From Paracoccaceae bacterium (GTDB lineage: Bacteria; Pseudomonadota; Alphaproteobacteria; Rhodobacterales; Rhodobacteraceae): DNA of 64,000 nucleotides. This document shows positions 1 to 64,000 of the stretch, piece after piece. Positions within the stretch are counted from its first letter, which is position 1; each line of letters starts with the position of its first letter. The notes beneath the pieces were generated by a model that saw only the letters and a list, made by a program, of their open reading frames with translations, searched no databases and was not told the origin of the DNA. The position numbers and the translations under genes were made by a program. The DNA lies in assembly GCA_027489355.1 (NCBI GenBank), contig JAIXZY010000076.1, positions 1-64,000 on the forward strand, written 5' to 3'.

Positions 1-262
1 CGTCGACGTCGTACTTGGGCTTTTCCAGCTCGTACTTGACGAATTCCAGGACCGAGGTCTCGTTGAAATCCTTGATCGGGAACACCGACTGGAACGTGCC
101 CTGGATACCTTCGTCATCCAGCGGCTTGTCGCTGTCACCGGACCGCAGGAACAGGTCGTAGGAGGATTTCTGAACCTCGATCAGGTTCGGCATCTCCAGC
201 ACTTCGCGGATTTTGCCGAAGTAGCGGCGGATGCGTTTCTGGCCAACATAAGCTTGCGCCAT
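1..262 (-). CDS. rpoB: DNA-directed RNA polymerase subunit beta, N-terminal fragment
   Basis: The beta subunit forms one half of the RNA polymerase active-centre cleft. Only the first 87 codons are present; the gene runs off the left edge. The protein starts [18 protein letters not shown] and continues with the [17 protein letters not shown] stretch typical of the alphaproteobacterial beta N-terminus (protrusion/lobe region). It lies 240 bp downstream of rplL in the standard rplL-rpoB order, and a strong RNA hairpin separates the two. The identification rests on the conserved N-terminus plus gene order. Confidence 0.97.
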
Positions 263-440
263 GTCTCGGATCACCTTTCCGTGTTTCGCTGGCGCACCAC
301 CCGTCGGGCCACGGGCGCGCACCGCTTGCGAAGAGACCGTCCCGGTTCCATTCGTGCCGCCCGTCCCGAAGGGTGGCTCCCGAACCTGGTCCGCGTCTGG
401 AAAGAGGTCTTCGCCCGAAGGCCCCTTTCAAGACGCGCAT

Positions 441-469
441 GGCTGGGACCGAATTCCTCGGCCCCAGCC
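441..469 (-). promoter_or_regulatory. rplL-rpoB intergenic stem-loop
   Basis: Positions 441-452 and 458-469 form a 12-bp stem with one G-U wobble in the minus-strand RNA, closing a 5-nt loop. It sits about 35 nt after the rplL stop codon and has no U-tract. In enterobacteria this interval holds a partial terminator and an RNase III processing site that set the ratio of L7/L12 to beta. A similar role here is inference. Confidence 0.6.
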
Positions 470-502
470 CTGCTTTGCATCGGGGTTTCCCCCGAAGTCC
501 GA

Positions 503-880
503 TTACTTCAGCTCGGCCTTGGCGCCAGCTTCTTCGAACTTCTTCTTCATCGCTTCGGCGTCGGCTTTCGAGACGCCTTCCTTGATCTTGCCGCCAGCTT
601 CGGTCAGGTCCTTGGCTTCTTTCAGGCCCAGGCCGGTGATTTCGCGGACGACCTTGATCACGTTGATCTTGTTCGCGCCGGCGTCGGTCAGGACGACGTC
701 GAACTCGGTCTTTTCTTCTTCAGCCGGGGCAGCAGCGCCAGCCGCCGGACCAGCCATCATCACAGCGCCGCCAGCGGCGGGCTCGATGCCGTACTTGTCC
801 TTCAGGATGGTCTTCAGTTCCTGAGCCTGCAGGAGGGTCAGACCGACGATCTCTTCGGCGAGTTTGTTCAGATCAGCCAT
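503..880 (-). CDS. rplL: 50S ribosomal protein L7/L12
   Basis: L7/L12 forms the multimeric ribosomal stalk that recruits and activates translational GTPases. The 125-residue protein has the normal length. An N-terminal dimerisation helix (about 1-35) is followed by an Ala/Gly-rich hinge (about 36-55) and the globular C-terminal domain (about 56-125), which contains the conserved [18 protein letters not shown] factor-binding segment. It follows rplJ by 66 bp on the same strand, the usual arrangement for coordinated L10-(L12)n synthesis. The ATG start is preceded by a GGAACT stretch. Confidence 0.98.
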
Positions 881-946
881 TTTTCAGTTCCGTTTGTTAA
901 GATGGGTTCCAACGGTGCGGTATCAACCACGACCGGGATGAAAGGA

Positions 947-1462
947 TCAGGCGGCAGCCTTTTCCTCGATGGTCGACAGGATGCTCGCGATGTTCGACGC
1001 AGGCGCACCAATGGCCCCGGCGATGTTCGAGGCGGGCGCACCGATGCACGACACGATCTGAGCGATAAGCTCTTCGCGCGACGGCATGGCGGCCACGGCT
1101 TTCACACCGGCCTGGTCCAGAACCGTGTCGCCCATTGCCCCGCCGATGATGACGAACTTGTCGTTCGTCTTGGCGTAGGCGTCGCAGACCTTGGCCGCAG
1201 CCACGGGGTCTTCGGAGAAGGACAGCACGGTCATGCCCGTGAGCAGGTCACCCATCTTCGCAGCGGGTTTCCCTTCAAGGGCGATCTTGGCGAGCGTGTT
1301 CTTGGCAACGCGCACGGCCCCCCCCACGTCGCGAAGCTTCGCGCGGAGGTCCTGCATCTGTGCAACCGTCATCCCGGTGTAGTGGGCAACCACCACAACG
1401 CCAGAGCTTTCGAAGATCTGGCCGAGTTCCTCGACCACTTTCTCTTTCTGGGCTCTATCCAC
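947..1462 (-). CDS. rplJ: 50S ribosomal protein L10
   Basis: L10 anchors L7/L12 dimers to the ribosome and autoregulates its own operon by binding the mRNA leader. I chose the GTG at 1462 (protein [17 protein letters not shown], 171 residues) because this is the conserved L10 start. A GGAG motif lies 8 nt upstream. The frame stays open upstream, but that translation is not L10-like and covers the leader RNA. The C-terminal Ala-rich helix (last about 40 residues) is the L7/L12 attachment site. Transcribed rplA-rplJ-rplL. Confidence 0.95.
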
Positions 1463-1685
1463 AGTTTCACTCCAAGGTTGGGGGTTTCCCCCCGGCTCAT
1501 GTTTGCCCCCATCGCTGGGAGCGTCGGGTCCGTAACGGTTCCCGAAACCAAGACCACCTCGAGGGGTGCCTTCAATCTCGTTCCCCATCTCGGGCAGGAT
1601 TTATGGCGTTTGCGCGCCACCCACCGTCTCGGACAGAACCGGGCCTTGCGGCCCGGCCAACCCACGCCTTGCGGCGCGGGATCTC
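1463..1685 (-). promoter_or_regulatory. rplJ leader with tandem GCAA-loop hairpins (putative L10 autoregulatory leader)
   Basis: This 223-nt untranslated gap between rplA and rplJ is where L10 leaders lie. On the minus strand two adjacent hairpins with identical GCAA tetraloops are visible: 1661-1680 (8-bp stem with one wobble) and 1639-1656 (7-bp perfect GC stem). They begin a few bases after the rplA stop codon. The remaining leader up to the GTG start has further GC-rich pairing potential. Binding by L10-L12 is known for the family but not shown here. Confidence 0.55.
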
Positions 1686-2384
1686 TTACGCCTGGGTCGC
1701 CGAGGCGATGTCGACCGACACGCCCGGGCCCATGGTCGAGGACAGCGACACCTTCTTCAGGTAGGTGCCTTTCGCCCCGGTCGGCTTGGCGCGCGACACG
1801 GCGTCGACGAAGGCGCGGATGTTCTGCGCCAGTTTCGCATCGTCGAACGAGACCTTGCCGACGCCCGCGTGGATCACGCCGGCTTTCTCGACCTTGAACT
1901 GGACCTCACCGCCCTTGGCGCCCTCGACGGCCGTCTTCACGTCCATCGTCACGGTGCCGACCTTCGGGTTCGGCATCAGGTTGCGGGGCCCGAGGATCTT
2001 GCCCAGGCGGCCGACGAGCGGCATCAGGTCCGGGGTCGCGATGCAGCGGTCGAAGTTGATGTTGCCCTGCTGGATCGATTCCATCAGGTCTTCGGCGCCC
2101 ACGATGTCCGCACCGGCGGCCTTGGCTTCGTCAGCCTTGGCGCCACGGGCGAAAACGGCGACGCGGACGGTCTTGCCGGTGCCGTTCGGCAGGGCCACGA
2201 CGCCACGGACCATCTGGTCGGCGTGACGCGGGTCGACGCCGAGGTTCATCGCGATCTCGACGGTTTCGTCGAACTTGGCCGAGGCAGCCTGCTTGATCAG
2301 CTTGACCGCATCCTCGACCGAGATGTTTGCCTTGCCAGCGAAGAGTTCGTTCGCCTTGGCGATGCGCTTTGCAACTTTTGCCAT
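1686..2384 (-). CDS. rplA: 50S ribosomal protein L1
   Basis: L1 binds 23S rRNA at the mobile E-site stalk and represses the L11-L1 mRNA. The protein has 232 residues, the normal length, and begins [15 protein letters not shown]. The conserved segments [12 protein letters not shown] and [11 protein letters not shown], both typical of domains I and II, are present. The gene starts 5 bp after rplK ends, so the two are almost certainly cotranscribed and translationally linked. Confidence 0.98.
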
Positions 2385-2389
2385 GGTTC

Positions 2390-2842
2390 TCAGCCCTTCA
2401 CTTCGATGCCGCAGGACTTGGCCGAGCCGAGGATGATCTGCATCGCAGCTTCCACGGAGTTGGCGTTCAGGTCCTTCATCTTCGTCTCGGCGATCTTGCG
2501 CAGCTGGGCCGCGGTGATCGTGCCGGCGACTTCACGGCCTGGCTTCGTCGAGCCCTTGGCGCGCGAACGCTTGCCGACGGGCGGCAGGCCGGCGGCCTGC
2601 TTGATCAGGAACGAGGCCGGAGCGGTCTTCAGCTCGAGGCTGAAGGACTTGTCCTGGTAGTAGGTGATGATGACGGGCGTCGGGGTGCCCGGCGGAATGT
2701 CGGCGGTCTTCGCGTTGAATTCCTTCACGAAGGCCATGATGTTCAGCCCGCGCTGACCCAGGGCCGGACCGACCGGGGGCGAGGGGTTCGCTTGCTGGGC
2801 TTTGACTTGCAGCTTGAGGCTGCCGATGATCTTCTTGGCCAT
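2390..2842 (-). CDS. rplK: 50S ribosomal protein L11
   Basis: L11 forms the GTPase-associated centre base with 23S rRNA and is needed for RelA/Rsh sensing of uncharged tRNA. At 150 residues it is about 8 longer than E. coli L11. The N-terminal [14 protein letters not shown] motif and the C-terminal rRNA-binding domain ([19 protein letters not shown]) are intact. The extra residues sit in the inter-domain linker, about residues 85-105 ([19 protein letters not shown]). An AAGGAGAAGG Shine-Dalgarno sequence precedes the ATG. Confidence 0.97.
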
Positions 2843-2933
2843 CTGGCCTTCTCCTTTGTCACTGCATCCGGAGATGCGGTTTAGTGGTCCGGTCCGTCAC
2901 CCCCGAAAGGGCGCTCGCCTCCCACGCGCTTCC

Positions 2934-3467
2934 TCAGGCCCCCTTGGAGACCTGAGTGAATTCCAGTTCCACGGGCGTTGCCCGACCGAAGATCGACACG
3001 GTGACCTTCAGGCGGCTGTGCGCCTCGTCCACATCCTCGACCATGCCCGAGAAGCCCTCGAACGGGCCGTCGGTGACCTGAACCGTCTCGCCGATGTCGA
3101 AGCGGATCAGGTTGCGCGGGGCTTCCAGACCTTCCTCGACGCGGTTCAGGATCGCGTTCACTTCCGAATCCCGCATCGGCATCGGCTTGCCCTGCGGACC
3201 CAGGAACCCGGTCACGCGGTTGATCGACGAGATCAGGTGGTACCCGCGGTTCGACATTTCCATGTGGACAAGCACGTAACCCGGCATGAAGCGACGTTCC
3301 GACGTGACCTTCTTGCCGCGGCGGACCTCGATCACTTCCTCGGTCGGGACCAGGACCTCGTCGATTTCCTCGCCAAGGTTGGCCTCGGCGACGGCGGTCT
3401 TGATCTGCTCGGCCACCTTCTTCTCGAAGTTCGAGAGAACGCTTACCGAATACCAGCGCTTCGCCAT
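2934..3467 (-). CDS. nusG: Transcription termination/antitermination factor NusG
   Basis: NusG binds RNA polymerase, suppresses pausing and links it to Rho or to ribosomal S10. The protein has 177 residues: an NGN domain (about 4-115, with KRWYSVSVLSNFEKKVAEQI and the FMPGYVLVHMEM segment) and a C-terminal KOW domain (about 123-175) built around GETVQVTDGPFEGFSGMVEDV. It lies 91 bp before rplK and 150 bp after secE. A U-tailed terminator-like hairpin lies in the secE-nusG gap. Confidence 0.97.
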   Translation of the reverse strand: MAKRWYSVSVLSNFEKKVAEQIKTAVAEANLGEEIDEVLVPTEEVIEVRRGKKVTSERRFMPGYVLVHMEMSNRGYHLISSINRVTGFLGPQGKPMPMRDSEVNAILNRVEEGLEAPRNLIRFDIGETVQVTDGPFEGFSGMVEDVDEAHSRLKVTVSIFGRATPVELEFTQVSKGA

Positions 3468-3521
3468 CTGCCTGCTTCCTTGCTGCGGGCCCTTCGGCCC
3501 ATCTTCGTCCGGTCCCGGAAC

Positions 3522-3554
3522 AAAAAACAGCGCGCACCCCGAATCGATGCGCGC
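3522..3554 (-). terminator. Rho-independent terminator between secE and nusG
   Basis: On the minus strand a 7-bp perfect stem (GCGCGCA at 3530-3536 pairing with 3548-3554) with an 11-nt loop is followed two bases later by six consecutive U residues (3527-3522). This is a textbook intrinsic terminator, lying 65 nt after the secE stop codon and 55 nt before nusG. It probably attenuates rather than fully blocks transcription, since no clear nusG promoter is visible between it and nusG. Confidence 0.75.
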
Positions 3555-3619
3555 CGGTGTCCCTTTGGTTGGCGCGGGGTCTACCCCTTGCCCGCCGTCA
3601 GTTCAAGAGGGAAAGCCGA

Positions 3620-3811
3620 TCAGGCGCCGATGATGTAGGTCAGGGCCGTACGGATCGCGAGGTCGATCAGGCTGAAGAAGGTTGCCGCAAGGGCCGAAAG
3701 GATGAAGACCATGAGCGTGGTCAGCAGAACCTCGCGGCGGGTGGGCCAGACCACCTTGGCGACTTCGGCGCGGACCTGCTGCAGGAACTGGACGGGGTTC
3801 GTGGTGGACAT
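3620..3811 (-). CDS. secE: Preprotein translocase subunit SecE
   Basis: SecE is the clamp subunit of the SecYEG inner-membrane channel. The 63-residue protein is the short single-span form usual in alphaproteobacteria. The amphipathic segment VRAEVAKVVWPTRREVLLTT (about 14-32) carries the conserved WPTRxE motif, followed by one membrane helix (about 33-56). The ATG at 3811 gives MSTTNPVQFLQQV. The frame is open further upstream, but only with unconserved low-complexity sequence, and a promoter lies about 28 bp upstream of this start. Confidence 0.93.
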   Translation of the reverse strand: MSTTNPVQFLQQVRAEVAKVVWPTRREVLLTTLMVFILSALAATFFSLIDLAIRTALTYIIGA

Positions 3812-3838
3812 GGGGATTCCGGGACTGGTTCGACGCCG

Positions 3839-3867
3839 GAGATACGGGTTTGACGGGGGGAATTCAA
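3839..3867 (-). promoter_or_regulatory. Putative sigma-70 promoter of secE
   Basis: Reading the minus strand, -35 TTGAAT (3867-3862) and -10 TATCTC (3844-3839) are separated by 17 bp. Initiation would fall near 3832, giving a leader of about 20 nt before the secE ATG. Assigned from sequence only. Confidence 0.5.
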
Positions 3868-3944
3868 GCGCCACGCGTCCGGGTCGTCCGCAAGCTGCCG
3901 GACCGGCACCACATTCGCGCCCCGCACGACCTTTGAATGCAGGA

Positions 3945-4011
3945 CGTCCGGCGCCCGAAGGAACGCCGGACGCTTTTCCCATGCGCGTGCCCCGGGACAG
4001 AAGGCACGCGC
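3945..4011 (-). terminator. Two tandem GC-rich stem-loops after the periplasmic protein gene
   Basis: Immediately after the stop codon at 4020 two hairpins follow: 3983-3990 pairs with 4004-4011 (8 bp), and 3945-3953 pairs with 3964-3972 (9 bp, loop 3954-3963). Neither has a U-tract on the minus strand. The second is followed by TTTT on the plus strand, where no gene reads in. They probably act as transcript 3'-end stabilisers or a weak terminator upstream of the secE promoter. Confidence 0.45.
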
Positions 4012-4019
4012 GGCGGGAT

Positions 4020-4538
4020 TTACTTCAGACGGCTGACGATGCCATCGGCAAAGGCCTCGACCAGGCGGGTGTAGGCGCCGGAGGTGTCGGTCGAGAGCAC
4101 CAGCGTCGCGCCCTCCGGCACGATCACCTGGGCATTTTCCAGCGAGACGCTGAGTTCATAACCGTCGGCGTTGGTGTTGTCGGTGTCATCCACGATCGTG
4201 ACCTGGCCCACCAGAACGGCATCGCCAAGGTTCAGCTGGCGCTCGAAGGCGCTGGCCAGTTCCACTTCGCGGATGTCGACCTTGATCTGCGTTCCGTCGA
4301 TCTTGCCGGTCTCGTCGGGCTTCACCTCTTCCACGGCCAGCCGGTCGGTCACACGCGCGGCGATGGCGTTTTCGAGGTCGGCTTCGAGGTTGGCCCAGAA
4401 GGTCGCTGCCTCGGCATTGCTGATCGCAGACACATCGACGGTTGCGTCGATCTTGGCGACCTTTTCGACGGCCGCAGCCAGGGGGGTGGCCAGCAGGGCC
4501 AGAAGGGCGGCAGTCGCCGCCGTTTTCGCGTGAAGCAT
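4020..4538 (-). CDS. Conserved periplasmic protein of unknown function
   Basis: I do not recognise a named domain. The ATG at 4538 (MLHAKTAATAALLALL) is preferred because GGAG lies 6 nt upstream; an ATG 12 nt further upstream has poor spacing. Residues 1-22 form a Sec signal peptide with an Ala-rich cleavage region (TPLAAAVEK). The mature part, about 150 residues, is acidic and predicted beta-rich, with an Asp/Asn-rich turn (DDTDNTNADG). It lies between tRNA-Trp and secE, but the downstream hairpins and a separate secE promoter suggest it is not functionally tied to secretion. Export is inferred from the signal peptide only. Confidence 0.75.
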   Translation of the reverse strand: MLHAKTAATAALLALLATPLAAAVEKVAKIDATVDVSAISNAEAATFWANLEADLENAIAARVTDRLAVEEVKPDETGKIDGTQIKVDIREVELASAFERQLNLGDAVLVGQVTIVDDTDNTNADGYELSVSLENAQVIVPEGATLVLSTDTSGAYTRLVEAFADGIVSRLK

Positions 4539-4643
4539 GGGTTTCTCCATATCCTGTGTGATCAGGTTGTATGGAGACCGAACGCGCGAAATCTTGCCGG
4601 GTTCCCGGCGCGGCCAGGCTGCAAGATGACAGGTTCGGGAGGA

Positions 4644-4719
4644 TGGCAGGGGCAGCAGGGCTCGAACCCGCGACCTACGGTTTTGGAGACCGTCGCTCTA
4701 CCAGCTGAGCTATACCCCT
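4644..4719 (-). tRNA. tRNA-Trp (anticodon CCA)
   Basis: A 76-nt cloverleaf on the minus strand. The acceptor stem AGGGGUA/UGCCCCU pairs with one U-G wobble. The D-arm has GCUCAGCUGGUAGAGC, and the anticodon loop CUCCAAA places CCA at 34-36. The T-arm has GGGUUCGAGCCC, the discriminator is G and the 3' CCA is encoded. tRNA-Trp near secE-nusG is a widespread bacterial arrangement. Confidence 0.97.
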
Positions 4720-4730
4720 ACGCGGGTGAC

Positions 4731-4759
4731 GGGTTACGGCAGCCCGCGCGGGAGGTCAA
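4731..4759 (-). promoter_or_regulatory. Putative promoter of tRNA-Trp
   Basis: On the minus strand, TTGACC (4759-4754) and TAACCC (4736-4731) are separated by exactly 17 bp. The mature tRNA starts 11 bp after the -10 element. A near-perfect -35 with a weak -10 is common for alphaproteobacterial stable-RNA promoters. Confidence 0.6.
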
Positions 4760-4827
4760 GGGATTCTCTTCGCTTGCCTCCGGCCCGATCGGCCCCACCT
4801 TTGCCAGCGTCCCGAAGGAGCCGGCCG

Positions 4828-4998
4828 ATGCCGAAGATGCGCAAGAAGTCCGAACTGCCGCAGAAGACCTGCGCAAGCTGCGGACTGCCGTTCAGCTGGC
4901 GCAAGAAATGGGAGCGCGACTGGGAGACGGTGCGATACTGCTCGGACCGCTGCCGCAAGGCGGGACCGAAACGGCCGGGGGTGACTGACCCGCGGTGA
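4828..4998 (+). CDS. DUF2256 small zinc-binding-type protein
   Basis: The 56-residue basic protein fits the DUF2256 family in length and motif: it begins [15 protein letters not shown] and has two cysteine pairs, CASC (about 15-18) and CSDRC (about 38-42), with conserved W, R and Y residues between. The four Cys probably bind one zinc ion; no function is established for the family. The ATG at 4828 has a GGAG 7 nt upstream. It lies just upstream of a methyltransferase-like gene on the same strand (72-bp gap). Confidence 0.8.
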
Positions 4999-5070
4999 AG
5001 GCTCCTGCCAGTGCGGGCCGGCTGGAAAACCCGCCCCGCCCCGCCTAATCTGCCGGGAACGGAGGGCACG

Positions 5071-5919
5071 GTGCGGGACGTGGCAGAGATCGTGGCAGAG
5101 TTCGCGGCCCGGCCCTGGCTGGCCGTGACCGAAGCCGATCTGGGACCGGCGGCGCGGGTGCCGACGATGCTGACGGCCGAGGAGGGCCAGCTTTATCACT
5201 GGCTTGGCCAAAGGGTGCAGGGCGATGGCGCGACCGTGGACCTGGGCGCCTACGCCGGAGGCTCGGCGGCGCGGCTTCTGTCGGGGCTGGAGCGATCAGG
5301 GCGTCCGTTCCGGGTGCACAGCTATGACCGCTTCCGGTCTTCCCGCGCCTTCTGGGCGAAGTTCATGCCGGACGAACCCTTGCCCGGCGCAGACGATGCC
5401 GACCTGCTGCCATTGGTCCGTCGGAATCTCGCGCCGTGGGAGCCACATGTTGCACTGCACGTGGGCGACATCGGCCAGACGCGGTGGACAGGCGGACCGA
5501 TCGAGATCCTGGCCGTCGATGCCGCGAAGGGCGCAGTCCTGGCCGATCATATCGCGGCAGAGTTCTTTCCGGCGCTGGTGCCGGGACGGTCGATCCTGGT
5601 GCAGCAGGACTATCTGATGGCGGTGCAGCCCTGGCTTTGCGGGCAGATGGTCGGCCTGCGTGACCTGTTCCTGCCGCTGGCACATGTTCCCAAAGTCGGG
5701 ATGGTCTTTCTGAGTCTTGCGCCGGTGACTGCAGTCGCGCTTGCGCAGGCGCGGGTGGCCAAGCTGACCGACGGCAAGCTGATGCAACGGGTGCGCGAGG
5801 CGGCGGCCTGGCATGTGGGCATGGCCCCGCGGCCAAGGTTCCGGGCGATGCTTGACCAGATCAGGGCCAATCCGGGCGTGCGTCTGGGCTGGCAGATGCG
5901 CCAGGCCGCGCGTGGCTAA
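5071..5919 (+). CDS. Class I SAM-dependent methyltransferase-like protein
   Basis: The 282-residue protein has a Rossmann nucleotide-binding signature TVDLGAYAGGSAARLL (about 55-70), which matches motif I of class I methyltransferases. A later acidic strand end (IEILAVDAAKG) is also consistent. The substrate is unknown. The GTG at 5071 has GGAGGG just upstream and is preferred to an ATG at 5011 that would add 20 unconserved residues. The stop codon overlaps the end of the convergent DUF6766 gene by 4 bp. It could instead be a glycan-associated methyltransferase family member. Confidence 0.65.
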   Translation: MRDVAEIVAEFAARPWLAVTEADLGPAARVPTMLTAEEGQLYHWLGQRVQGDGATVDLGAYAGGSAARLLSGLERSGRPFRVHSYDRFRSSRAFWAKFMPDEPLPGADDADLLPLVRRNLAPWEPHVALHVGDIGQTRWTGGPIEILAVDAAKGAVLADHIAAEFFPALVPGRSILVQQDYLMAVQPWLCGQMVGLRDLFLPLAHVPKVGMVFLSLAPVTAVALAQARVAKLTDGKLMQRVREAAAWHVGMAPRPRFRAMLDQIRANPGVRLGWQMRQAARG

Positions 5920-6302
5920 AGCTTCGGCCCGGTCTCGCGGCCGGGGAAGCGGCGGTTGAACTCAGCGATATAGTCCTCGGCATCGACGGGGCGCAGGGTG
6001 CGCAGGATGAGGTCAAGCTTTTCCTCCAGCCGGTCGTCCTCTTCCTTGGACTGCGGCGAGCCGACGAACAGGAAGAAGGCCAGGCCGCCGACCTGCCAGA
6101 GCAGTTGCAGGAACTCGGACTGCCAGCTCTCCATCGTGTCGCGGCCCATCTCGACCAGGTATTCCGAAACGAGGATCGGCGCGCCATGCTGGGTCTGCGC
6201 GTCCACATAGGCGAACCAGCCAAAGGTCCAGTGGCCGATGAAGGCCCCCAGGAACAGGATCAGGGTGATCCAAGCGTAACCGTAGGCCTTCCAGATGGAC
6301 AT
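5916..6302 (-). CDS. DUF6766 family inner-membrane protein
   Basis: The 128-residue protein has two hydrophobic segments (about 9-30 and 64-81). Between them lies a loop ending in the SWQSEFLQLL motif, and after the second comes the family's GSPQSKE motif (81-87), then a charged cytoplasmic tail. Function of the family is unknown. The ATG at 6302 starts MSIWKAYGYAWITL. It lies 86 bp after the GMC oxidoreductase gene, with a strong hairpin in between, so cotranscription with it is uncertain. Confidence 0.8.
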   Translation of the reverse strand: MSIWKAYGYAWITLILFLGAFIGHWTFGWFAYVDAQTQHGAPILVSEYLVEMGRDTMESWQSEFLQLLWQVGGLAFFLFVGSPQSKEEDDRLEEKLDLILRTLRPVDAEDYIAEFNRRFPGRETGPKL

Positions 6303-6354
6303 GGCTTTCTCCGTGGCAACGGAGGAAAAACCGGCGGTTCCGGGGAATGTTCCG

Positions 6355-6382
6355 GCGGGCCGGAGGGTTACCTCCGGCCCGC
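6355..6382 (-). terminator. 12-bp perfect stem-loop after the GMC oxidoreductase gene
   Basis: Positions 6355-6366 and 6371-6382 are perfectly complementary (12 bp, GC-rich) with a 4-nt loop. The hairpin starts 6 nt beyond the stop codon at 6389. There is no U-tract, so it may terminate weakly or protect the mRNA 3' end. Confidence 0.5.
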
Positions 6383-6388
6383 GCGGGG

Positions 6389-7960
6389 TCAGATGTTGCC
6401 CGCGCTCATCTCGCTGGCGATGTGGTCGGCCTGGCGGATTGCCAACGCGACGATGGTCAGCGTCGGGTTCTCCGCGGCGCCGGTGGTGAACTGCGAGCCG
6501 TCCGAGACGAAGAGGTTCGCGATGTCGTGGGTCTGGCCCCACTTGTTCACCACCCCGTCCTTCGCCTTCTCCGACATGCGGTTGGTGCCGAGGTTGTGGG
6601 TCGACGGATAGGGCGGCGTCGGGAAGGCGCGGGTGGCCCCCACGGCCTCGTACATGGCGATGCCCTGCTTGTAGGCATGGTTGCGCATCGCCACGTCGTT
6701 CGGGTGGTCGTCGAAGTTGACGTTGGCGACGGGCAGACCGTGCTGGTCCTTGGTCTCGGACAGCGTGACGCCGTTCGTAAGCTGCGGCATGTCCTCGCCC
6801 ACGATCCACATGCCGGCCATGTTCTCGTAATGGTCAAGCGCGGTGGTGAAGCCCCGGCCCCAGCCGCCGGGGTTCAGGAAGGCCGCCATGAACGGCAGGC
6901 CAAGGGACAGCGTCTCCAGCTCGTAGCCACCGACGAAGCCGCGGCTGGGGTCGTGGCGGGCCTCGTCCTGGACGATCCCGGCCATCGTCGTGCCGCGCCA
7001 CATGCGGACCGGCTTGTCGAAGATCGCGTAGACCGACCCGGTGGTGTGGCGCATGTAGTTCTTGCCGACCATGCCGGAGGAATTCGCCAGCCCGTCCGGG
7101 AACATGCTGGAGGCCGAGTTCAGCAGGAGACGCGGGCTTTCGAACGAGTTCCCGGCGACGCAGACGATCCGCGCCTTCTGCATCTGTAAGGCGCCGTCCT
7201 TGTCGAAATACTCGACCCCGGTCACCTTCCCCGCCTCGTTGTGGAGGATACGGGCGACATGGCTGCGCTCGCGCACCTCAAGGTTGCCTGTCGCCTCGCC
7301 CTCGGGGATGTCGGTGTAGGCGGCCGACCACTTCGCGCCCCACTTGCAGCCCTGGAAGCAGAAGCCGGTCTGTTGGCACGAGATCCGGTTCCCGGTCGTG
7401 TCCGAGGACTGGATCGCCATGCGGCCGGTGTGGACCTCCTTGTAACCCAGGGCCTTCGCGCCCTTCTCGAACACCAGGTAGTTGTTGTTCCCAGGCAGGC
7501 CGGGACGGTTGCCGGTGCGGGTCACGCCCAGCTTTTCCTCGGCCTTTTCGTACCAGGGCGCCATCTCGGCGCTGTCGATCGGCCAGTCCAGCAGGTTGGC
7601 GCCCTCGACTGCGCCGTAGGTGGTCAGCGCCTTCCATTCGTGGTCCTGGAAACGGATCGAGGCCCCGGCCCAGTGCGTCGTGGTACCGCCCACCGCCTTG
7701 ACGATCCAGGCGGGCAGCGTGGCAAAGTCCTTGTGGACACGCCAGGACCCGCTGGTGGTGCGGGCATCCAGCCAGGCGAGCTGGCCGAAGGAGTCCCATT
7801 CGTCGTTGATGTAATCCTCGGGCAGGTAACGCCCGCCGGCCTCCAAAGCCACGACCTTGACGCCCTTCTGCGCCAGTTCGTTGGCCAGAACACCGCCGCC
7901 CGCGCCGGTGCCGATGATGACGACCACGGAGTCGTCATTCAGGTCGAATTTCGCAACCAT
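6389..7960 (-). CDS. GMC-family FAD-dependent oxidoreductase, large subunit (gluconate/sorbitol dehydrogenase-like)
   Basis: GMC enzymes oxidise alcohol or sugar hydroxyls using FAD. The 523-residue protein has an N-terminal dinucleotide-binding motif GTGAGG (17-22) and VVALEAGGRY. A Cys-containing segment (about 190-205, CQQTGFCFQGCKWGAKW) and the C-terminal GTNRMS and NPTLTIVALAIRQADHI motifs are typical of the gluconate 2-dehydrogenase large-subunit subgroup. It has no signal peptide. The next gene upstream, 15 bp away, encodes a Tat-signal small subunit, so export as a folded complex by hitchhiking is likely. No cytochrome c subunit gene is adjacent. Substrate unknown. Confidence 0.85.
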   Translation of the reverse strand: MVAKFDLNDDSVVVIIGTGAGGGVLANELAQKGVKVVALEAGGRYLPEDYINDEWDSFGQLAWLDARTTSGSWRVHKDFATLPAWIVKAVGGTTTHWAGASIRFQDHEWKALTTYGAVEGANLLDWPIDSAEMAPWYEKAEEKLGVTRTGNRPGLPGNNNYLVFEKGAKALGYKEVHTGRMAIQSSDTTGNRISCQQTGFCFQGCKWGAKWSAAYTDIPEGEATGNLEVRERSHVARILHNEAGKVTGVEYFDKDGALQMQKARIVCVAGNSFESPRLLLNSASSMFPDGLANSSGMVGKNYMRHTTGSVYAIFDKPVRMWRGTTMAGIVQDEARHDPSRGFVGGYELETLSLGLPFMAAFLNPGGWGRGFTTALDHYENMAGMWIVGEDMPQLTNGVTLSETKDQHGLPVANVNFDDHPNDVAMRNHAYKQGIAMYEAVGATRAFPTPPYPSTHNLGTNRMSEKAKDGVVNKWGQTHDIANLFVSDGSQFTTGAAENPTLTIVALAIRQADHIASEMSAGNI

Positions 7961-7975
7961 GTGACGGCCCTCCCC

Positions 7976-8497
7976 TTACAGCCAGTCTATGTCATTGAAG
8001 CCGCGCTCGATGTAGCCGCCCTGGGAATAGCTTTCCCCCTGGTAGCCAAAGATCGGCCAGACCTCTTTCTGATTGTAGAGCCCCGTCACCAGCCCGGCCC
8101 GGATGGTCTGGAAGAAGGGGGTCGTCTCGATGGATTGCAGCAGCTTGACGCGGTCTTCCTCCCAACCGGCGGCGACATAGCTGTCAAAGCCCGCGGCCTT
8201 TGCGGCGGCGTCCAGCGCGGTGACGCCCTCGGCCACGAAGTCCTTCTGCTCGGCGCTGTCATAGCCCTTGACGGCGACGGCGTAGAACCGGTCCGGCACC
8301 TGGTCGTGCGGATATATGTCCCGCGCCATCTGCAGCAGGGTGGCCATCTGTTCGGGCGTGATCGCCGTCACCTCGACCGCCCAGGCGGCATCCGGGGCGG
8401 CAATGAAGCCCGTGCCGACCACGGCAAGCGCGCCGGCCGAAAGCGAGCGGGTCAGGAGCTGACGGCGGGTCAGCCCCCGAAGGTCGTGTCGTGTCAT
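7976..8497 (-). CDS. Tat-exported small subunit of GMC dehydrogenase (gluconate 2-dehydrogenase subunit 3 family)
   Basis: The 173-residue protein begins with a twin-arginine signal (TRRQLL, Arg11-Arg12), a hydrophobic stretch and a likely cleavage after AWA (about 40). The mature part contains ITPEQMATLLQMARDIYPHD, the pattern of the gluconate 2-dehydrogenase subunit 3 family. In characterised relatives this subunit carries the catalytic flavoprotein through the Tat pathway to the periplasm and stabilises it. A GGAGG ribosome-binding site lies 5 nt before the ATG. Confidence 0.85.
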   Translation of the reverse strand: MTRHDLRGLTRRQLLTRSLSAGALAVVGTGFIAAPDAAWAVEVTAITPEQMATLLQMARDIYPHDQVPDRFYAVAVKGYDSAEQKDFVAEGVTALDAAAKAAGFDSYVAAGWEEDRVKLLQSIETTPFFQTIRAGLVTGLYNQKEVWPIFGYQGESYSQGGYIERGFNDIDWL

Positions 8498-8544
8498 TCG
8501 TTTCCTCCCTTGATGTCTGGCCGGTCCGGTCGCCTCCCCCCTCC

Positions 8545-8940
8545 TCAGAGGAAGCGGCCGCCCCGCTGGATGACCTCGATCTGGTAGCCGTCGGGGTCGG
8601 CGATGAAGAAGAACTTGGCGACGGGGACGTCGCCGTTGCGGAAGTCGACGATCTTGCGCGGGGCAAGGCCCGCGGCGGTCATCCGGGCATGTTCGGCTTC
8701 GACATCGGGCACCGTGACTGCCAGGTGGCCGTAACCGTCGCCCAGTGCATAGGCCTCGGTGCGGCCCTTGTTGACCGTCAGCTCAAGCTCGAAGCTTTGC
8801 TCGGGGTTCGACAGGTAGATCAGCGTGAAACCGTCGAAGTCCAGCCGGTCGGCGACCTTCAGCCCAAACGCGGTATCATAGAAGTCCACGGAGCGCGCTT
8901 CGTCCAGCACGCGGACCATGGAGTGTACAAACTTTGCCAT
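8545..8940 (-). CDS. Glyoxalase I-like VOC metalloenzyme (lactoylglutathione lyase)
   Basis: Lactoylglutathione lyases isomerise the methylglyoxal-glutathione hemithioacetal. The 131-residue protein aligns with E. coli GloA in length and in all four metal ligands: His6, Glu53 (ELELT), His72 (GYGHLAV) and Glu122 (DPDGYQIEVI). The GRTEAYALGDGYGHLA region is typical of the nickel-type enzyme. It lies 47 bp upstream of the Tat small subunit on the same strand and may be in one transcript with the GMC pair. Other VOC activities cannot be excluded. Confidence 0.82.
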   Translation of the reverse strand: MAKFVHSMVRVLDEARSVDFYDTAFGLKVADRLDFDGFTLIYLSNPEQSFELELTVNKGRTEAYALGDGYGHLAVTVPDVEAEHARMTAAGLAPRKIVDFRNGDVPVAKFFFIADPDGYQIEVIQRGGRFL

Positions 8941-9028
8941 AGACCCCCCGGCAACTGTCGTTGATCTGGTAAGGTTACCGGACCAATTTTGGGGGCAGGT
9001 AGTACGTGAATACTACAGGCGCATTTTC

Positions 9029-9331
9029 CTATTCGGCCGCAAAGCGCCCGGACTGGGCCTGCGGAACCTGGTCCAGCTCGCCCAGGTGGATCGTGCAGGC
9101 GCACCGCAGCAGCGAGGTGAAGTTCGTAGCTTCGCCATGCTGTTCCAGCACTTCGGAGTGCAGCTTGGACAGGAAGGCGGGGGTCGTCGATCCGTCCTTC
9201 GCCGCCATCTGGTCGACGATGCCCCAGAAGGCACGCTCCAGCCGGATCGAGGTCGACTGGCCGTTCAGCCGCAGGCGACGGGTCACGTATTCATAGCGGG
9301 CCGGGTCCTGCCCGGCGAACATCTGGCACAT
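9029..9331 (-). CDS. Ribbon-helix-helix domain protein
   Basis: The 100-residue protein begins MCQMFAGQDPARYEYVTRR, followed by LRLNGQSTSIRLERAFWGIVDQMA, a pattern matching the strand-helix-helix of the RHH_4 family common in alphaproteobacteria. These are presumed small DNA-binding proteins; no target is known. The ATG at 9331 has GGAGAGG upstream. It lies between the sulfotransferase gene and the glyoxalase I-like gene, all on the minus strand, so local regulation is possible but unproven. Confidence 0.75.
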   Translation of the reverse strand: MCQMFAGQDPARYEYVTRRLRLNGQSTSIRLERAFWGIVDQMAAKDGSTTPAFLSKLHSEVLEQHGEATNFTSLLRCACTIHLGELDQVPQAQSGRFAAE

Positions 9332-9412
9332 CGCTGGCCCTCTCCGTTCCAGGTGAGAAGGCAAATGTGAGGGCAGACGGGCGAATCGTCAAATCAAGCT
9401 TGCGGGCCGGTC

Positions 9413-10330
9413 TTACGCCGGCACCAGGTCCGCCTCGCTTCCGGCCCAGGGTCCCACCGTGCCATCGGCGTGGTAGCCCATCCGCTCCATTGCCGGGGCC
9501 AGCGCCTCGGCCAGACGGGCGCATTGCGCGGGGGTCAGGTGCTCTTGCCAGCCGCCGGACTTGCCCGAGCGGAAGAAGGCCTCGGACTTCGGCGGGCGTT
9601 CCTTGAAGTTCCCCGCCGCCTCTTGCGCCTTGAGGTTGCTGAAGCTCGACGCCTCGACCGCGGCACTGACCCTGGCCGCATCGGGTTCGCCGTCCGGGAA
9701 CATCACCCGCAGCGCCTTGGTGAAGTTGCCGACGGTATCGGCCAGCATGTCCTCGTAGCGCAGGGTCAGGCGCCGCACGTTGGGCATGTCCAGCCACGAG
9801 AGCGTATGGCTCGACCAGTCGGACTGCACCTGCGGCATCTGCGAGAACATCAGCCCGTCCACCTGGAAGGTCGGATTGCACATGTGGTCGATGCAGCGGT
9901 CGAAATCATGCGGCGCGAGGCCGAGGTGGAAGGCGTAGGACACAGCAACGTCGAAGGGGTGGCGGACAAGGTGGATGACCGAAGCCGTCGCTTCCGGCGG
10001 GAACAGAAGTTCGCCGTTGGCCAGCGGCAGGTTCGCGTCATGCACCTTTTGCGGCGAGGTGATCCGGGTCGTCTTCGCCAGATGCAGATAGATCGCGCGG
10101 CGGGCGACGAAGGTCTCTTCCTCGGTCAGCAGGCTGCCGTCGCAGGCCATGTAGCGTTCAAACAGCTGCTCGCGCGCCGCGTGACGGCCGCCCAGCTTGT
10201 TGATGTCAACGTCCCCCGCCTTGCTGTCATAGGCGGTAAGCAGCGCGCGGAACCAGGTGTTGCCCGACTTCGGATAGGACGCAAGCCAGGTGAAGGCGTT
10301 CGAGGGCAGGGCGTTGTCGGTGCCGGACAT
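9413..10330 (-). CDS. Sulfotransferase domain protein
   Basis: Sulfotransferases move a sulfuryl group from PAPS to a hydroxyl or amine. The 305-residue protein has the 5'-phosphosulfate-binding loop ASYPKSGNTW (about 17-26) and the 3'-phosphate motif LVRHPFDVAVSYAFH (about 121-135, with Arg123 and Ser131). A C-terminal GxxGxW-like segment, FFRSGKSGGWQEHL, is also present. Of two adjacent ATGs the second (10330) is favoured because AGGAGG lies 4 nt before it. Its start overlaps the stop codon of the upstream gene, so the two are translationally coupled. The acceptor is unknown. Confidence 0.85.
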   Translation of the reverse strand: MSGTDNALPSNAFTWLASYPKSGNTWFRALLTAYDSKAGDVDINKLGGRHAAREQLFERYMACDGSLLTEEETFVARRAIYLHLAKTTRITSPQKVHDANLPLANGELLFPPEATASVIHLVRHPFDVAVSYAFHLGLAPHDFDRCIDHMCNPTFQVDGLMFSQMPQVQSDWSSHTLSWLDMPNVRRLTLRYEDMLADTVGNFTKALRVMFPDGEPDAARVSAAVEASSFSNLKAQEAAGNFKERPPKSEAFFRSGKSGGWQEHLTPAQCARLAEALAPAMERMGYHADGTVGPWAGSEADLVPA

Positions 10331-11148
10331 CATGCCTCCTGGGCCTGGAATTGCGACAGAAGCTGGGTGGCGAAGTCGGTCGTGGGCTTCTGGCCGGCGG
10401 GCAGCGCAAAGCGCCACATCGGCAGGTTGTTGGCCAGCACGAGATGCGCGATCCCCATCGTGCGTTCGCCCCAGATCGCATTGCCGACCAGCGGCATGAA
10501 GATGTGTTTCTTGATCTCTGCGATACAGTGCATCAACGAGATCTGCGTCAGTTCGCCAACCTCGCCCTTGCCATCGCTGATGCAGACCAGCCCTGCGCAG
10601 GAATGGACCTTGCTGCCGTCGATGGCGGGCCGGTCGACGCGCAGGCGCCGCGCGCCGTCGCGCACAGGAAGGTGCGCCATGTCGTTCCTGGTCTTGCGCA
10701 AAGTGATGGGTTGGCCGTTGGTGCACACCCGCGTCGGGTCCTCGGGGTCGACCACCACCGGCGCGTCCGACAGCGCCAGCCCGGTCAGGTCCCCAAGGGC
10801 CAGCGCCATCGTCTCGTGCAGGTCCTCGCGGTCGGAGGCGATCAGAAGAAGGCGGCCGTCGGCAAGCTCCACCGCATTGGCGCTGAGCGGGACGCGGCCC
10901 TCGATCCAGGCCGCCGCCGCGAAGCCCGAGGTCAGCACGAAGGGCTGCAGGTCCCCGGCCGGGCGGTTCTTGGGCTCTGCGACGGCAACCCCCTGCCCCG
11001 GCGCATAGTGCAGGCGGCCACCGGACGGAGAACGGAAGAGGAAGGCTTCGCGGTCGACCTCGAAGAAGGGCGTGGCCTGGCGCTTCTTCTCTAGCGTTTC
11101 AGGAGGCTGCCGGTCGGAAGCGGCGATCAGGCTGAGGATTGGGTCCAA
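10330..11148 (-). CDS. Protein of unknown function coupled to the sulfotransferase
   Basis: I do not recognise this 272-residue protein. It has no signal peptide or membrane segment. It contains strand-rich stretches (GRLHYAPGQGVAVAE; GRLLLIASDREDLHETMALALGDLTGLAL) and a C-terminal Cys/His-containing part (SCAGLVCISD; MHCIAEIKKHIFMPLVG). The TTG at 11148 is the most likely start, with GAGG 5 nt upstream; no ATG gives a sensible N-terminus. The stop codon overlaps the sulfotransferase start, which implies stoichiometric production and a shared job. It may recognise or present the acceptor substrate, but that is speculation. Confidence 0.6.
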   Translation of the reverse strand: MDPILSLIAASDRQPPETLEKKRQATPFFEVDREAFLFRSPSGGRLHYAPGQGVAVAEPKNRPAGDLQPFVLTSGFAAAAWIEGRVPLSANAVELADGRLLLIASDREDLHETMALALGDLTGLALSDAPVVVDPEDPTRVCTNGQPITLRKTRNDMAHLPVRDGARRLRVDRPAIDGSKVHSCAGLVCISDGKGEVGELTQISLMHCIAEIKKHIFMPLVGNAIWGERTMGIAHLVLANNLPMWRFALPAGQKPTTDFATQLLSQFQAQEA

Positions 11149-11313
11149 CGGGGCCTCACAGATCGAGAAGGGACAATTGTGCTTGTCATACTTACCGAAC
11201 CGCCGGTTGCAACGCAAAAGGTCCGGCAGGGCTGCCTGCGGGGAAAGAAGATGGCGGTCTGTTGCGCCTTGGCCGTTCCGCACATCCCCGTCCGCTCGAT
11301 AGCCCGTAATGAA

Positions 11314-11340
11314 GAAGGCCGCCCACAAGGGGCGGCCTTC
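11314..11340 (-). terminator. tuf transcription terminator hairpin
   Basis: An inverted repeat of 10 bp (11314-11323 with 11331-11340, plus one inner C-G pair) lies 20 nt after the tuf stop codon. On the minus strand it is followed by UUCAUU, a moderately U-rich tail. Confidence 0.65.
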
Positions 11341-11360
11341 GATCTGCCTGTCCGGGAAGA

Positions 11361-12536
<1,176 letters not shown>

Positions 12537-12597
12537 CGCGCTATCCGCCCTTGTCCAGATCGGGCCCAAGAGGGAGGCCCGAGATTACACGGGCGGC

Positions 12598-12626
12598 GAC
12601 TTAGCCCGCGCCTGCGGGAAATTCAA
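12598..12626 (-). promoter_or_regulatory. Putative promoter of tuf
   Basis: On the minus strand, TTGAAT (12626-12621) and TAAGTC (12603-12598) are separated by 17 bp. This would give a leader of about 55 nt before the tuf ATG. Confidence 0.5.
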
Positions 12627-12702
12627 GCCTGATTGGCCGGAAGACGCGTGACGCAGCAGCGCGCTTTGCCGTGGGGCCGCGCTGCCCTATCTTTGCAGCA
12701 CC

Positions 12703-14061
12703 ATGCTTGACGCCCCGCACGCCCTTCCCGCCCGCGTACCGCTCCATACCGAACCGATGGGGGTCTGGGCCAGCTTCCGCGCGGCGCAGCGCAACGTGCT
12801 GGAACTGATCCCCGAGATCGCGACGCGGGTGCCGATCCTGTCGGGCCGCACCGGAAAACGCTGGCACATGCTGATGGACCCGGACGGGCTGAAGCAGGTT
12901 CTGCGTGACCGGGTGGACGATTACCCGAAATCCGTGGTGACGAAGCTGATCCTGGAACCGGCCATCGGCGACAGCCTCTTCGTGGCCGAAGGCGCGCAGT
13001 GGATGTGGCAGCGCCGGACCGCCGCGCCGGTGTTTTCCCACCGCAACGTTACGGCGCTTGGCCCGGTGATGACGGCGGCGGCGGAGAGGTCGGTGGCGCG
13101 GCTCGACCGGGCCGTGGGCCGGGCGGCGGACCTGTTCGACGAGATGGTGACGGCGACCTTCGAGGTGATCGCGGACGTCACCTTCTCGGACGGCACGGGC
13201 TTCGACCGGGCGGCGGTGCATGAGGCCATCGAGCAGTACATCGGCGCGACGGCGAAGGTCTCGCTGCTGGACGTGCTGGGCGCCCCGCCCTGGGTGCCGC
13301 GTCCCAACCGGCTGATGACGGGCAGCGCGATGCGGCAGACCAAGCGCCTGGCCGACCGCGCCATCGACGCCCGCCGGGCCGAGGGCGCAAAGACCCCGCC
13401 GGACCTTCTGGACCTGTTGATGGCCGGGTCCGACCCGGAAAGCGGTCGGCAGATGACCACGGCCGAGCTGCGCGACAACCTTCTCACCTTCATCGTGGCC
13501 GGGCACGAAACGACGGCGCTGACGCTGAGCTGGGCGCTCTATCTCTGCGCTTTCGATCCGTCAGTGCAGGACGCCGCGCGGGCCGAGGCGCAGGCAGCCC
13601 TGGGCGACCGGGCGGCGACGGTGGCCGACCTGCCGCGCCTGCCGCTGGTCCGCCGGATCGTGGACGAGGCGCTGCGGATGTACCCCCCCGCCGCCTTCCT
13701 GTCCCGCACCGCGATGGCCGCCGACACGCTTTGCGACCGCGAGGTCCGGCCCGGCGACACGGTGATCCTGCCGATCTATGCGCTGCACCGCCACCGCCTG
13801 CTCTGGGAGGACCCCGACGCCTTCCGGCCCGACCGCTTCGCCGATCCAAAGGCCGTGCCGCGGTTCCAGTACCTGCCCTTCGGCGACGGCCCGCGCATCT
13901 GCATTGGCGCAAGTTTCGCGCTACAGGAAGCGGTGATCGTGCTGGCAACGCTGCTGGCCCGCTTCCGCTTCACCCCCGTTCTGGGGAAAGAGCCGAAGCC
14001 GGTGATGATCCTGACCCTGCGGCCGCAGGGCGGGGTCTGGCTCAAGGTGGACCGCGCCTGA
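12703..14061 (+). CDS. Cytochrome P450
   Basis: P450s insert one oxygen atom into organic substrates using haem-thiolate chemistry. The 452-residue protein has the I-helix oxygen-binding motif AGHETT (266-271), the K-helix ExxR (Glu322-Arg325), the PERF-like FRPDRF segment (about 374-379) and the haem-ligand loop FGDGPRIC with Cys400. It has no membrane anchor, so it is probably a soluble class I enzyme. No ferredoxin or reductase gene is adjacent. The sequence resembles fatty-acid/alkane-type bacterial P450s, but the substrate cannot be predicted. No strong ribosome-binding site is seen before the ATG. Confidence 0.93.
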   Translation: MLDAPHALPARVPLHTEPMGVWASFRAAQRNVLELIPEIATRVPILSGRTGKRWHMLMDPDGLKQVLRDRVDDYPKSVVTKLILEPAIGDSLFVAEGAQWMWQRRTAAPVFSHRNVTALGPVMTAAAERSVARLDRAVGRAADLFDEMVTATFEVIADVTFSDGTGFDRAAVHEAIEQYIGATAKVSLLDVLGAPPWVPRPNRLMTGSAMRQTKRLADRAIDARRAEGAKTPPDLLDLLMAGSDPESGRQMTTAELRDNLLTFIVAGHETTALTLSWALYLCAFDPSVQDAARAEAQAALGDRAATVADLPRLPLVRRIVDEALRMYPPAAFLSRTAMAADTLCDREVRPGDTVILPIYALHRHRLLWEDPDAFRPDRFADPKAVPRFQYLPFGDGPRICIGASFALQEAVIVLATLLARFRFTPVLGKEPKPVMILTLRPQGGVWLKVDRA

Positions 14062-14073
14062 CCCCGGATCGGC

Positions 14074-16386
14074 TCAGGTGAACTTGTTGTCCCGCGGGAA
14101 GCCGCGCGGGGCCATCTTGCCGGCGCTGGCACGGGCCCCGGTCCATTCGATCAGGTCGGTTTCCGTCCGGGTGCGCCCCGCAGGGTCCTTCCACGACAGG
14201 CCGTCGGCCTTGCGGAAGGTGATGGCATCGGACAATCCGCCGTCCTTGTACTTCTGCAACCTTACGCCCTTGCCCCTGGCCATTTCCGGCAGTTCGGACA
14301 ACGGGAAAACCAGCATTTTCCGGTTGTCGCCCACCACGGCGATCATGTCGCCCGCGACCAGCGTGCAGACCGCGGCCTTCACCCCGTCGCGCACCGTCAG
14401 CACGGCCTTCCCGGCCTTGGTCTGCGCTACCAACTCTTCCGACGGCACGATGAACCCGTCCCCGGCGCTGGAGGCAAGCAGGTACTTCTGCCCCGCCCGG
14501 AACAACAGGAACCCGGTGATGCCGGTGTCGTTCGGCAGGTCCACCATCAGGCGCACAGGTTCGCCCATCCCCCGCCCGCCGGGCAGGTTGGCGCCCAGAA
14601 GCGTGTAGAACCGGCCGTTCTCGGCCACGAGCAGGATCTTGTCCGTCGTCTCGGCATGGAAGGCGAAACGCGGGCCGTCGCCGTCCTTGAACTTCTGCTC
14701 GGCGTTCAGGTCGACGTGGCCCTTCAACGCCCGGATCCAGCCCATCTTCGAGCAGATCACGGTAATCGGCTCGCGGTCGATCATCGCCTCGTAAGGGATC
14801 TCCTCGACCTCGGCCGCGTCGGCGAACTGGGTGCGGCGCGCGCCCAAGGCGGTGTGCTTGCCGTAGACCTTCCGGACCTCGTCCAGTTCTTTCCCGATCC
14901 GCTTCCACTGGCGGCGCTCACTGTCCAGCAGGTCGGCGAGATCGGCCCGCTCCTTGGTCAGGGCGTCGCGTTCTGCGTTCAGCTCCATCTCCTCCAGACG
15001 GCGGAGACTGCGGAGCCGCATGTTCAGGATGGCCTCGGCCTGAACCTCGGTCAGCACGCCCTGCCCCTTGGCGGGCGGCTGGTAGTCCTTCTCGGACGTC
15101 GCGCGGATGTGCGATTTGGACCAGTCCTCGGCCATCAGCGCGGCCTTGGGGTCGTTGTCGTACCGGATGATGTCAATCACCCGGTCGAGGTTCAGGAAGG
15201 CGATGAGCAGTCCTTCCAGCACCTCCAGCCGGGCGTCGATCTTCTCGATCCGGTGCTGGCTGCGCCGCCGCAGCACGTCGCGGCGGTGGTCCAGGAACGC
15301 GCGCAGCACCTCTTTCAGCGAACAGACCTTCGGCACCTTGCCGTCGATCAGCACGTTCATGTTCAGGCTGAACCGCACCTCAAGGTCCGAGTTGCGGAAC
15401 AGGCTGCCCATCAGCACCTCGGGGTCCACGGTGCGCGACCGGGGCTCCAGGATCAGGCGGACATCCTCGGCGGACTCATCCCGGACGTCGGCCAGCAAAG
15501 GCACCTTCTTGATCTGAATAAGCTCGGCCAGCTTCTCGATCAGCTTCGACTTCTGCACCTGGAAGGGGATCTGCGTGACGACGATCTGCCAGGTCCCGCG
15601 GCCAAGGTCCTCGACCTCCCACTTGGCGCGGGTGCGGAAGGCGCCGCGGCCGGTCTTGTAGGCTTCCAGGATCGAGTCGCGCGGCTCGACGATCACCCCG
15701 CCCGTCGGGAAATCGGGGCCGGGGATCCTGGCGATCAGCGCCTCGTCGGACAGGTTCGGGTCTTCGAGAAGCGCATGGCAACCGTCGATCAGTTCGTCCA
15801 GATTGTGCGGCGGAATGTTCGTCGCCATGCCCACCGCGATGCCGCTGGAGCCGTTGGCGAGAAGGTTGGGGAAGGCCGCCGGAAGGACGACCGGCTCTTC
15901 CAGACGCCCGTCGTAGTTCGGGCGAAAATCGACTGCGGTCTCGTCGATCCCTTCCATCAGCGCCTCGGCCGCCGCCGTCACGCGGGCCTCGGTGTATCGG
16001 CTGGCCGCCGGGTTGTCGCCGTCGATGTTGCCGAAGTTGCCCTGCCCGTCGACCAGCGGGTAGCGCATGTTGAAGTCCTGCGCCAAGCGCGCCATCGCAT
16101 CATAGATCGCCAGATCGCCGTGGGGGTGGAAGTCCCCCATCGTGTCACCCGCGATCTTGGCCGATTTCAGGAAGCCCCCGGTCGGGGTCAGCCGCAGCCG
16201 ACGCATCGCCCAGAGGATTCGACGGTGGACCGGCTTCAACCCGTCCCGGGCATCCGGCAGGGCGCGGTGCATGATCGTGGACAGCGCATAGGTCAGATAC
16301 CGCTCTCCGATCGCGCGGGACAGCGGTTCGGAGGTGGTCTGGCCCTGGGGACCCTCGATCTTGGGCTCGTCGTCGTCAGCATCCAT
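14074..16386 (-). CDS. parC: DNA topoisomerase IV subunit A
   Basis: ParC is the DNA-cleaving subunit of the decatenase topoisomerase IV. The 770-residue protein has the winged-helix/tower breakage domain with the active-site Tyr131 in [10 protein letters not shown], the coiled-coil segment (about 430-480), and a C-terminal beta-pinwheel shorter than that of GyrA. The lack of a clear GyrA box supports ParC. In the quinolone region [12 protein letters not shown], Leu92 occupies the position of E. coli Ser80 and Asp96 that of Glu84. It is convergent with the P450 gene (12-bp gap). Confidence 0.93.
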
Positions 16387-16528
16387 GCATGTCGTGTAGG
16401 GAAAACGACGGTGCGGGTCCAGATGGCAATCGGGGGAACAGGGAACCGCCGTGTCGGTTGTGCATTTTTCCTACACTCGCGCAGACCGGCTGTGCTAAGA
16501 CCAACCCAGATAAGAACGGACCCCTTTC

Positions 16529-17152
16529 ATGCTGCGCCTCACTTTGCTGCTTTGTATCGGCATGTACGCCGCCCTGATGATTGCAGGGGAAGACCGCGGC
16601 CAGATGCGCCCCGGCCTGGCGGCAGCGGCGGCCGGAAAAGCGCAGCCCGCCGCGGTGGACGGCAGCGAATCGCAGGTGGCCGAGGCCGAACCGACCGCCC
16701 CGGCCCGGACGGCTGCGGCAGAGCCGGTGGTAGCGCCTTCGATCCCTTCCGCTCAGCCTGAAGCCGCTGCCGTGGCGGCCCCCGTCGTGGCCGTGACCGA
16801 GCCTGCCGCCCCGCCCCCCTATGTCGAACCAGAGCGGGATCTGGTCACGGCGCTGGAGGAGCCTGTCTTCTCGCTGGCGTCCGTCGGCAACGAGACGCCC
16901 CCTGCGGCGCCCGCGACCCCGCAGCCCGAGGTGCTCGCCAGTGGCGAAGGCACGATCTGGTATGTCAATGCAAGCTCGGTCAACGTCCGCGCCGCACCGA
17001 CGACCGACTCCGAGGTTGTGGGCAAGCTGGCCTCGGGCGAGGCGACGCTGGTCGTGCAGGCCGTGGACGGCGACTGGGCCCGGATCGTGATCCAGGGCGA
17101 CGGGGTGGAAGGCTTCGTCGCGATGCGCTACCTCAGCGCCGAGGCCCCCTGA
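16529..17152 (+). CDS. Membrane-anchored SH3b domain protein
   Basis: The 207-residue protein has an N-terminal hydrophobic segment (about 1-20) that acts as signal or anchor. A long Ala/Pro-rich low-complexity linker follows (about 30-135), then a bacterial SH3 domain (about 142-204), recognisable from WYVNASSVNVRAAPTTDSEVVGKL and GDWARIVIQGDGVEGFVAMRYL. SH3b domains often bind peptidoglycan. The gene is divergent from parC (142-bp gap) and 24 bp upstream of an SDR gene. An envelope role is inferred from architecture. Confidence 0.82.
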   Translation: MLRLTLLLCIGMYAALMIAGEDRGQMRPGLAAAAAGKAQPAAVDGSESQVAEAEPTAPARTAAAEPVVAPSIPSAQPEAAAVAAPVVAVTEPAAPPPYVEPERDLVTALEEPVFSLASVGNETPPAAPATPQPEVLASGEGTIWYVNASSVNVRAAPTTDSEVVGKLASGEATLVVQAVDGDWARIVIQGDGVEGFVAMRYLSAEAP

Positions 17153-17176
17153 CGGGCCGCCTGGCCCGAGGGACAC

Positions 17177-18007
17177 ATGCGCCAACGTTCGATCCTGATC
17201 ACCGGATGCTCTTCGGGCATTGGGCTTGACGCGGCGCGGGGACTGCACGCCCGCGGCTGGCGCGTCTTTGCAACCTGCCGGCAGGAGGCCGACTGCGACA
17301 GGTTGCGCGCCGAGGGGCTGGAAAGCTTCCGCCTGGATTATGCCGACGAGGCCAGCATCGCGGACGCTCTGGACGAGGCGCTGCGCCGCACCGGCGGCAC
17401 GCTGGATGCGGTCTACAACAACGGCGCCTTCGCCTGCCCCGGCGCGGTCGAGGACCTGCCCCGCGGCGCCCTGCGCGAAATCTTCGAAACGAACCTTTTC
17501 GGCTACCACGACCTCACCCGCCGGGTGATCCCGGTGATGCGGCGGCAGGGGCATGGCCGGATCATCAATTGCTCATCCGTCCTGGGCCTTGTCGGCGCGA
17601 AATGGCGCGGGGCCTATGTGGCGACCAAGTTCGCGATGGAGGGGCTGACCGATGTCCTGCGGATCGAGATGCGCGGCACCGGCATCGACCTGATCCTGAT
17701 CGAGCCAGGCCCCATCGCCACGAAGATCCGTGAGAATGCGGTCCCCCATTTCGAACAGTGGATCGACTGGGAGAACTCGGCCCGGCGCGAGCAATATGTC
17801 AGCCTGCTGGGGCGGCTCTACGACAAGAAGACGAAGAAGGACGCCTTCGAGCTGGGACCCGAGGCGGTGACGGCGAAGCTGATCCGAGCGCTGGAGGACA
17901 AGCGCCCGAAGGCGCGCTACTATGTCACGACGCCGACCTACCTGATGGGGGTCCTGCGCCGAGCCCTGCCGACGCGGGCGCTGGACTGGCTGATCGCCAA
18001 GGGCTAG
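17177..18007 (+). CDS. Short-chain dehydrogenase/reductase (SDR)
   Basis: The 276-residue protein is a classical SDR with the cofactor motif TGCSSGIG (9-16), NNGAF (about 81-85, in place of NNAG), catalytic Ser133/134 and the YxxxK pair Tyr147-Lys151 (YVATKFAME). The sequence resembles SDRs annotated as retinol/oestradiol-type dehydrogenases, but the substrate is unknown. GAGG precedes the ATG by 5 nt. Palindromic sequences follow the stop codon. Confidence 0.88.
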   Translation: MRQRSILITGCSSGIGLDAARGLHARGWRVFATCRQEADCDRLRAEGLESFRLDYADEASIADALDEALRRTGGTLDAVYNNGAFACPGAVEDLPRGALREIFETNLFGYHDLTRRVIPVMRRQGHGRIINCSSVLGLVGAKWRGAYVATKFAMEGLTDVLRIEMRGTGIDLILIEPGPIATKIRENAVPHFEQWIDWENSARREQYVSLLGRLYDKKTKKDAFELGPEAVTAKLIRALEDKRPKARYYVTTPTYLMGVLRRALPTRALDWLIAKG

Positions 18008-18010
18008 GCG

Positions 18011-18059
18011 CAAGAATCTTAAGTAAAGTTCTTGGCAAATTTCTTACTCAAGAAATTTG
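18011..18059. repeat. AT-rich palindrome pair downstream of the SDR gene
   Basis: Two adjacent inverted repeats lie in an unusually AT-rich pocket. The first, 18011-18034, has CAAGAA and TTCTTG arms around 12 bp. The second has a perfect 10-bp stem: CAAATTTCTT (18036-18045) and its complement (18050-18059) around a 4-nt loop. The first resembles the 22-bp palindrome at 37196-37217 (both have CAAGA...TCTTGGC). They may act as a 3'-end signal for the SDR transcript. Confidence 0.55.
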
Positions 18060-18111
18060 GCTTCGCTTTCCGCCCGCGCCCCCCTAGATCAGGGACAAAG
18101 GAGTTCCCCCG

Positions 18112-18315
18112 ATGCTGTCCGACCCCCTCTTCCTCTTTGCCGCCATCGCCTGTTTCGTCGTGCTTGGCATCCTCCTGTTCGGGATCGGCACCTTCGCCAA
18201 GGGCGGTGAGTTCAACAAGCGCAACGCCAACAAGATCATGCGCTGGCGGCTGGGCGTGCAGTTCGTGGCGGTGGTGCTGATCGTGGCCTTCGCCTGGCTG
18301 CGGTCGAAAGGGTAA
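18112..18315 (+). CDS. HIG1-like twin-transmembrane small protein
   Basis: The 67-residue protein has two membrane helices (about 5-28 and 46-63) joined by a short polar loop, GGEFNKRNANKIMRWRLG. This pattern matches the HIG1/twin-TM proteins of alphaproteobacteria, related to mitochondrial respiratory supercomplex factors. AAGGAG lies 8 nt before the ATG. It stops 3 bp before the cobalamin adenosyltransferase gene, so they are cotranscribed. Function in bacteria is not established. Confidence 0.8.
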   Translation: MLSDPLFLFAAIACFVVLGILLFGIGTFAKGGEFNKRNANKIMRWRLGVQFVAVVLIVAFAWLRSKG

Positions 18316-18318
18316 GTC

Positions 18319-18891
18319 ATGGTCGTCCTGTCGAAGATCTACACCAAGACCGGCGATGCCGGGGAAACCGCTCTGGGCAATGGCGCGCGGGTCGCAAAGC
18401 ACTCGCTGCGGGTCAGCGCCTATGGCACGGTCGATGAAACCAACGCCACCGTGGGCCTTGCGCGGCTGCATGCGACCGGAGACATGGCGGACGCGCTGAA
18501 ACGCATCTCGAACGACCTCTTCGACCTGGGCGCGGACCTCTGCACGCCGGACCGGCACCTGGATGCGACGCTGTCCTATACACCCTTGCGCATGATCGAG
18601 GGGCAGGTGACGCGGCTCGAAGGCGAGATCGACGCGATGAACGAACGACTGACGCCCTTGCGCAGCTTCATTCTGCCCGGCGGATCGGTCCTTGCCGCGC
18701 AGCTCCACCTTTGCCGCACGGTCTGCCGTCGCGCCGAACGTCTGGTGGTGGAACTTGCGACGATGGAAGACGTGAACCCGGAGGCGGTGCGCTATCTCAA
18801 CCGCCTGTCGGACTGGTTCTTCGTCGCGGGCCGCATCGCCAACAACGACGGCAAAGACGACGTGTTGTGGGTGCCGGGGCTGACCCGCTGA
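18319..18891 (+). CDS. ATP:cob(I)alamin adenosyltransferase, PduO type
   Basis: The enzyme transfers the adenosyl group of ATP to cob(I)alamin, making coenzyme B12 for mutases. The 190-residue protein has the ATP-binding N-terminus YTKTGDAGET (about 8-17), RSFILPGGS (about 114-122), the CRRAER helix and the C-terminal YLNRLSDWFF motif. All are signatures of the PduO/MMAB family. It follows the HIG1-like gene by 3 bp. The product would supply adenosylcobalamin to methylmalonyl- and ethylmalonyl-CoA mutases, which fits the mcd gene elsewhere in the window. Confidence 0.93.
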   Translation: MVVLSKIYTKTGDAGETALGNGARVAKHSLRVSAYGTVDETNATVGLARLHATGDMADALKRISNDLFDLGADLCTPDRHLDATLSYTPLRMIEGQVTRLEGEIDAMNERLTPLRSFILPGGSVLAAQLHLCRTVCRRAERLVVELATMEDVNPEAVRYLNRLSDWFFVAGRIANNDGKDDVLWVPGLTR

Positions 18892-19034
18892 ACCTGATCG
18901 GCCCGAACGATCAAAACGCGGCGTCGGGTCGCGGATTCCTGTCGCATTTGGTCTGTTCGGACGCCGCCCGTTCCGCTAACAGGCGGGCGAGAGCTTGTGC
19001 GCCCTAGCGGCGCTTCGGATGAGGAGTGCGGCCG

Positions 19035-19796
19035 ATGAAGGTTCTGGTCCCGGTCAAGCGGGTGATCGACTACAACGTGAAGGTTCGGGTGAAGGCGGAC
19101 GGCTCGGGGGTTGACCTCGCCAACGTCAAGATGTCGATGAACCCCTTCGACGAGATCGCGGTGGAGGAAGCCATCCGCCTGAAGGAGAAGGGCGTCGCGA
19201 CCGAGGTCGTCGTCGTCTCGATCGGCGTGAAGCAGTCCCAGGAAACCCTGCGCAACGCGCTGGCAATGGGGGCGGACCGCGCGATCCTGATCGAGGCCGC
19301 CGCCGACGTGCATACCGACATCGAGCCGCTGGCCGTGGCCAAGCTGCTGGCCGCCGTGGTCAAGGAAGAACAGCCGGGCCTCGTCCTCTGCGGCAAGCAG
19401 GCGATCGACAACGACATGAACGCGACGGGGCAGATGCTTTCGGCGCTTCTGGGCTGGTCGCAGGGCACCTTCGCCTCGGAAGTGGCGATCGAGGGCGATT
19501 CGGCCCGCGTCACGCGCGAGGTGGACGGCGGTCTGCAGACCATCACCGTCAAGCTGCCGACGATCATCACCGTCGACCTGCGCCTGAACGAGCCGCGCTA
19601 TGCCTCCTTGCCGAACATCATGAAGGCCAAGGCCAAGCCCTTGGCGACCAAGACGCCCGCAGACTACGGCGTGGACGTCTCGCCCCGTCTGTCGGTCGTG
19701 AAGACCGTGGAACCGGCGGGCCGCAAGGCGGGCGTGAAGGTCGGCTCGGTGGCCGAGCTGATCCAGAAACTCAAAGACGAAGCGGGGGTGCTCTGA
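19035..19796 (+). CDS. etfB: Electron transfer flavoprotein beta subunit
   Basis: ETF accepts electrons from acyl-CoA and related dehydrogenases and passes them to ETF-ubiquinone oxidoreductase. The 253-residue beta subunit begins [17 protein letters not shown] and has the AMP-binding segment [18 protein letters not shown] and the dehydrogenase recognition loop [18 protein letters not shown]. The ATG at 19035 follows a GAGGAG; an in-frame ATG 9 nt earlier is less conserved. It overlaps etfA by 1 bp. The Mcd acyl-CoA dehydrogenase in this window is a likely partner. Confidence 0.97.
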
Positions 19797-20722
19797 TGGC
19801 CGTTCTTCTTCTTGCCGATGTTGTCGAGGGCAAGCTGGCAACTGACCAGGTCGCCAAGGCGCTGACCGCGGTCAAGTCGTTGGGTCCGGTGACGGTGCTG
19901 GTGGCCGGGACGGGCGGCGATGCCGCTGCGGCCGAGGCGGCGACGCTGGATGGCGTGGCCAAGGTCCTCTTCGCCGACGACAATGCCTATTGCCACGGCA
20001 TGTCCGAACCCACCGCGGCGCTGGTCGTGTCGCTGGCGGGCGACTACGAGCACATCGTCGCGGCCTCGGGCGCGCTGTCGAAGTCGGTCCTGCCGCGCGT
20101 GGCCGCGCTGCTGGACGTGATGGTGATCTCGGAAGTCCTGGCGGTGCATGACGCGTCGACCTTCGACCGCCCGATCTATGCCGGCAACGCGATCCAGACG
20201 GTGAAGACCTCTGACGCGAAGAAGGTGCTGACGATCCGCACCGCGACCTTCGATGCCGCAGGCAAGGGCGGCAACGCGCCTGTGGAGAAGGTTTCGGCCT
20301 CGGTCGACGGCGGGCTGTCCGCATGGGTCGAGGACAAGGTGGCGTCTTCGGACCGTCCCGAGCTGACCTCGGCCGGGATCGTCGTTTCGGGCGGCCGCGG
20401 GGTTGGCTCGCAGGCCGACTTCGCGCTGATCGAGAAGCTGGCGGACAAGCTGAACGCGGCCGTCGGTGCCTCGCGTGCCGCGGTGGACTCGGGCTACGCG
20501 CCGAACGACTGGCAGGTCGGCCAGACCGGCAAGGTCGTGGCGCCGGAACTGTACGTGGCCGTCGGCATCTCGGGCGCGATCCAGCACCTGGCGGGGATGA
20601 AGGATTCCAAGGTCATCGTCGCGATCAACAAGGACGAAGAGGCCCCGATCTTCCAGGTCGCCGACTACGGCCTGGTCGCGGACCTCTTCACCGCAGTCCC
20701 GGAGCTGATCGAGAAGCTTTAA
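19796..20722 (+). CDS. etfA: Electron transfer flavoprotein alpha subunit
   Basis: The 308-residue alpha subunit carries most of the FAD-binding site in its C-terminal half: [12 protein letters not shown] (about 198-209), [22 protein letters not shown] and [16 protein letters not shown]. It starts with the A of its ATG inside the etfB stop codon (TGATG), the usual tight coupling that gives a 1:1 heterodimer. A strong intrinsic terminator follows at 20764-20787. Confidence 0.97.
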
Positions 20723-20727
20723 GGTAA

Positions 20728-20753
20728 GGTGGGCGGTATCGCCCACCCTACGC
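20728..20753 (+). repeat. Dispersed CCACCCTACGC-tailed hairpin, copy 1
   Basis: GGTGGGCG (20728-20735) pairs with CGCCCACC (20740-20747) around GTAT, followed by CTACGC. It begins 5 nt after the etfA stop codon in a convergent gap. Two related elements with the same tail follow the stop codons of other plus-strand genes, near 22646 and 61703. Confidence 0.7.
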
Positions 20754-20763
20754 GTGTCCTTCA

Positions 20764-20787
20764 GGGTCGCCTTCGGGCGGCCCTTTT
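20764..20787 (+). terminator. etfBA intrinsic terminator
   Basis: An 8-bp stem (GGGTCGCC, 20764-20771, with 20776-20783, one T-G wobble) closed by a TTCG tetraloop is followed by TTTT. The sequence overlaps the stop codon of the convergent DUF6473 gene. Confidence 0.8.
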
Positions 20788-21608
20788 CACAGCAGACGCT
20801 CCAGGGCGGGGATGAGTTTCTGGGCGATCTCGGCATGGGCGACGGCACCGGGAAGGCAGGCCGCCTGCGCCGCCTCGGTTTCGGGGTAGCACATGTCCAG
20901 CGCGGCCATCGCCCGCGCGCGCGGGCTGGGCGGGGCGATGATCATTTCCGACACCTCGGTCCGCAGCGCCTCGAGCATCGGTCGGTCGATGAACGGGGGC
21001 GCAGGGTCGAGGGTTTCGGCCCGGTCCGGCGGCGGCGCGTCCGCCAGCCACAAGAGCAGCCGACGCCGCGGCAGCCGGGCCAGCAGAAGCCGCATCCGCG
21101 CAAGCCAGGTCTGCTTCAGCCCTGACACGACCTGAGCGTGAGCCTGGCGATCGCTTCGCTCCAGCACCTGGAGCAGGTGGCGGGTGAAATGGATCTCGGT
21201 CAGGTCGATTCCGGGGAACAGCGCCTGCAACGCCGGCGTCGCGGCAAGGAATCTGTCGTTCCGCCGGGCATGCACGCTGTACCAGGGATTGGACAGCGCC
21301 TCGGCCCCCGTGACCTGCACCACGGCGACCTCGGCACCGGCCGCGACGTCCAGCGCGGCAGGGTCATGCAGGTAGAAATCCGGCCCTGCATTCAGCGCGC
21401 CCAGGTTCGCGACCGGTCGTCCCAGCGCCGTTTCCACCAGGTTCGAAAAGGGCCGCGCCACATATTTCCCGAAGGTGGACGATCCGCCCAGCATCGCGAC
21501 ATAGGGCTGGGACAGGTCGCGCGCCGGCCCCCGGAACACGGCCCGGGACGCGCCATAGCGACAGGGAAAATAATCAAGCGCCCCCGCGCCCGCAGGAATC
21601 GTCATCAT
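20787..21608 (-). CDS. DUF6473 family protein
   Basis: The 273-residue protein begins MMTIPAGAGALDYFPCRYGASRAVFRGPARD, followed by YVAMLGGSSTFGKYVARPF, the pattern of the DUF6473 family found in Rhodobacteraceae. The GGSSTFG segment resembles an SGNH-hydrolase-like nucleotide/ester-binding turn, but no activity is known. No signal peptide or membrane segment is seen. Two successive ATGs are possible starts. It is convergent with etfA. Confidence 0.7.
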   Translation of the reverse strand: MMTIPAGAGALDYFPCRYGASRAVFRGPARDLSQPYVAMLGGSSTFGKYVARPFSNLVETALGRPVANLGALNAGPDFYLHDPAALDVAAGAEVAVVQVTGAEALSNPWYSVHARRNDRFLAATPALQALFPGIDLTEIHFTRHLLQVLERSDRQAHAQVVSGLKQTWLARMRLLLARLPRRRLLLWLADAPPPDRAETLDPAPPFIDRPMLEALRTEVSEMIIAPPSPRARAMAALDMCYPETEAAQAACLPGAVAHAEIAQKLIPALERLL

Positions 21609-21766
21609 CACACCACCCGATCTTAGTCAACCCAAGGCAAAGCCTCGCAGACGGTGGTTGCCGAATGGCTAAAATCGGGCGGTTCGTTAAAGGTCTAGGC
21701 ATTTCCCTCTGCCTTGCGCCCGGGGGGCCGGACGGGCATAACCCGAGGCGAAAGACGGAGGGTTCG

Positions 21767-22642
21767 ATGGAGATCAGGCAGGTGGGCGTCGTGGGCGCCG
21801 GGCAGATGGGCAACGGGATCGCCCATGTCTTTGCGCTGGCCGGTTACGACGTGCTGATGACCGACATTTCGGAAGAGAGCCTCACGAAAGCCCTCGCCAC
21901 CATCGAAAAGAACCTCGACCGCCAGGTCAGCCGCGGCAAGGTCCTGCCTGCCGACAAGCGCGCGGCGATGCAGCGGATCAGGACCACGCTGAAGCTTTCC
22001 GACCTTGGCCCCTGCGACCTGATCATCGAGGCCGCGACCGAACGCGAGACGGTCAAGCAGGCGATCTTCGAGGACCTCCTGCCGCACCTGAAGCCCACGA
22101 CGATCCTGACTTCCAACACCTCGTCGATCTCGATCACCCGCCTTGCAAGCCGCACCGACCGGCCGGAAAAGTTCATGGGCTTCCACTTCATGAACCCGGT
22201 GCCGGTCATGCAGCTGGTCGAACTGATCCGCGGTATCGCGACGGATCAGGAGACCTGGGACACCCTGCACGAGGTTGTCCGCAAGCTCGGCAAGACCGCC
22301 GCCAGCGCCGAGGACTTCCCGGCCTTCATCGTCAACCGCATCCTGATGCCGATGATCAACGAGGCGGTCTATACGCTGTACGAAGGCGTGGGCAGCGTGA
22401 AGTCCATCGACGAGTCGCTGAAGCTTGGCGCAAACCACCCGATGGGGCCGCTGGAGCTGGCGGATTTCATCGGGCTGGACACCTGCCTGGCGATCATGAA
22501 CGTGCTGCACGAAGGGCTGGCCGACACCAAGTACCGGCCCTGTCCGCTGCTGACCAAGTACGTCGAGGCCGGCTGGCTGGGCCGCAAGACGCAGCGGGGC
22601 TTTTATGATTACAGGGGCGAAGTGCCGGTGCCGACGCGCTAA
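21767..22642 (+). CDS. 3-hydroxybutyryl-CoA dehydrogenase
   Basis: The enzyme interconverts 3-hydroxyacyl-CoA and 3-oxoacyl-CoA with NAD(P). The 291-residue protein is a stand-alone HCDH with the Rossmann motif GAGQMG (10-15), the catalytic His region GFHFMNPVPVMQLVELIRG and the dimerisation C-terminal domain with LGANHPMGPLELADFIGLDTCLAIM. The length fits the short-chain (crotonate/butyrate) type. GGAGG precedes the ATG. Butanoyl/crotonyl-CoA chemistry fits polyhydroxybutyrate turnover and the ethylmalonyl-CoA pathway. Confidence 0.92.
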   Translation: MEIRQVGVVGAGQMGNGIAHVFALAGYDVLMTDISEESLTKALATIEKNLDRQVSRGKVLPADKRAAMQRIRTTLKLSDLGPCDLIIEAATERETVKQAIFEDLLPHLKPTTILTSNTSSISITRLASRTDRPEKFMGFHFMNPVPVMQLVELIRGIATDQETWDTLHEVVRKLGKTAASAEDFPAFIVNRILMPMINEAVYTLYEGVGSVKSIDESLKLGANHPMGPLELADFIGLDTCLAIMNVLHEGLADTKYRPCPLLTKYVEAGWLGRKTQRGFYDYRGEVPVPTR

Positions 22643-22645
22643 GTC

Positions 22646-22672
22646 CTGGCGCGGCGCTGGCGCACCCTACGC
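22646..22672 (+). repeat. Dispersed CACCCTACGC-tailed element, copy 2 (degenerate)
   Basis: GGCGCGGCGCTGGCGCACC followed by CTACGC lies 4 nt after the hydroxyacyl-CoA dehydrogenase stop codon, again between convergent genes. The stem is poorer than in copies 1 and 3, but the CACCCTACGC tail is identical. Confidence 0.55.
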
Positions 22673-23551
22673 CCGGTCCTTCAACCCCAGCGTATGCTCC
22701 CGCAGCCAGGCCAGGAACCCCCGCGGGTTGCCTTCCCACTTCTTCAGCTCTTCCGCCGGGATCGGCTCACCGATCACGGGGCGGGTCGGCTTGAACAGGC
22801 AGCGCTTGATCTCATAGAGCAGCAAACCCTGCCGGATCGTGTCCGACAGCTGGTTGGCGATCTGGAACATCCGGCTGTTCTGGCCGGGGAAGTAGATCGG
22901 GACGATTGTCGCGCCCGAGGAGCGGACGATCTTGTGGGTAAAGACGTTCCACTCGCCTTCCACCGCGGGACCCCACCAGCCTTCGGACATCGCCACTTTC
23001 CCCGCGGGGAAAAGGATGATGACGCCTCCGGCCTTGAGGTGCTTCATCGTCTCGTCCCGCATCTGCAAGCCCAGTTCCCGCGCGTTGTCCTCATGCGGGA
23101 AGGGGACGGGGATCATGAACTCCTCGACCTCGGGGATCCCGGTCAAGAGCGACCGGGTCAGGATCTTGAAGTCCGACCGCACGCGGTTGACCATCTCGGC
23201 CAGGACCATCCCGTCGACAAGGCCCGAGGGGTGGTTCGACACCACGACCACGGGGCCGGTCGCGGGGATGCGCGCGATTTCCTCGGGCGGGGTCTCGATG
23301 CGGATGCCCATGTGGCGGATCGCCTTGGGCCAGAAGGGCGCGCCATGCGGGGCGCCGGATTTCTCGAAGCTGCGGATCAGGCGCAGAAGCTGGACCTTTG
23401 CGGTCAGCCACTCGATGGCGCGGATCGTGTTCGCCTTGAACGGGTTTTTGAACGTCCCAGCGTAGGACAGCCGCCGCATGTCATAGGGCCGGTCAGCCGG
23501 AACGGCCGCAGAAGGCGGCGTCTCGGATACGATCTGGCTGTGGTCGGTCAC
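22667..23551 (-). CDS. PlsC-domain lysophospholipid acyltransferase family protein
   Basis: The 294-residue protein has the acyltransferase block I variant SNHPSGLVDG (His107...Asp113, an HX5D spacing) and block III FPAGKVAMSEGWWGPAV, with a C-terminal PVIGEPIPAEEL region. The NHPxGxxDG form is found in a subgroup that includes acyltransferases of aminolipid synthesis, but the acceptor here is not defined. It probably acts at the inner membrane surface in phospholipid or aminolipid acylation. It lies downstream of ptsH on the same strand, beyond a strong hairpin. Confidence 0.8.
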   Translation of the reverse strand: MTDHSQIVSETPPSAAVPADRPYDMRRLSYAGTFKNPFKANTIRAIEWLTAKVQLLRLIRSFEKSGAPHGAPFWPKAIRHMGIRIETPPEEIARIPATGPVVVVSNHPSGLVDGMVLAEMVNRVRSDFKILTRSLLTGIPEVEEFMIPVPFPHEDNARELGLQMRDETMKHLKAGGVIILFPAGKVAMSEGWWGPAVEGEWNVFTHKIVRSSGATIVPIYFPGQNSRMFQIANQLSDTIRQGLLLYEIKRCLFKPTRPVIGEPIPAEELKKWEGNPRGFLAWLREHTLGLKDRA

Positions 23552-23565
23552 TAAGCGGCTATCCC

Positions 23566-23596
23566 CGGTGATCCCGACAGAGTCGGGGCATCACCG
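23566..23596 (-). terminator. Long stem-loop after ptsH
   Basis: Positions 23566-23578 pair with 23582-23596 as two stacked stems (7 and 6 bp) with a 2-nt bulge and 3-nt loop. It starts 1 nt after the ptsH stop codon. There is no U-tract. It probably marks the end of the chvI-to-ptsH transcript. Confidence 0.5.
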
Positions 23597-23597
23597 C

Positions 23598-23867
23598 TCA
23601 ATAGTCCTCTCCGAACCGGGCCGCAACAAGGGCCTCCAGCGCATCGGCGAGTTTCTCCGCTTCGTCGCCGCTGGTCGTGACCTCGATCGTCGTCCCGCGC
23701 GAGGCGCCAAGCATCAGCAGACCCATGATCGAATCGCCCGAAACTTCCATACCGTCCCTGGCCACCGTGGCGCGGGCCTCGTGCGCCTCGACCACCTCGA
23801 CGAACTTGGCACTCGCGCGGGCATGCAGGCCCTTTTCGTTGATGATGCGAAAGGTGCGGCTGGTCAT
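23598..23867 (-). CDS. ptsH: HPr-family phosphocarrier (NPr)
   Basis: The 89-residue protein is a PTS-Ntr phosphocarrier. It accepts phosphate at His15 (GLHARAS, 13-19) from enzyme I-Ntr and passes it to EIIA proteins. Ser46 (GDSIMGLLML) is the site for the HPr kinase encoded 1.3 kb upstream in the same gene series. It lies 9 bp after the mannose-type EIIA gene. With no sugar permease nearby, it is most likely regulatory rather than for transport. Confidence 0.93.
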   Translation of the reverse strand: MTSRTFRIINEKGLHARASAKFVEVVEAHEARATVARDGMEVSGDSIMGLLMLGASRGTTIEVTTSGDEAEKLADALEALVAARFGEDY

Positions 23868-23876
23868 GGCTGTCCC

Positions 23877-24272
23877 TTACGCCCCGCCGCCGAGGTCGAG
23901 GCTGTTGATATACTTGCGCCCGGCATCCAGGGCGGCGGCGACAGCCTCGGGCACGGCAAGGTCGCGCGACTTGGCCAGCTTGATCAGCATCGGCAGGTTC
24001 GCCCCATAGAGGATCCGCCGCCCGGTCGTGGCACAGGCCGGCAGCGACAGGTTCGAGGGCGAGCCGCCGAACATGTCCGTGACCAATACCACGCCCTGCC
24101 CCGTATCGACCGCGTCGGCTGCGGCACAGATCTCTGCCTGCTTGGCGGATCGGTCATGGTCATCCTCGATGGCGATGGCGCGGACCCCGTCCTGCCGGCC
24201 CACGACATGTTCCACCGCCGAGAGATATTCCCGCGCCAGACCGCCATGTGCCACGATCACGATACCGATCAA
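23877..24272 (-). CDS. PTS EIIA component, mannose family (regulatory)
   Basis: The 131-residue protein begins [17 protein letters not shown] with the phosphoacceptor His9 and has the [16 protein letters not shown] motif (about 63-78) of the EIIA-Man fold. No EIIB/C/D partners are encoded nearby, so it is probably a terminal phosphoacceptor of the nitrogen-PTS, as in other alphaproteobacteria. Its start codon overlaps the rapZ stop by 4 bp. Confidence 0.9.
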
Positions 24273-25183
24273 GCGCCTGCCACCTTCATTGCGTCTGGCT
24301 GCTGCGTCGCAGCCTTGCGTTCAAGTTCCCGGTGCCGTTTTGACACCGGCCAGCCCGCCTCTGCAAGCGCCTTGCCGATCAATTCGACCATCGCGACCGA
24401 CCTGTGTTGCCCGCCGGTGCAGCCAAACCCGATGGCGAGATGGGCCTTGCCCTCTTCTAGATGGGCCGGAAGGAGAAAGAGGAGAAGCTCGCTCACCCTT
24501 CGGAAGAATTCGTCGAAGCGCGGGTCGGCCCGGACGAAGCTTTCGACCGCCGCGTCGCGGCCGTCCAGCGGGCGCAGGGCGGGTTGCCAGTGGGGATTCG
24601 CCAGGAAGCGGCAGTCGAAGATCATGTCGACCCCGCGCGGAACGCCGCGCTTGTAGCTGAAGGACTGGACCGAGACCGACAGCCGCCCCAGCGGTGTGAT
24701 GTCGAAGATCGCAGCCAATTCCGCCTTGAGGTCGTGCTGCGTCAGGTCCGTGGTGTCGATCAGGTGGTCCGCCCGCACCCGGATCGGGGCAAGAAGGTCG
24801 ATCTCGCGCTCGACCCCCTGCGCGGGGGTCTCGTTCGGGGCCAGAGGGTGCCGGCGGCGGGTTTCCGAAAAGCGCTGGATCAGCACCGCGGGAGCGCAGT
24901 CCAGGTAGAGCACCTCAAGATCGACACGCGGGTCGCGGGTCAGGCTGTCGATCAACTCGATCAGCGCGGTGGCGTTGAAATCACGATTGCGGACGTCCAG
25001 GCCCAGTGCCACCGGCCGGTCCAGCGGCGCGCCCTCTACCAGACGGGGGACCAGCGAGAGAGGGATGTTGTCGATGCCTTCGTAGCCCAGATCCTCCAGC
25101 ACGCGGATCGCCGTCGTCCGCCCGGCACCCGAGGGGCCGGTGACGAAGATCAGGCGGTGGTCATGTGCGGTGTCCGCGGTCAT
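24269..25183 (-). CDS. rapZ: RNase adapter protein / nucleotide-binding protein RapZ
   Basis: The 304-residue protein has an N-terminal P-loop GPSGAGRTT (16-24), a Walker B-like segment and the C-terminal domain, with [26 protein letters not shown] and [17 protein letters not shown]. In E. coli the latter domain senses glucosamine-6-phosphate and guides RNase E to small RNA GlmZ. Targets in alphaproteobacteria are not defined. Its position between hprK and the EIIA gene is a conserved link with the PTS. Confidence 0.93.
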
Positions 25184-25202
25184 CCTGGGTTTCCGGCCGG
25201 TA

Positions 25203-25625
25203 TCAAGCCTGCCGTCCGTAGCGAAGATAGAGCATCAGGGCGTCGGGAAAATGGTCATTCTGCGGGTGCAGCACAAGGGAAAGTGCACATCCCAGGATCG
25301 TGACCGTCCGAAACGGTGGCAGGCGGTCGGGCTCGGGCTGGTCAAGGTCGATCGCCGCCGCAAGCTCTGCCCGGTCCACGCTCGGCGCCCGCAGAAGTCC
25401 GATGCCGCGCGCCTCGATAAGGCCCCGTTGGGCAGGGGTTGGGCAGGTGGCAACCAGCCGCCCCGAAGCGACCGTCACCCGGGTCCGGTCGTCCGACACC
25501 AGCGCCGCGCCCAGTGCCACCAGCCGGATCGCGAGGCTCGACTTCCCGGCGCCGGAGCGCCCCAGAATCAGCAGGCCCCGGCCGTCGACGGAAACGCAGC
25601 TGGCGTGCAGGACCGTTTCGGTCAC
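25203..25625 (-). CDS. hprK: HPr kinase/phosphorylase, short catalytic form
   Basis: The enzyme phosphorylates HPr on Ser46 with ATP and can reverse the reaction. At 140 residues it is about half the Gram-positive length and lacks the N-terminal domain, as is normal in alphaproteobacteria. The Walker A loop GRSGAGKSS (22-30) and LVSDDRTRV (Walker B-like Asp pair, about 42-50) are present. It overlaps chvG by 4 bp, linking the two-component system to the PTS. Confidence 0.9.
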
Positions 25626-27313
25626 ACCGGCAGGCCGACGACGAAGCGTGCGCCCAGGGGTTCCGAGGTCGGATCGGCGGCCGTGGGACGGATGTTTTCG
25701 GCCCAGATCACACCGCCATGCGCCTCGACGATCTGCTTGGAAATCGCGAGGCCAAGGCCGGAATGCTTGCCGAATTCGGACTGCGGACGTTCGGAATAGA
25801 ACCGCTTGAACACCTTGGTCAGCGCCTGCTCCGGAATGCCCGGCCCGGTATCCTCGACCACGATCAGCACGCGGTTTTCCCGCCGCCGCGCCCAGACACG
25901 GACCGCATCGCCGTCTTCGCAGAAGGAAATCGCGTTGGTCACGAGGTTCACGAACACCTGCGCCAGCCGCGCCTCAAGCCCGTGGATGGTGATCGGGTCC
26001 GAGGGCAGGTCGATGATGAAGTCCACCCCCTTCTCGCCCGCCTGCTGCGACAGGTACTGGCAGAGGTTGGACAGGGTCTTGAGAAGGTTGAACTCTTCTT
26101 CCTCCTCCTTGACCAGCTCGCTGTCCAGGCGCGAGGCGTTGGAGATGTCGCTGACCAGCCGGTCCAGGCGGCGGACGTCATGTTCGATCACATCCAGCAG
26201 CTTCTCGCGCTGGTCGTCCTTCTTGACGAAGCGCAGCGAGCCGACGGCCGACCGCAACGAGGCGAGCGGGTTCTTTATCTCGTGTGCGACATCGGCGGCG
26301 AACTGTTCGTTGGCGTCGATCCGGTCATACAGCGCCGAGACCATGCCGCGCATCGCGACGGACAGGCGCCCGATCTCGTCCGGGCGGGCGGCAAGGTCGG
26401 GGATGCGCACGCGGGACGGGGCCACCCGGCGCGAGTCGCGGTCGCGGCCGACCTCGGCGGCTGCGGCCAGGTCGGACAGCGGGTTCGAGATGGTCGAGGC
26501 CAGCATCAGGCTGAGGCTGATCGACAGCACCACGGCCAGGACGAACATCTGCAGGATCTGCTCGCGCTCATAGCGGACAAGCCGGTCGATCTCCTGGCTG
26601 TTCGAGGTCACGGCGACCACGCCGACCATGTCCCCCGCCACCTGGATCGGGGTCGCCACGGTGAAGTAGATGCTGCCCTCGCCGTTCCGCGTGACGCGGG
26701 TCACGACTTCTCCGCTCCGCGCACCTTCGAAGGCTGCCCGCGCGTTGTCGGCGGGGTCGATGGTCAGCGTCTCGGTCTGGCCCTGGCGGAACAGCACGGT
26801 GACCAGGTTCCAGACGCCTTCAAGGAAGTCGGTCAGGATCGTCGGCTGGTCGGGGTTCGTGACCAGCGTCCCGGTCCCCTGCCCCACGCGGGACGCCAGC
26901 AGTGCCCCCGTCGGATCGAAGACGAAAACCTCAAGCACCGGGTCCAGCTCGATGTCCTGAAGCGGAACGCGGAAGTCGAAGCCGGTGTTCCCGGTCCGCA
27001 GATGCGCCTCGTACACGGCCGAGATCAGCTCGGCCTGGCGGACCATGCCCAGTTGGCGCTGCAGCGCCAGGCTGTCGCGGAACGGGTTCATGAACAGCAC
27101 CCCGACGGCCAGCAGGACCAGCGCCATCAGGTTGAAGACGATGATCTTCCGCGCCAGGGGCGAGCGGTTCAGCCCGACGATGCTGCGCGCGCCCCGGCCT
27201 TCCTTCAGCCGCTCGACCGTGGCGTCGGGGGAAACCCAGTCCTCGCCCAGCAGGACGTCGCCCGACCGCTTGGGCCGGACGTCAGAAGGGGCAATCCTGG
27301 GGGCCGAGGACAT
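25622..27313 (-). CDS. chvG: Sensor histidine kinase ChvG (ExoS-like)
   Basis: ChvG senses envelope or acid stress in alphaproteobacteria and phosphorylates ChvI. The 563-residue protein has a cytoplasmic N-terminal tail, TM1 (about 56-76), a periplasmic sensor domain (about 77-253), TM2 (about 254-275), HAMP (about 276-330), the H-box VAHEIKNPL with His344, and a C-terminal ATPase domain with the N-box region NLVTNAISF and the G1/G2 motifs DTGPGIP and HSGLGLAI. It lies 12 bp after chvI. Confidence 0.93.
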   Translation of the reverse strand: MSSAPRIAPSDVRPKRSGDVLLGEDWVSPDATVERLKEGRGARSIVGLNRSPLARKIIVFNLMALVLLAVGVLFMNPFRDSLALQRQLGMVRQAELISAVYEAHLRTGNTGFDFRVPLQDIELDPVLEVFVFDPTGALLASRVGQGTGTLVTNPDQPTILTDFLEGVWNLVTVLFRQGQTETLTIDPADNARAAFEGARSGEVVTRVTRNGEGSIYFTVATPIQVAGDMVGVVAVTSNSQEIDRLVRYEREQILQMFVLAVVLSISLSLMLASTISNPLSDLAAAAEVGRDRDSRRVAPSRVRIPDLAARPDEIGRLSVAMRGMVSALYDRIDANEQFAADVAHEIKNPLASLRSAVGSLRFVKKDDQREKLLDVIEHDVRRLDRLVSDISNASRLDSELVKEEEEEFNLLKTLSNLCQYLSQQAGEKGVDFIIDLPSDPITIHGLEARLAQVFVNLVTNAISFCEDGDAVRVWARRRENRVLIVVEDTGPGIPEQALTKVFKRFYSERPQSEFGKHSGLGLAISKQIVEAHGGVIWAENIRPTAADPTSEPLGARFVVGLPV

Positions 27314-27325
27314 GACGGGTGGCTG

Positions 27326-28027
27326 TTATTCTTCGTTGTAGCGGTAGCCGATGCCGTAGAGCGTCTCGATCGCCGAGAAGGTGTCGTCGACCGACCGCAT
27401 CTTCTTGCGCAGACGCTTGATGTGGCTGTCGATGGTGCGGTCGTCGACATAGACCTGGTCGTCATAGGCCACGTCCATAAGCTGGTCGCGGCTTTTCACG
27501 AAGCCGGGCCGCTGCGCCAGCGCCTGGAGAAGCAGGAACTCGGTCACGGTCAGCGCGACCTCTTTCCCCTTCCAGGTCACGGAATGGCGCAAGGGGTCCA
27601 TGCGCAGGGCGCCCCGCTCCATCATCCGGGTCTCTTCGGTGGCCGCCGCCTCGCCGGTGTTGATCGCCTCCTGCCGGCGCAGAAGCGCGCGGATGCGTTC
27701 CACCAGCAGCCGCTGGCTGAAGGGCTTCTTGACGTAGTCGTCCGCGCCCATCCGCAGGCCCAGGACCTCGTCGATCTCGTCATCCTTCGAGGTCAGGAAG
27801 ATCACCGGGATCGAGGTCTTCTGCCGCATGCGCTGCAACAGGTCCATCCCGTCCATGCGCGGCATCTTGATATCCAGAACCGCCATGTCGGGCATTCGGC
27901 GACTGAACGCCTCGAATGCGGACTGGCCGTCATTATACGTTTCGACCTCGAAGCCCTCGGCTTCCAGGGTCATGGCGACCGAGGTCAGAATGTTCCTGTC
28001 ATCGTCGACAAGGGCGATGCGCGACAT
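27326..28027 (-). CDS. chvI: Response regulator ChvI, OmpR family
   Basis: The 233-residue regulator has a receiver domain with the acidic cluster Asp8/9/10, phosphoacceptor Asp52 ([13 protein letters not shown]), Thr/Lys switch residues (FLTSKDD and DDYVKKPF), and a C-terminal winged helix ending in [17 protein letters not shown]. It is the first gene of the chvI-chvG-hprK-rapZ-EIIA-ptsH series. The shared 355-bp intergenic region with pckA contains paired direct repeats with helical-turn spacing, as expected for an OmpR-family binding site. Confidence 0.95.
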
Positions 28028-28382
28028 CTTCGAGCCTCCCTTAAAACTGCTGCTGCCTTATTGTTTTGCAGGGCATTTTCGGGGTTGCCCCCCGGATAAT
28101 CAACAGGAAATCGAATCACCGCTGAAACAATGCTGCAAAGGGTGACAATTTCGCCAATACCGGTGACAATTTTCCCCGGCCTGCGGCGGGCCTTCGCGCA
28201 TGATGGCGCTAACTTGAAGATGATTGCGCTAACTGTTTGAAAATACGCTGTTCTCGTGCAAAAATCCCATGCTATAGGCCCCTCACGGCCCAGTCCCACT
28301 AGGGATAGTCGCGGCATTCATTGGCCTGGATGCCCGGATTTGACCCGCCGCATGGCCTGATGCGGCAATCGGAGCTTGCAGG
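28028..28382. promoter_or_regulatory. chvI / pckA divergent regulatory region
   Basis: This 355-bp gap is AT-richer than its surroundings and has no convincing small gene. Visible elements are two copies of GGTGACAATTT (28141 and 28162, 21 bp apart) and two copies of TGATKGCGCTAACT (28201 and 28221, exactly 20 bp apart). A possible extended -10 for pckA, TGCTATAGG, lies at 28271-28279. The pckA ATG has GGAG 8 nt upstream. Tandem repeats spaced by about two helical turns suit an OmpR-family dimer such as ChvI, but binding is not demonstrated. Confidence 0.6.
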
Positions 28383-29981
28383 ATGACCCAAGGACGCGTG
28401 AACCCCAATCATCAGCTGGAACACCAGGGCATTTCGGGTGTGGCGGTCGCCCACTACAACTATGTCGAGGCGGCTCTGGTAGAGGCGGCGGTTTCGCGGG
28501 GTGAAGGTCGCCTGGGCCAGGGTGGGGCCTTCCTGTGCTCTACCGGGCAATTCACCGGGCGCTCGCCGAAGGACAAGTTCGTTGTCCGCACGGCCACCAC
28601 GGAAAACACGATCTGGTGGGAAAACAACGCGGCGATGACGCCGGAAAACTACGCCCGGCTCAAGGCCGACATGCTGGAGCATGTGAAGGGCGGCGAGTTG
28701 TTCGTGCAGGACCTCTATGCCGGTGCCGATCCGATCCACCGGCTTGACGTCCGCGTGGTCACCGAACTCGCCTGGCATGGCCTGTTCATCCGCCACCTCC
28801 TCCGCCGTCCCGCGCGGGACGAGCTTGAAGGGTTCACTCCAGAGTGGACGATCCTGAACCTGCCGTCGTTCAAGGCCGACCCGGCGCGGCACGGCACGCG
28901 AACCGAAACCGCGATCGTGCTGAACTTCGACGACAAGACCGTGCTGATCGCGAACACCGCCTATGCCGGTGAAAACAAGAAATCGGTCTTCACCATCCTG
29001 AACTACCTGCTGCCCGAAAAGGGCGTGATGGCGATGCATTGCAGCGCAAACCACGCCATCGGCAACCCGGTTGACGCCGCCGTCTTCTTCGGCCTGTCCG
29101 GCACCGGCAAGACCACGCTTTCGGCCTCGCCCGATCGCACGCTCATTGGCGATGACGAACACGGCTGGTCCGACCGCGGCATCTTCAACTTCGAGGGCGG
29201 GTGCTACGCCAAGACCATCGACCTTAGCCGCGAGGCAGAACCCGAGATCTACGCCACCACCCACCGCTTCGGCACCGTGGTGGAAAACATGGTCTACGAT
29301 CCCGAGACGCTGGAACTGGACTTCTTCAACCGCAGCCTGACCGAAAACACCCGCTGCGCCTATCCGCTGGAAGCCATTTCGAACGCCAGCGCCACCGGCC
29401 TGGGTGGCCATCCGCGCCACGTCGTGATGCTGACCTGCGATGCCTTTGGCGTCCTGCCGCCCATCGCGCGGCTGACCCCGGCGCAGGCGATGTACCACTT
29501 CCTGTCCGGTTTCACCTCGAAGGCGGCGGGAACCGAACGCGGCATCACCGAGCCGCAGCCCACCTTCTCCACCTGCTTCGGCGCCCCCTTCATGCCGCGC
29601 CGCCCCGAGGTCTACGGCAAGCTTCTGCAACAGAAGATCGCCAAGCTTGGGGCCTCGTGCTGGCTGGTGAACACCGGCTGGACCGGCGGGGCCTATGGCA
29701 CCGGCAAGCGGATGCCGATCAAGGCGACCCGCGCACTGCTGGCTGCCGCACTGGACGGCTCGCTGAACGGGGTCGAGTTCCGCAAGGACCCGAACTTCGG
29801 CTTCGAGGTCCCGGTCGAGGTCGAGGGCGTGGCCCACGCCCTGCTGGACCCGCGCCGGACCTGGACCGATCCGCACGCCTATGACGCGCAGGCGCGGAAA
29901 CTGGTCGAGATGTTCCAGAAGAACTTTGCCCAGTACGCACCCTACATCGACGCCGACGTGAAGGCGGCCGCGATAGGCTAA
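28383..29981 (+). CDS. pckA: Phosphoenolpyruvate carboxykinase (ATP)
   Basis: PckA converts oxaloacetate and ATP to PEP and CO2, the first step of gluconeogenesis from C4 acids. The 532-residue protein has the substrate motif TGRSPKDKF (about 58-66), the kinase-1a P-loop [11 protein letters not shown] (237-247), kinase-2 IGDDEHGW and the C-terminal [15 protein letters not shown] motif. It is divergent from chvI, an arrangement shared with rhizobia, where ChvI and pckA are neighbours. Confidence 0.97.
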
Positions 29982-30029
29982 GGAACGTTTCCCCGCATCG
30001 TCGGTTCTTCCGCAAGGAAAGGGCCGACA

Positions 30030-30542
30030 ATGCAGGAACCGCTCTCCACCACCGGCCTGCCACCCCGCGGCACGGGCCTGCCCGCGCCGCGCTTCCCGGT
30101 TGGCCCTGGTCTCTGGCTTGGCCTCGGCCTGGGCGGCTTCTTCGATGGAATCCTGCTCCACCAGATCCTGCAATGGCACCATATGGCCTCCAGCGCCGGA
30201 GTGCCGGTCGACACCATAGCGGGGCTGAAACTGAATACGCTCCTCGACGGGCTGTTCCACGCCGCGACCTATGTCTTTGTGCTTGTCGGCATCGTCCTGC
30301 TGTGGCGCGCGCTGCGGTCCGGGGCGGCGATGCAGTCCCATCGCCTGATCGCCTGCATCCTGATGGGGTTCGGAGTGTTCAACCTGATCGAGGGTCTGGT
30401 GAACCACCAGATACTCGGCCTGCATCATGTGAACGAGACCGCCCCGCCGCCCCAGTGGATTGCCTGGGACCTGGGCTTTCTCGTCTCTGGCGGGCTCCTT
30501 CTGGCGGTCGGCTATGCGCTCAACCGAAAAGTGCCTGCCTGA
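30030..30542 (+). CDS. DUF2243 family membrane protein
   Basis: The 170-residue protein has four predicted membrane helices (about 28-48, 70-92, 106-128 and 148-165). It has the family signature GFFDGILLHQILQWHHM (about 36-52) and a second His-containing motif NLIEGLVNHQILGLHHVNE (about 119-137). The intramembrane His/Asp residues suggest metal or haem binding, but function is unknown. The 3' end overlaps the convergent TauE-like gene by 23 bp. Confidence 0.85.
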   Translation: MQEPLSTTGLPPRGTGLPAPRFPVGPGLWLGLGLGGFFDGILLHQILQWHHMASSAGVPVDTIAGLKLNTLLDGLFHAATYVFVLVGIVLLWRALRSGAAMQSHRLIACILMGFGVFNLIEGLVNHQILGLHHVNETAPPPQWIAWDLGFLVSGGLLLAVGYALNRKVPA

Positions 30543-31293
30543 CCATGTTCATCCCGGTAAGTACCAGGAGAGTCTGCGTCCAGTTCCTGAACCGGGCCAA
30601 ATCCAGCCGGTCCTGCACCCGGTAGCCCAGATAAAGCCCCGCCAGCGCGGGCACACAGAGGGCCGCCGAAAAGCCAAGCGTCTGCGCATTGACCAGACCC
30701 GTACCCAGGTGCGACAGCAGCAGTGCGACAGAGCCGATCAGGAACACCACCCCCTGCGCCCCGATCATCGTCGCCTTGTCTGCCCCCGAGGAGAGCAGAA
30801 GCACCAGCAGGGGCGGCCCCCAGATGCCCGAAATCCCGCCGTAGAGGCCGCCGATCGCTCCCAGCACCCACTCCGCCCGGTCGCGATGCTGCAACCGGAT
30901 GGCCAGGCTGCGGCCGGCAAGCTGCAGTGCCGCAAAGACGGAAATCGGAATACCCAGCATCAGCAGGTAGACCGTCCGCGGCACGACGTCGGCAAAGGGC
31001 GCCGACACGGCGACGCAGACCACCGTCGCAACCAGAAAGCGCCAGTAGGTCCGCGCGGTGTCGACCGCCGGCACCAGTCCCTGCCGGAAGGCCTGGCTCA
31101 CGTTCGTCACCAGCGTCGGGAGGATCAGACCCGCCAGCGCCAAAGGTTGCGGCAGGAACGCCGAGAAGGCCGAAACCAGGATCATCGGCATCGCGAACCC
31201 GACCGCGCCCTTCACGAAGCCCGCAAAAAGCGTCACCGCCAGTGCAGCGACAAAGGCCTGTGCTGGCAGTCCCGCAGAGAGTTGTTCGATCAT
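30520..31293 (-). CDS. TauE/SafE-family sulfite/organosulfonate exporter-like permease
   Basis: The 257-residue protein has about eight membrane helices and the family repeat signatures GFVKGAVGFAMPMILV (about 25-40) and GLYGGISGIWGPPLLVLLL (about 150-168). Members export or import sulfite, sulfonates or related anions; the substrate here is unknown. The ATG at 31293 has GGAGAGGG upstream. Its C-terminal 23 bp overlap the DUF2243 gene in antisense. Confidence 0.85.
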   Translation of the reverse strand: MIEQLSAGLPAQAFVAALAVTLFAGFVKGAVGFAMPMILVSAFSAFLPQPLALAGLILPTLVTNVSQAFRQGLVPAVDTARTYWRFLVATVVCVAVSAPFADVVPRTVYLLMLGIPISVFAALQLAGRSLAIRLQHRDRAEWVLGAIGGLYGGISGIWGPPLLVLLLSSGADKATMIGAQGVVFLIGSVALLLSHLGTGLVNAQTLGFSAALCVPALAGLYLGYRVQDRLDLARFRNWTQTLLVLTGMNMVRQALFG

Positions 31294-31350
31294 CACTTGC
31301 CCTCTCCTGCGCCTTATGGCGCAGTGATGCAGCGGCGAAAAGGTGTCGTG

Positions 31351-31878
31351 ATGACGTTTCAATCCCTGCGCATCCTTGTGCTGGCACTCCTGACGGCAAC
31401 GCCGCTTTGCGCCGATCCCGCGCCGCCCCAGGCCGGGCCAGAGGTCGCTTCCCTGACCGTCGGCGTCTTCTGCGCCCTGCAGGCGATGGACCAGCGCCCC
31501 GCGCCCGGCACGCGATCGGGCTGGATCCACGTCCCGGACAGCGAGATCGACTTTCACTGGCCCGGCCGCCAGGTCGTCCCCGCGCAGATCGGCCTCGCCT
31601 TCGGCGTCAAGTCCCGCCTTGCCCCCGGCCTGTTCCTGACGGGAGAGATGCGCGTCTACCCGCCGGGTGCCTCCACTCCCGAAACCTGGGAGTCCACCTT
31701 CACCGACCTCTCCGACCAGTTCGGCTTCTTCCGCTTCGACCGCGAGGATGAACTGATCCCCGGCATCTGGCGCTTTGAAGCCTGGTCGGGTGGCCAACGG
31801 CTTTACCAGGTTCAGTTCGAAGTCGTCCCCGCCGCCGCACTGCCGGACATCGCCCAAGCCTGCGGCGCCATTTCATAA
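31351..31878 (+). CDS. Periplasmic DUF3859-like protein
   Basis: The 175-residue protein has a signal peptide (MTFQSLRILVLALLTATPLC, cleavage near ADP). The mature domain with HWPGRQVVPAQIGLAFGVKSRL and GEMRVYPPG...FRFDREDELIPGIWRFEAWSGG resembles DUF3859, a beta-sandwich of unknown function. A Cys at the signal boundary lacks a proper lipobox. The ATG at 31351 is preferred; an in-frame ATG lies at 31327. It is divergent from the TauE-like gene. Confidence 0.65.
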   Translation: MTFQSLRILVLALLTATPLCADPAPPQAGPEVASLTVGVFCALQAMDQRPAPGTRSGWIHVPDSEIDFHWPGRQVVPAQIGLAFGVKSRLAPGLFLTGEMRVYPPGASTPETWESTFTDLSDQFGFFRFDREDELIPGIWRFEAWSGGQRLYQVQFEVVPAAALPDIAQACGAIS

Positions 31879-31990
31879 GAACGCCTGCGACATTTTCAGT
31901 CCCCGAAGATACCGAGATTGAAATCTTGTTGCGCTGCCATTGCGAAGGCGTTACCCCTTCGCGGGTGCAGAATCTCGCTGGAGCCCACCC

Positions 31991-33652
31991 ATGCCCGATG
32001 GACAGCCGATGACCCAGACCCCGATCCTCGTCGATCTTCAGGCGCTGACCGACGCCGCGTTGCCCGAAGTCGAGTCGCTTTTCATCCAGGCCCGGGACAG
32101 CCTGCAGGCGCAGGTCTCCAGTGGCGGAAAGGTCTCGAACCAGGCGCTTGAATCGCAGCAGTTCCAGGCGCATGCGCTGGCCTGGCTTGCCACCTATGTC
32201 GAGGCGCTGCGCCAGCTGAATGCCTGGGCCGGCCGCCTGACGCAGTCGGGCCAGTTCGGGCAGATGGAGGCCCTGATTCTGCAGATCGGCTTCGGGGAAT
32301 ACCTGGCCCAGATCGCGGGCGGCATCCCGATGAGCCAGACGGAATTTGCGCGTCTGTCGGACCTCGGGCTCGGCTACACCCCCAGCCCGGCCGCGGGGAC
32401 GCTGATGACGCGGGGCAATACGGCCGAGGCGCGGCATGCCCTTGTTGCGCTGATGCGCGACAACCACGGGCGGGCGACCTTCGGGGCCACTGGCCTTGAC
32501 GAGGAACTGGAGATGATCCGCGACCAGTTCCGCCGCTATGCCGACGAAAAGGTCATCCCCCGCGCGCATGACTGGCACCTGAAGGACGAGCTGATCCCGA
32601 TGGAGGTGATCCGGGAACTGGCCGAAATGGGGGTCTTCGGCCTGACCATCCCGGAAAGCTACGGCGGCTTCGGCTTGTCCAAGGCGTCGATGGTCGTCGT
32701 CTCCGAGGAACTTTCGCGCGGTTATATCGGTGTCGGCTCGCTCGGCACCCGCAGCGAAATTGCGGCCGAGCTGATCCTTTGCGGCGGCACCGAAGAGCAG
32801 AAGCAGAAGTGGCTCCCCGGCCTCGCCTCGGGCGAAATCCTCCCCACCGCCGTCTTCACGGAACCGAACACCGGCTCGGACCTCGGCTCGCTGCGCACCC
32901 GCGCGCGGAAAAACGGCGAGGACTGGGTCATCACCGGCAACAAGACCTGGATCACCCACGCTGCCCGGACGCACGTCATGACCGTCCTTGCCCGCAGCGT
33001 CGAAGGCACCACCGACTATCGCGGCCTGTCGCTGTTCCTTGCCGAGAAAACCCCCGGCACCGACGAGACCCCCTTCGTCGACCCCGGCCTTTCGGGCGGC
33101 GAGATCGAGGTCCTCGGCTATCGCGGCATGAAGGAATACACCGTCAACTTCGACGACTTCCGGGTCGATGGGGCCAACCTTCTGGGCCAGGTCGAAGGCC
33201 AGGGCTTCAAGCAGCTGATGCAGACGTTTGAGTCCGCCCGCATCCAGACCGGCGCGCGCGCCATCGGCGTTGCGCAATCGGCGCTGGAAACCGGGATGCA
33301 ATATGCCGAGGACCGCAAGCAGTTCGGCAGATCGCTGATCGAATTCCCCCGCATCGAATCGAAGCTTGCCATGATGGCGGTGGAAATCATGATCGCCCGC
33401 CAGCTGACCTACTTCAGCGCCTGGCAAAAGGACCACGACAAGCGTTGCGACCTTGAGGCCGGGATGGCCAAGCTTCTCGGCGCGCGCGTCGCCTGGGCCA
33501 GCGCGGACAACGCGCTGCAGATCCACGGCGGCAATGGCTTTGCGCTGGAATACCGGATCAGCCGCATCCTGTGCGACGCGCGCATCCTGAACATCTTCGA
33601 AGGTGCCGCCGAAATCCAGGCTCAGGTCATCGCGCGGCGCCTGCTGGAGTAA
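31991..33652 (+). CDS. mcd: (2S)-methylsuccinyl-CoA dehydrogenase
   Basis: Mcd oxidises methylsuccinyl-CoA to mesaconyl-CoA in the ethylmalonyl-CoA pathway of acetate assimilation, passing electrons to ETF. The 553-residue protein is an acyl-CoA dehydrogenase (about 175-553) with FAD/substrate motifs AVFTEPNTGSDLGSLRTRA and QIHGGNGFALEYRISRILCDARILNIFEGAAEIQ (the Glu of IFEG is the expected catalytic base). It carries the extra N-terminal helical domain of about 160 residues that distinguishes Mcd from ordinary acyl-CoA dehydrogenases. The ATG at 31991 has GGAG 7 nt upstream; a second ATG lies at 32009. Confidence 0.85.
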   Translation: MPDGQPMTQTPILVDLQALTDAALPEVESLFIQARDSLQAQVSSGGKVSNQALESQQFQAHALAWLATYVEALRQLNAWAGRLTQSGQFGQMEALILQIGFGEYLAQIAGGIPMSQTEFARLSDLGLGYTPSPAAGTLMTRGNTAEARHALVALMRDNHGRATFGATGLDEELEMIRDQFRRYADEKVIPRAHDWHLKDELIPMEVIRELAEMGVFGLTIPESYGGFGLSKASMVVVSEELSRGYIGVGSLGTRSEIAAELILCGGTEEQKQKWLPGLASGEILPTAVFTEPNTGSDLGSLRTRARKNGEDWVITGNKTWITHAARTHVMTVLARSVEGTTDYRGLSLFLAEKTPGTDETPFVDPGLSGGEIEVLGYRGMKEYTVNFDDFRVDGANLLGQVEGQGFKQLMQTFESARIQTGARAIGVAQSALETGMQYAEDRKQFGRSLIEFPRIESKLAMMAVEIMIARQLTYFSAWQKDHDKRCDLEAGMAKLLGARVAWASADNALQIHGGNGFALEYRISRILCDARILNIFEGAAEIQAQVIARRLLE

Positions 33653-33711
33653 CCGCTTGATTTGCGCCCCGCCCGGTCTAATCCTGTAGCTCAGGACAAG
33701 GGGAGAGGGGC

Positions 33712-34722
33712 ATGGACCTGGTGCTGCTGACCGGTGCGTCCGGCTTCATCGCGAAGCACATCGCGCTGAAGCTCCTGAACGCCGGCCACAATGTGCGCGG
33801 CACCCTCCGCCGCCTGGACCGCGCCGAGGAAGTCCGCACCGCCCTCGCCCCCTACCTCACGGAACAGGCGGGCGCGCTTAGCTTCGTTCAGGCCGACCTT
33901 GAGGCCGATGCCGGCTGGGCCGAGGCCTTCCCGGGCGTCACCGCCCTGGTCCACACCGCCTCGCCCTTCCCCATCGCCCAGCCGAAGGACCCCGCCGTGG
34001 TGATCCGTCCGGCCGTCGAAGGCACCCAGCGCGTCCTGAAGGCCGCCGCCGCGGCAGGCGTGACGCGCGTGGTCCTCACCTCCTCGACCGTCGCGGTGAT
34101 CAACGAAGCCAAGCCCGACACCCTTCAGGACGAGGCCGATTGGTGCGACGTGCATCTGCCCACCACCACGCCCTACGCCAAGTCCAAGACCCTCGCCGAA
34201 CGCGCCGCTTGGGAGATTGCCAAGGCGCGGGGGCTGAAGCTGACCACGATCAACCCCGGCCTGGTGCTTGGCCCGCCGCTGGACGACCATTACGGCTCTT
34301 CGCTTGCCCTGGTCGAACGCTTCCTCAAGGGCAAGGATCCGATGCTGCCGCCGATGGGCCTTCCGGTCGTGGACGTCCGCGACGTGGCCGAAATGCACCT
34401 GCGCGCCCTGCACAGACCCGAGACCGAAGGCCGGCGCTACCTCGCCTCCTCGGGCTCGATGGCTTTCGTCGACATGGGCCGAACGCTCAAGGCCGCCTAT
34501 CCGACCCGCCGCATCCCGACGCGCGAGGCACCGCAATTCCTCGTCCGCGCGCTCGCACTCTTCGACCCGCAGATCCGGTCGATCCTGCCCAAGCTCGGCC
34601 ATCTTGAACGCGTCTCGAACGCCCGCGCCGTCCGCGAGATGGAGATGGAGTTCATCGCGCCGAAGGCCGCGCTTCTGGCTGCGGCCGACTGGCTGGTAAG
34701 ACACGGCAGGATCTGGGCTTAG
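33712..34722 (+). CDS. NAD(P)-dependent epimerase/dehydratase, dihydroflavonol reductase-like
   Basis: The 336-residue extended SDR has the cofactor motif TGASGFIA (7-14), Arg residues after the second strand (GTLRRLDRAEE) that suggest NADPH, VLTSSTVAVI with the catalytic Ser, and YxxxK in TTPYAKSKTLAE. It resembles dihydroflavonol-4-reductase/aldehyde reductase-like enzymes common in bacteria; the natural substrate is unknown. GGGGAGAGGGG precedes the ATG. It ends overlapping the convergent MFS gene by 4 bp. Confidence 0.85.
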   Translation: MDLVLLTGASGFIAKHIALKLLNAGHNVRGTLRRLDRAEEVRTALAPYLTEQAGALSFVQADLEADAGWAEAFPGVTALVHTASPFPIAQPKDPAVVIRPAVEGTQRVLKAAAAAGVTRVVLTSSTVAVINEAKPDTLQDEADWCDVHLPTTTPYAKSKTLAERAAWEIAKARGLKLTTINPGLVLGPPLDDHYGSSLALVERFLKGKDPMLPPMGLPVVDVRDVAEMHLRALHRPETEGRRYLASSGSMAFVDMGRTLKAAYPTRRIPTREAPQFLVRALALFDPQIRSILPKLGHLERVSNARAVREMEMEFIAPKAALLAAADWLVRHGRIWA

Positions 34723-35942
34723 GCCGCCACGCCTCCGCGCGACGGGCGCTCCACCCCCAGCCGGGGATGCAGCCGTCCTGCAATGCCCCACGAGGTCAGC
34801 AGCCCCACCCCCGCCGCGATAAAGATGCCCGGCAGCGGTGCCACCCACAGAACCAGCCAGGCCGCCCCCGGCGTCAGGATCGACGACACGTCGCGGAAGC
34901 TGGAATAGACCGCCGACATCTCGGTCCGCTCGCTGGGTTTCACCGACATCAGGAACGGAAGGCCGCCCACCACGTCCAGCGTCACCAGGAAGATCGAGGC
35001 CCCCATGATCAGCGCCACGCTCGCCCAGGGCAGGAACGCCAGCAGCCCCGCCGACAGGAACAGCACTCCGCATGCCCCGAAGGCAAAGCGCACCGACCGG
35101 CGGACCGACAGCCGGCGCACCAGCCGGTTCAGCGCCGGCGCGGCGAAAAGCGTGGCGTTGGTGATCGACAGGGCGATCCCGCCGACCTTGTCGCCCAGGC
35201 CGGACTCGATGCAGAAGATCGGCAGATAGACGACATAGACCCACCAGCCGCAGGACCGCATCACCGCAAAGGTCCAGCCCGCGATCAGCCGCGGCTGGCT
35301 GAAGAACCGGCCCAAGTACCCGAGGGGGTTCACCGCCGGCCGCTTCGCGCGCGCGATCTGCTTGCCGTTCCCCAGCCGGAGGACCCAGAAGCTGCCCAGC
35401 AGCAGCAGCGCAAACCCGCCCGAGGCCAGGAACGGCAGTGCCGGCCCCTGATGATACAGCCAGACCCCCGCCATCGGCCCGATCGCCCAGGGCGCGGCGG
35501 CATAGACCATCTGGGTCGACTGGCTCCGCCCCAGATCTGCCCGCTCGACATAGTCCAGCACATAGGCATTCAGGCAGACGAAGATCGTCACCGTCGCCAT
35601 CGCGTTGCAGACCAGGGCCAACGGCACCGACCAGACCGTCCCGATCGCGCCCAGAGCATTGCCCACCAGGTAAAGGCAGACGCCCCCGGTGTAGGTCCAG
35701 CGCCGCGGAACCACCCGGGCCGCCCAGGGCACCATCAGCCCCCATACCAGCGCCACAACGCCGGAAATGAAGAAGGCCACCGAGGTCGCCTGCGCGTCGC
35801 GCAACGCATCATAGACCACCAGCGGCATGGTCGAAATCAGCACGCCCCGGATCGAGGCATCCAGGCCGGACAGAAGCGCGAAATGCTCGATCCGGGGGGT
35901 CGGGCTGTGCCGCAGCGCCAGCGGAATGTAACGGTTGGCCAT
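34719..35942 (-). CDS. Major facilitator superfamily transporter
   Basis: The 407-residue protein has about 12 membrane helices in two halves. The loop after TM2 (AARVVPRRWTYTGG) matches a weak form of the MFS loop 2-3 motif. There is a long cytoplasmic central loop (about 190-215, basic: GNGKQIARAKRPAVN). A substrate cannot be predicted. It is convergent with the reductase gene and 50 bp upstream of the recO stop codon region. Confidence 0.85.
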   Translation of the reverse strand: MANRYIPLALRHSPTPRIEHFALLSGLDASIRGVLISTMPLVVYDALRDAQATSVAFFISGVVALVWGLMVPWAARVVPRRWTYTGGVCLYLVGNALGAIGTVWSVPLALVCNAMATVTIFVCLNAYVLDYVERADLGRSQSTQMVYAAAPWAIGPMAGVWLYHQGPALPFLASGGFALLLLGSFWVLRLGNGKQIARAKRPAVNPLGYLGRFFSQPRLIAGWTFAVMRSCGWWVYVVYLPIFCIESGLGDKVGGIALSITNATLFAAPALNRLVRRLSVRRSVRFAFGACGVLFLSAGLLAFLPWASVALIMGASIFLVTLDVVGGLPFLMSVKPSERTEMSAVYSSFRDVSSILTPGAAWLVLWVAPLPGIFIAAGVGLLTSWGIAGRLHPRLGVERPSRGGVAA

Positions 35943-35992
35943 GCTGCGACTTGGACCGCCGAAGCCGGGTTCCGTCTGTCACAAAGCCGACA

Positions 35993-36724
35993 TCAGCCGT
36001 CGTTTCGGGCCTGACGTGCAATCAGGTCGACCAGCCGTGACCGCGCCTCGGGCAAGGGCCGGTCGTGCAGTACCGGGCGCAACTCGCGATCCAGGAAGAA
36101 ACCGGTCAGCCGCAGCCCCGCCAGCACCGCCTCCGGTCCCAGAGCCCCGTCTCCCGCCAGTCCCTCGGGCAGGGGAAGCAGCCGATCCGCCCAGTCCCCC
36201 GCCCCCTTCGCCGTCACTGCGCGCCCGGATTTCGGGCTGACATAGGCCAACCCCTCGACCGCGCCCGTCACCGCGCAGACCGAGAGGTCCAGACCGAAGC
36301 CGATCTCCTCCAGCAGACACAGCTCCCAGCGGACATAGTCCGCCGTCCAGCCCTCCTGCCCCAGCGCATCCGCCAGTTCCAGCGTCTTGCGCCACAGGGC
36401 GGGATGCGGCTCGCGCTCTGGCAGCGCCTCGTGCAGCAGCGCGCAGATGGACATCAACCCCGCCAGCGCAAGCCGGTCCGCCAGAAGATGCGCCCGGCTT
36501 TTCACCGGCTCGACCGTGAAACTGCCAATATGCTCGTCCAGCCGCGCGCGCCATTCCAGCGTCAGGCCCGTCCCCGGCTGCAGCATCGCCGCCATCTTGC
36601 GCGAGGCCCCGCCCCGCACCACGCCCATGTGCCGCCCATGCGCCGCCGTCAGCACCTCGACAATGGCCGAGGTCTCGCCATGCGGCCGCATCGACAGAAG
36701 GATGCCTTCATCGCGCCAGTCCAT
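35993..36724 (-). CDS. recO: DNA repair protein RecO
   Basis: RecO anneals complementary strands and helps RecR load RecA on SSB-coated DNA. The 243-residue protein begins MDWRDEGILLSMRPHGETSAIVEVLTAAHG, the OB-fold N-terminal domain, followed by the helical C-terminal domain with VRWELCLLEEIGFGLDLSVCAVTG. The alphaproteobacterial protein lacks the classical zinc-finger Cys set. It is the last gene of the rnc-era-DUF1491-recO series, a common order. Confidence 0.93.
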   Translation of the reverse strand: MDWRDEGILLSMRPHGETSAIVEVLTAAHGRHMGVVRGGASRKMAAMLQPGTGLTLEWRARLDEHIGSFTVEPVKSRAHLLADRLALAGLMSICALLHEALPEREPHPALWRKTLELADALGQEGWTADYVRWELCLLEEIGFGLDLSVCAVTGAVEGLAYVSPKSGRAVTAKGAGDWADRLLPLPEGLAGDGALGPEAVLAGLRLTGFFLDRELRPVLHDRPLPEARSRLVDLIARQARNDG

Positions 36725-36761
36725 GTCGGGGACTATCCTGCGCCCGCGACGGGGGCGCAAC

Positions 36762-37097
36762 TCAATCCGACAGGCCGTCCTGGTCCAGAAGCGTCCGGCC
36801 GCGCCGGTCCTCCAGCTCGATCACCCAGAGATCCGGGTCCCGCGCGCGTGTCCGCGCCACCAGCGCATCCACCTCGGCCTCCGGCCCCTCGGCCAGAGGG
36901 AACCAGGCCCGCGCCCCGCTCATCAGGTCCGACCGCCGCTCGAAGGCCCGCGCCGTGCCGTCCAGAAGCGCCACCTTCACCACCACGGCGCCCGCCTCGG
37001 CATCACCCTTCGCGGTCACATAGGCCGGAATGTCCGCCAGCCGCAGCCGCGTCAGATAGGCCGAGACCCAGACGCCAGAAGCCAGTCGCGGACTCAT
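36762..37097 (-). CDS. DUF1491 family protein
   Basis: The 111-residue protein starts MSPRLASGVWVSAYLTRLRLADIPAYVTAKGDAEAG and ends with PDLWVIELEDRRGRTLLDQDGLSD, matching the alphaproteobacterial DUF1491 family. Function is unknown. It lies 37 bp upstream of recO and 126 bp downstream of era, a conserved neighbourhood, so it may be cotranscribed with DNA/RNA maintenance genes. Confidence 0.85.
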   Translation of the reverse strand: MSPRLASGVWVSAYLTRLRLADIPAYVTAKGDAEAGAVVVKVALLDGTARAFERRSDLMSGARAWFPLAEGPEAEVDALVARTRARDPDLWVIELEDRRGRTLLDQDGLSD

Positions 37098-37195
37098 CCA
37101 GCTTGCTCTTTTGAAAAATACTCCCGCCGGAGGCTCCCCCGCCGCCCCAGGCGCAGCGCGTCAGGACCAGGCCCGAATTCCACCGAAGGAATCTG

Positions 37196-37217
37196 CAAGA
37201 GTTTTCGAAAACTCTTG
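37196..37217. repeat. 22-bp perfect palindrome between era and the DUF1491 gene
   Basis: CAAGAGTTTTC (37196-37206) is followed directly by its exact reverse complement (37207-37217), with no loop. It starts 7 nt after the era stop codon on the minus strand. The AT-rich centre stands out against GC-rich flanks. A related, decayed copy lies at 18011-18034. As DNA it could be a dimeric-protein site; as RNA it would form a hairpin of about 9 bp. Confidence 0.65.
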
Positions 37218-37223
37218 GCCCGC

Positions 37224-38135
37224 TCAGGCATCGCCATCTTTGAAGTCGAGGCCCATCTCGGAATAGCGCTCCGCCTCTTCCAGCCAGTTCGGCCGCACCT
37301 TGACCTGCAGGAACAAATGCACGGTGCGCCCCAGGAACTCGGAAATCTCCGCCCGCGCCGCCTGGCCGATGGCCTTGATCGTCTCGCCCCGGTTGCCCAG
37401 CACGATCCCCTTGTGGCCGTCCCGCGCGACATAGATCACCTGGTCGATCCGGGTCGATCCGTCGGGCTTGTCTTCCCACTTCTCGGTCTCGACCGTCAGC
37501 TGATAGGGCAGCTCTTCATGCAGCCGCAGGGTCAGCTTCTCGCGCGTCATCTCGGCCGCGATCATCCGCATCGGCAGGTCGGCGATCTGGTCCTCGGGAT
37601 AGAACCACGGGCCCTCCGGCAGCGTGGCCCCCAGCCAGTCGCGCAGATCCTCGACCCCGTGGCCGCGCTCGGCGCTGATCATGAAGGTCTTGGCAAACGG
37701 AAACGCCTTGTTCGCCGCTTCGGCCAGCGCCAACAGGGTTTCCGCCTTCACCCGGTCGATCTTGTTGATCGCAAGCGCCACGGGCTTGCCCTGCGGCATC
37801 TCATCCCGCAGCCGGTCGATGATCGCCTGCGCGCCTTCGGTCAGCCCGCGATGCGCCTCGATCAGAAGGACGATCACATCCGCGTCCGAAGCCCCGCCCC
37901 AGGCCGCCTTGACCATCGACCGATCCAGCCGTCTCCGGGGCCGGAAGATGCCGGGCGTATCGACAAAGACGATCTGCGCCTCGCCCGCCATCGCGATCCC
38001 CCGGATCCGCGCCCGCGTCGTCTGCACCTTGTGCGTGACGATGCTGACCTTCGCCCCGACCATCCGGTTCAGAAGCGTGGACTTGCCGGCGTTCGGCTCT
38101 CCGATCAGGGCAACGAAGCCCGCGCGTGTGGTCAT
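37224..38135 (-). CDS. era: GTPase Era
   Basis: Era binds the 3' end of 16S rRNA and assists 30S maturation. The 303-residue protein has G1 GEPNAGKST (12-20), G2 TTRARIRG, G3 DTPGI, G4 NKID and the C-terminal KH domain with YVARDGHKGIVLGNRGETIKAIG. The ATG gives MTTRAGFVALIGEPNAGKS. It lies downstream of rnc, the usual partnership in rRNA processing, with a 134-bp gap. Confidence 0.96.
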   Translation of the reverse strand: MTTRAGFVALIGEPNAGKSTLLNRMVGAKVSIVTHKVQTTRARIRGIAMAGEAQIVFVDTPGIFRPRRRLDRSMVKAAWGGASDADVIVLLIEAHRGLTEGAQAIIDRLRDEMPQGKPVALAINKIDRVKAETLLALAEAANKAFPFAKTFMISAERGHGVEDLRDWLGATLPEGPWFYPEDQIADLPMRMIAAEMTREKLTLRLHEELPYQLTVETEKWEDKPDGSTRIDQVIYVARDGHKGIVLGNRGETIKAIGQAARAEISEFLGRTVHLFLQVKVRPNWLEEAERYSEMGLDFKDGDA

Positions 38136-38269
38136 GGGGTACAGCGATCCTTTTCCTTGATCGACCCAATAGGCCAAAGCCGCAGAAAAGGCCAGTTGGC
38201 ATTCCGAATGGGCAGAAGCCGGACCCACCGCAGGTGGGGGGCTTGACCTCGGTCCAGTTCAGCTGGGCG

Positions 38270-38962
38270 TCACGAATGCCCTTCGCCCTCCAACCGATCC
38301 AGCAGCAGCCGCGCCGCCGCCTGTTCGGCCACGCGCTTGGAGCCGGCCGAGGCCTCGGCACTTTCGCCGCTGGCCAGGGTGACCCGCACCGTGAACACCG
38401 GGGCGTGGTCGGGGCCGGACCGGCCCGCTTCCTCGTAGGTCGGAGGCACCATCCCCCGCGCCTGCGCCCATTCCTGCAGGCTGGTCTTCGCGTCCCGCGC
38501 GTCCGGCTCGACCGCCGCGATCCGTCGGCCCCAGAGCCGCAGGACCAGCGCCCGCGCCGTCTCGAACCCCGCGTCCTGGTAGACGGCGGCGATGACCGCT
38601 TCCATCGCGTCGCCCAGGAGCGCCTCCTTCCGGCGGCCTCCGGTCAGCATCTCGGACCGGCCAAGCTTCAGCACATCGCCCAGTCCGACCTCGCGCGCGA
38701 CGTCGGCACAGGTTTCCTTGCGGACCAGCGCGTTGAAGCGGGGCGCGAGTTGCCCTTCGCGGGCGGCCTCGTCAGCCCCCAGAAGCGCCTCGGCCATCAC
38801 CAGGCCCAGCACCCGGTCGCCCAGGAACTCCAGCCGCTGGTTGTCCGGCCGCGTCGCCGTGCCGATGGACGCATGCGTGACCGCGCGCACCAGCAGGTCG
38901 GGCTTGCGGAACACGTGCCCCAGCCGGCCCTGGAAGGCCAACAGGTCCGCCGATAGCCTCAC
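38270..38962 (-). CDS. rnc: Ribonuclease III
   Basis: RNase III cleaves double-stranded RNA in rRNA precursors and mRNAs. The 230-residue protein has the catalytic signature [18 protein letters not shown] and the second acidic site [16 protein letters not shown], followed by a dsRNA-binding domain (about 155-225, [12 protein letters not shown]...[19 protein letters not shown]). The start is a GTG overlapping the lepB stop (GTGA), with AAGG inside lepB as ribosome-binding site. Confidence 0.95.
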
Positions 38963-39762
38963 TCGATCGCCTTGAAGAAGCGGTCGGCCCGCCAGGTCCA
39001 GAAGTAGAACAGGCTGCGCCCGGCCGAGGAGAACATGATCCGGTCCGCCCGGCCGATCAGGTATTCCGCCGGCAGGAAGCCCACCCCGCCCACCGACTGC
39101 GGGAACCGGCTGTCGGTGGAGTTGTCGCGGTTGTCGCCCATCACGAAATAGTGGCCCGGCGGCACGGTGAAGACGTCGGTGTTGTCGCCCGCGCCGTCCT
39201 GGTCGATGTTCAGCACATGGTGCTGCCGGCCCTCGGGCAGGGTTTCCAGGAAGCGGCTCTTGGTGCAGACGCCGCCTTCGCCCACCGCGCCATTCTCGCA
39301 GCGCGGGCGGTTGCGCATCGGGCCCTGCGCCTCCATCACCTCTTCGAAGACTCCCGCCGGTTCCTGCGGGGCCTCGGCGCCGTTGATATACAGCACCCCG
39401 TCCTTCATCTGGATCTTGTCGCCCGGCAGGCCGATCAGCCGCTTGATGTAGTCCGATCCCGCCGTCGGATGGCGGAACACCACCACGTCGCCCCGTTCCG
39501 GCTCGCTCCCAAGGACACGGCCCGTCACCGGGCAGAGGCTGATCGCAGTGAAGGGAATCTCGCAGGAATAGCGGGAATAGCCGTAGGCCATCTTGTTCAC
39601 GAACAGGAAGTCGCCGATCAGCAGCGTGTCCTTCATTGACTCGGACGGAATCCAGAACGGCTGGAACAGGATCGACCGGAAGGCGATCGCGATTGCCAGA
39701 GCCCAGACGACCGTCTTGATCGATTCGACGATGCCGCCATCGCCCTTGTCCCTGCTCGCCAT
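38959..39762 (-). CDS. lepB: Signal peptidase I
   Basis: Signal peptidase I removes Sec and Tat signal peptides at the outer face of the inner membrane. The 267-residue protein has one N-terminal membrane segment (about 17-36), the nucleophile Ser42 in PSESMKDTL, the general base Lys107 in [11 protein letters not shown], and [11 protein letters not shown] near the C-terminus. It overlaps rnc by 4 bp; lepB-rnc-era is a widely conserved order. Confidence 0.96.
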
Positions 39763-39815
39763 TCCTGTCCTGCCTCTTGCCGTTTTGCGCTACATGCGCG
39801 TGCGCCATTGGGGAG

Positions 39816-40241
39816 TCAAGCTTGCCCCGCCGCGCGGTCGGCCAGCGGGCGGGCCTCGATCACCACGAAGGCCTGCGCCCAGGGGTGGTCGTCGGTCAGC
39901 GTGACATGGATCACCGCTTCGTGTCCGGCGGGCGTCATCGCGCGCAGCCGTTCGGCGGCCCAGCCGGTGACATGCATCACCGGCTGGCCCGACCGCAGGT
40001 TCGTGACCGCCATGTCGCGCCAGGCGATTCCCATCCGCAGGCCCGTGCCAAGCGCCTTCGAACAGGCCTCTTTCGCCGCCCAGCGTTTCGCATAGGTGGC
40101 CGCGATCGACCGGGGGCGACCCTCGGCCTTGCGCTGTTCGCGCTCGGTGAAGACGCGGTTGCGGAAGCGGTCGCCGAAACGGGCCAGGGTCTGTTCGATG
40201 CGCTCGATATTGGCCAGGTCCGTTCCGATGCCAAGGATCAT
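39816..40241 (-). CDS. acpS: Holo-[acyl-carrier-protein] synthase
   Basis: AcpS attaches 4'-phosphopantetheine from CoA to acyl carrier protein. The 141-residue protein starts [19 protein letters not shown] with the metal-binding Asp8, and has the second signature [18 protein letters not shown] with the catalytic Glu. The length is normal. It is 53 bp upstream of lepB in the same series; the pdxJ-acpS-lepB-rnc-era order is widespread. Confidence 0.95.
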
Positions 40242-40263
40242 CTGCTCTTGCCCTTCCCCGCCA

Positions 40264-40785
40264 TCAGGCCCGGCCCACACGCGGCGCGGCAAGTGCCAGC
40301 CCCAGAAGCGAGGCCCCATCCGAAATCAGCTGGAAGCCCAGGAGAAGACCCAGCGCGGTCAGCGCCGCCCCGCCGACGTTGCCGAAGATCATCGCGGCCA
40401 GCACGATCGACACCGCGCCCGAGAGAAGCACCAGCCATTTGAACTGGCCGGACAGCATGCCCAGCGCCGCCGCGATCTTGAACACGCCCGAGACCAGGAA
40501 CAGGATCGCCAGCAGATAGGCCAGGCTGATCACACCCGACAGCGGGTCCAGCAGAAGCCCGATCCCCGCAAGGATCGCCAATGCCGCAAGCAGCAGCGAC
40601 CAAAGCCGGTGGCTCCAGTCGGTCTCGCGGAAGACCGCGATGATCTGAAGCGCCCCCAGAAGCAGGAACGCCCAGCCCGCGACCAGCGTCACGGCAATCG
40701 ACCCCGCCAGCGGGTTGAGAATGGCGAAGAAGCCCACAAGGATCGTCACGACGGCCAGGATGATCAGCAAAGTCCGGTTCTTCAT
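40264..40785 (-). CDS. HdeD/DUF308 family membrane protein
   Basis: The 173-residue protein has six closely spaced hydrophobic segments covering almost the whole length, arranged as three hairpin pairs, with [30 protein letters not shown] at the start. This matches the HdeD/DUF308 family linked to acid resistance in E. coli, but function in alphaproteobacteria is unknown. GGAGG lies 6 nt before the ATG. It is inserted between pdxJ and acpS, which are adjacent in many relatives. Confidence 0.82.
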
Positions 40786-40867
40786 CGAAACCTCCACGCG
40801 CAGGTGATTACAGGTTTGCAAGCGGACCACGCGGCCGGTCAGGCGTCAACCTTCGGGCATCTGCCTC

Positions 40868-41641
40868 TCAGCGGCTGGCGGCGTCGCGCGCCAGATCCAT
40901 CCTGCGGCGCATTTCCTCGATGGCGGGCTCCAGCCCCCGGAAAATCGCCTCGCCAATCAGGAAATGGCCGATGTTCAGCTCGGCCAGTTCCGGGATGGCA
41001 GCGATGGGTTCGACGTTGTCATAGGTCAGCCCGTGGCCGGCATGGACCTCAAGCCCCAGGCTAGCGGCCAGTTCGGCCCCGCGCTGAAGGGCGGCAAGCT
41101 CACGCTCGGCCAAGGCGGCATGGCCATCGGCCAGAAGTTCCGAATAAAGCCCGGTGTGCAGTTCCACCACCGCCGCGCCGATCCGGGCCGAGGCCTCGAT
41201 CTGCCGGGCGTCGTGGCTGATGAACATGCTGACCCGGCAGCCGGCCTCGCGCAGCGGGGCAATATAGTCGGTCAGGCGGGCCTGGTCGCCCGCGACATCC
41301 AGCCCGCCTTCGGTCGTCCGCTCCTCGCGCTTTTCCGGCACCAGGCAGACCGCATGCGGCTTGTGGCGGAGCACGATCGCCTGCATCTCGGCGGTCGCGG
41401 CACATTCGAAATTCAGCGGAATGGCGATACCGGCCATCAGCGCCTCGATGTCGGCGTCGCGGATGTGGCGACGGTCCTCGCGCAGGTGGGCGGTGATCCC
41501 GTCCGCGCCGGCGGTCTCGGCCAGCAGCGCCGCGCGCAAGGGGTCGGGCCAGGCCGAGCCGCGCGCGTTGCGCACCGTGGCGACGTGATCGATGTTTACC
41601 CCCAGCCGAAGCCTGCCGGGCTTGTGCAATGTCTGGTTCAT
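40868..41641 (-). CDS. pdxJ: Pyridoxine 5'-phosphate synthase
   Basis: PdxJ condenses 1-deoxyxylulose 5-phosphate with 3-amino-2-oxopropyl phosphate to pyridoxine 5'-phosphate. The 257-residue TIM-barrel protein has LGVNIDHVATVRNARG (about 13-28), ITAHLREDRRHI (about 49-60), VCLVPEKREERTTEGGLDV (about 98-116) and the C-terminal EVHAGHGLTYDNV. All phosphate- and substrate-binding motifs are present. GGAAGG precedes the ATG. Confidence 0.96.
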   Translation of the reverse strand: MNQTLHKPGRLRLGVNIDHVATVRNARGSAWPDPLRAALLAETAGADGITAHLREDRRHIRDADIEALMAGIAIPLNFECAATAEMQAIVLRHKPHAVCLVPEKREERTTEGGLDVAGDQARLTDYIAPLREAGCRVSMFISHDARQIEASARIGAAVVELHTGLYSELLADGHAALAERELAALQRGAELAASLGLEVHAGHGLTYDNVEPIAAIPELAELNIGHFLIGEAIFRGLEPAIEEMRRRMDLARDAASR

Positions 41642-41668
41642 TCCGGCCTTCCCGCGTTTTGCGACAGT

Positions 41669-42373
41669 CTAGGGCGTTCCCGGGCTGTCGTCATCGTCCT
41701 CGGCGCCTTTTTCGCTGCGACGCTTCAGCTTCGCCGCCGCTTCGGCCAGTTTGGCCCGCATCTTCCTGCGCCGCTCGGCCCGTTCATGGGCTGTTGCAGC
41801 GCGCGCCTTCTGATAGGCTTCGACCAGCGGGATCGTCACGTAATATGCGATGGCACTGATGACCACGGCAGGTCCGAGCGCGCCAATGAACCAGGGTAGG
41901 TAGATCTCGTTGAAGAACTGGATCAGCCCGTCCCATTGCGCCTTTTCCGGCCCGAACAGCGCCGTGATGTTGAACCACAGGTCGTGGCCTGCATTCTCCA
42001 GCGCGTTCAGGATGTACTTGGCGTTGAGCGGCGCCTCGATGCCCAGGATCCAGTGCCCAAGCCAGACCGAGAATACGGTGAAGGGCGGCGTCGTCAGCGG
42101 GTTGGTGTTGAACGTGCCCAGCAGGGCCGCCAGCACGTTGCCCCGCATCAGGCGCGCCATGCCCCAGGCCGCGACGAACTGCAGCCCCGGCAGCGGCAGG
42201 AAGCCGATAAAGAACCCGGCGAACACCCCCCGCGCAACCCGGTGCGGCTGGTCGGGCAGCCGGCGCATCCGGTAGACGACGTAGCGAGTGGCACGCTTGA
42301 AGCCCGAGCGCGGATAGACCTGCTCGCGCAGCCATGCGCCCCAGCTTAACGGATCTCTACGCCTGAAAACCAA
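41669..42373 (-). CDS. DUF2062 family membrane protein
   Basis: The 234-residue protein has two or three hydrophobic segments and the DUF2062 signature RVARGVFAGFFIGFLPLPGLQF, followed by GTFNTNPLTTPPFTVFSVWLG. The C-terminus is basic and polar. Function unknown. I favour the TTG at 42373 (MVFRRRDPLSWG), which has GAGG 5 nt upstream; a GTG at 42397 would add eight residues. It lies between rsh and pdxJ and is probably cotranscribed with them. Confidence 0.82.
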   Translation of the reverse strand: MVFRRRDPLSWGAWLREQVYPRSGFKRATRYVVYRMRRLPDQPHRVARGVFAGFFIGFLPLPGLQFVAAWGMARLMRGNVLAALLGTFNTNPLTTPPFTVFSVWLGHWILGIEAPLNAKYILNALENAGHDLWFNITALFGPEKAQWDGLIQFFNEIYLPWFIGALGPAVVISAIAYYVTIPLVEAYQKARAATAHERAERRRKMRAKLAEAAAKLKRRSEKGAEDDDDSPGTP

Positions 42374-42412
42374 CGCCGCCTCTTCTCCGGGCCCCACCCC
42401 CGCTGTCCGACC

Positions 42413-44530
42413 TTACGGCCGGCGTGTCAAATCCCGATGACGCGAGATCTGCGCGACATCCGTCTCGGCCTCAAGCGCCGTCATGACCATGTGCAGATGT
42501 TCGACGTCGCGCAAGTCCACGTCGATGATAAGGCGATAGAAATCCGGCTTGCGATCGGTAAACCGCAGGTCCGAGATGTTCGCCTTCTGCTCTCCGACCA
42601 GGGTGCAGATCCGTCCCAGGACGCCCGCATCGTTCGAAATCGTCAGATCCAGGCTGACGGTGAACACGGGCTTGTGACGGCCCGAGTGCCAGTGCAGATC
42701 CACCCAGCGCGAGGTCTGATCCTCGAACTCCTCCAGCGCGGGGCAGTCGATGGCATGGACCACGACGCCCTGCCCCCGGTAGGTGATGCCCACGATCCGC
42801 TCGCCCGGGACCGGCTGGCAGCACTGCGCGCGGCGGAAGTCCTGGTCGGCCATCAGCCCCACCACCGGGCGCTTGGCGTCCACCTCTTCGGCCACGGCCT
42901 GCGCCAGTTCGGGATAGAGGATCTCCACCACCCGCCGCGCCGGCATCTCGGCCGATCCAAGGCGGGCCAGAAGGTCGTTCTCGTCCGCCAGTCCCAGCAT
43001 CTTGGCCGCCGTCCGCAGCGCCTTCTCGCTGGCCTTCTTGCCCACGTGGTCGAAGGCCGCCCGCGCCAGTTCCTGCCCCAGCTTGACGAACCGCCCCCGG
43101 TCCTCTTCCCGCAACGACCGCCGGATCGCCGCCTTCGCCCGCCCCGTCGTCACAATGTCGATCCAGGACGACTGCGGGCGCTGCCCTTCGGCCGTGATGA
43201 TCTCGATCGACTGGCCGTTCTTCAGCCGCGTCCACAAGGGCACCCGGATCCCGTCGATCTTGGCCGAAACGCACGAGTTCCCGATCCGCGTATGAATCGC
43301 ATAGGCAAAGTCCAGCGGAGTCGCCCCGCGCGGCAGCTGCACCACGTCGCCCTTCGGCGTGAAGCAGAACACCTGGTCGGAGTACATCTCCAGCTTGACG
43401 TGTTCCAGGAACTCGTCCGTGTCCCCCTCATCCAGCCGTTCGGTCAGCGTCGCGATCCACTTGGCCGGTTCCACGGCAAAGGGGTTCACCGCCCGCACAC
43501 CCTCGCGATAGGACCAATGCGCCGCGACCCCGGCCTCGGCGACCTCGTGCATCTCGCGCGTCCGGATCTGCACTTCGACCCGCTTGCCGTCCCGGCCCGA
43601 AACCGTCGTGTGGATCGACCGATAGCCGTTGGTCTTGGGCTGGCTGATGTAATCCTTGAACCGCCCCGGCACCGCCCGCCAACGCTGGTGGATCACACCG
43701 AGGATCCGATAGCAGTCCGACACCGACCCGCAGATCACGCGGAAGCCGTAGATGTCCGAGAGCCGGCTGAACGCCAGATCCTTCTCCTGCATCTTCCGCC
43801 AGATGCTGTAGGGCTTCTTCGCCCGCCCGAACACGTCGGCCTCGATCTGCGCCTTTTCCAGCTCGTGCAGGATATCCGCCGTGATCTTGTGGACCACGTC
43901 GCCGGATTCCTTCTGCAAGGTCAGGAACCGCCGCAGGATGGAATTCCGCGCCTCGGGGTTCAGCACCTTGAAGGACAGGTCCTCCAGCTCTTCCCGCATC
44001 CACTGCATGCCCATCCGGCCGGCCAAAGGAGCAAAGATCTCCATCGTCTCGCGCGCCTTCTGGGCCTGCTTTTCCGGCTTCATCGACTTGATCGTCCGCA
44101 TGTTGTGCAGACGGTCCGCAAGCTTGACCAGGATCACCCGCAGGTCGCGGGACATCGCCATGAACAGCTTGCGGAAGTTCTCGGCCTGCTGGCTGCCCGC
44201 GCTGGACAGCTGCAGGTTGGTCAGCTTCGTCACCCCGTCAACCAGTTCGGCCACCTCGGCCCCGAACAGCTCGGACACCTCGGAATAGGTCGACCGGGTG
44301 TCCTCGATCGTGTCGTGCAGAAGCGCGGTGACGATGGTGGCATCATCCAGCCGCTGTTCGGTCAGGATCGCAGCCACTGCGACAGGGTGCGTGAAATAGG
44401 GCTCGCCCGACTTCCGCATCTGCCCTTCGTGCATCCTCATGCCATAGGCATAGGCGCGACGGATCAGGTCGGCATTGCAGCGCGGATTATAGTTGCGAAC
44501 CAGGGCGATGAGGTCTTCGACGTCGATCAT
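42413..44530 (-). CDS. rsh: Bifunctional (p)ppGpp synthetase/hydrolase, RelA/SpoT homologue
   Basis: Rsh makes and degrades (p)ppGpp in starvation. The 705-residue protein has an HD hydrolase domain with intact His48, HD at 72-73 and ED at 76-77 (LLHDTIEDT), and a synthetase domain with GRAKKPYSIWRKM and YRSIHTTV. A TGS domain (about 385-445, VFCFTPKGDVVQLPRGATPLDFAYAIH) and C-terminal ACT domain (about 630-700) follow. Intact catalytic residues in both N-terminal domains indicate a bifunctional enzyme. The ATG at 44530 gives MIDVEDLIALV. It follows rpoZ by 25 bp. Confidence 0.95.
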   Translation of the reverse strand: MIDVEDLIALVRNYNPRCNADLIRRAYAYGMRMHEGQMRKSGEPYFTHPVAVAAILTEQRLDDATIVTALLHDTIEDTRSTYSEVSELFGAEVAELVDGVTKLTNLQLSSAGSQQAENFRKLFMAMSRDLRVILVKLADRLHNMRTIKSMKPEKQAQKARETMEIFAPLAGRMGMQWMREELEDLSFKVLNPEARNSILRRFLTLQKESGDVVHKITADILHELEKAQIEADVFGRAKKPYSIWRKMQEKDLAFSRLSDIYGFRVICGSVSDCYRILGVIHQRWRAVPGRFKDYISQPKTNGYRSIHTTVSGRDGKRVEVQIRTREMHEVAEAGVAAHWSYREGVRAVNPFAVEPAKWIATLTERLDEGDTDEFLEHVKLEMYSDQVFCFTPKGDVVQLPRGATPLDFAYAIHTRIGNSCVSAKIDGIRVPLWTRLKNGQSIEIITAEGQRPQSSWIDIVTTGRAKAAIRRSLREEDRGRFVKLGQELARAAFDHVGKKASEKALRTAAKMLGLADENDLLARLGSAEMPARRVVEILYPELAQAVAEEVDAKRPVVGLMADQDFRRAQCCQPVPGERIVGITYRGQGVVVHAIDCPALEEFEDQTSRWVDLHWHSGRHKPVFTVSLDLTISNDAGVLGRICTLVGEQKANISDLRFTDRKPDFYRLIIDVDLRDVEHLHMVMTALEAETDVAQISRHRDLTRRP

Positions 44531-44555
44531 CACCGCCCCACTGGGCAAAACCCGG

Positions 44556-44909
44556 TCAGAACTCGCCCTGGGCTTCCATCAGGGCGCGCAGAAGCTTCTC
44601 TTCCGACATGTCGTCGACCATCGGACGATCCATCTCGCCGCCCATGAGCAGCGCCATCTGGTCTTCCTCGGGCTCGTCGACCTCGATCTGGGTCTGATAG
44701 CTTTCGATCATCCGCTCGCGCAGGACTTCGGCCTGCTGAGTCTCGTCGGCGATCTCGCGCAGGGCGACGACAGGGTTCTTGTCGTTGTCGCGGTCCACCG
44801 TCGCGGGCGACCCCGAGGCGATCTCGCGCGCGCGATGGGCGGCCAGCATCACCAGTTCGAACCGGTTCGGGACCTTGTCAACGCAATCTTCGACCGTCAC
44901 GCGGGCCAT
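44556..44909 (-). CDS. rpoZ: RNA polymerase omega subunit
   Basis: Omega helps fold and retain the beta-prime subunit and forms one ppGpp-binding site. The 117-residue protein has the conserved core [30 protein letters not shown] (1-30), [11 protein letters not shown] and an acidic alphaproteobacterial C-terminal extension. GGAG lies 8 nt upstream of the ATG. The rpoZ-rsh (spoT) order is widely conserved and functionally apt, since both act in the ppGpp response. Confidence 0.96.
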
Positions 44910-44947
44910 GGGGACACTCCAATCGCAAAGCTTCGCTGGAAGTGGCC

Positions 44948-44976
44948 TATGTATGCCGGGTGGTCCGGCTTGACAA
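44948..44976 (-). promoter_or_regulatory. Putative promoter of rpoZ-rsh
   Basis: On the minus strand, TTGTCA (44976-44971) and TACATA (44953-44948) are separated by 17 bp, close to the sigma-70 consensus. This places the transcript start about 32 nt before the rpoZ ATG. The series from rpoZ to pdxJ and beyond has only short gaps downstream. Confidence 0.6.
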
Positions 44977-44994
44977 GCGGCAAAACGGTCAAAT

Positions 44995-45573
44995 TCAAAG
45001 TGGTTTCACCGCGTCGCGATCTGCCTCGGGCAGGGCGGCCAGCATCTCGGCCACGGTTTGTCCGCTGCGCGGATGCACCCAGTCCGGCGCCACATCCGCC
45101 AACGGAACCAGAACGAAGGCCCGGTCCTGCAGGCGCGGATGCGGCAGGATCAACCCCTCTGGCGCGGCTCGGACCTGGGACTCAAGCGGCATGGCGCGCC
45201 ACTGGTCCTGCGTTTCGGCATCGGGCAGAACCGAATCGCCAAGTGCAAGCAGATCAAGGTCCAGCGTCCGCATCCCCCAGCGCCTTTCGCGCGTCCGTCC
45301 GAAGCGATCCTCGACCGCGTGCAGGCGCGCCAGCACCGACGCGGCATCGTCCCCTGCCCCGGTCTGCAGGACAGCGGCTGCATTCACGTAATCCGGCCCC
45401 GCACCCGCAGGAAAGCAGGGGGTGGCAAAGAAGCGGCTGACCGCAAGAACCGGAAGGCCTTCGGCGGCAAGCGATTCAAGGGCTTTGCGGATGGTCCGCT
45501 CCGGCGGCTCGCCCTCGAATGGCAGATTTGCGCCCAATGCAACCAGAGCGTGTGGCGCTATCCTTTCGTACAT
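44995..45573 (-). CDS. folK: 2-amino-4-hydroxy-6-hydroxymethyldihydropteridine pyrophosphokinase
   Basis: HPPK transfers pyrophosphate from ATP to hydroxymethyldihydropterin in folate synthesis. The 192-residue protein has the GANLP start loop (about 13-17), [21 protein letters not shown], the [16 protein letters not shown] metal/ATP motif (about 97-112) and [18 protein letters not shown]. It sits upstream of rpoZ. Folate supply is relevant to the one-carbon locus at the far end of the window, but the genes are not linked. Confidence 0.94.
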
Positions 45574-45709
45574 TCGTTTTATCCTTTAGTTCTCTTGTCT
45601 GAAACGCGTTCGGACTGTTATTCAGTTGGAGGTTGGCCGCTGGATTTCCTGACTGCAGGTCTTTGGACAAGCAAGGTTTCATCTGTCGGCGACTTTGAGG
45701 GGACACATA

Positions 45710-46285
45710 ATGTTTTACAAAGACGAACGGCTCGCGCTGTTCATCGATGGTTCAAACCTTTACGCCGCGGCCAAGGCACTGGGGTTCGACATCGACTACA
45801 AGCTTCTCCGGATGGAGTTCATGCGCCGGGGTAAGCTGTTGCGCGCCTTCTACTACACGGCGCTTCTGGAGAACGACGACTACTCGCCGATCCGGCCCCT
45901 GGTGGACTGGTTGCATTATAACGGGTTCACCATGCGGACCAAGCCGGCGAAGGAATACACCGACAGCCAGGGACGGCGGAAGGTGAAAGGCAACATGGAC
46001 ATCGAACTGACCGTCGACGCCATGGAACTGGCGCAGAAGGTCGATCACATCGTCCTGTTCTCGGGTGACGGCGACTTCCGCCCTCTGGTGGAAAGCCTGC
46101 AACGTCAAGGGGTTCGCGTCTCGGTCGTCTCGACGATCCGCAGCCAGCCGCCGATGATCGCCGACGAACTGCGGCGCCAGGCCGACAACTTCATCGAACT
46201 GGACGAACTGCGCGAAGTCATCGGCCGCCCGCCGCGCGAACCGCGTCCGGTGGTCGATCAGGAGGCCACGGTCGAGGCGAAGTGA
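45710..46285 (+). CDS. NYN/LabA-DUF88 family putative ribonuclease
   Basis: NYN domains share a PIN-like nuclease fold. The 191-residue protein has Asp13 in LALFIDGSNLYAA, MDIELTVDAMELAQ with conserved acidic residues, and LFSGDGDFRPLVESLQRQGVRVSVVS, the set expected for metal-dependent RNA cleavage in LabA/DUF88 proteins. The ATG at 45710 gives MFYKDERLALFID. It is divergent from folK (136-bp gap). Target RNA unknown. Confidence 0.9.
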   Translation: MFYKDERLALFIDGSNLYAAAKALGFDIDYKLLRMEFMRRGKLLRAFYYTALLENDDYSPIRPLVDWLHYNGFTMRTKPAKEYTDSQGRRKVKGNMDIELTVDAMELAQKVDHIVLFSGDGDFRPLVESLQRQGVRVSVVSTIRSQPPMIADELRRQADNFIELDELREVIGRPPREPRPVVDQEATVEAK

Positions 46286-46325
46286 CACCGACGTCTGTCG
46301 TGACCGGGACACGGGGGTTCCGGTC

Positions 46326-46754
46326 ATGATTGCCTTGTCGGGGCTTTTTCTCGCCGCCTTCCTTGCGGCAACTCCCGTTCCGTTCCAGTCCGAGCTTGTC
46401 TTTCTGGGGATGCAGGCCGCGGGCTGGGACACGGGTGTGCTCATCCTTTTCGCCTCGATCGGCAACACGCTCGGCTCGTGCGTGACCTATGCGCTTGGCC
46501 GCTGGCTCTCGGACCAGCGCGATCACCGATGGTTTCCGCTGACTTCGGCCCAGATGGACCGGGCCGAGAAATGGTGGGCGCGCTGGGGTCTGTGGCTTCT
46601 GCTTCTGTCCTGGGCACCCTTCGGCGACATGATCGTGGCGCTGTCCGGGGTGCTTCGGGTGCCGCTGCCGCTGTTCCTTCTGCTTGTCGCGCTTGCCAAG
46701 ACCGGGCGCTACATGGCCCTCGGCTGGCTGGGTTCGGCGGCTTTTGCCGGCTGA
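46326..46754 (+). CDS. YqaA family membrane protein (DedA-like)
   Basis: The 142-residue protein has about four membrane segments and the motifs TPVPFQSELVFLGM, GNTLGSCVTYALGRW (a Gly-rich re-entrant-type segment) and WAPFGDMIVALSGVLRVPL, characteristic of YqaA, a short relative of DedA/SNARE-associated proteins. The family is thought to affect membrane lipid or ion homeostasis. It starts 41 bp after the NYN gene and may share its transcript. Confidence 0.85.
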   Translation: MIALSGLFLAAFLAATPVPFQSELVFLGMQAAGWDTGVLILFASIGNTLGSCVTYALGRWLSDQRDHRWFPLTSAQMDRAEKWWARWGLWLLLLSWAPFGDMIVALSGVLRVPLPLFLLLVALAKTGRYMALGWLGSAAFAG

Positions 46755-46919
46755 AGGTCCGGTTTCGGAGGGATGGCACAGGTTAACAGCCTCCTAACGC
46801 CAGAAAGCAACTGATTGATAGTGCTTGCGAATCCAGATCTGTCCACCGTGGACACTTGGCAGACTGGACGTCTTGCCCGGCAGGCCGTAAGTCTGGTCGA
46901 ACAGCCCAACGGACCGCCG

Positions 46920-47873
46920 ATGCCCGACCTGCCCCCCCTTACCCTCTACCTCGCCGCCCCCCGCGGCTTCTGCGCCGGGGTGGACCGGGCGATCAAGATC
47001 GTCGAGATGGCGCTCCAGAAATGGGGCGCCCCCGTCTATGTCCGGCACGAGATCGTCCACAACAGGTTCGTGGTCGACGCCCTGAAAGCCCAGGGCGCGG
47101 TCTTTGTCGAGGAACTGGAAGACTGCCCCGACGACCGCCCCGTGGTCTTCTCGGCCCACGGCGTTCCCAAGGCCGTCCCGGCCGAGGCGAACCGGCGGAA
47201 CATGATCGCCGTCGACGCCACCTGCCCCCTCGTCACCAAGGTCCACAACGAGGCCGCCCGCCACCACGAGGCCGGCACCCAGATGATCTACATCGGCCAC
47301 GCCGGGCATGCCGAGACGGTCGGGACGATGGGCCAGCTCCCCCCGGGCGAGGTCCTGCTGGTGGAAACCGTCGCCGACGTCGCCACCCTGCAGGTCCGCG
47401 ACCCTGCGAAACTGGCCTTCATCACCCAGACCACCCTCTCCGTGGACGATACCGCCGAGATCGCCGCCGCGCTGAAGGCCCGCTTCCCCCTGATCCACGC
47501 CCCCGCCCACGACGACATCTGCTACGCGACGACCAACCGCCAGGCCGCAGTGAAGGCCGTGGCCCCGAAGATCGACGCCCTTCTCGTGATCGGCGCGCCC
47601 AACTCCTCGAACTCCAAGCGCCTGGTCGAGGTCGGCGCCGCCGCAGGCTGCCCCTACTCCATGCTGATCCAACGCGCCGCTGACATCGACTGGCGCGCGC
47701 TGCAGGGCGTCCGCTCCGTCGGCCTTACCGCGGGGGCCTCGGCTCCGGAAGTCCTGGTCAACGAGGTCATCGACGCCTTCCGCGCCCGCTATCAGGTCAC
47801 CGTGGACCTGGTCGAAACCGCCGTCGAGGACATCGAGTTCAAGGTCCCCCGCATCCTGCGCGAGGCCGTGTGA
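46920..47873 (+). CDS. ispH: 4-hydroxy-3-methylbut-2-enyl diphosphate reductase
   Basis: IspH makes IPP and DMAPP in the last step of the methylerythritol phosphate pathway with a [4Fe-4S] cluster. The 317-residue protein has the three cluster cysteines: Cys18 ([12 protein letters not shown]), Cys102 ([10 protein letters not shown]) and Cys201 (DDICYATTN). The diphosphate-binding residues (SAHGV and [14 protein letters not shown]) are also present. The ATG at 46920 gives the conserved N-terminus; the frame is open 105 nt further upstream without homology. The stop codon overlaps the next gene. Confidence 0.95.
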
Positions 47874-48340
47874 TGTTGCGCCCGCTGGCCCTCTTCCTTG
47901 CCCTCGCCCTGCCCGTCCAGGCACAGGAGGCACCGATCCTGGCGGAATACTGGACCAACAATGGCAGCCTTCCCCCCGAATACGCCTGGGAGACCGAGGT
48001 GACGATCCGGGAAGACGGCGCGCTGACGCTGAAGCACTGCAAGGGCTATGAAACGGAAGGCCCCGCCTGCAAGATCCGCAGGGCAAGGGTGGTCGAGGCG
48101 GCTCTGGATGCCATCCGGGCCGCGGCACGGGAGAGCGGTCTGGCCGAACGCCCCGCGCGCGAGACCGACATGCCGGTCGTCGGCGGAGGGCTGACGGGCG
48201 GGGCGGTCTATCTGGACGGGCAGCAGGTGCGACTTCTGTCGCAGCCGGTCGACGCCGACGTGGCCCGGGTAAGCCCGGTGCTGCAAGCCATCGCCGCTGC
48301 CATTCCCCGGCGCTTCGCCCGCTTTCTGGACGCGGACTGA
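47873..48340 (+). CDS. Secreted protein of unknown function downstream of ispH
   Basis: The 155-residue protein has a signal peptide ([19 protein letters not shown], cleavage after AQA or nearby). The small mature domain includes EYAWETEVTIREDGALTLKHCKGYETEGPACKIRRA; the two Cys about 11 residues apart could form a disulfide in the periplasm. I recognise no family. Its ATG lies inside the ispH stop (TGATG), so translation is coupled, though a periplasmic protein is unlikely to act with IspH. Confidence 0.75.
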   Translation: MLRPLALFLALALPVQAQEAPILAEYWTNNGSLPPEYAWETEVTIREDGALTLKHCKGYETEGPACKIRRARVVEAALDAIRAAARESGLAERPARETDMPVVGGGLTGGAVYLDGQQVRLLSQPVDADVARVSPVLQAIAAAIPRRFARFLDAD

Positions 48341-48347
48341 CACCTGG

Positions 48348-48818
48348 ATGACCGGCATGAGCGACGACGCCCGCATCCCACGCCCCGCCCTGCTCCTTGG
48401 CCTTGCAGGCCTGATCCCGTTCCTCTGGTCGGCCGCCACGCACCTGTCGCCCGAGCTCGCCTCGGCGGCGGGGCAATGGCTGTCGCCCATGTTCCTGGGG
48501 GCCTATGTCGGGCTGACCTACGGGACTGTGATCCTGTCCTTCATGTCCGGCGTCCTTTGGGGCTTTGCCACCCGAACGGAAGGACGCGAGGCAGCCCTGG
48601 CTTACACCCTCTCGGTCATCCCGGCCCTTTGGGCGTTCTTCATGGTTACGGACGCCTCGGACAGCTCGGCGATCTTCCTGGCCGCCGGCTTCGCCGGGCT
48701 GCTGCTTCTGGACGCGATGTTCCAGGCCTGGGGCCTTGCCCCGCGCTGGTGGCTGCGGCTGCGGGTCATGCTGACCGTGGTCGTCCTTGGCTGCCTTGCC
48801 ATCCCCCTGCAGGCCTGA
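48348..48818 (+). CDS. DUF3429 family membrane protein
   Basis: The 156-residue protein has five hydrophobic segments; [12 protein letters not shown] near the N-terminus, [24 protein letters not shown] and [22 protein letters not shown] match the DUF3429 family of small integral membrane proteins. Function unknown. It lies 8 bp after the secreted protein gene and 5 bp before rnhA, so these form one transcript. Confidence 0.85.
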
Positions 48819-48822
48819 GCCG

Positions 48823-49281
48823 ATGCCCGACCTTTTCGCCTATACCGACGGCGCCTGCTCGGGCAATCCCGGCCCTGGCGGCTGGGGCGTCCTGATGATC
48901 GCGCGCGAAAACGGGGCGGTGATCAAGGAACGCGAGTTGTCTGGCGGAGAGGCGCTGACCACCAACAACCGGATGGAGCTTCTGGCCGCGATCTCGGCGC
49001 TGGAGGCGCTGACGCGGCCGTCAGAGGTGACCATCGTCACCGACAGCGCCTATGTGAAGAACGGCGTGACCGAGTGGATCCATGCCTGGAAGCGCAAGAA
49101 CTGGCGCACCGCCGGAGGCAGCCCGGTCAAGAATGTCGAGCTGTGGCAAAGGCTTGAGGCCGCAGCTGCGCGCCACACGGTGAACTGGCGCTGGATCAAG
49201 GGCCATGCGGGACATGCCGAGAACGAACGCGCAGATGCGCTGGCCCGCGCCGGGATGGCGCCGTTCAAGGCCTCGGCATGA
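48823..49281 (+). CDS. rnhA: Ribonuclease HI
   Basis: RNase HI removes RNA from RNA-DNA hybrids. The 152-residue protein has all four acidic catalytic residues: Asp9 ([18 protein letters not shown]), Glu52 (NNRMELLAA), Asp74 (IVTDSAYV) and Asp138 (ENERADALA). The flexible-loop His128 (IKGHAGH) and the basic handle region HAWKRKNW are also present. The ATG at 48823 is the conserved start. It overlaps the next gene by 4 bp. Confidence 0.97.
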
Positions 49282-49913
49282 CGCTGCTTGACGCGCTTGA
49301 CTATGCGTCGGTTCTGGTCTTCGCGCTGACCGGAGCCCTCGCCGCCAGCCGCTCTCAGCTTGATATCGTCGGCTTCATCTTCATCGCCTGCCTGACCGCC
49401 GTGGGTGGCGGCACGTTGCGCGATGCGATCCTGAACCGCGAGGTCTTCTGGGTGGCCGATCCACTGACACTTGGCGTCGCCACCGCGGCCGCCGTGACCG
49501 TGTTCTTCACCGCCCATCTTCTGGAAAGCCGCTACCGCGCGCTGCTTTGGTTCGACGCCTTCGCCCTGTCGGTTGCGGTTCCCGCGGGGGTTGCCGTGGC
49601 GCTGGCCGAGGGCCAGGGCTGGCCCATCCTGCTGGTCATGGGGATAGTCACTGGCTGCATGGGCGGCCTCTTGCGCGATGTGGTCTGCAACGAGGTGCCG
49701 CTGATCCTGAAACAGGGCGAGCTTTATGCGACCTGTGCGCTGGCCGGTTCCCTGGGTGCCGTGGTCGCGCTGGCTCTTGGCCTAGGCCAGGGCCTATCAT
49801 TGCTGGTCTGCGCGGCTCTGGTCTTCACCTTGCGCGCAGGCAGCATTGCGCTTGGCTGGCGCTTGCCGGTCTACAAGTCGGAACCGCCAAGCTCTGGTGC
49901 CCCGAAACGCTAG
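49278..49913 (+). CDS. YadS/UPF0126 (TRIC-like) membrane channel family protein
   Basis: The 211-residue protein has about seven membrane helices in two UPF0126 repeats, with [38 protein letters not shown] in the first and [24 protein letters not shown] in the second. Prokaryotic members are trimeric intracellular cation channel homologues. The GGGTxRD and GGxxRD motifs line the pore or gate in the solved structures of the family. Substrate here is unknown. Confidence 0.9.
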
Positions 49914-49922
49914 GCTTGCAAG

Positions 49923-49942
49923 GTAAACGAACGTTCGTTTAC
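49923..49942. promoter_or_regulatory. 20-bp perfect palindromic operator upstream of the TetR-type gene
   Basis: GTAAACGAACGTTCGTTTAC is a perfect 20-bp palindrome ending 9 bp before the ATG of the regulator. A possible -35 (TTGCAA, 49916-49921) lies directly before it, so the operator fills the spacer and -10 region. This is the arrangement expected for TetR autorepression. Any transcript would start very near the ATG. Confidence 0.8.
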
Positions 49943-49951
49943 GGTCTTCGC

Positions 49952-50449
49952 ATGCCGCGCACCCGCACCATTCCCGATGAACAGGTCTTCGCTGTCATCC
50001 AGCGCCTGCTGGCGAAGGGTGGAGACAAGGCCGTCACCTTCGGTGCCGTGGCGAAGGCCACAGGCCTTTCACCGCCCACCCTTGTCCAGCGGTACACCAG
50101 CCGCGACGGGATGGTCCGCGCCGCGCGCCTTGCCGCCTGGGAGGCACTGGAGCATCGCACTGCCGTGGCGATAGCAGGCACGGCGGACAAGGGTCCTCAG
50201 GGCCTGCTGAAGGCCATCGGACCTGTTGACCCCTGCACCTTCGCCGCCGATCTGCGCGATCCCGACCTGGCCGGACGCGCGCAGGGCTGGCGGACAGGTG
50301 TAGAGACCGCGCTGGCGCTTCGATTGGGCCAGGGGCCCAAGGCGCGGGAAAGCGCGGCCTTGCTCTTTGCGGCGTGGCAGGGGCAGGCACTCTGGGCTGC
50401 CGAGGAGCCGGGGTTCCGCCTGAAGGACGCGGTGAAACGGCTCGTCTAG
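49952..50449 (+). CDS. TetR-like transcriptional regulator
   Basis: The 165-residue protein has an N-terminal helix-turn-helix (about 10-55: IPDEQVFAVIQRLLAKGGDKAVTFGAVAKATGLSPPTLVQRY) of the TetR type and a short C-terminal ligand/dimerisation domain with WQGQALWAAEEPGFRLKDAVKRLV. It is shorter than typical TetR proteins (about 190-220). The ATG at 49952 has no ribosome-binding site and follows a palindromic operator, suggesting autoregulation and possibly leaderless translation. The regulated neighbour is not obvious, as fmt is convergent and the YadS gene reads towards it. Confidence 0.8.
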   Translation: MPRTRTIPDEQVFAVIQRLLAKGGDKAVTFGAVAKATGLSPPTLVQRYTSRDGMVRAARLAAWEALEHRTAVAIAGTADKGPQGLLKAIGPVDPCTFAADLRDPDLAGRAQGWRTGVETALALRLGQGPKARESAALLFAAWQGQALWAAEEPGFRLKDAVKRLV

Positions 50450-50479
50450 CGAAGCCCCGCAACGCCCGGATCGCCCGCC

Positions 50480-51370
50480 CTAGAGGACTGCGGGAAGTGC
50501 AAGGCCGCGCAGCACCTCGGACGCGGGCATGGGCCGCTTGCCTTCGCGCTGCGCCTCGACGATTTCGACCGCTCCGGTGCCGCAGGCGATGGTGAAGCCA
50601 CCGAGCACCTGCCCAGGCGCGCCCTGCCCCGTGGCGAGCCGCGAGCGCAGCAGCTTTACCCGTTCTCCCTTGACCTCCACCCATGCCCCCGGAAACGGCG
50701 ACAGCCCCCGGATCAGCCGGTCGACCTCGACCGCCGGGCGGGTCCAGTCGACCCGCGCCTCGGCCTTGTCGATCTTGGAGGCATAGGTCACGCCCGCTTC
50801 GGGTTGCGGAACTGCGGGCAGCGGCAAGCGGTCGAGTGCCTGAAGGATCAGCCGCGCGCCCAGGGCGCTAAGGCGGTCGTGCAGGTCCGCCGTCGTTTCT
50901 TCAGGCCCGATCTCCACCGCCTCGCGCAGCAGGACCGGCCCGGTATCGAGGCCCGCCTCCATCTGCATGATGCAGACCCCGGTTTCACGGTCGCCCGCCA
51001 TGATAGCCCGATGGATCGGCGCCGCCCCGCGCCAGCGCGGCAGAAGCGAGGCATGGATGTTCAGGCACCCCAGCCGAGGCGCATCCAGCACCGACTGCGG
51101 CAGGATCAGCCCATAGGCCACCACCACCGCCACGTCTGCGCCAAGCGCCGCGAACTCTGCCACCGCTTCGGGGTTGCGCAGCGACACGGGATGCCGCACC
51201 GGAAGGCCCAAAGCCTCGGCCCGCGCCTGCACCGGGCTTGGGCGGTCCGCCCTCCCACGCCCCGCCGGCCGTGGCGGCTGGCAATAGACGGCGACGATCT
51301 CATGCCGCTGATGCAGGGCCTCCAGCACCGGGACGCTAAACTCCGGCGTGCCCATGAAAACGACTTTCAT
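50480..51370 (-). CDS. fmt: Methionyl-tRNA formyltransferase
   Basis: Fmt formylates initiator Met-tRNA using 10-formyltetrahydrofolate. The 296-residue protein has the N-terminal [14 protein letters not shown], the catalytic [22 protein letters not shown] segment and [18 protein letters not shown], plus the C-terminal OB domain. It overlaps the upstream deformylase-like gene by 4 bp; def and fmt catalyse opposing steps at the start and end of formyl-methionine use and are paired in most bacteria. Confidence 0.96.
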
Positions 51371-51870
51371 CCGCGCCGCCCAAGCTTTTGCGCCTTGGCG
51401 ATCAGCATCTTGCGCTTCAGCGGCGACAGGTGGTCGAAATACATCTTCCCCGCCAGATGGTCGATCTGATGCTGCGCGCTGGTCGCCCAAAGCCCGACGA
51501 AATCGCGCGCCTCGACTTCGCCGTCCGCGTTCAGGAACCGCACCGTCACCGCGCGCGGCCGCTGGATCACCGCCGAGACGCCCGGCAGGTTCGGCGAGGC
51601 TTCCTCATGCTCCCGAATCTGCCCGCTTGCGTGCAGGACCTCGGGGTTCGCCATCCGCACCGCCTGTCCCCGCACCTCGGAGCAATCGACCACCGCCAGC
51701 CGCAAGGGCACCCCGATCTGAACGGCTGCCAGGCCATAGCCCGGCATCGCGTCCATCGTGTCGATCATATCGGCCCAGATTGCGCGCACCTCGTCGGTGA
51801 TCGCGGCTACATCCGCAGCCGGGGTGCGCAGCACCGCCGCAGGCCAGGGAACGCAGCGCCGGACCGTCAC
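51367..51870 (-). CDS. Catalytically degenerate peptide deformylase paralogue
   Basis: The 167-residue protein aligns without gaps to the adjacent Def over the active site but has lost key residues. Motif 1 is kept (GYGLAAVQ, 44-51). In motif 2 the EGCLS of Def is EASPN, so the metal ligand Cys is Ser92. In motif 3, HExDH is HQIDH, so the catalytic Glu is Gln135. Both metal His residues (134, 138) remain. The protein is probably inactive as a deformylase and may bind ribosomes or regulate Def. It sits between def and fmt with 4-bp overlaps on both sides, so it is expressed with them. Confidence 0.88.
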
Positions 51871-52379
51871 GCCCGCGCCCGTTCCCGCTTCAGCTTTTCC
51901 ATCTTCCGCGTGATCATCTGCCGCTTCAGCGGCCCGAGGTAATCGATGAACAGCTTGCCATCCAGGTGGTCGATCTCGTGCTGCACGCAGGTCGCCCAGA
52001 GGCCCGAGAACTGCCGCTCCTGCTCGGTCCCGTCCAGCGCCAGCCAGCGCACCTTGACCTCGGCCGGGCGCTTCACCTCGGCATACTGCTCGGGGATCGA
52101 CAGGCAGCCTTCCTCATAGGTCGACAGGTCCTCGGAGGACCAGACGATCTGCGGGTTCACCAGGGCGATCGGCTCCGGGTCGCCCTCCTTGATGCAGTCC
52201 ATCACGATGACGCGCTTGGTCACGCCGACCTGCGGCGCGGCAAGGCCGATGCCGGGAGCGTCATACATCGTCTCCAGCATGTCGGCAGCCAAAGTCCTGA
52301 TCTCGGGCGTGATTTCCGCCACGGGATCGCAGACCTTCTTGAGGCGCGGGTCAGGATGGATCAGGATGGGGCGGATCAT
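51867..52379 (-). CDS. def: Peptide deformylase
   Basis: Def removes the formyl group from nascent proteins. The 170-residue protein has all three motifs: GIGLAAPQ (43-50), EGCLS with metal ligand Cys92, and HEIDH (134-138). The N-terminus MIRPILIHPDPRLKKVCDPV is typical. It is the first gene of a def-def'-fmt set with ATGA overlaps, giving tightly coupled translation. Confidence 0.97.
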   Translation of the reverse strand: MIRPILIHPDPRLKKVCDPVAEITPEIRTLAADMLETMYDAPGIGLAAPQVGVTKRVIVMDCIKEGDPEPIALVNPQIVWSSEDLSTYEEGCLSIPEQYAEVKRPAEVKVRWLALDGTEQERQFSGLWATCVQHEIDHLDGKLFIDYLGPLKRQMITRKMEKLKRERARA

Positions 52380-52544
52380 GTGCGGGATTTACGAAAGCCG
52401 ACCAGCAATGGCAAGAGGAACGCGGAAAAGCCGCCAGGCCGACAGCTCAGGCCGCTCGTTCCCATTTGTACGCGATTTTCGGCACGACCTCCCACATTTG
52501 GTAAAATAATTGGGATGAATTCCCGATAATGATGGAATAATCGG

Positions 52545-53747
52545 ATGAACATCCCAACCAACAGGCCTAATGACATGACCTTCGACACCCCCATCTCCCG
52601 CGCCGGGTCCCACTGCGTCAAATGGGACATGCTGGAACCGCTCTACGGCTTCAAGGCCGATGAGGGTCTGGCCATGTGGGTCGCGGACATGGAGTTCCAG
52701 CCGCCACAGGTCGTGCAGGACGCGCTGCAGAAGATGCTCGACCACGGGGTCTACGGCTATTTCGGCGATGACCGGGCGTATCTCGACGCGATCCGCTGGT
52801 GGATGCAGAACCGCCACGGCTGGGAAGTGCAGCCGGACTGGATCTTCACCACGCACGGCCTTGTCAACGGCACGGCGCTTTGCGTCCACAGCTATACCCA
52901 GCCCGGCGATGCCGTGGTCCTGATGACCCCGGTCTACCATGCCTTTGCCCGCGTCATCAAAGCCGCCGGGCGCAGCGTCACCGAATGCCCGCTGACCGTG
53001 AAGGACGGCCTCGCGCAGGTCGACACGGCCGATTGGGAGAAGCACCTGACCGGCAAGGAGCGGATGTTCATCCTCTGCTCGCCGCACAATCCCGGCGGCC
53101 GGGTCTGGACGGTGGAGGAGCTGCGCGCCGTTGCCGACTTCTGCGTCAGGCACGACCTGATCCTCGTGTCGGACGAGATCCACCACGATCTCGTCTACCC
53201 CGACCAGAAGCACACAGTCATGGCGCTGGCGGCCCCGCAGATCGCCGACCGCCTGGTGATGATGACCGCCACGACCAAGACCTTCAACATCGCCGGCGCG
53301 CATATCGGCAACGTCATCATCGCCGACCCCGCCCTGCGCAAGACCTTCGCGGGAACGATCAACGCGATGGGCATCTCGCCCAATTCCTTCGGGATGCACA
53401 TGGCCACCGCGGCCTACTCGCCCGAAGGCGCGGCCTGGGTCGACGCGCTGATGCGCTACCTCGACGGCAATCGGAAGCTCTTCGACGAGGGCATCGCCCG
53501 GATTCCCGGCCTGCGGTCCACGCCGCTTGAAGCCACGTATCTGGCCTGGGTCGACTTCTCCGGCACGGGAATGGCGCCGTCAGAGTTCATTGACCGGGTC
53601 GAGAAACAGGCCAAGATCGCCACCAACCACGGCTCGGCCTTCGGGACCGGGGGCGAGAGCTTCCTTCGTTTCAACCTCGCCTGCCCCCGCGCCCAGGTGG
53701 TCGAGGCGGTCTCGCGGCTGGAAAGGGCCTTCGCCGACCTGCAATGA
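52545..53747 (+). CDS. MalY/PatB-family PLP-dependent C-S beta-lyase (cystathionine beta-lyase)
   Basis: These enzymes cleave cystathionine or other cysteine S-conjugates to pyruvate, ammonia and a thiol. The 400-residue fold-type I protein has the PLP lysine Lys245 in TATTKTFNIAG, SDEIHHDLVY with the Asp that pairs the pyridine nitrogen, SPHNPGGRVWT, and the C-terminal RFNLACPR Arg for the carboxylate. The ATG at 52545 is upstream of a second in-frame ATG at 52575. Possible -10 TAAAAT at 52502. The last codons overlap the L,D-transpeptidase gene by 4 bp. Confidence 0.9.
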   Translation: MNIPTNRPNDMTFDTPISRAGSHCVKWDMLEPLYGFKADEGLAMWVADMEFQPPQVVQDALQKMLDHGVYGYFGDDRAYLDAIRWWMQNRHGWEVQPDWIFTTHGLVNGTALCVHSYTQPGDAVVLMTPVYHAFARVIKAAGRSVTECPLTVKDGLAQVDTADWEKHLTGKERMFILCSPHNPGGRVWTVEELRAVADFCVRHDLILVSDEIHHDLVYPDQKHTVMALAAPQIADRLVMMTATTKTFNIAGAHIGNVIIADPALRKTFAGTINAMGISPNSFGMHMATAAYSPEGAAWVDALMRYLDGNRKLFDEGIARIPGLRSTPLEATYLAWVDFSGTGMAPSEFIDRVEKQAKIATNHGSAFGTGGESFLRFNLACPRAQVVEAVSRLERAFADLQ

Positions 53748-54277
53748 TCCGGCTTCTTCGACTTCTGGTCTATCTCTGCCTGCTGATAGGACTGGGCTTC
53801 ATCGCCGCCTCGCTTTACAGCCCGATGCGGCCCCTGCCCCCGCCGCCGCCCCTGGTTGGAAAGGTGGAGCGGATCGTGATCGACAAGTCCGAACGGCGCA
53901 TGCAGTTGATGCAGGACGGAAAGCCGGTGCGAACCTACCAGATCGCCCTTGGCTTTACGCCCGAGGGCGACAAGTTGCGACAGGGCGATGGCAAGACGCC
54001 CGAGGGAGAGTTCACCATCGACCGCCGGAATGCTGAAAGCGCCTTTCATCTGTCCATCGGCCTGGACTACCCGCAGCCGAGCGACGTCACCCGCGCGGCA
54101 ACGCACGGCTACTCTCCCGGCGGGGATATCTTCATCCACGGTCAACCGAATGCACTTCCCGAGGGGCTGAAGCTGAAAGGCGACTGGACCGCCGGGTGCA
54201 TTGCCGTCACCAATGCCGAGATGCGCGAGATCTGGGCGGTGACGCCCGTGGGAACCAAGGTCGAAATCCGTCCTTGA
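53744..54277 (+). CDS. L,D-transpeptidase (YkuD domain)
   Basis: L,D-transpeptidases form 3-3 peptidoglycan crosslinks or attach proteins to the wall. The 177-residue protein has an N-terminal membrane anchor (about 5-24), a Pro-rich linker and a YkuD domain (about 42-176) with His132 (IFIHGQPN) and catalytic Cys152 in DWTAGCIAVTN. It acts in the periplasm. Its ATG overlaps the end of the malY-like gene (ATGA), so the two are translationally coupled. Confidence 0.93.
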   Translation: MIRLLRLLVYLCLLIGLGFIAASLYSPMRPLPPPPPLVGKVERIVIDKSERRMQLMQDGKPVRTYQIALGFTPEGDKLRQGDGKTPEGEFTIDRRNAESAFHLSIGLDYPQPSDVTRAATHGYSPGGDIFIHGQPNALPEGLKLKGDWTAGCIAVTNAEMREIWAVTPVGTKVEIRP

Positions 54278-54287
54278 ACCCCGCGCG

Positions 54288-54641
54288 TCAGGCCTTCGGC
54301 AGGTAGCCTACCGGCGCATTGCCATCGCGCCAGTAATCCAGCGGCGCCCGGTCAGAAACGGCAGTGGCGCGCTTGAAGTCGCAGACCAGTTCGCCGTTGT
54401 CGATGCCTGACGCTATGATCAGGCATTGAAACACATGCCGCGAGCCGTCGTAGACATCGACCAGCCCACGCAGTTTCCCGGGGGAGAAATCCGCATCAAG
54501 GGCAAAGCCGTTGTCCCAGAACCGCAGCACCGGATAAACCTCATCGCCCACCTGCACCCGGAGCCGCGACTTGCGCTTCAGGTCCTTCTTTCGCGCGGCT
54601 TCCAGCCCCTCGCGGACATAGGCCGGCAGATACTCAAGCAT
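54288..54641 (-). CDS. Conserved protein of unknown function, PilZ-like fold possible
   Basis: The 117-residue protein begins MLEYLPAYVREGLEAARKKDLKRKSRLRVQVGDEVYPVLR. The strand-rich middle (VLRFWDNGFALDADFSPGKLRGLVDVYDGSRHVFQCLI) recalls a PilZ-type barrel, with Arg/Lys-rich N-terminal residues but without a clear RxxxR-D/NxSxxG pair. I cannot assign a function. It is cytoplasmic by prediction and convergent with the L,D-transpeptidase gene. Confidence 0.65.
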   Translation of the reverse strand: MLEYLPAYVREGLEAARKKDLKRKSRLRVQVGDEVYPVLRFWDNGFALDADFSPGKLRGLVDVYDGSRHVFQCLIIASGIDNGELVCDFKRATAVSDRAPLDYWRDGNAPVGYLPKA

Positions 54642-54865
54642 GGCAGCCTCGCACTCACCCCTGGTTCGAATTCTGTAACGGGTCGCTCAAAAATCAAGCT
54701 GCGCCAAAGGTATTGCCGAAATGTAAACCGCAGATGTCGGGAAGGACACAGGCGCTGCAATCTTCGGTTGAAAGAGCCGGCGCCGCACGCAGTTCAGGCG
54801 CAGCTTGCTGCCATCGCGCTCCGTCTCCCTTGCGAATCGGTCCGGCGCTGCGGATAGCCATTCCC

Positions 54866-55765
54866 ATGATCCTGATCGTCGCCCTGCTTCTTGATGCCGC
54901 CTTCGGAGAGCCGCGCTGGCTCTGGGACCGCCTGCCCCATCCGGCCGTCGTGATGGGCCGTGTCGTGGGGTGGTGCGACCGGCGCTTCAATCGGGATGGA
55001 GAGCTGAAGCTGAAGGGCACACTGGTCGCGGCCGGACTGCTGGTGAGCGGACTCGTTGTGGGTGGATTGATCCACCTGATCCCGGACCACGGCCTGTTCG
55101 AAGCCATTGCAGTCGCCATCCTGGTCGCGCAGAAATCTCTGGTCGAGCACGTCCGCGCCGTGGCGGTTGCCCTCCGCCGCTCGGTGCCCGAGGGGCGCAG
55201 GGCCGTCGCCATGATCGTGGGTCGCGATACGGCCGAGATGACCGGCCCCGAGATCTCTCGCGCCGCCATCGAAAGCGCGGCCGAGAACCTGTCGGACGGC
55301 GTCGTCGCTCCGGTGTTCTGGTACCTGGTAGCGGGCCTGCCCGGCATCCTGGCCTACAAAATGATCAACACCGCCGACAGCATGATCGGCCACATGACCC
55401 CGAAGTACAGGGATTTCGGCTGGGCCTCCGCGCGCCTTGACGACGTGTTGAACCTGATCCCGGCCCGCCTGACCGCACTGCTTATTGCGCTGACCCACGG
55501 CTGGACGGACCCCGCGCCCATCCTCCGCGACGCGCCGAAGCACCGCAGCCCCAACGCCGGCTGGCCGGAGTCTGCCCTCGCCCCGGTCCTCAACGTCGCG
55601 CTCTCCGGTCCCCGCAGCTACAATGGTGTGCGCAAGGACTATCCCTGGGTCTGGCCCGAGGGCCGCCGCGATCCCGGCCCCGACGACATCGACGCCGCGG
55701 CCGACGCGCTGTGGCGGGTCTGGGCCGCCCTTCTGGCGGTTGCCGTGGTGATCGCGCTCACCTAG
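54866..55765 (+). CDS. cobD: Adenosylcobinamide-phosphate synthase (CobD/CbiB)
   Basis: The enzyme attaches aminopropanol (phosphate) to adenosylcobyric acid in B12 synthesis. The 299-residue membrane protein has the family motifs LLLDAAFGEPRWLWDRLPHPAVVMGR (about 6-32), GRDTAEMTGPEISRAAIESAAENLSDGVVAPVFWYL and YKMINTADSMIGHMTPKYRDFGWASARLDDVLNLIPARLTALL. The ATG at 54866 matches the conserved start; 224 bp upstream show no gene and no recognisable cobalamin riboswitch. Other cob genes are not in the window. Confidence 0.94.
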   Translation: MILIVALLLDAAFGEPRWLWDRLPHPAVVMGRVVGWCDRRFNRDGELKLKGTLVAAGLLVSGLVVGGLIHLIPDHGLFEAIAVAILVAQKSLVEHVRAVAVALRRSVPEGRRAVAMIVGRDTAEMTGPEISRAAIESAAENLSDGVVAPVFWYLVAGLPGILAYKMINTADSMIGHMTPKYRDFGWASARLDDVLNLIPARLTALLIALTHGWTDPAPILRDAPKHRSPNAGWPESALAPVLNVALSGPRSYNGVRKDYPWVWPEGRRDPGPDDIDAAADALWRVWAALLAVAVVIALT

Positions 55766-55790
55766 GTTCTGCGAAACCGACGGAGACCCC

Positions 55791-56948
55791 ATGCGCGCTG
55801 CCCTTCTTGCCGTTGCCCTTGCCTCCCCTGCCGTTGCAGCCCCCTGTGGGGGCGACTTCGGTGCATTCCTGCAGGCGATGGAAGCCGAAGCTGTCGCCGC
55901 AGGTGTCCCGGCCGACACCGCCGCCGCCTTCTTCAAGGGCGCGAAGCAGGACCAGAAGGTGCTCAAGGCCGACCGGAGCCAGGGCGTCTTCCGCAAGACC
56001 TTCCTCGACTTCTCGCAGTCGCTGATCTCCAAGCAACGCCTCTCCACCGCCCGCGCCAAGTCCGAGGCCCTGACCGACATCTTCACCCGAGCCGAGACCG
56101 ACTACGGCGTCTCGCGCGGCATCCTCCTTGCCTTCTGGGCCTTCGAGACCGATTTCGGCCAGGTCCAGGGCGACTTCAACACGCGCAACGCGCTGCTTAC
56201 CCTCGCCCACGACTGCCGTCGTCCCGAGCTTTTCCAGCCGCAGGTCATCGCCGCCGCGAAGCTGCACTCGATGAACGACTTCCCGCTCGACACCACCGGC
56301 GCCTGGGCGGGCGAAATCGGGATGGTGCAGATGCTGCCCAAGGACATCCTTGAACGCGGCGTCGACGGCGACGGCGACGGGCTGATCCTGCTCAAGACCT
56401 CTGAAGCCGACGCGATCCTTTCTGGCGCGCGGATGCTCCAGCACCACGGCTGGCGCGCCGGCGAACCCTGGCTGGCCGAGGTCAGCTTGCCCCCGGATTT
56501 CGACTGGTCGCTCACCGGGCTTGACACCGAGCGCCCGACCGAAGACTGGCAGGCCCTGGGCGTCACCCCGCGCAACGGGCCGCTGACCTCCGGCCTCACC
56601 GCCTCGGTCCTGCTGCCGCAAGGCCGCAAGGGCCCTGCCTTCCTCGCCTATCCGAACTACCGCGTGCTCTTCGAATGGAACAAGAGCTTCGTCTACGTCA
56701 CCACCGCCGCCTATTTCGGGACCCGGATCGAAGGGGCCGAGCCCTACGCCGCCGGCAACCCCGACCCGGCGCTCTCGGGCGAGGAAATGACTGCCCTGCA
56801 AGAAAAGCTCACCGCGCTTGGCCATGATGTCGGCAAGATCGACGGCATCCTCGGTGCGGGGACGCGGACGGCCGTGCAGAAGGAACAGGTCCGCCTTGGC
56901 CTGCCCGCGGACGGCTGGCCAACTCGCGCGCTGCTGGACGCGCTCTGA
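55791..56948 (+). CDS. Lytic murein transglycosylase, MltB family, with peptidoglycan-binding domain
   Basis: MltB-type enzymes cleave peptidoglycan glycan strands to 1,6-anhydro products. The 385-residue protein has a signal peptide (1-17), the SLT_2 catalytic domain with Glu119 in LLAFWAFETDFGQ and GAWAGEIGMVQMLPKDI, and a C-terminal PG_binding_1 domain (about 325-385, LQEKLTALGHDVGKIDGILGAGTRTAVQ). No lipobox is present, so it is probably soluble in the periplasm. The stop overlaps the next gene by 1 bp. Confidence 0.92.
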   Translation: MRAALLAVALASPAVAAPCGGDFGAFLQAMEAEAVAAGVPADTAAAFFKGAKQDQKVLKADRSQGVFRKTFLDFSQSLISKQRLSTARAKSEALTDIFTRAETDYGVSRGILLAFWAFETDFGQVQGDFNTRNALLTLAHDCRRPELFQPQVIAAAKLHSMNDFPLDTTGAWAGEIGMVQMLPKDILERGVDGDGDGLILLKTSEADAILSGARMLQHHGWRAGEPWLAEVSLPPDFDWSLTGLDTERPTEDWQALGVTPRNGPLTSGLTASVLLPQGRKGPAFLAYPNYRVLFEWNKSFVYVTTAAYFGTRIEGAEPYAAGNPDPALSGEEMTALQEKLTALGHDVGKIDGILGAGTRTAVQKEQVRLGLPADGWPTRALLDAL

Positions 56949-57853
56949 TGGCCAGCTGGAGCCTTGTCGCCACCGTCAAGGCCCCTGAAGACAAGGTTCT
57001 CGCCTTTGCCGCGCATCACCTGTCGCTGGGGGCTGAACATCTTTGGCTCTATTTCGACGACCCCGCCCAGCCGATCCCTGCACCGCTGGCCAGCCATCCC
57101 CGCGTCACCGTAACTGCCTGCGATGACGCCCACTGGGAGCGTGTGGGGAAGAAGCGTCCGCCGCAGCACCAGAACCGTCAGACCCAGAATGCGCGCTACA
57201 CCTATCGGGAACGGGTAGCGTCGGACTGGATCGTCCATATCGACGTCGACGAATTCATCCTGGCCTCACGCGCTGTCGCCGAGATCCTGGACGACATCCC
57301 GGCCGGAACCATCGCGATGAAGCTGGAACCCTTCGAGGCGATGCACGACCCGCTGCTGCCCGATGACATCTACACCTCGCGCGAGTTCCGCGGGGCGCTG
57401 CGTCACGAACACTGGCCGCGCCGCCGCGCTGCGCTTGGTCCCTATCGCAAGGTGATCCGTGACGGGATGCTGTCCCACACGGTGGGCAAGGTCATCTACC
57501 GCACCCGCGTGCCAGGTCTTTTGCCGCGGCTGCACGCCGTCATGGTTGACAAGGAGTTCGTGAAGACGCCCGACTGGCAGCCCGAGATGAAGCTTCTTCA
57601 TTTCCATTCCCAGGACAAGGCCGCCTGGCTGGCCGCCCTGCCGTTTCGCATGACCAAGGGCGCCTACCAGTTCCGGCCCGAACTGCAGGCCTTCCTCGCA
57701 GACGCCACGCCCGAGGATATCGACCGCTTCTATCGCCGAACCCAGATCCTGCCGACTGATCTGCGCGACGAGCTGGTGGCCGTCGGCAGGGTGATCCTGG
57801 CCGACCTGGGGCTGCGCTCGAAGGTCCAGGCGCTCCGCGACGGCGCGCTGTGA
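56948..57853 (+). CDS. Glycosyltransferase family 2/GT92-like protein
   Basis: The 301-residue protein has an N-terminal nucleotide-sugar-type fold with the acidic DxD-like motif HIDVDEFIL (Asp99, Asp101) and the preceding NARYTYRERVASDWIV. The pattern resembles bacterial glycosyltransferases of the Glyco_tranf_2_4 family. The acceptor is unknown; the 1-bp overlap with the transglycosylase gene hints at an envelope polysaccharide. No signal peptide or membrane segment is visible. Confidence 0.82.
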   Translation: MASWSLVATVKAPEDKVLAFAAHHLSLGAEHLWLYFDDPAQPIPAPLASHPRVTVTACDDAHWERVGKKRPPQHQNRQTQNARYTYRERVASDWIVHIDVDEFILASRAVAEILDDIPAGTIAMKLEPFEAMHDPLLPDDIYTSREFRGALRHEHWPRRRAALGPYRKVIRDGMLSHTVGKVIYRTRVPGLLPRLHAVMVDKEFVKTPDWQPEMKLLHFHSQDKAAWLAALPFRMTKGAYQFRPELQAFLADATPEDIDRFYRRTQILPTDLRDELVAVGRVILADLGLRSKVQALRDGAL

Positions 57854-57856
57854 CGG

Positions 57857-58246
57857 TCAGGGCTGGTCGACGTTGACCAGCATCAGCGCAGCGCGGCGGA
57901 AGGTCGCCATGATCTCCTGACTTTCCTTCTCGGGTACACGGGTTTCGACCATCGCGCGCTGCATCACCGCCAGCCAGTCCTCGGCATCCTGACGGCGGAT
58001 TTCCACATGCGCGTGGATCTCGCGCAGGTTCATGTGGCCGTGCAGCTCGTGGTAATATCGCCGCCCACCGAAGAAGCCGCAGAGGAAATTGAACTGTTCC
58101 GGGCGGACATGGGACAGCCCGTGACCGCGCTGATGCATGGCCATGATGGCCGCCCCTTGCGGCAGGGTTTCGATCAGGTCGTAGAAGTGGTTCACCAAGA
58201 GGTGAACCTGCGCCTCGCCGCCGATCCGATCGATCATCGGTTCCAT
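57857..58246 (-). CDS. Group II truncated haemoglobin
   Basis: Group II truncated haemoglobins bind O2, NO or peroxide on a 2-over-2 globin fold. The 129-residue protein has the N-terminal GGEAQVHLLVNHFYDLIETLP, a Phe/Tyr-rich B-C region, LCGFFGGRRYYHELHGHMNLREIHAHVEI with proximal His78, and Trp91 in DAEDWLAVM (the Trp-G8 typical of group II). The ATG at 58246 has GGAGG 5 nt upstream. It is convergent with the glycosyltransferase gene (3-bp gap). A role in NO or oxygen stress is likely. Confidence 0.92.
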   Translation of the reverse strand: MEPMIDRIGGEAQVHLLVNHFYDLIETLPQGAAIMAMHQRGHGLSHVRPEQFNFLCGFFGGRRYYHELHGHMNLREIHAHVEIRRQDAEDWLAVMQRAMVETRVPEKESQEIMATFRRAALMLVNVDQP

Positions 58247-58342
58247 CGCATCCTCCCATTCCGGATCCGTTCTATTGACATCGGACCTGAACTTCAAAGG
58301 TTCCGAAGCGGAGTTCTTGAAGACCCCGCCCCTGCCGTGCCC

Positions 58343-60712
58343 TCAGCTTTGTGGCCGCGTCTTCTTCGGGTCGTAGTGGGACAGCGGCACGATCACCGCC
58401 GGAAGCCGCTTCTGCTGGCCGTCCAGCTTGCCGACCTCGATCGCCGTTCCCACCTCGGCATGCGCCACGTCAACCCGCGCCAAGGCGATGTTCTTGCCCA
58501 GGATCGGCGAACGGACGGACGAGGTCACTTCTCCGACCTGAGCGCGCCCGACGTGCAGGCAGTCGCCGTGGCCGACGTCAACATTGCTGTCGATCTCAAG
58601 CCCCACGAACTTGCGGCTGGGGTGTTCCTTGCGGCGGATCAGCGCCTCGCGGCCCACGAAGTCGTCGGTCTTGGATTTCAGCGGAACGGTAAAGCCGATC
58701 CCGGCCTCGAACGGGTCGGTCTGGTCGCTGAAATCGTATCCGGCGAAGATCAGACCGGCCTCGATCCGCACCATGTCCAGCGCCTGCAGCCCCATCGGTT
58801 TCAACCCAAGGTCCCCGCCATTGGCCCAGACCGCGTCATAGACCGCCGAGCCGTCCTTGGGATGGCAGAAGATTTCAAAGCCAAGCTCGCCGGTGTAGCC
58901 CGTCCGCGACACCACCACGGGGGCGCCCGACGGACCGCCGATCCGGCCCACGGTAAAACGGAACCAGCCCAGCTCCTCGATTGTCGGCTGGTGCGGCGCG
59001 GTCCAGATCATGCGCTTCATGATCTCGCGGCTGTTCGGCCCCTGGACCGCCAGGTTGTGCAGCTGGTCGGTGGAGGACCGCACCATGACCTGCAGCCCCA
59101 GCTTCTCGGCCTGCTCGCGGATCCAGTGCCCGCCATATTCGTCCCCGCCGATCCAGCGGAACTGGTCGCGGCCCAGGCGGAAGACGGTGCCGTCGTCGAT
59201 CATCCCGCCGTGCTCGTAGCACATCGCGGAATAGACCACCTGGCCCTGGCTCAGCTTCTTCATGTCGCGCGTCAGCACCCACTGCATCAGCGCCTCGGCG
59301 TCCGGTCCCGTGACCTCCCACTTCCGCAGCGGCGACAGGTCCAGGACCACCGCCGCCTGACGGCAGGCCCAGTATTCCTCCAGCGCGCCGTTCGACGAAT
59401 AGGCCTGCGGCAGCCAATAGCCTTTATACTCGACCACGTTCCGGGTCTTCTGGCTGATCCGGTCGTGGAAGGCGGTTTCCTTGGTCATCTTCGGCTCCGA
59501 GGCGGGCGTGGGGCGGTAAGCGATGGACCGGCTGAACTTTTCAGCGCCGGAATAGGTGCGGACATGGATGTCCGACAGGTACCAGCCATTCGCCGGCGAG
59601 GTGTCGTCCGGGCAGGCCGAGTTCACGCAGACGATGTCCGTCAGCGCGCGGAACAGCACATAGTCGCCGGGCCGCGACCAGGGTTCGTCGCTGATCAGCA
59701 CGCCATGCGCGTCGATGTTGGTGTTGAAGAACAGGTTCACCGCCATCCAGCCCGGGCGTGGATCAACTCCGTGCCCCGCCAGCGCCTTGTTGAAATTGTC
59801 CGAGCAGTTGACATGCCCCGGATAGCCGATGTCGTCATAGTACTTCGACGCGCAGGCCATTGCGAAGGCGTCATGGCGGCCGACCGTGTCCTGCACCACC
59901 TCGACCAAAGGCACCCAGTCCTGATCGTAGTATTTCGAATGCAGGCCGGGCATCGAATAGGCGTGGCCCATCAGGGTCCGCGAGGTCGTCACGTCCAGCG
60001 CGTGCTGGATGCCCTTGTCCAGCTTCCGCGCATCGAAGCACTGGAAGTCGGTGCACTGGCGACCATCCACGTCCAGGATCTGGATGTAGTCCCCCGCCTT
60101 GACGAAATAGCTTTCCGCCGTCGCCGACTTTACCCGCAGATCCAGGATCGGGTCGGCAAGGGGGTCCGGCAAGTCATAGTGCCCCACCATCCGCGGCTTG
60201 GCCCGCTGGACCAGAAGCGTCACCTGGGTGGCGGTATCCTGTGCGTCGGGCGCCATTGGCAGGCCGGGCGCGCAGACCACCAGCCAGCCCTCGTCAAGAG
60301 CCGTCAGTTCAGCCCGGGTGCCCGCCGGAGTCTCGACCCCGAACAGGCGCAGCGCCCCGGCCTTCGCCAGATCGATCTTCCGCGCCGTCAGCCCCTTCCG
60401 CAACTGCACGAGGCTCTCTTCGCCCGAAGCGAGCATGGCCTTCAGCCCGTCCGCCGTGGAGTTAGCCGCTTGACCCAGGATGGCGGGGTCGATCCGCCCG
60501 TCCCTGGCCGCTGCAACCAGCTCCACCGCCTGACCGCCCTCATCGTTGACCAACGTCAGCCGGTCGCCGACCATGAGCTGCAGCAACACGGCACCGCCGC
60601 CGGGCACTACGTGCCGCTCCTGCCCATGATGGCGCGAAAAACCCTGCGGAGTCAGAATCCTGCTGGGACGCGGTGGACCGGAAAGCACATTGGGATAGAA
60701 CGTGTCGAGCAT
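58343..60712 (-). CDS. DUF1989-GcvT fusion: tetrahydrofolate-dependent aminomethyltransferase-like protein
   Basis: The 789-residue protein has two parts. Residues about 1-390 contain a duplicated DUF1989 (urea carboxylase-associated) region, clearest in KAGDYIQILDVDGRQCTDFQCFD and HGVLISDEPWSRPGDYVLFRAL. Residues about 410-789 form a GcvT tetrahydrofolate-binding module (ALEEYWACRQAAVVLDLSPLRKWEVTGPDAE; SRTGYTGELGFEIF; GLQALDMVRIEAGLIFAGYDF; PFEAGIGFTVPLKS). Such GcvT proteins occur with haem-dependent N-demethylases, where they pass formaldehyde to THF. It lies near the DUF3445 gene, on the same strand but split from it by a divergent exporter and a regulator gene. Confidence 0.85.
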   Translation of the reverse strand: MLDTFYPNVLSGPPRPSRILTPQGFSRHHGQERHVVPGGGAVLLQLMVGDRLTLVNDEGGQAVELVAAARDGRIDPAILGQAANSTADGLKAMLASGEESLVQLRKGLTARKIDLAKAGALRLFGVETPAGTRAELTALDEGWLVVCAPGLPMAPDAQDTATQVTLLVQRAKPRMVGHYDLPDPLADPILDLRVKSATAESYFVKAGDYIQILDVDGRQCTDFQCFDARKLDKGIQHALDVTTSRTLMGHAYSMPGLHSKYYDQDWVPLVEVVQDTVGRHDAFAMACASKYYDDIGYPGHVNCSDNFNKALAGHGVDPRPGWMAVNLFFNTNIDAHGVLISDEPWSRPGDYVLFRALTDIVCVNSACPDDTSPANGWYLSDIHVRTYSGAEKFSRSIAYRPTPASEPKMTKETAFHDRISQKTRNVVEYKGYWLPQAYSSNGALEEYWACRQAAVVLDLSPLRKWEVTGPDAEALMQWVLTRDMKKLSQGQVVYSAMCYEHGGMIDDGTVFRLGRDQFRWIGGDEYGGHWIREQAEKLGLQVMVRSSTDQLHNLAVQGPNSREIMKRMIWTAPHQPTIEELGWFRFTVGRIGGPSGAPVVVSRTGYTGELGFEIFCHPKDGSAVYDAVWANGGDLGLKPMGLQALDMVRIEAGLIFAGYDFSDQTDPFEAGIGFTVPLKSKTDDFVGREALIRRKEHPSRKFVGLEIDSNVDVGHGDCLHVGRAQVGEVTSSVRSPILGKNIALARVDVAHAEVGTAIEVGKLDGQQKRLPAVIVPLSHYDPKKTRPQS

Positions 60713-60838
60713 GGGCCACCCCGTTGTCAGACCCGGCCCTTCGGCGCGGGAAGTTTAACTAGGATAAAACTTGTTCATTCAGAAGAATAGCGTCAGGGTG
60801 AGCCTGACACAAGCACAAGCGCAGGGGAAGGCGACGAA
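60713..60838. promoter_or_regulatory. Divergent promoter region with two inverted repeats
   Basis: The 126-bp gap between the divergent DUF1989-GcvT and DMT-transporter genes contains GTCAGG-N5-CCTGAC (60792-60808) and AAGTTT-N10-AAACTT (60751-60772). The AT-rich centre around 60751-60790 probably holds the promoters. Either repeat could be the operator for the nearby GlxA-type regulator. Assignment is from symmetry only. Confidence 0.5.
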
Positions 60839-61699
60839 ATGCTGGCTCTCGGCTTCGGCCTGACCGCCGCCCTTCTTTGGGCGGTGCATGATCTTCTTGC
60901 CCGCAAGCTCAGCCAGGGCGCGGCGCTGTTGCCGATCCTTGCTGTCGTGCTCGCCTCCGGGGCAGTGGGACTTCTTCCGGTGGCGGGGATCGTGGGTGGC
61001 TGGGACCGGATGACCGGAGGCGCCTGGGCCATCGCGGCGTTGTCGGGTCTGGCTTTCGCGGTGGCGATCGGCGGGCTGTACCGGGCCTTCAGCCTGGCCC
61101 CCGTGCGCCTGGTCTCGCCGGTCGTCGGGGCCTATCCGCTTCTCAGCCTGCTGATCGCGGCCGCGCAGGGGCGCCCTGTGCCGCCCGGAGACTGGCTCGC
61201 CGTCCTTGCCATCGTCATCGGCATCGCAATCGTCGCCATTGCCGCTCGCGACGACGCGCCCGAGGGCTATGCCGCCCCTCCCGGAGTGGCCATCGCCTGG
61301 GCGGCAGTTGCGGCGCTTGGCTTCGCGGGCACCTTCGCCCTGGCCCAGGCTGCCACGCGCATCGGGGCCGAGCTGCCGGTGATGCTGACCGGTCGGGTGG
61401 TGGCCTTGCTGGTGGTCGGAAGCCTGATGCTCTGGCAGGCCGCCGGTCGCCTGCCACCGCGTGGACAGCTCTGGGTCTTGTCCGGCATGGGACTGCTCGA
61501 CGCGTTGGCGCTTGGCCTGGTGACGGCGGCCGGGGGGCATGTCCATGCCGAGTATGCCTCGGTCGCCTCCTCGCTCTTCGGAGTGCTGACGGTCCTGCTG
61601 GCCGCCTGGTTCCTGAAGGAACGCGTCCGCCCCGTGCAATGGCTGGGCATAGCCGCTGTCTTCACCGGCATCGCGATGCTGGGGCTGCTGGGCATCTGA
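60839..61699 (+). CDS. EamA/DMT-family transporter
   Basis: The 286-residue protein has ten predicted membrane helices as two EamA repeats (first MLALGFGLTAALLWAVHDLLARKLSQGAALLPIL, second GVAIAWAAVAALGFAGTFALAQAATRIG). The second repeat ends with AEYASVASSLFGVLTVLLAAWFLKERVRPVQWLG, the hallmark of drug/metabolite exporters. GGGGAAGG precedes the ATG. It is divergent from the DUF1989-GcvT gene and convergent with the AraC gene. It may export an amine or metabolite of the local pathway; substrate unknown. Confidence 0.88.
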   Translation: MLALGFGLTAALLWAVHDLLARKLSQGAALLPILAVVLASGAVGLLPVAGIVGGWDRMTGGAWAIAALSGLAFAVAIGGLYRAFSLAPVRLVSPVVGAYPLLSLLIAAAQGRPVPPGDWLAVLAIVIGIAIVAIAARDDAPEGYAAPPGVAIAWAAVAALGFAGTFALAQAATRIGAELPVMLTGRVVALLVVGSLMLWQAAGRLPPRGQLWVLSGMGLLDALALGLVTAAGGHVHAEYASVASSLFGVLTVLLAAWFLKERVRPVQWLGIAAVFTGIAMLGLLGI

Positions 61700-61702
61700 G
61701 CA

Positions 61703-61735
61703 ACGGCGGGCGGAGACCGCCCACCCTACGCCCGC
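61703..61735 (+). repeat. Dispersed CCACCCTACGC-tailed hairpin, copy 3
   Basis: GGCGGGCGG pairs with CCGCCCACC (one mismatch) around AGA, followed by CTACGC. It starts about 5 nt after the exporter stop codon, in the gap before the convergent AraC-type gene, as in copies 1 (20728) and 2 (22646). Confidence 0.65.
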
Positions 61736-61738
61736 GGC

Positions 61739-62746
61739 CTATTCCGCCGCCTCCACCCGAGCGGGTGCGCGGCGCAGGGTCTGGGTCAGGCGGCGTTCGT
61801 CACGCGGGGAGACACCGAAAAACTCGGTATAGTGCCGGATCATCGGGCTGGAGGTCATGTAGCCGACCGAGGCCGCGATCTCTCGCAGGCTGTCGTTGGA
61901 ATAGAGCACCCGCTGCCGGGCCTTCTGCAGGCGCAGGTGGTGGTAATAGCGCAGGGGGCTCTGCCCGGTCTCGCGCTTGAACATACGCTCGAAGTGTCGA
62001 CCGGACACGCCCACGGCTGCGGCCACGTCAGGAATGCGCAACGGGTCCTCGACGTGGGTCTCGAACAGCCGGATCGCCTCGCGGATCGCAGCCGGAAGAC
62101 TGTCCGTCGTGCCGCCCGCCCGCGCCACGGGCACCTTCTGGCTGGCGTCGGCATCGCGGACGAAGGGGTGCTGGAACCAGCAGGCCACCTCGGTCATGCA
62201 GTCGCGCCCCAGGCGTTCTTCGATCAGCCGCAGCATCAGGTCGAAGACCGCGCCCGAGCCTGATGCCGTGATCCGGCGGCCTTCGCGCAGGATCGTGACC
62301 TCACGCGCTTCGACATTGGGGAAGTCGGACTTGAAGGCCGCTTCGTAGCACCAATGCACCGAGCAGGGCCGTCCGTCCAGAAGGCCCGCCCGCGCCAACG
62401 GGAAGATCCCGCCCGAAAAGGCCCCCAGTGTCACTCCGGTCCGGTCCAGCCAGCGCAGTTTCGCCGGGCTTCGCCGGGGATCGGCAAACTCGGCCGTCGG
62501 TGGCGACAGGATATAGAGGTGGTCCACCCCCTCCAGGTCCTGCAGCGTGAGGTCAGGGTCAAAGCCGATGTCGGCCGAGGACCGCACCGGCGCCGGACTT
62601 TCCGCCACCAGCTTCCAGACGAACTCGCTGCGCCCGGTGATTTCGTTCGCCGCGCGCAAAGGCTCGATGGCCGAGGTGAGGCAGGCCATCGGAAAGCCCG
62701 GGAACAGCAGGAATCCCAGGCGGAGGGGACCGGTCCGCTCAGTCAT
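61739..62746 (-). CDS. GlxA/GbdR-type AraC-family transcriptional regulator
   Basis: The 335-residue protein has an N-terminal DJ-1/PfpI-like (class I glutamine amidotransferase-like) domain (about 8-185: LGFLLFPGFPMACLTSAIEPLRAANE; GVTLGAFSGGIFPLARAGLLDG, where GAFSGG replaces the usual nucleophile-elbow Cys). A C-terminal AraC DNA-binding domain follows (about 230-325, IPDVAAAVGVSGRHFERMFKRETGQSPLRYYHHLRL). This is the architecture of GbdR, CdhR and ArgR-type activators of betaine, carnitine and amine catabolism. It overlaps the DUF3445 gene by 8 bp, so it is made together with the enzyme. Confidence 0.9.
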   Translation of the reverse strand: MTERTGPLRLGFLLFPGFPMACLTSAIEPLRAANEITGRSEFVWKLVAESPAPVRSSADIGFDPDLTLQDLEGVDHLYILSPPTAEFADPRRSPAKLRWLDRTGVTLGAFSGGIFPLARAGLLDGRPCSVHWCYEAAFKSDFPNVEAREVTILREGRRITASGSGAVFDLMLRLIEERLGRDCMTEVACWFQHPFVRDADASQKVPVARAGGTTDSLPAAIREAIRLFETHVEDPLRIPDVAAAVGVSGRHFERMFKRETGQSPLRYYHHLRLQKARQRVLYSNDSLREIAASVGYMTSSPMIRHYTEFFGVSPRDERRLTQTLRRAPARVEAAE

Positions 62747-63803
62747 CTGGCCACCATCCGGGCGAGGTCGGCGCCCCGTCGTCGTACTTGGACAGCCATT
62801 CCACCATCGCCGGCCGGTTGCGGATGAAGCCCTTGTAGGTCGCGAGTTCGTCCGGCAGATCGCGAATGACGCGGTGCAGGCGGCGCGCCCATTTCGGCAC
62901 AGTCACGATCTCGTCGAAGCTGGCCAGGTAGCAGCGGATGTCGAAGGCGATCGCGTTCGACCGGGGCAGACGGTAGAGGCTCTGCAGCTCGACCCGCAGG
63001 TGCTGTTTCTGGCCCAGGTTCTCGGGCGTGAGGGTCGTCTTCATGGGCCCCCATTTCGGATAGGTCTCGGGCGCGGTGTCCAAAAGCGGGTTCACCGTCA
63101 TCGTCCAGTTGAACCGCCGCACCGGCGCGCCATGCTGTAGCTTCAGCAGGAACTTCAGCGCCCGGTCGAAGACGCCCTTCTCATGCGCCAGCGGCACGGG
63201 GGCGTGCCATTCGTGGAAGTTCATGCCGACGTCGAAGTCTACCGACCAGTCCGCCTGGCTGGTCGCGATGCCGGCGTCCATCCAGAGCGTCCCGTCGCGT
63301 TCGTCCTGCAGGGTCCAGTCGCCCTGGGTCTGGCGCATGATGTACTCGAACGGCCCGCAGGGCAGCGTCGATTCGTCAAGGAAGGTGAACGTCTGCTCGA
63401 TCCCAAGCGGCCGGTTCACCCAGTGCCAGCGGTTGCCGTCCTTGGTCAGGCTGAACCACTGCGGATAATCGCGGGACTTCGCCTCCATGATCAGTTCCAG
63501 CGTGTCCCAGCCGGCGAGCGTCATGTGCGGCAACGACTGGCAGCGCAGCGGGTCCTCGGCCAGAACCTTGGCGCGGTCCTGCATCTCGGCGACGTAGTGT
63601 TCGTCCACGTCCAGCAGATGCTCAAACACCGTCCCAGGGCGGCCCGGCACATGTGGCTCCATATTGACGGAATACATGTAGTCGTCGCGGTCGAAGGGAA
63701 ACGGGAACCGGCGCGGATTGCTGTTGCGGTAGGTGAAGTCTCCGCGGAACGTCTCGTCGCGGAAGAAGTCGTTGAAGGCACCAGGCTTGAAATCGAGGCT
63801 CAT
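62739..63803 (-). CDS. Haem-dependent oxidative N-demethylase alpha subunit (DUF3445)
   Basis: DUF3445 proteins are PAS-fold haem enzymes that oxidatively demethylate secondary amines such as dimethylamine to methylamine and formaldehyde. The 354-residue protein has the family segments FPFPFDRDDYMYSVNMEPHVPG (about 33-54), FSLTKDGNRWHWVNRPLG, TFTFLDESTLPCGPFEYIMRQTQGDW, FDVGMNFHEWHAPVP and VRRFNWTMTVNPLLD. It starts 9 bp after the ferredoxin-domain gene and overlaps the regulator gene by 8 bp. The family assignment is firm; the exact amine substrate is inferred. Confidence 0.88.
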   Translation of the reverse strand: MSLDFKPGAFNDFFRDETFRGDFTYRNSNPRRFPFPFDRDDYMYSVNMEPHVPGRPGTVFEHLLDVDEHYVAEMQDRAKVLAEDPLRCQSLPHMTLAGWDTLELIMEAKSRDYPQWFSLTKDGNRWHWVNRPLGIEQTFTFLDESTLPCGPFEYIMRQTQGDWTLQDERDGTLWMDAGIATSQADWSVDFDVGMNFHEWHAPVPLAHEKGVFDRALKFLLKLQHGAPVRRFNWTMTVNPLLDTAPETYPKWGPMKTTLTPENLGQKQHLRVELQSLYRLPRSNAIAFDIRCYLASFDEIVTVPKWARRLHRVIRDLPDELATYKGFIRNRPAMVEWLSKYDDGAPTSPGWWPDD

Positions 63804-63812
63804 CGTCTTCTC

Positions 63813-64000
63813 CTATCGGTCGATGACGAGGGTCTTGCCCTCGAAGCGGCTGACGCAGGGCATGATCTTGGTATTCGATGCCTGCTCTTCCGGTGACAAC
63901 CAGTGGTCGCGATGCAGGATCGTACCGTCGCAGCGCACGACCGCGGTTTCGCACTGACCGCAGGCCCCGCCGCGGCAGAGATAGGGCGCATCGACACCAT
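63813..64000 (-). CDS. C-terminal plant-type [2Fe-2S] ferredoxin domain of the N-demethylase reductase (partial)
   Basis: Only the last 61 codons are in the window; the gene runs off the right edge. The visible part has the ferredoxin cluster motif LCRGGACGQCETAVV (three Cys) and the fourth Cys in IMPCVSRFEGKTLVIDR. A C-terminal ferredoxin is expected on phthalate-dioxygenase-reductase-type subunits, which pass NAD(P)H electrons through FMN to the haem subunit. It ends 9 bp before the DUF3445 gene, consistent with one operon. Confidence 0.88.
   Translation of the reverse strand, partial: GVDAPYLCRGGACGQCETAVVRCDGTILHRDHWLSPEEQASNTKIMPCVSRFEGKTLVIDR

Follow-up and report, generated by a model that had tools for sequence, protein, structure and literature searches.

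A probable trimethylamine/dimethylamine utilization cluster with an adjoining group II truncated haemoglobin gene in a Tabrizicola-like Rhodobacterales bacterium

The locus described here is very probably an aerobic trimethylamine/dimethylamine (TMA/DMA) utilization cluster of a Tabrizicola-like Rhodobacterales bacterium. The assignment rests on which genes are present and in what order, on their protein families, and on their conservation, and each enzymatic step is predicted from named work on relatives and from the protein families. The stretch of DNA analyzed (64,000 nucleotides; the window) ends within the cluster, where the initial annotation described an amine N-demethylation locus with a haem enzyme, a ferredoxin reductase, a folate enzyme, a DMT-family transporter, and a GbdR-like regulator. 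That reading is supported, and its five genes are confirmed to be present, in frame, and at their annotated positions. The contig (C68) is 78,092 bp long, and the genes absent from the window lie just past position 64000, among them the remainder of dmmB, the gene for the small subunit DmmA, tmm, gmaS, and mgsABC (Table 1). We reject a break in the dmm operon at the end of the window; the operon continues intact. On the minus strand the gene order is mgsABC-gmaS, tmm, TMAO permease, dmmDABC, regulator, and tdm; the regulator and dmmC overlap by 8 bp, and the EamA/DMT transporter is encoded by a divergent plus-strand gene that interrupts the run between regulator and tdm. The components were initially likened to those of marine Rhodobacterales that use dimethylamine; among the best 80 of 431 loci, the nearest relatives belong to Tabrizicola, Rhodobacter, and Gemmobacter and not to the classic marine Roseobacters.

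Table 1. Features of the methylated-amine cluster, in contig coordinates (window, positions 1 to 64,000)
Feature	Position	Strand	Support and remarks
Group II truncated haemoglobin	57857..58297	-	PF01152, 78.7 bits; directly 3' of tdm
tdm, predicted trimethylamine-N-oxide demethylase, DUF1989-GcvT fusion, 789 aa	58343..60712	-	NF053776, PDB 9q59/9q5a
tdm/EamA divergent promoter region, 126 bp	60713..60838	.	Palindromic candidate operator at 60791-60809
EamA/DMT-family transporter, 286 aa	60839..61699	+	PF00892, two stretches; divergent from tdm
GATase1-like/AraC-type regulator, TmaR-like, 335 aa	61739..62746	-	PF12833; weak DJ-1_PfpI
dmmC, haem-PAS N-demethylase subunit (DUF3445/HODM alpha), 354 aa	62739..63803	-	PF11927, PDB 5lte
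dmmB, 320-aa reductase	63813-64775	-	PF00175, PF00111, PF00970; 63813..64000 is the 3' end inside the window (2Fe-2S domain)
dmmA	64772-65398	-	PF22290, PF22289, NF041259; beyond window
dmmD, GcvT-only, 379 aa	65456-66595	-	GCV_T, 196.9 bits; beyond window
TMAO permease	66753-68546	-	NF053774; beyond window
tmm	68862-70205	-	NF058570; beyond window
gmaS	71145-72455	-	Type III glutamate-ammonia ligase/GmaS model; beyond window
mgsC	72504 to about 73835	-	Beyond window
mgsB	73840-74529	-	Beyond window
mgsA	74534 to about 75439	-	Beyond window

The DUF3445 haem-PAS protein is the HODM-type subunit DmmC: it matches PF11927 (HODM_asu-like, 228.9 bits), aligns with the solved HODM structure (PDB 5lte) over residues 17-343 (466 bits, with no difference noted at the overall sequence level), and is 74.9% identical to the DUF3445 protein of Paracoccus aminophilus. 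The gene upstream, dmmB, encodes the anticipated flavin/NAD reductase with a 2Fe-2S domain (NAD_binding_1, 30.3 bits; Fer2, 44.7; FAD_binding_6, barely above its cut-off at 21.7 versus 21.1). DmmA carries both of its Pfam domains and scores 109.5 against the DmmA family model (cut-off, 60), and a GcvT protein, DmmD, is encoded within the same operon. R. pomeroyi dmmABC expressed in Escherichia coli converted DMA to MMA at a 1:1 ratio (PMC5520151). For P. aminophilus, PMC4543880 reports that none of the four dmm mutants grows on DMA and that the dmmDABC module restores growth, the latter as data not shown in that source. By analogy, DmmABC here is predicted to convert DMA to MMA.

The GcvT-domain protein inside the window had been taken for the folate partner of this haem enzyme. 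It is Tdm, and its sequence predicts conversion of TMAO to DMA and formaldehyde; the Dmm partner is DmmD. A profile search finds DUF1989 (152.5 bits), GCV_T (233.7), and GCV_T_C (64.0); residues 22-788 score 1218.7 bits against the TMAO demethylase equivalog (cut-off, 1100), and residues 5-789 match the TMAO demethylase structures (1279.6 bits). Because this protein is Tdm, the locus holds two demethylation steps, and tdm lies inside the window rather than beyond it, where the other expected methylamine genes (tmm, gmaS, mgsABC) are indeed found.

Two other readings of these enzymes can be weighed on this evidence. That the protein is a folate subunit of the haem N-demethylase, in a locus performing a single demethylation, is scarcely credible and we reject it: the GCV_T and GCV_T_C domains and the nearby dmmC fit such a role, yet the protein also carries DUF1989, exceeds the TMAO demethylase cut-off, and matches the Tdm crystal structures over its whole length, while a separate GcvT-only protein is encoded directly 5' of dmmA. 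It is also very unlikely that the haem enzyme acts on some other secondary or tertiary amine (sarcosine, dimethylglycine, or a xenobiotic) with the TMA genes as mere neighbors; sequence alone cannot give the substrate, and further GcvT-bearing oxidase-like proteins occur in the same genome, but dmmC sits within dmmDABC, flanked by tmm, the permease, tdm, and gmaS-mgs, and the relatives' enzymes act on DMA. Neither sarcosine nor dimethylglycine is needed as a substrate.

The remaining pathway proteins exceed their model cut-offs: Tmm (839.3 versus 675), the Methylocella-type TMAO permease (817.5 versus 690), and GmaS (661.5 versus 469.6). The MgsA and MgsC queries used for relatives' loci were trimmed at non-start codons. 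An MgdC homolog (69% identity in a one-protein search) lies on another contig of the same genome (G000:C11). Together these genes would support an aerobic route from TMA through TMAO, DMA, and MMA to glutamate. TMAO would be supplied by Tmm oxidation of TMA or by import via the permease, and Tdm would release DMA and formaldehyde, its GcvT domain handing the C1 unit to tetrahydrofolate. DmmB would pass NAD(P)H electrons through flavin and its 2Fe-2S center to DmmC, which with DmmA and O2 would oxidatively demethylate DMA to MMA and formaldehyde; DmmD would transfer this formaldehyde to folate. MMA would then yield glutamate and a C1 unit through GmaS, MgsABC, and an unlinked Mgd, the last proposed from its MgdC homolog, and the TmaR-like regulator may control the whole set.

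One of the closest described counterparts is on plasmid pAMI6 of P. aminophilus JCM 7686, with the order purU-folD-tmm-APC permease-dmmDABC-HTH-tdm-trHb-amtB (PMC4543880; NC_022044). Both clusters have tmm, the APC permease, dmmDABC, tdm, and a group II truncated haemoglobin (trHb) on one strand and in the same order, and Tdm is 73.2% identical. They differ in the dmmC-tdm interval, which holds a Cro/cupin-type regulator in pAMI6 and the TmaR-like and EamA genes here, and in the folD and purU genes that pAMI6 carries upstream of tmm; its gmaS-mgs genes are elsewhere on the plasmid, according to PMC4543880. The Ruegeria pomeroyi DSS-3 region SPO1548-1588 (PMC5520151, PMC13390433) shares tmm, tdm, dmmDABC, gmaS-mgsABC, and an AraC-type regulator after dmmC. 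R. pomeroyi uses an ABC importer (TmoXWV), and an APC permease is encoded here; in R. pomeroyi mgdABCD adjoins tmaR and the repressor TmoR, whereas mgdC here is on another contig.

The regulator, encoded directly after dmmDABC, has an AraC-type helix-turn-helix (77.6 bits) and an N terminus that resembles DJ-1/PfpI slightly below cut-off (24.2 versus 26.6). It had been called GbdR-type; it is a relative of GbdR but not GbdR itself, which we reject on its score against the GbdR model NF052371 (223.6 versus a cut-off of 480). It is 49 to 52% identical to regulators in seven dmmDABC-Reg-mgd loci, a reference set distinct from R. pomeroyi TmaR, to which >44% identity defines the TmaR clade. Its position and this roughly 50% identity are why we label it TmaR-like from sequence. 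Adjacency of TmaR to mgdABCD is common but not universal; here the regulator gene does not adjoin mgdABCD, as the best MgdC match is on C11. R. pomeroyi TmaR activates tdm, dmm, gmaS, and mgd (PMC13390433).

A palindrome, TGTCAGG-N5-CCTGACA, occurs with one mismatch each in the tdm/EamA region and at L002:9634-9652; it was first noticed on visual inspection of these two promoters, and the scans came only afterwards. Allowing ≤2 mismatches on one strand, there are 30 sites in 2.35 Mb (all loci from L033 on), including 12/81 scanned regions upstream of tdm (L033-L167, with the window's own copy, L138, included) and 13/93 upstream of dmmD (L033-L167); the same tdm/EamA region counted again for EamA gives 12/55. 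With ≤3 mismatches, L002 has 3 sites against 0.77 expected (3 were reached in 7/200 shuffles), and across the entire window there is no excess (4 versus 2.62 expected). Because the occurrences were found in close relatives and none was found in the scanned regions upstream of tmm, the permease, mgsA, gmaS, or the globin gene, we regard the palindrome as a candidate operator and attribute it to no particular regulator.

Directly 3' of tdm lies a conserved globin gene that the initial annotation left out. It is listed with a TTG start, and an ATG at about 58246 better fits the 133-aa P. aminophilus protein, which is annotated as a group II truncated hemoglobin and is 56.5% identical. Its PDB matches are 2-on-2 and truncated haemoglobins (best, 2xyk, presumably the Agrobacterium protein, E = 1.3e-16), and its likeness to group II members (2xyk; HbO, 1ngk) is one of family by sequence. 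Residues Y39, H95, and W108, which we take to be B10, F8, and G8, follow the 2xyk pattern; in an alignment of 29 sequences that includes the window's globin, each is identical in 97% or more. Most methylamine-linked globins examined carry LHxRGHGxxHxR..EQFxFLxGF(F/L)GG; the same stretch reads MHxxDL...L(S/C)xWLGG in four others (two nif-linked, one from Sphingomonas, and a weak match, L198).

A single-query search (E = 1e-15, which misses remoter globins) found a close homolog in 38/292 Rhodobacterales genomes: 37/59 with dmmC, 0/7 with tdm but no dmmC, and 1/226 with neither, a link for which the Fisher test takes no account of shared ancestry. These tallies come from hand-transcribed match lists (two G155 fragments merged into one) and from strong matches, excluding DmmC matches of E = 1e-9 or worse and Tdm paralogs of 554 to 646 bits; 18 genomes with only such a paralog count as lacking tdm. 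The globin appears to be optional, since 22/59 dmmC genomes have no close homolog. Outside Rhodobacterales it was found in 0/8 dmmC-positive genomes and in 1/28 tdm-positive, dmmC-negative genomes (a weak match of a different subtype). The gene most often abuts tdm, lying <500 bp away in 25 of the 38 genomes (15 genera), and no globin adjoins tdm in 21/52 named loci with room for one. In eight genomes it is elsewhere in the cluster (same contig, ≤15 kb from tdm or ≤20 kb from dmmC) and in five it is far from it; we examined six of the former (G264 and G129 left out) and four of the latter (G034, a 52-residue partial match, left out). Five of those six have a divergent DMT/trHb pair, beside gmaS in four. 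Globin matches occurred in 47 plasmid records; of the 13 examined, hand-picked and mostly top-ranked, those of Ruegeria, Ponticoccus, and Parasedimentitalea carry DMT and trHb genes near gmaS-mgs. In P. alcaliphilus the globin gene lies between amtB and nitrate/nitrite assimilation genes. The transporter gene, in turn, is divergent beside tdm in 49/59 named loci whose sequence extends 1,500 bp or more upstream of tdm. The main texts of papers on the TMA/DMA pathway do not mention the globin, a literature search on a globin-methylamine link gave nothing relevant among the matches listed, and in the available part of PMC11537045 haemoglobin appears only as a 5-ALA product.

From this context we infer that globin and transporter may be pathway accessories. 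Our tentative reading, held with slightly less than even confidence, is that the group II trHb include a distinct "RGHG" subgroup that, paired with the divergent EamA/DMT transporter, forms an accessory module dedicated to the aerobic demethylation of methylated amines in Rhodobacterales and a few Rhizobiales; the module would serve or protect DmmC, for instance through the handling of NO or O2. As leading guesses, the globin would manage O2 or NO for the haem step, which depends on O2, and the transporter would export an amine or pathway intermediate. An O2-supply role sits oddly here, because the reaction of the usual neighbor, Tdm, is reportedly O2 independent, going by the title of one paper. 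A scavenger of NO rather than a carrier of O2, keeping nitrosating species off DMA (so that nitrosodimethylamine is avoided) or NO off the DmmC haem, is possible if on the unlikely side: DMA is a secondary amine, DmmC is a haem protein, the globin's distribution follows dmmC and not tdm by itself, and the P. alcaliphilus gene has nitrate/nitrite assimilation neighbors, but these data hold no sign of NO production. We think it rather unlikely that the two are passengers, ordinary housekeeping genes kept beside tdm through shared ancestry. Conservation is strongest in closely related genomes, which often keep an unrelated glycosyltransferase (GT2) as well, and many tdm loci and the dmmC-positive genomes of other orders have no such globin; the pair nevertheless recurs in differing arrangements, both beside tdm across genera and as divergent DMT/trHb genes, including on plasmids, and a close globin is nearly absent from genomes without tdm or dmmC.

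Methylated amines feed aerosol formation and belong to the marine organic nitrogen pool, according to PMC5520151 and PMC13390433. The TMA/DMA demethylation system itself was already known, and the initial annotation was largely right; what is added is the placement of a complete cluster in a Tabrizicola-like lineage and the correct assignment of its two folate enzymes, Tdm and DmmD. The least-explained part is the group II truncated haemoglobin, just outside the region first annotated. To our knowledge, few truncated haemoglobins have been assigned to a pathway. What carries over to other systems is the conserved globin and transporter, whose gene context points the globin to a specific, testable pathway, and P. 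aminophilus is an already tractable strain in which its role in that pathway may be addressed.

All five genes that the initial annotation placed in 58343-64000, encoding a GcvT-type protein, a DMT-type exporter, a GbdR-type regulator, a DUF3445 protein and the 3′ end of a reductase, were found there intact, the last cut by the window end. The genome assembly comprises 81 contigs (4.2 Mb), and because this contig (C68) is 78,092 bases long, the cluster could be traced past 64000. Extending the contig, as had been advised, revealed mgsABC, gmaS, tmm and dmmA in the same cluster, so the expectation of methylamine genes beyond 64000 was borne out for tmm, gmaS, mgs and the small subunit DmmA but not for tdm, which lies inside the window. 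The minus-strand order, from high to low coordinates, is mgsA, mgsB, mgsC, gmaS, tmm, an APC permease gene, dmmD, dmmA, dmmB, dmmC, regulator, tdm and a truncated haemoglobin gene directly 3′ of tdm; the divergent gene said to interrupt the arrangement is indeed EamA, between regulator and tdm. The closest DUF3445 proteins, from 95% identity downward, belong to Tabrizicola (T. soli and others), Rhodobacter and Gemmobacter (best 80 of 431 confirmed loci, from named genomes, a list that may omit records of this genome or one near it). Among compared clusters with published genetics, the locus is nearest to Paracoccus aminophilus pAMI6; it is a correctly spotted, complete and already known pathway in a further host.

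Coordinates of features in the window, its genome and related loci
Feature	Location	Strand
Truncated haemoglobin (globin)	57857-58297	minus
tdm	58343-60712	minus
Palindrome, tdm/EamA promoter	60791-60809	
EamA/DMT transporter	60839-61699	plus
Regulator	61739-62746	minus
Palindrome, dmmD promoter	66633-66651 of contig (L002:9634-9652)	
SoxA/MgdC-type protein, same genome	C11:51219-54233	
SoxA/MgdC-type protein, same genome	C19:194565-197522	
SoxA/MgdC-type protein, same genome	C16:29873-32788	
P. aminophilus Cro/cupin-type regulator	L137:13138-13803	
Cupin-domain gene, Paracoccus sp. MA	L170:8429-8785	
Cupin-domain gene, genome G185	L179:6825	

Equivalog models identify TMAO demethylase (Tdm; 1218.7, cut-off 1100), TMA monooxygenase (Tmm; 839.3, cut-off 675), TMAO permease (817.5, cut-off 690) and type III glutamate-ammonia ligase (gmaS; 661.5, cut-off 469.6), and the DmmA domain model also passes (109.5, cut-off 60). 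The only distinct solved sequence matching DmmC at E ≤ 0.001 is HODM (5lte and two more entries; 466 bits). No curated model exceeded its cut-off for mgsABC, whose names are therefore based on domains and order beside gmaS. A folate enzyme is present as first proposed, but since both the model and TMAO demethylase crystals (residues 5-789) match the 789-aa GcvT protein, it is Tdm and not the haem enzyme's partner, which is DmmD, beyond the window.

By analogy with published work on relatives, the proteins encoded in this genome are predicted to follow these steps: Tmm yields TMAO, Tdm splits it into DMA and formaldehyde, DmmABC demethylates DMA, and GmaS, Mgs and Mgd would convert MMA to glutamate. 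PMC5520151 reports that Ruegeria pomeroyi dmmABC in Escherichia coli converts DMA to MMA 1:1, that adding dmmD slows the reaction, and that R. pomeroyi nevertheless requires dmmD for growth on TMA and TMAO. In P. aminophilus, all four dmm mutants failed to grow on DMA, and on TMA loss of dmmD was far milder than loss of the other dmm genes (passages of PMC4543880). The genome encodes three long SoxA/MgdC-type proteins; the one on contig C11 is 69% identical to MgdC beside a dmmDABC-Reg locus (L128) and is likely MgdC, and two weaker relatives reach 54% and 45%. The C19 match contains one in-frame TGA.

The regulator, whose gene overlaps dmmC by 8 bp, is GbdR-like as initially described but scores far below the cut-off for GbdR itself. 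R. pomeroyi encodes an AraC-type activator, TmaR (SPO1584), between dmmDABC and mgdABCD, and this protein activates tdm, dmm, gmaS and mgd (PMC13390433). Given the place of the present gene after dmmDABC and 49-52% identity to the regulators of seven dmmDABC-Reg-mgd loci (L115, L123, L127-L131; 50% over 318 residues in one comparison), which stand in here for the R. pomeroyi TmaR sequence, we call the product putatively TmaR-like. P. aminophilus instead has a Cro/cupin-type regulator between dmmC and tdm, and thus a TmaR-like gene there is not universal. A 19-bp palindrome, TGTCAGG-N5-CCTGACA, stands with one mismatch each in the tdm/EamA and dmmD promoters and, seen only in close relatives, is a candidate operator.

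Two conserved genes are putative accessories for which we found no published test: EamA/DMT and the globin, the latter just outside the interval first annotated. EamA belongs to the DMT family as proposed, with export itself putative. It diverges from tdm across 126 bp, and an adjacent, divergent EamA/DMT gene occurs in 49 of 59 named loci (those of 80 with the tdm start and at least 1,500 bp upstream). On plasmids of Ruegeria conchae, Ponticoccus and Parasedimentitalea (where the globin match comes as two pieces), a DMT gene instead diverges from the globin, near gmaS-mgs; the R. conchae protein is 41% identical to the window's EamA across 280 residues.

The P. aminophilus counterpart of the globin is annotated as group II. 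Across one set of 292 Rhodobacterales genomes, in which Tdm and globin coordinates were compared, strong Tdm occurred in 63, strong DmmC in 59 and globin (E ≤ 1e-15) in 38. Globin genomes had strong Tdm in 36 of 38 cases (Fisher 1.7e-26, relatedness ignored) and DmmC in 37 (2.8e-30, likewise); by genotype, globin was present in 36/56 genomes with tdm and dmmC, 1/3 with dmmC only, 0/7 with tdm only and 1/226 with neither. It lay within 500 bp of tdm in 25 of the 38 (from 15 genera; co-oriented with tdm in 24, opposite in G092), elsewhere in the cluster in eight, and far off or on another contig in five. Five of six examined globins elsewhere in the cluster adjoin a DMT gene, four of these with gmaS on the other side; four examined distant ones lie beside folD, an EamA gene, gmaS and no such neighbour, respectively. 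Among named loci, globin adjoins tdm on the same strand in 31 of 52 (those of 80 with the tdm 3′ end and at least 550 bp of room) and not in 21. In Paracoccus sp. MA and G185, the globin gene is followed by one for a small cupin-domain protein.

Of 47 plasmid records with a globin match, 13 were examined: methylated-amine genes lie nearby in seven (P. aminophilus, R. conchae, P. alcaliphilus, Paracoccus sp. MA, Ponticoccus, Methylobacterium DM1, Parasedimentitalea), a 5-formyl-THF cyclo-ligase gene adjoins globin in two Aminobacter records, nif genes are near in two, and two have neither kind of neighbour. Overall identity to the window globin gives no clean split, as the P. alcaliphilus and Paracoccus sp. 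MA globins share 36% yet have the methylamine link, which a Paraburkholderia globin at 45% lacks. A loop motif separates them better, though imperfectly: LHxRGHG...EQFxFLxGF(F/L)GG occurs in most methylamine-linked globins and is absent from two nif-linked globins, a Sphingomonas globin and a weak match (L198); but QGAG replaces RGHG in three Paracoccus-type globins (KGFG in the Paraburkholderia one), and RGHG recurs in the Aminobacter globins and neighbourless L183. The nif-neighbouring truncated globins on Paraburkholderia and Methylococcus plasmids (L188, L189) are a different subtype without the RGHG loop.

Outside Rhodobacterales, the 36 positives among 385 genomes drawn class-wide gave globin in 0/8 with dmmC and in 1/28 with tdm (or a paralogue) without dmmC, that one weak and lacking the motif. 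Exceptions seen are the plasmid of Methylobacterium DM1 and a pair of contigs whose titles name Rhizobium MAGs (L079, L085). In their main texts, PMC13390433 and PMC5520151 contain no word with the string "globin" and PMC4543880 has neither "hemoglobin" nor "haemoglobin", and no link of such a globin to methylated amines appears among the matches listed in open-licence literature, including passages of PMC11537045. Because the link was, bar these exceptions, not found outside Rhodobacterales, the globin gene is regarded as a putative accessory, optional and restricted by lineage. It most often neighbours tdm, whereas its presence follows dmmC, and we therefore read it, with modest confidence, as a pathway-level helper whose likeliest job is O2 or NO handling.
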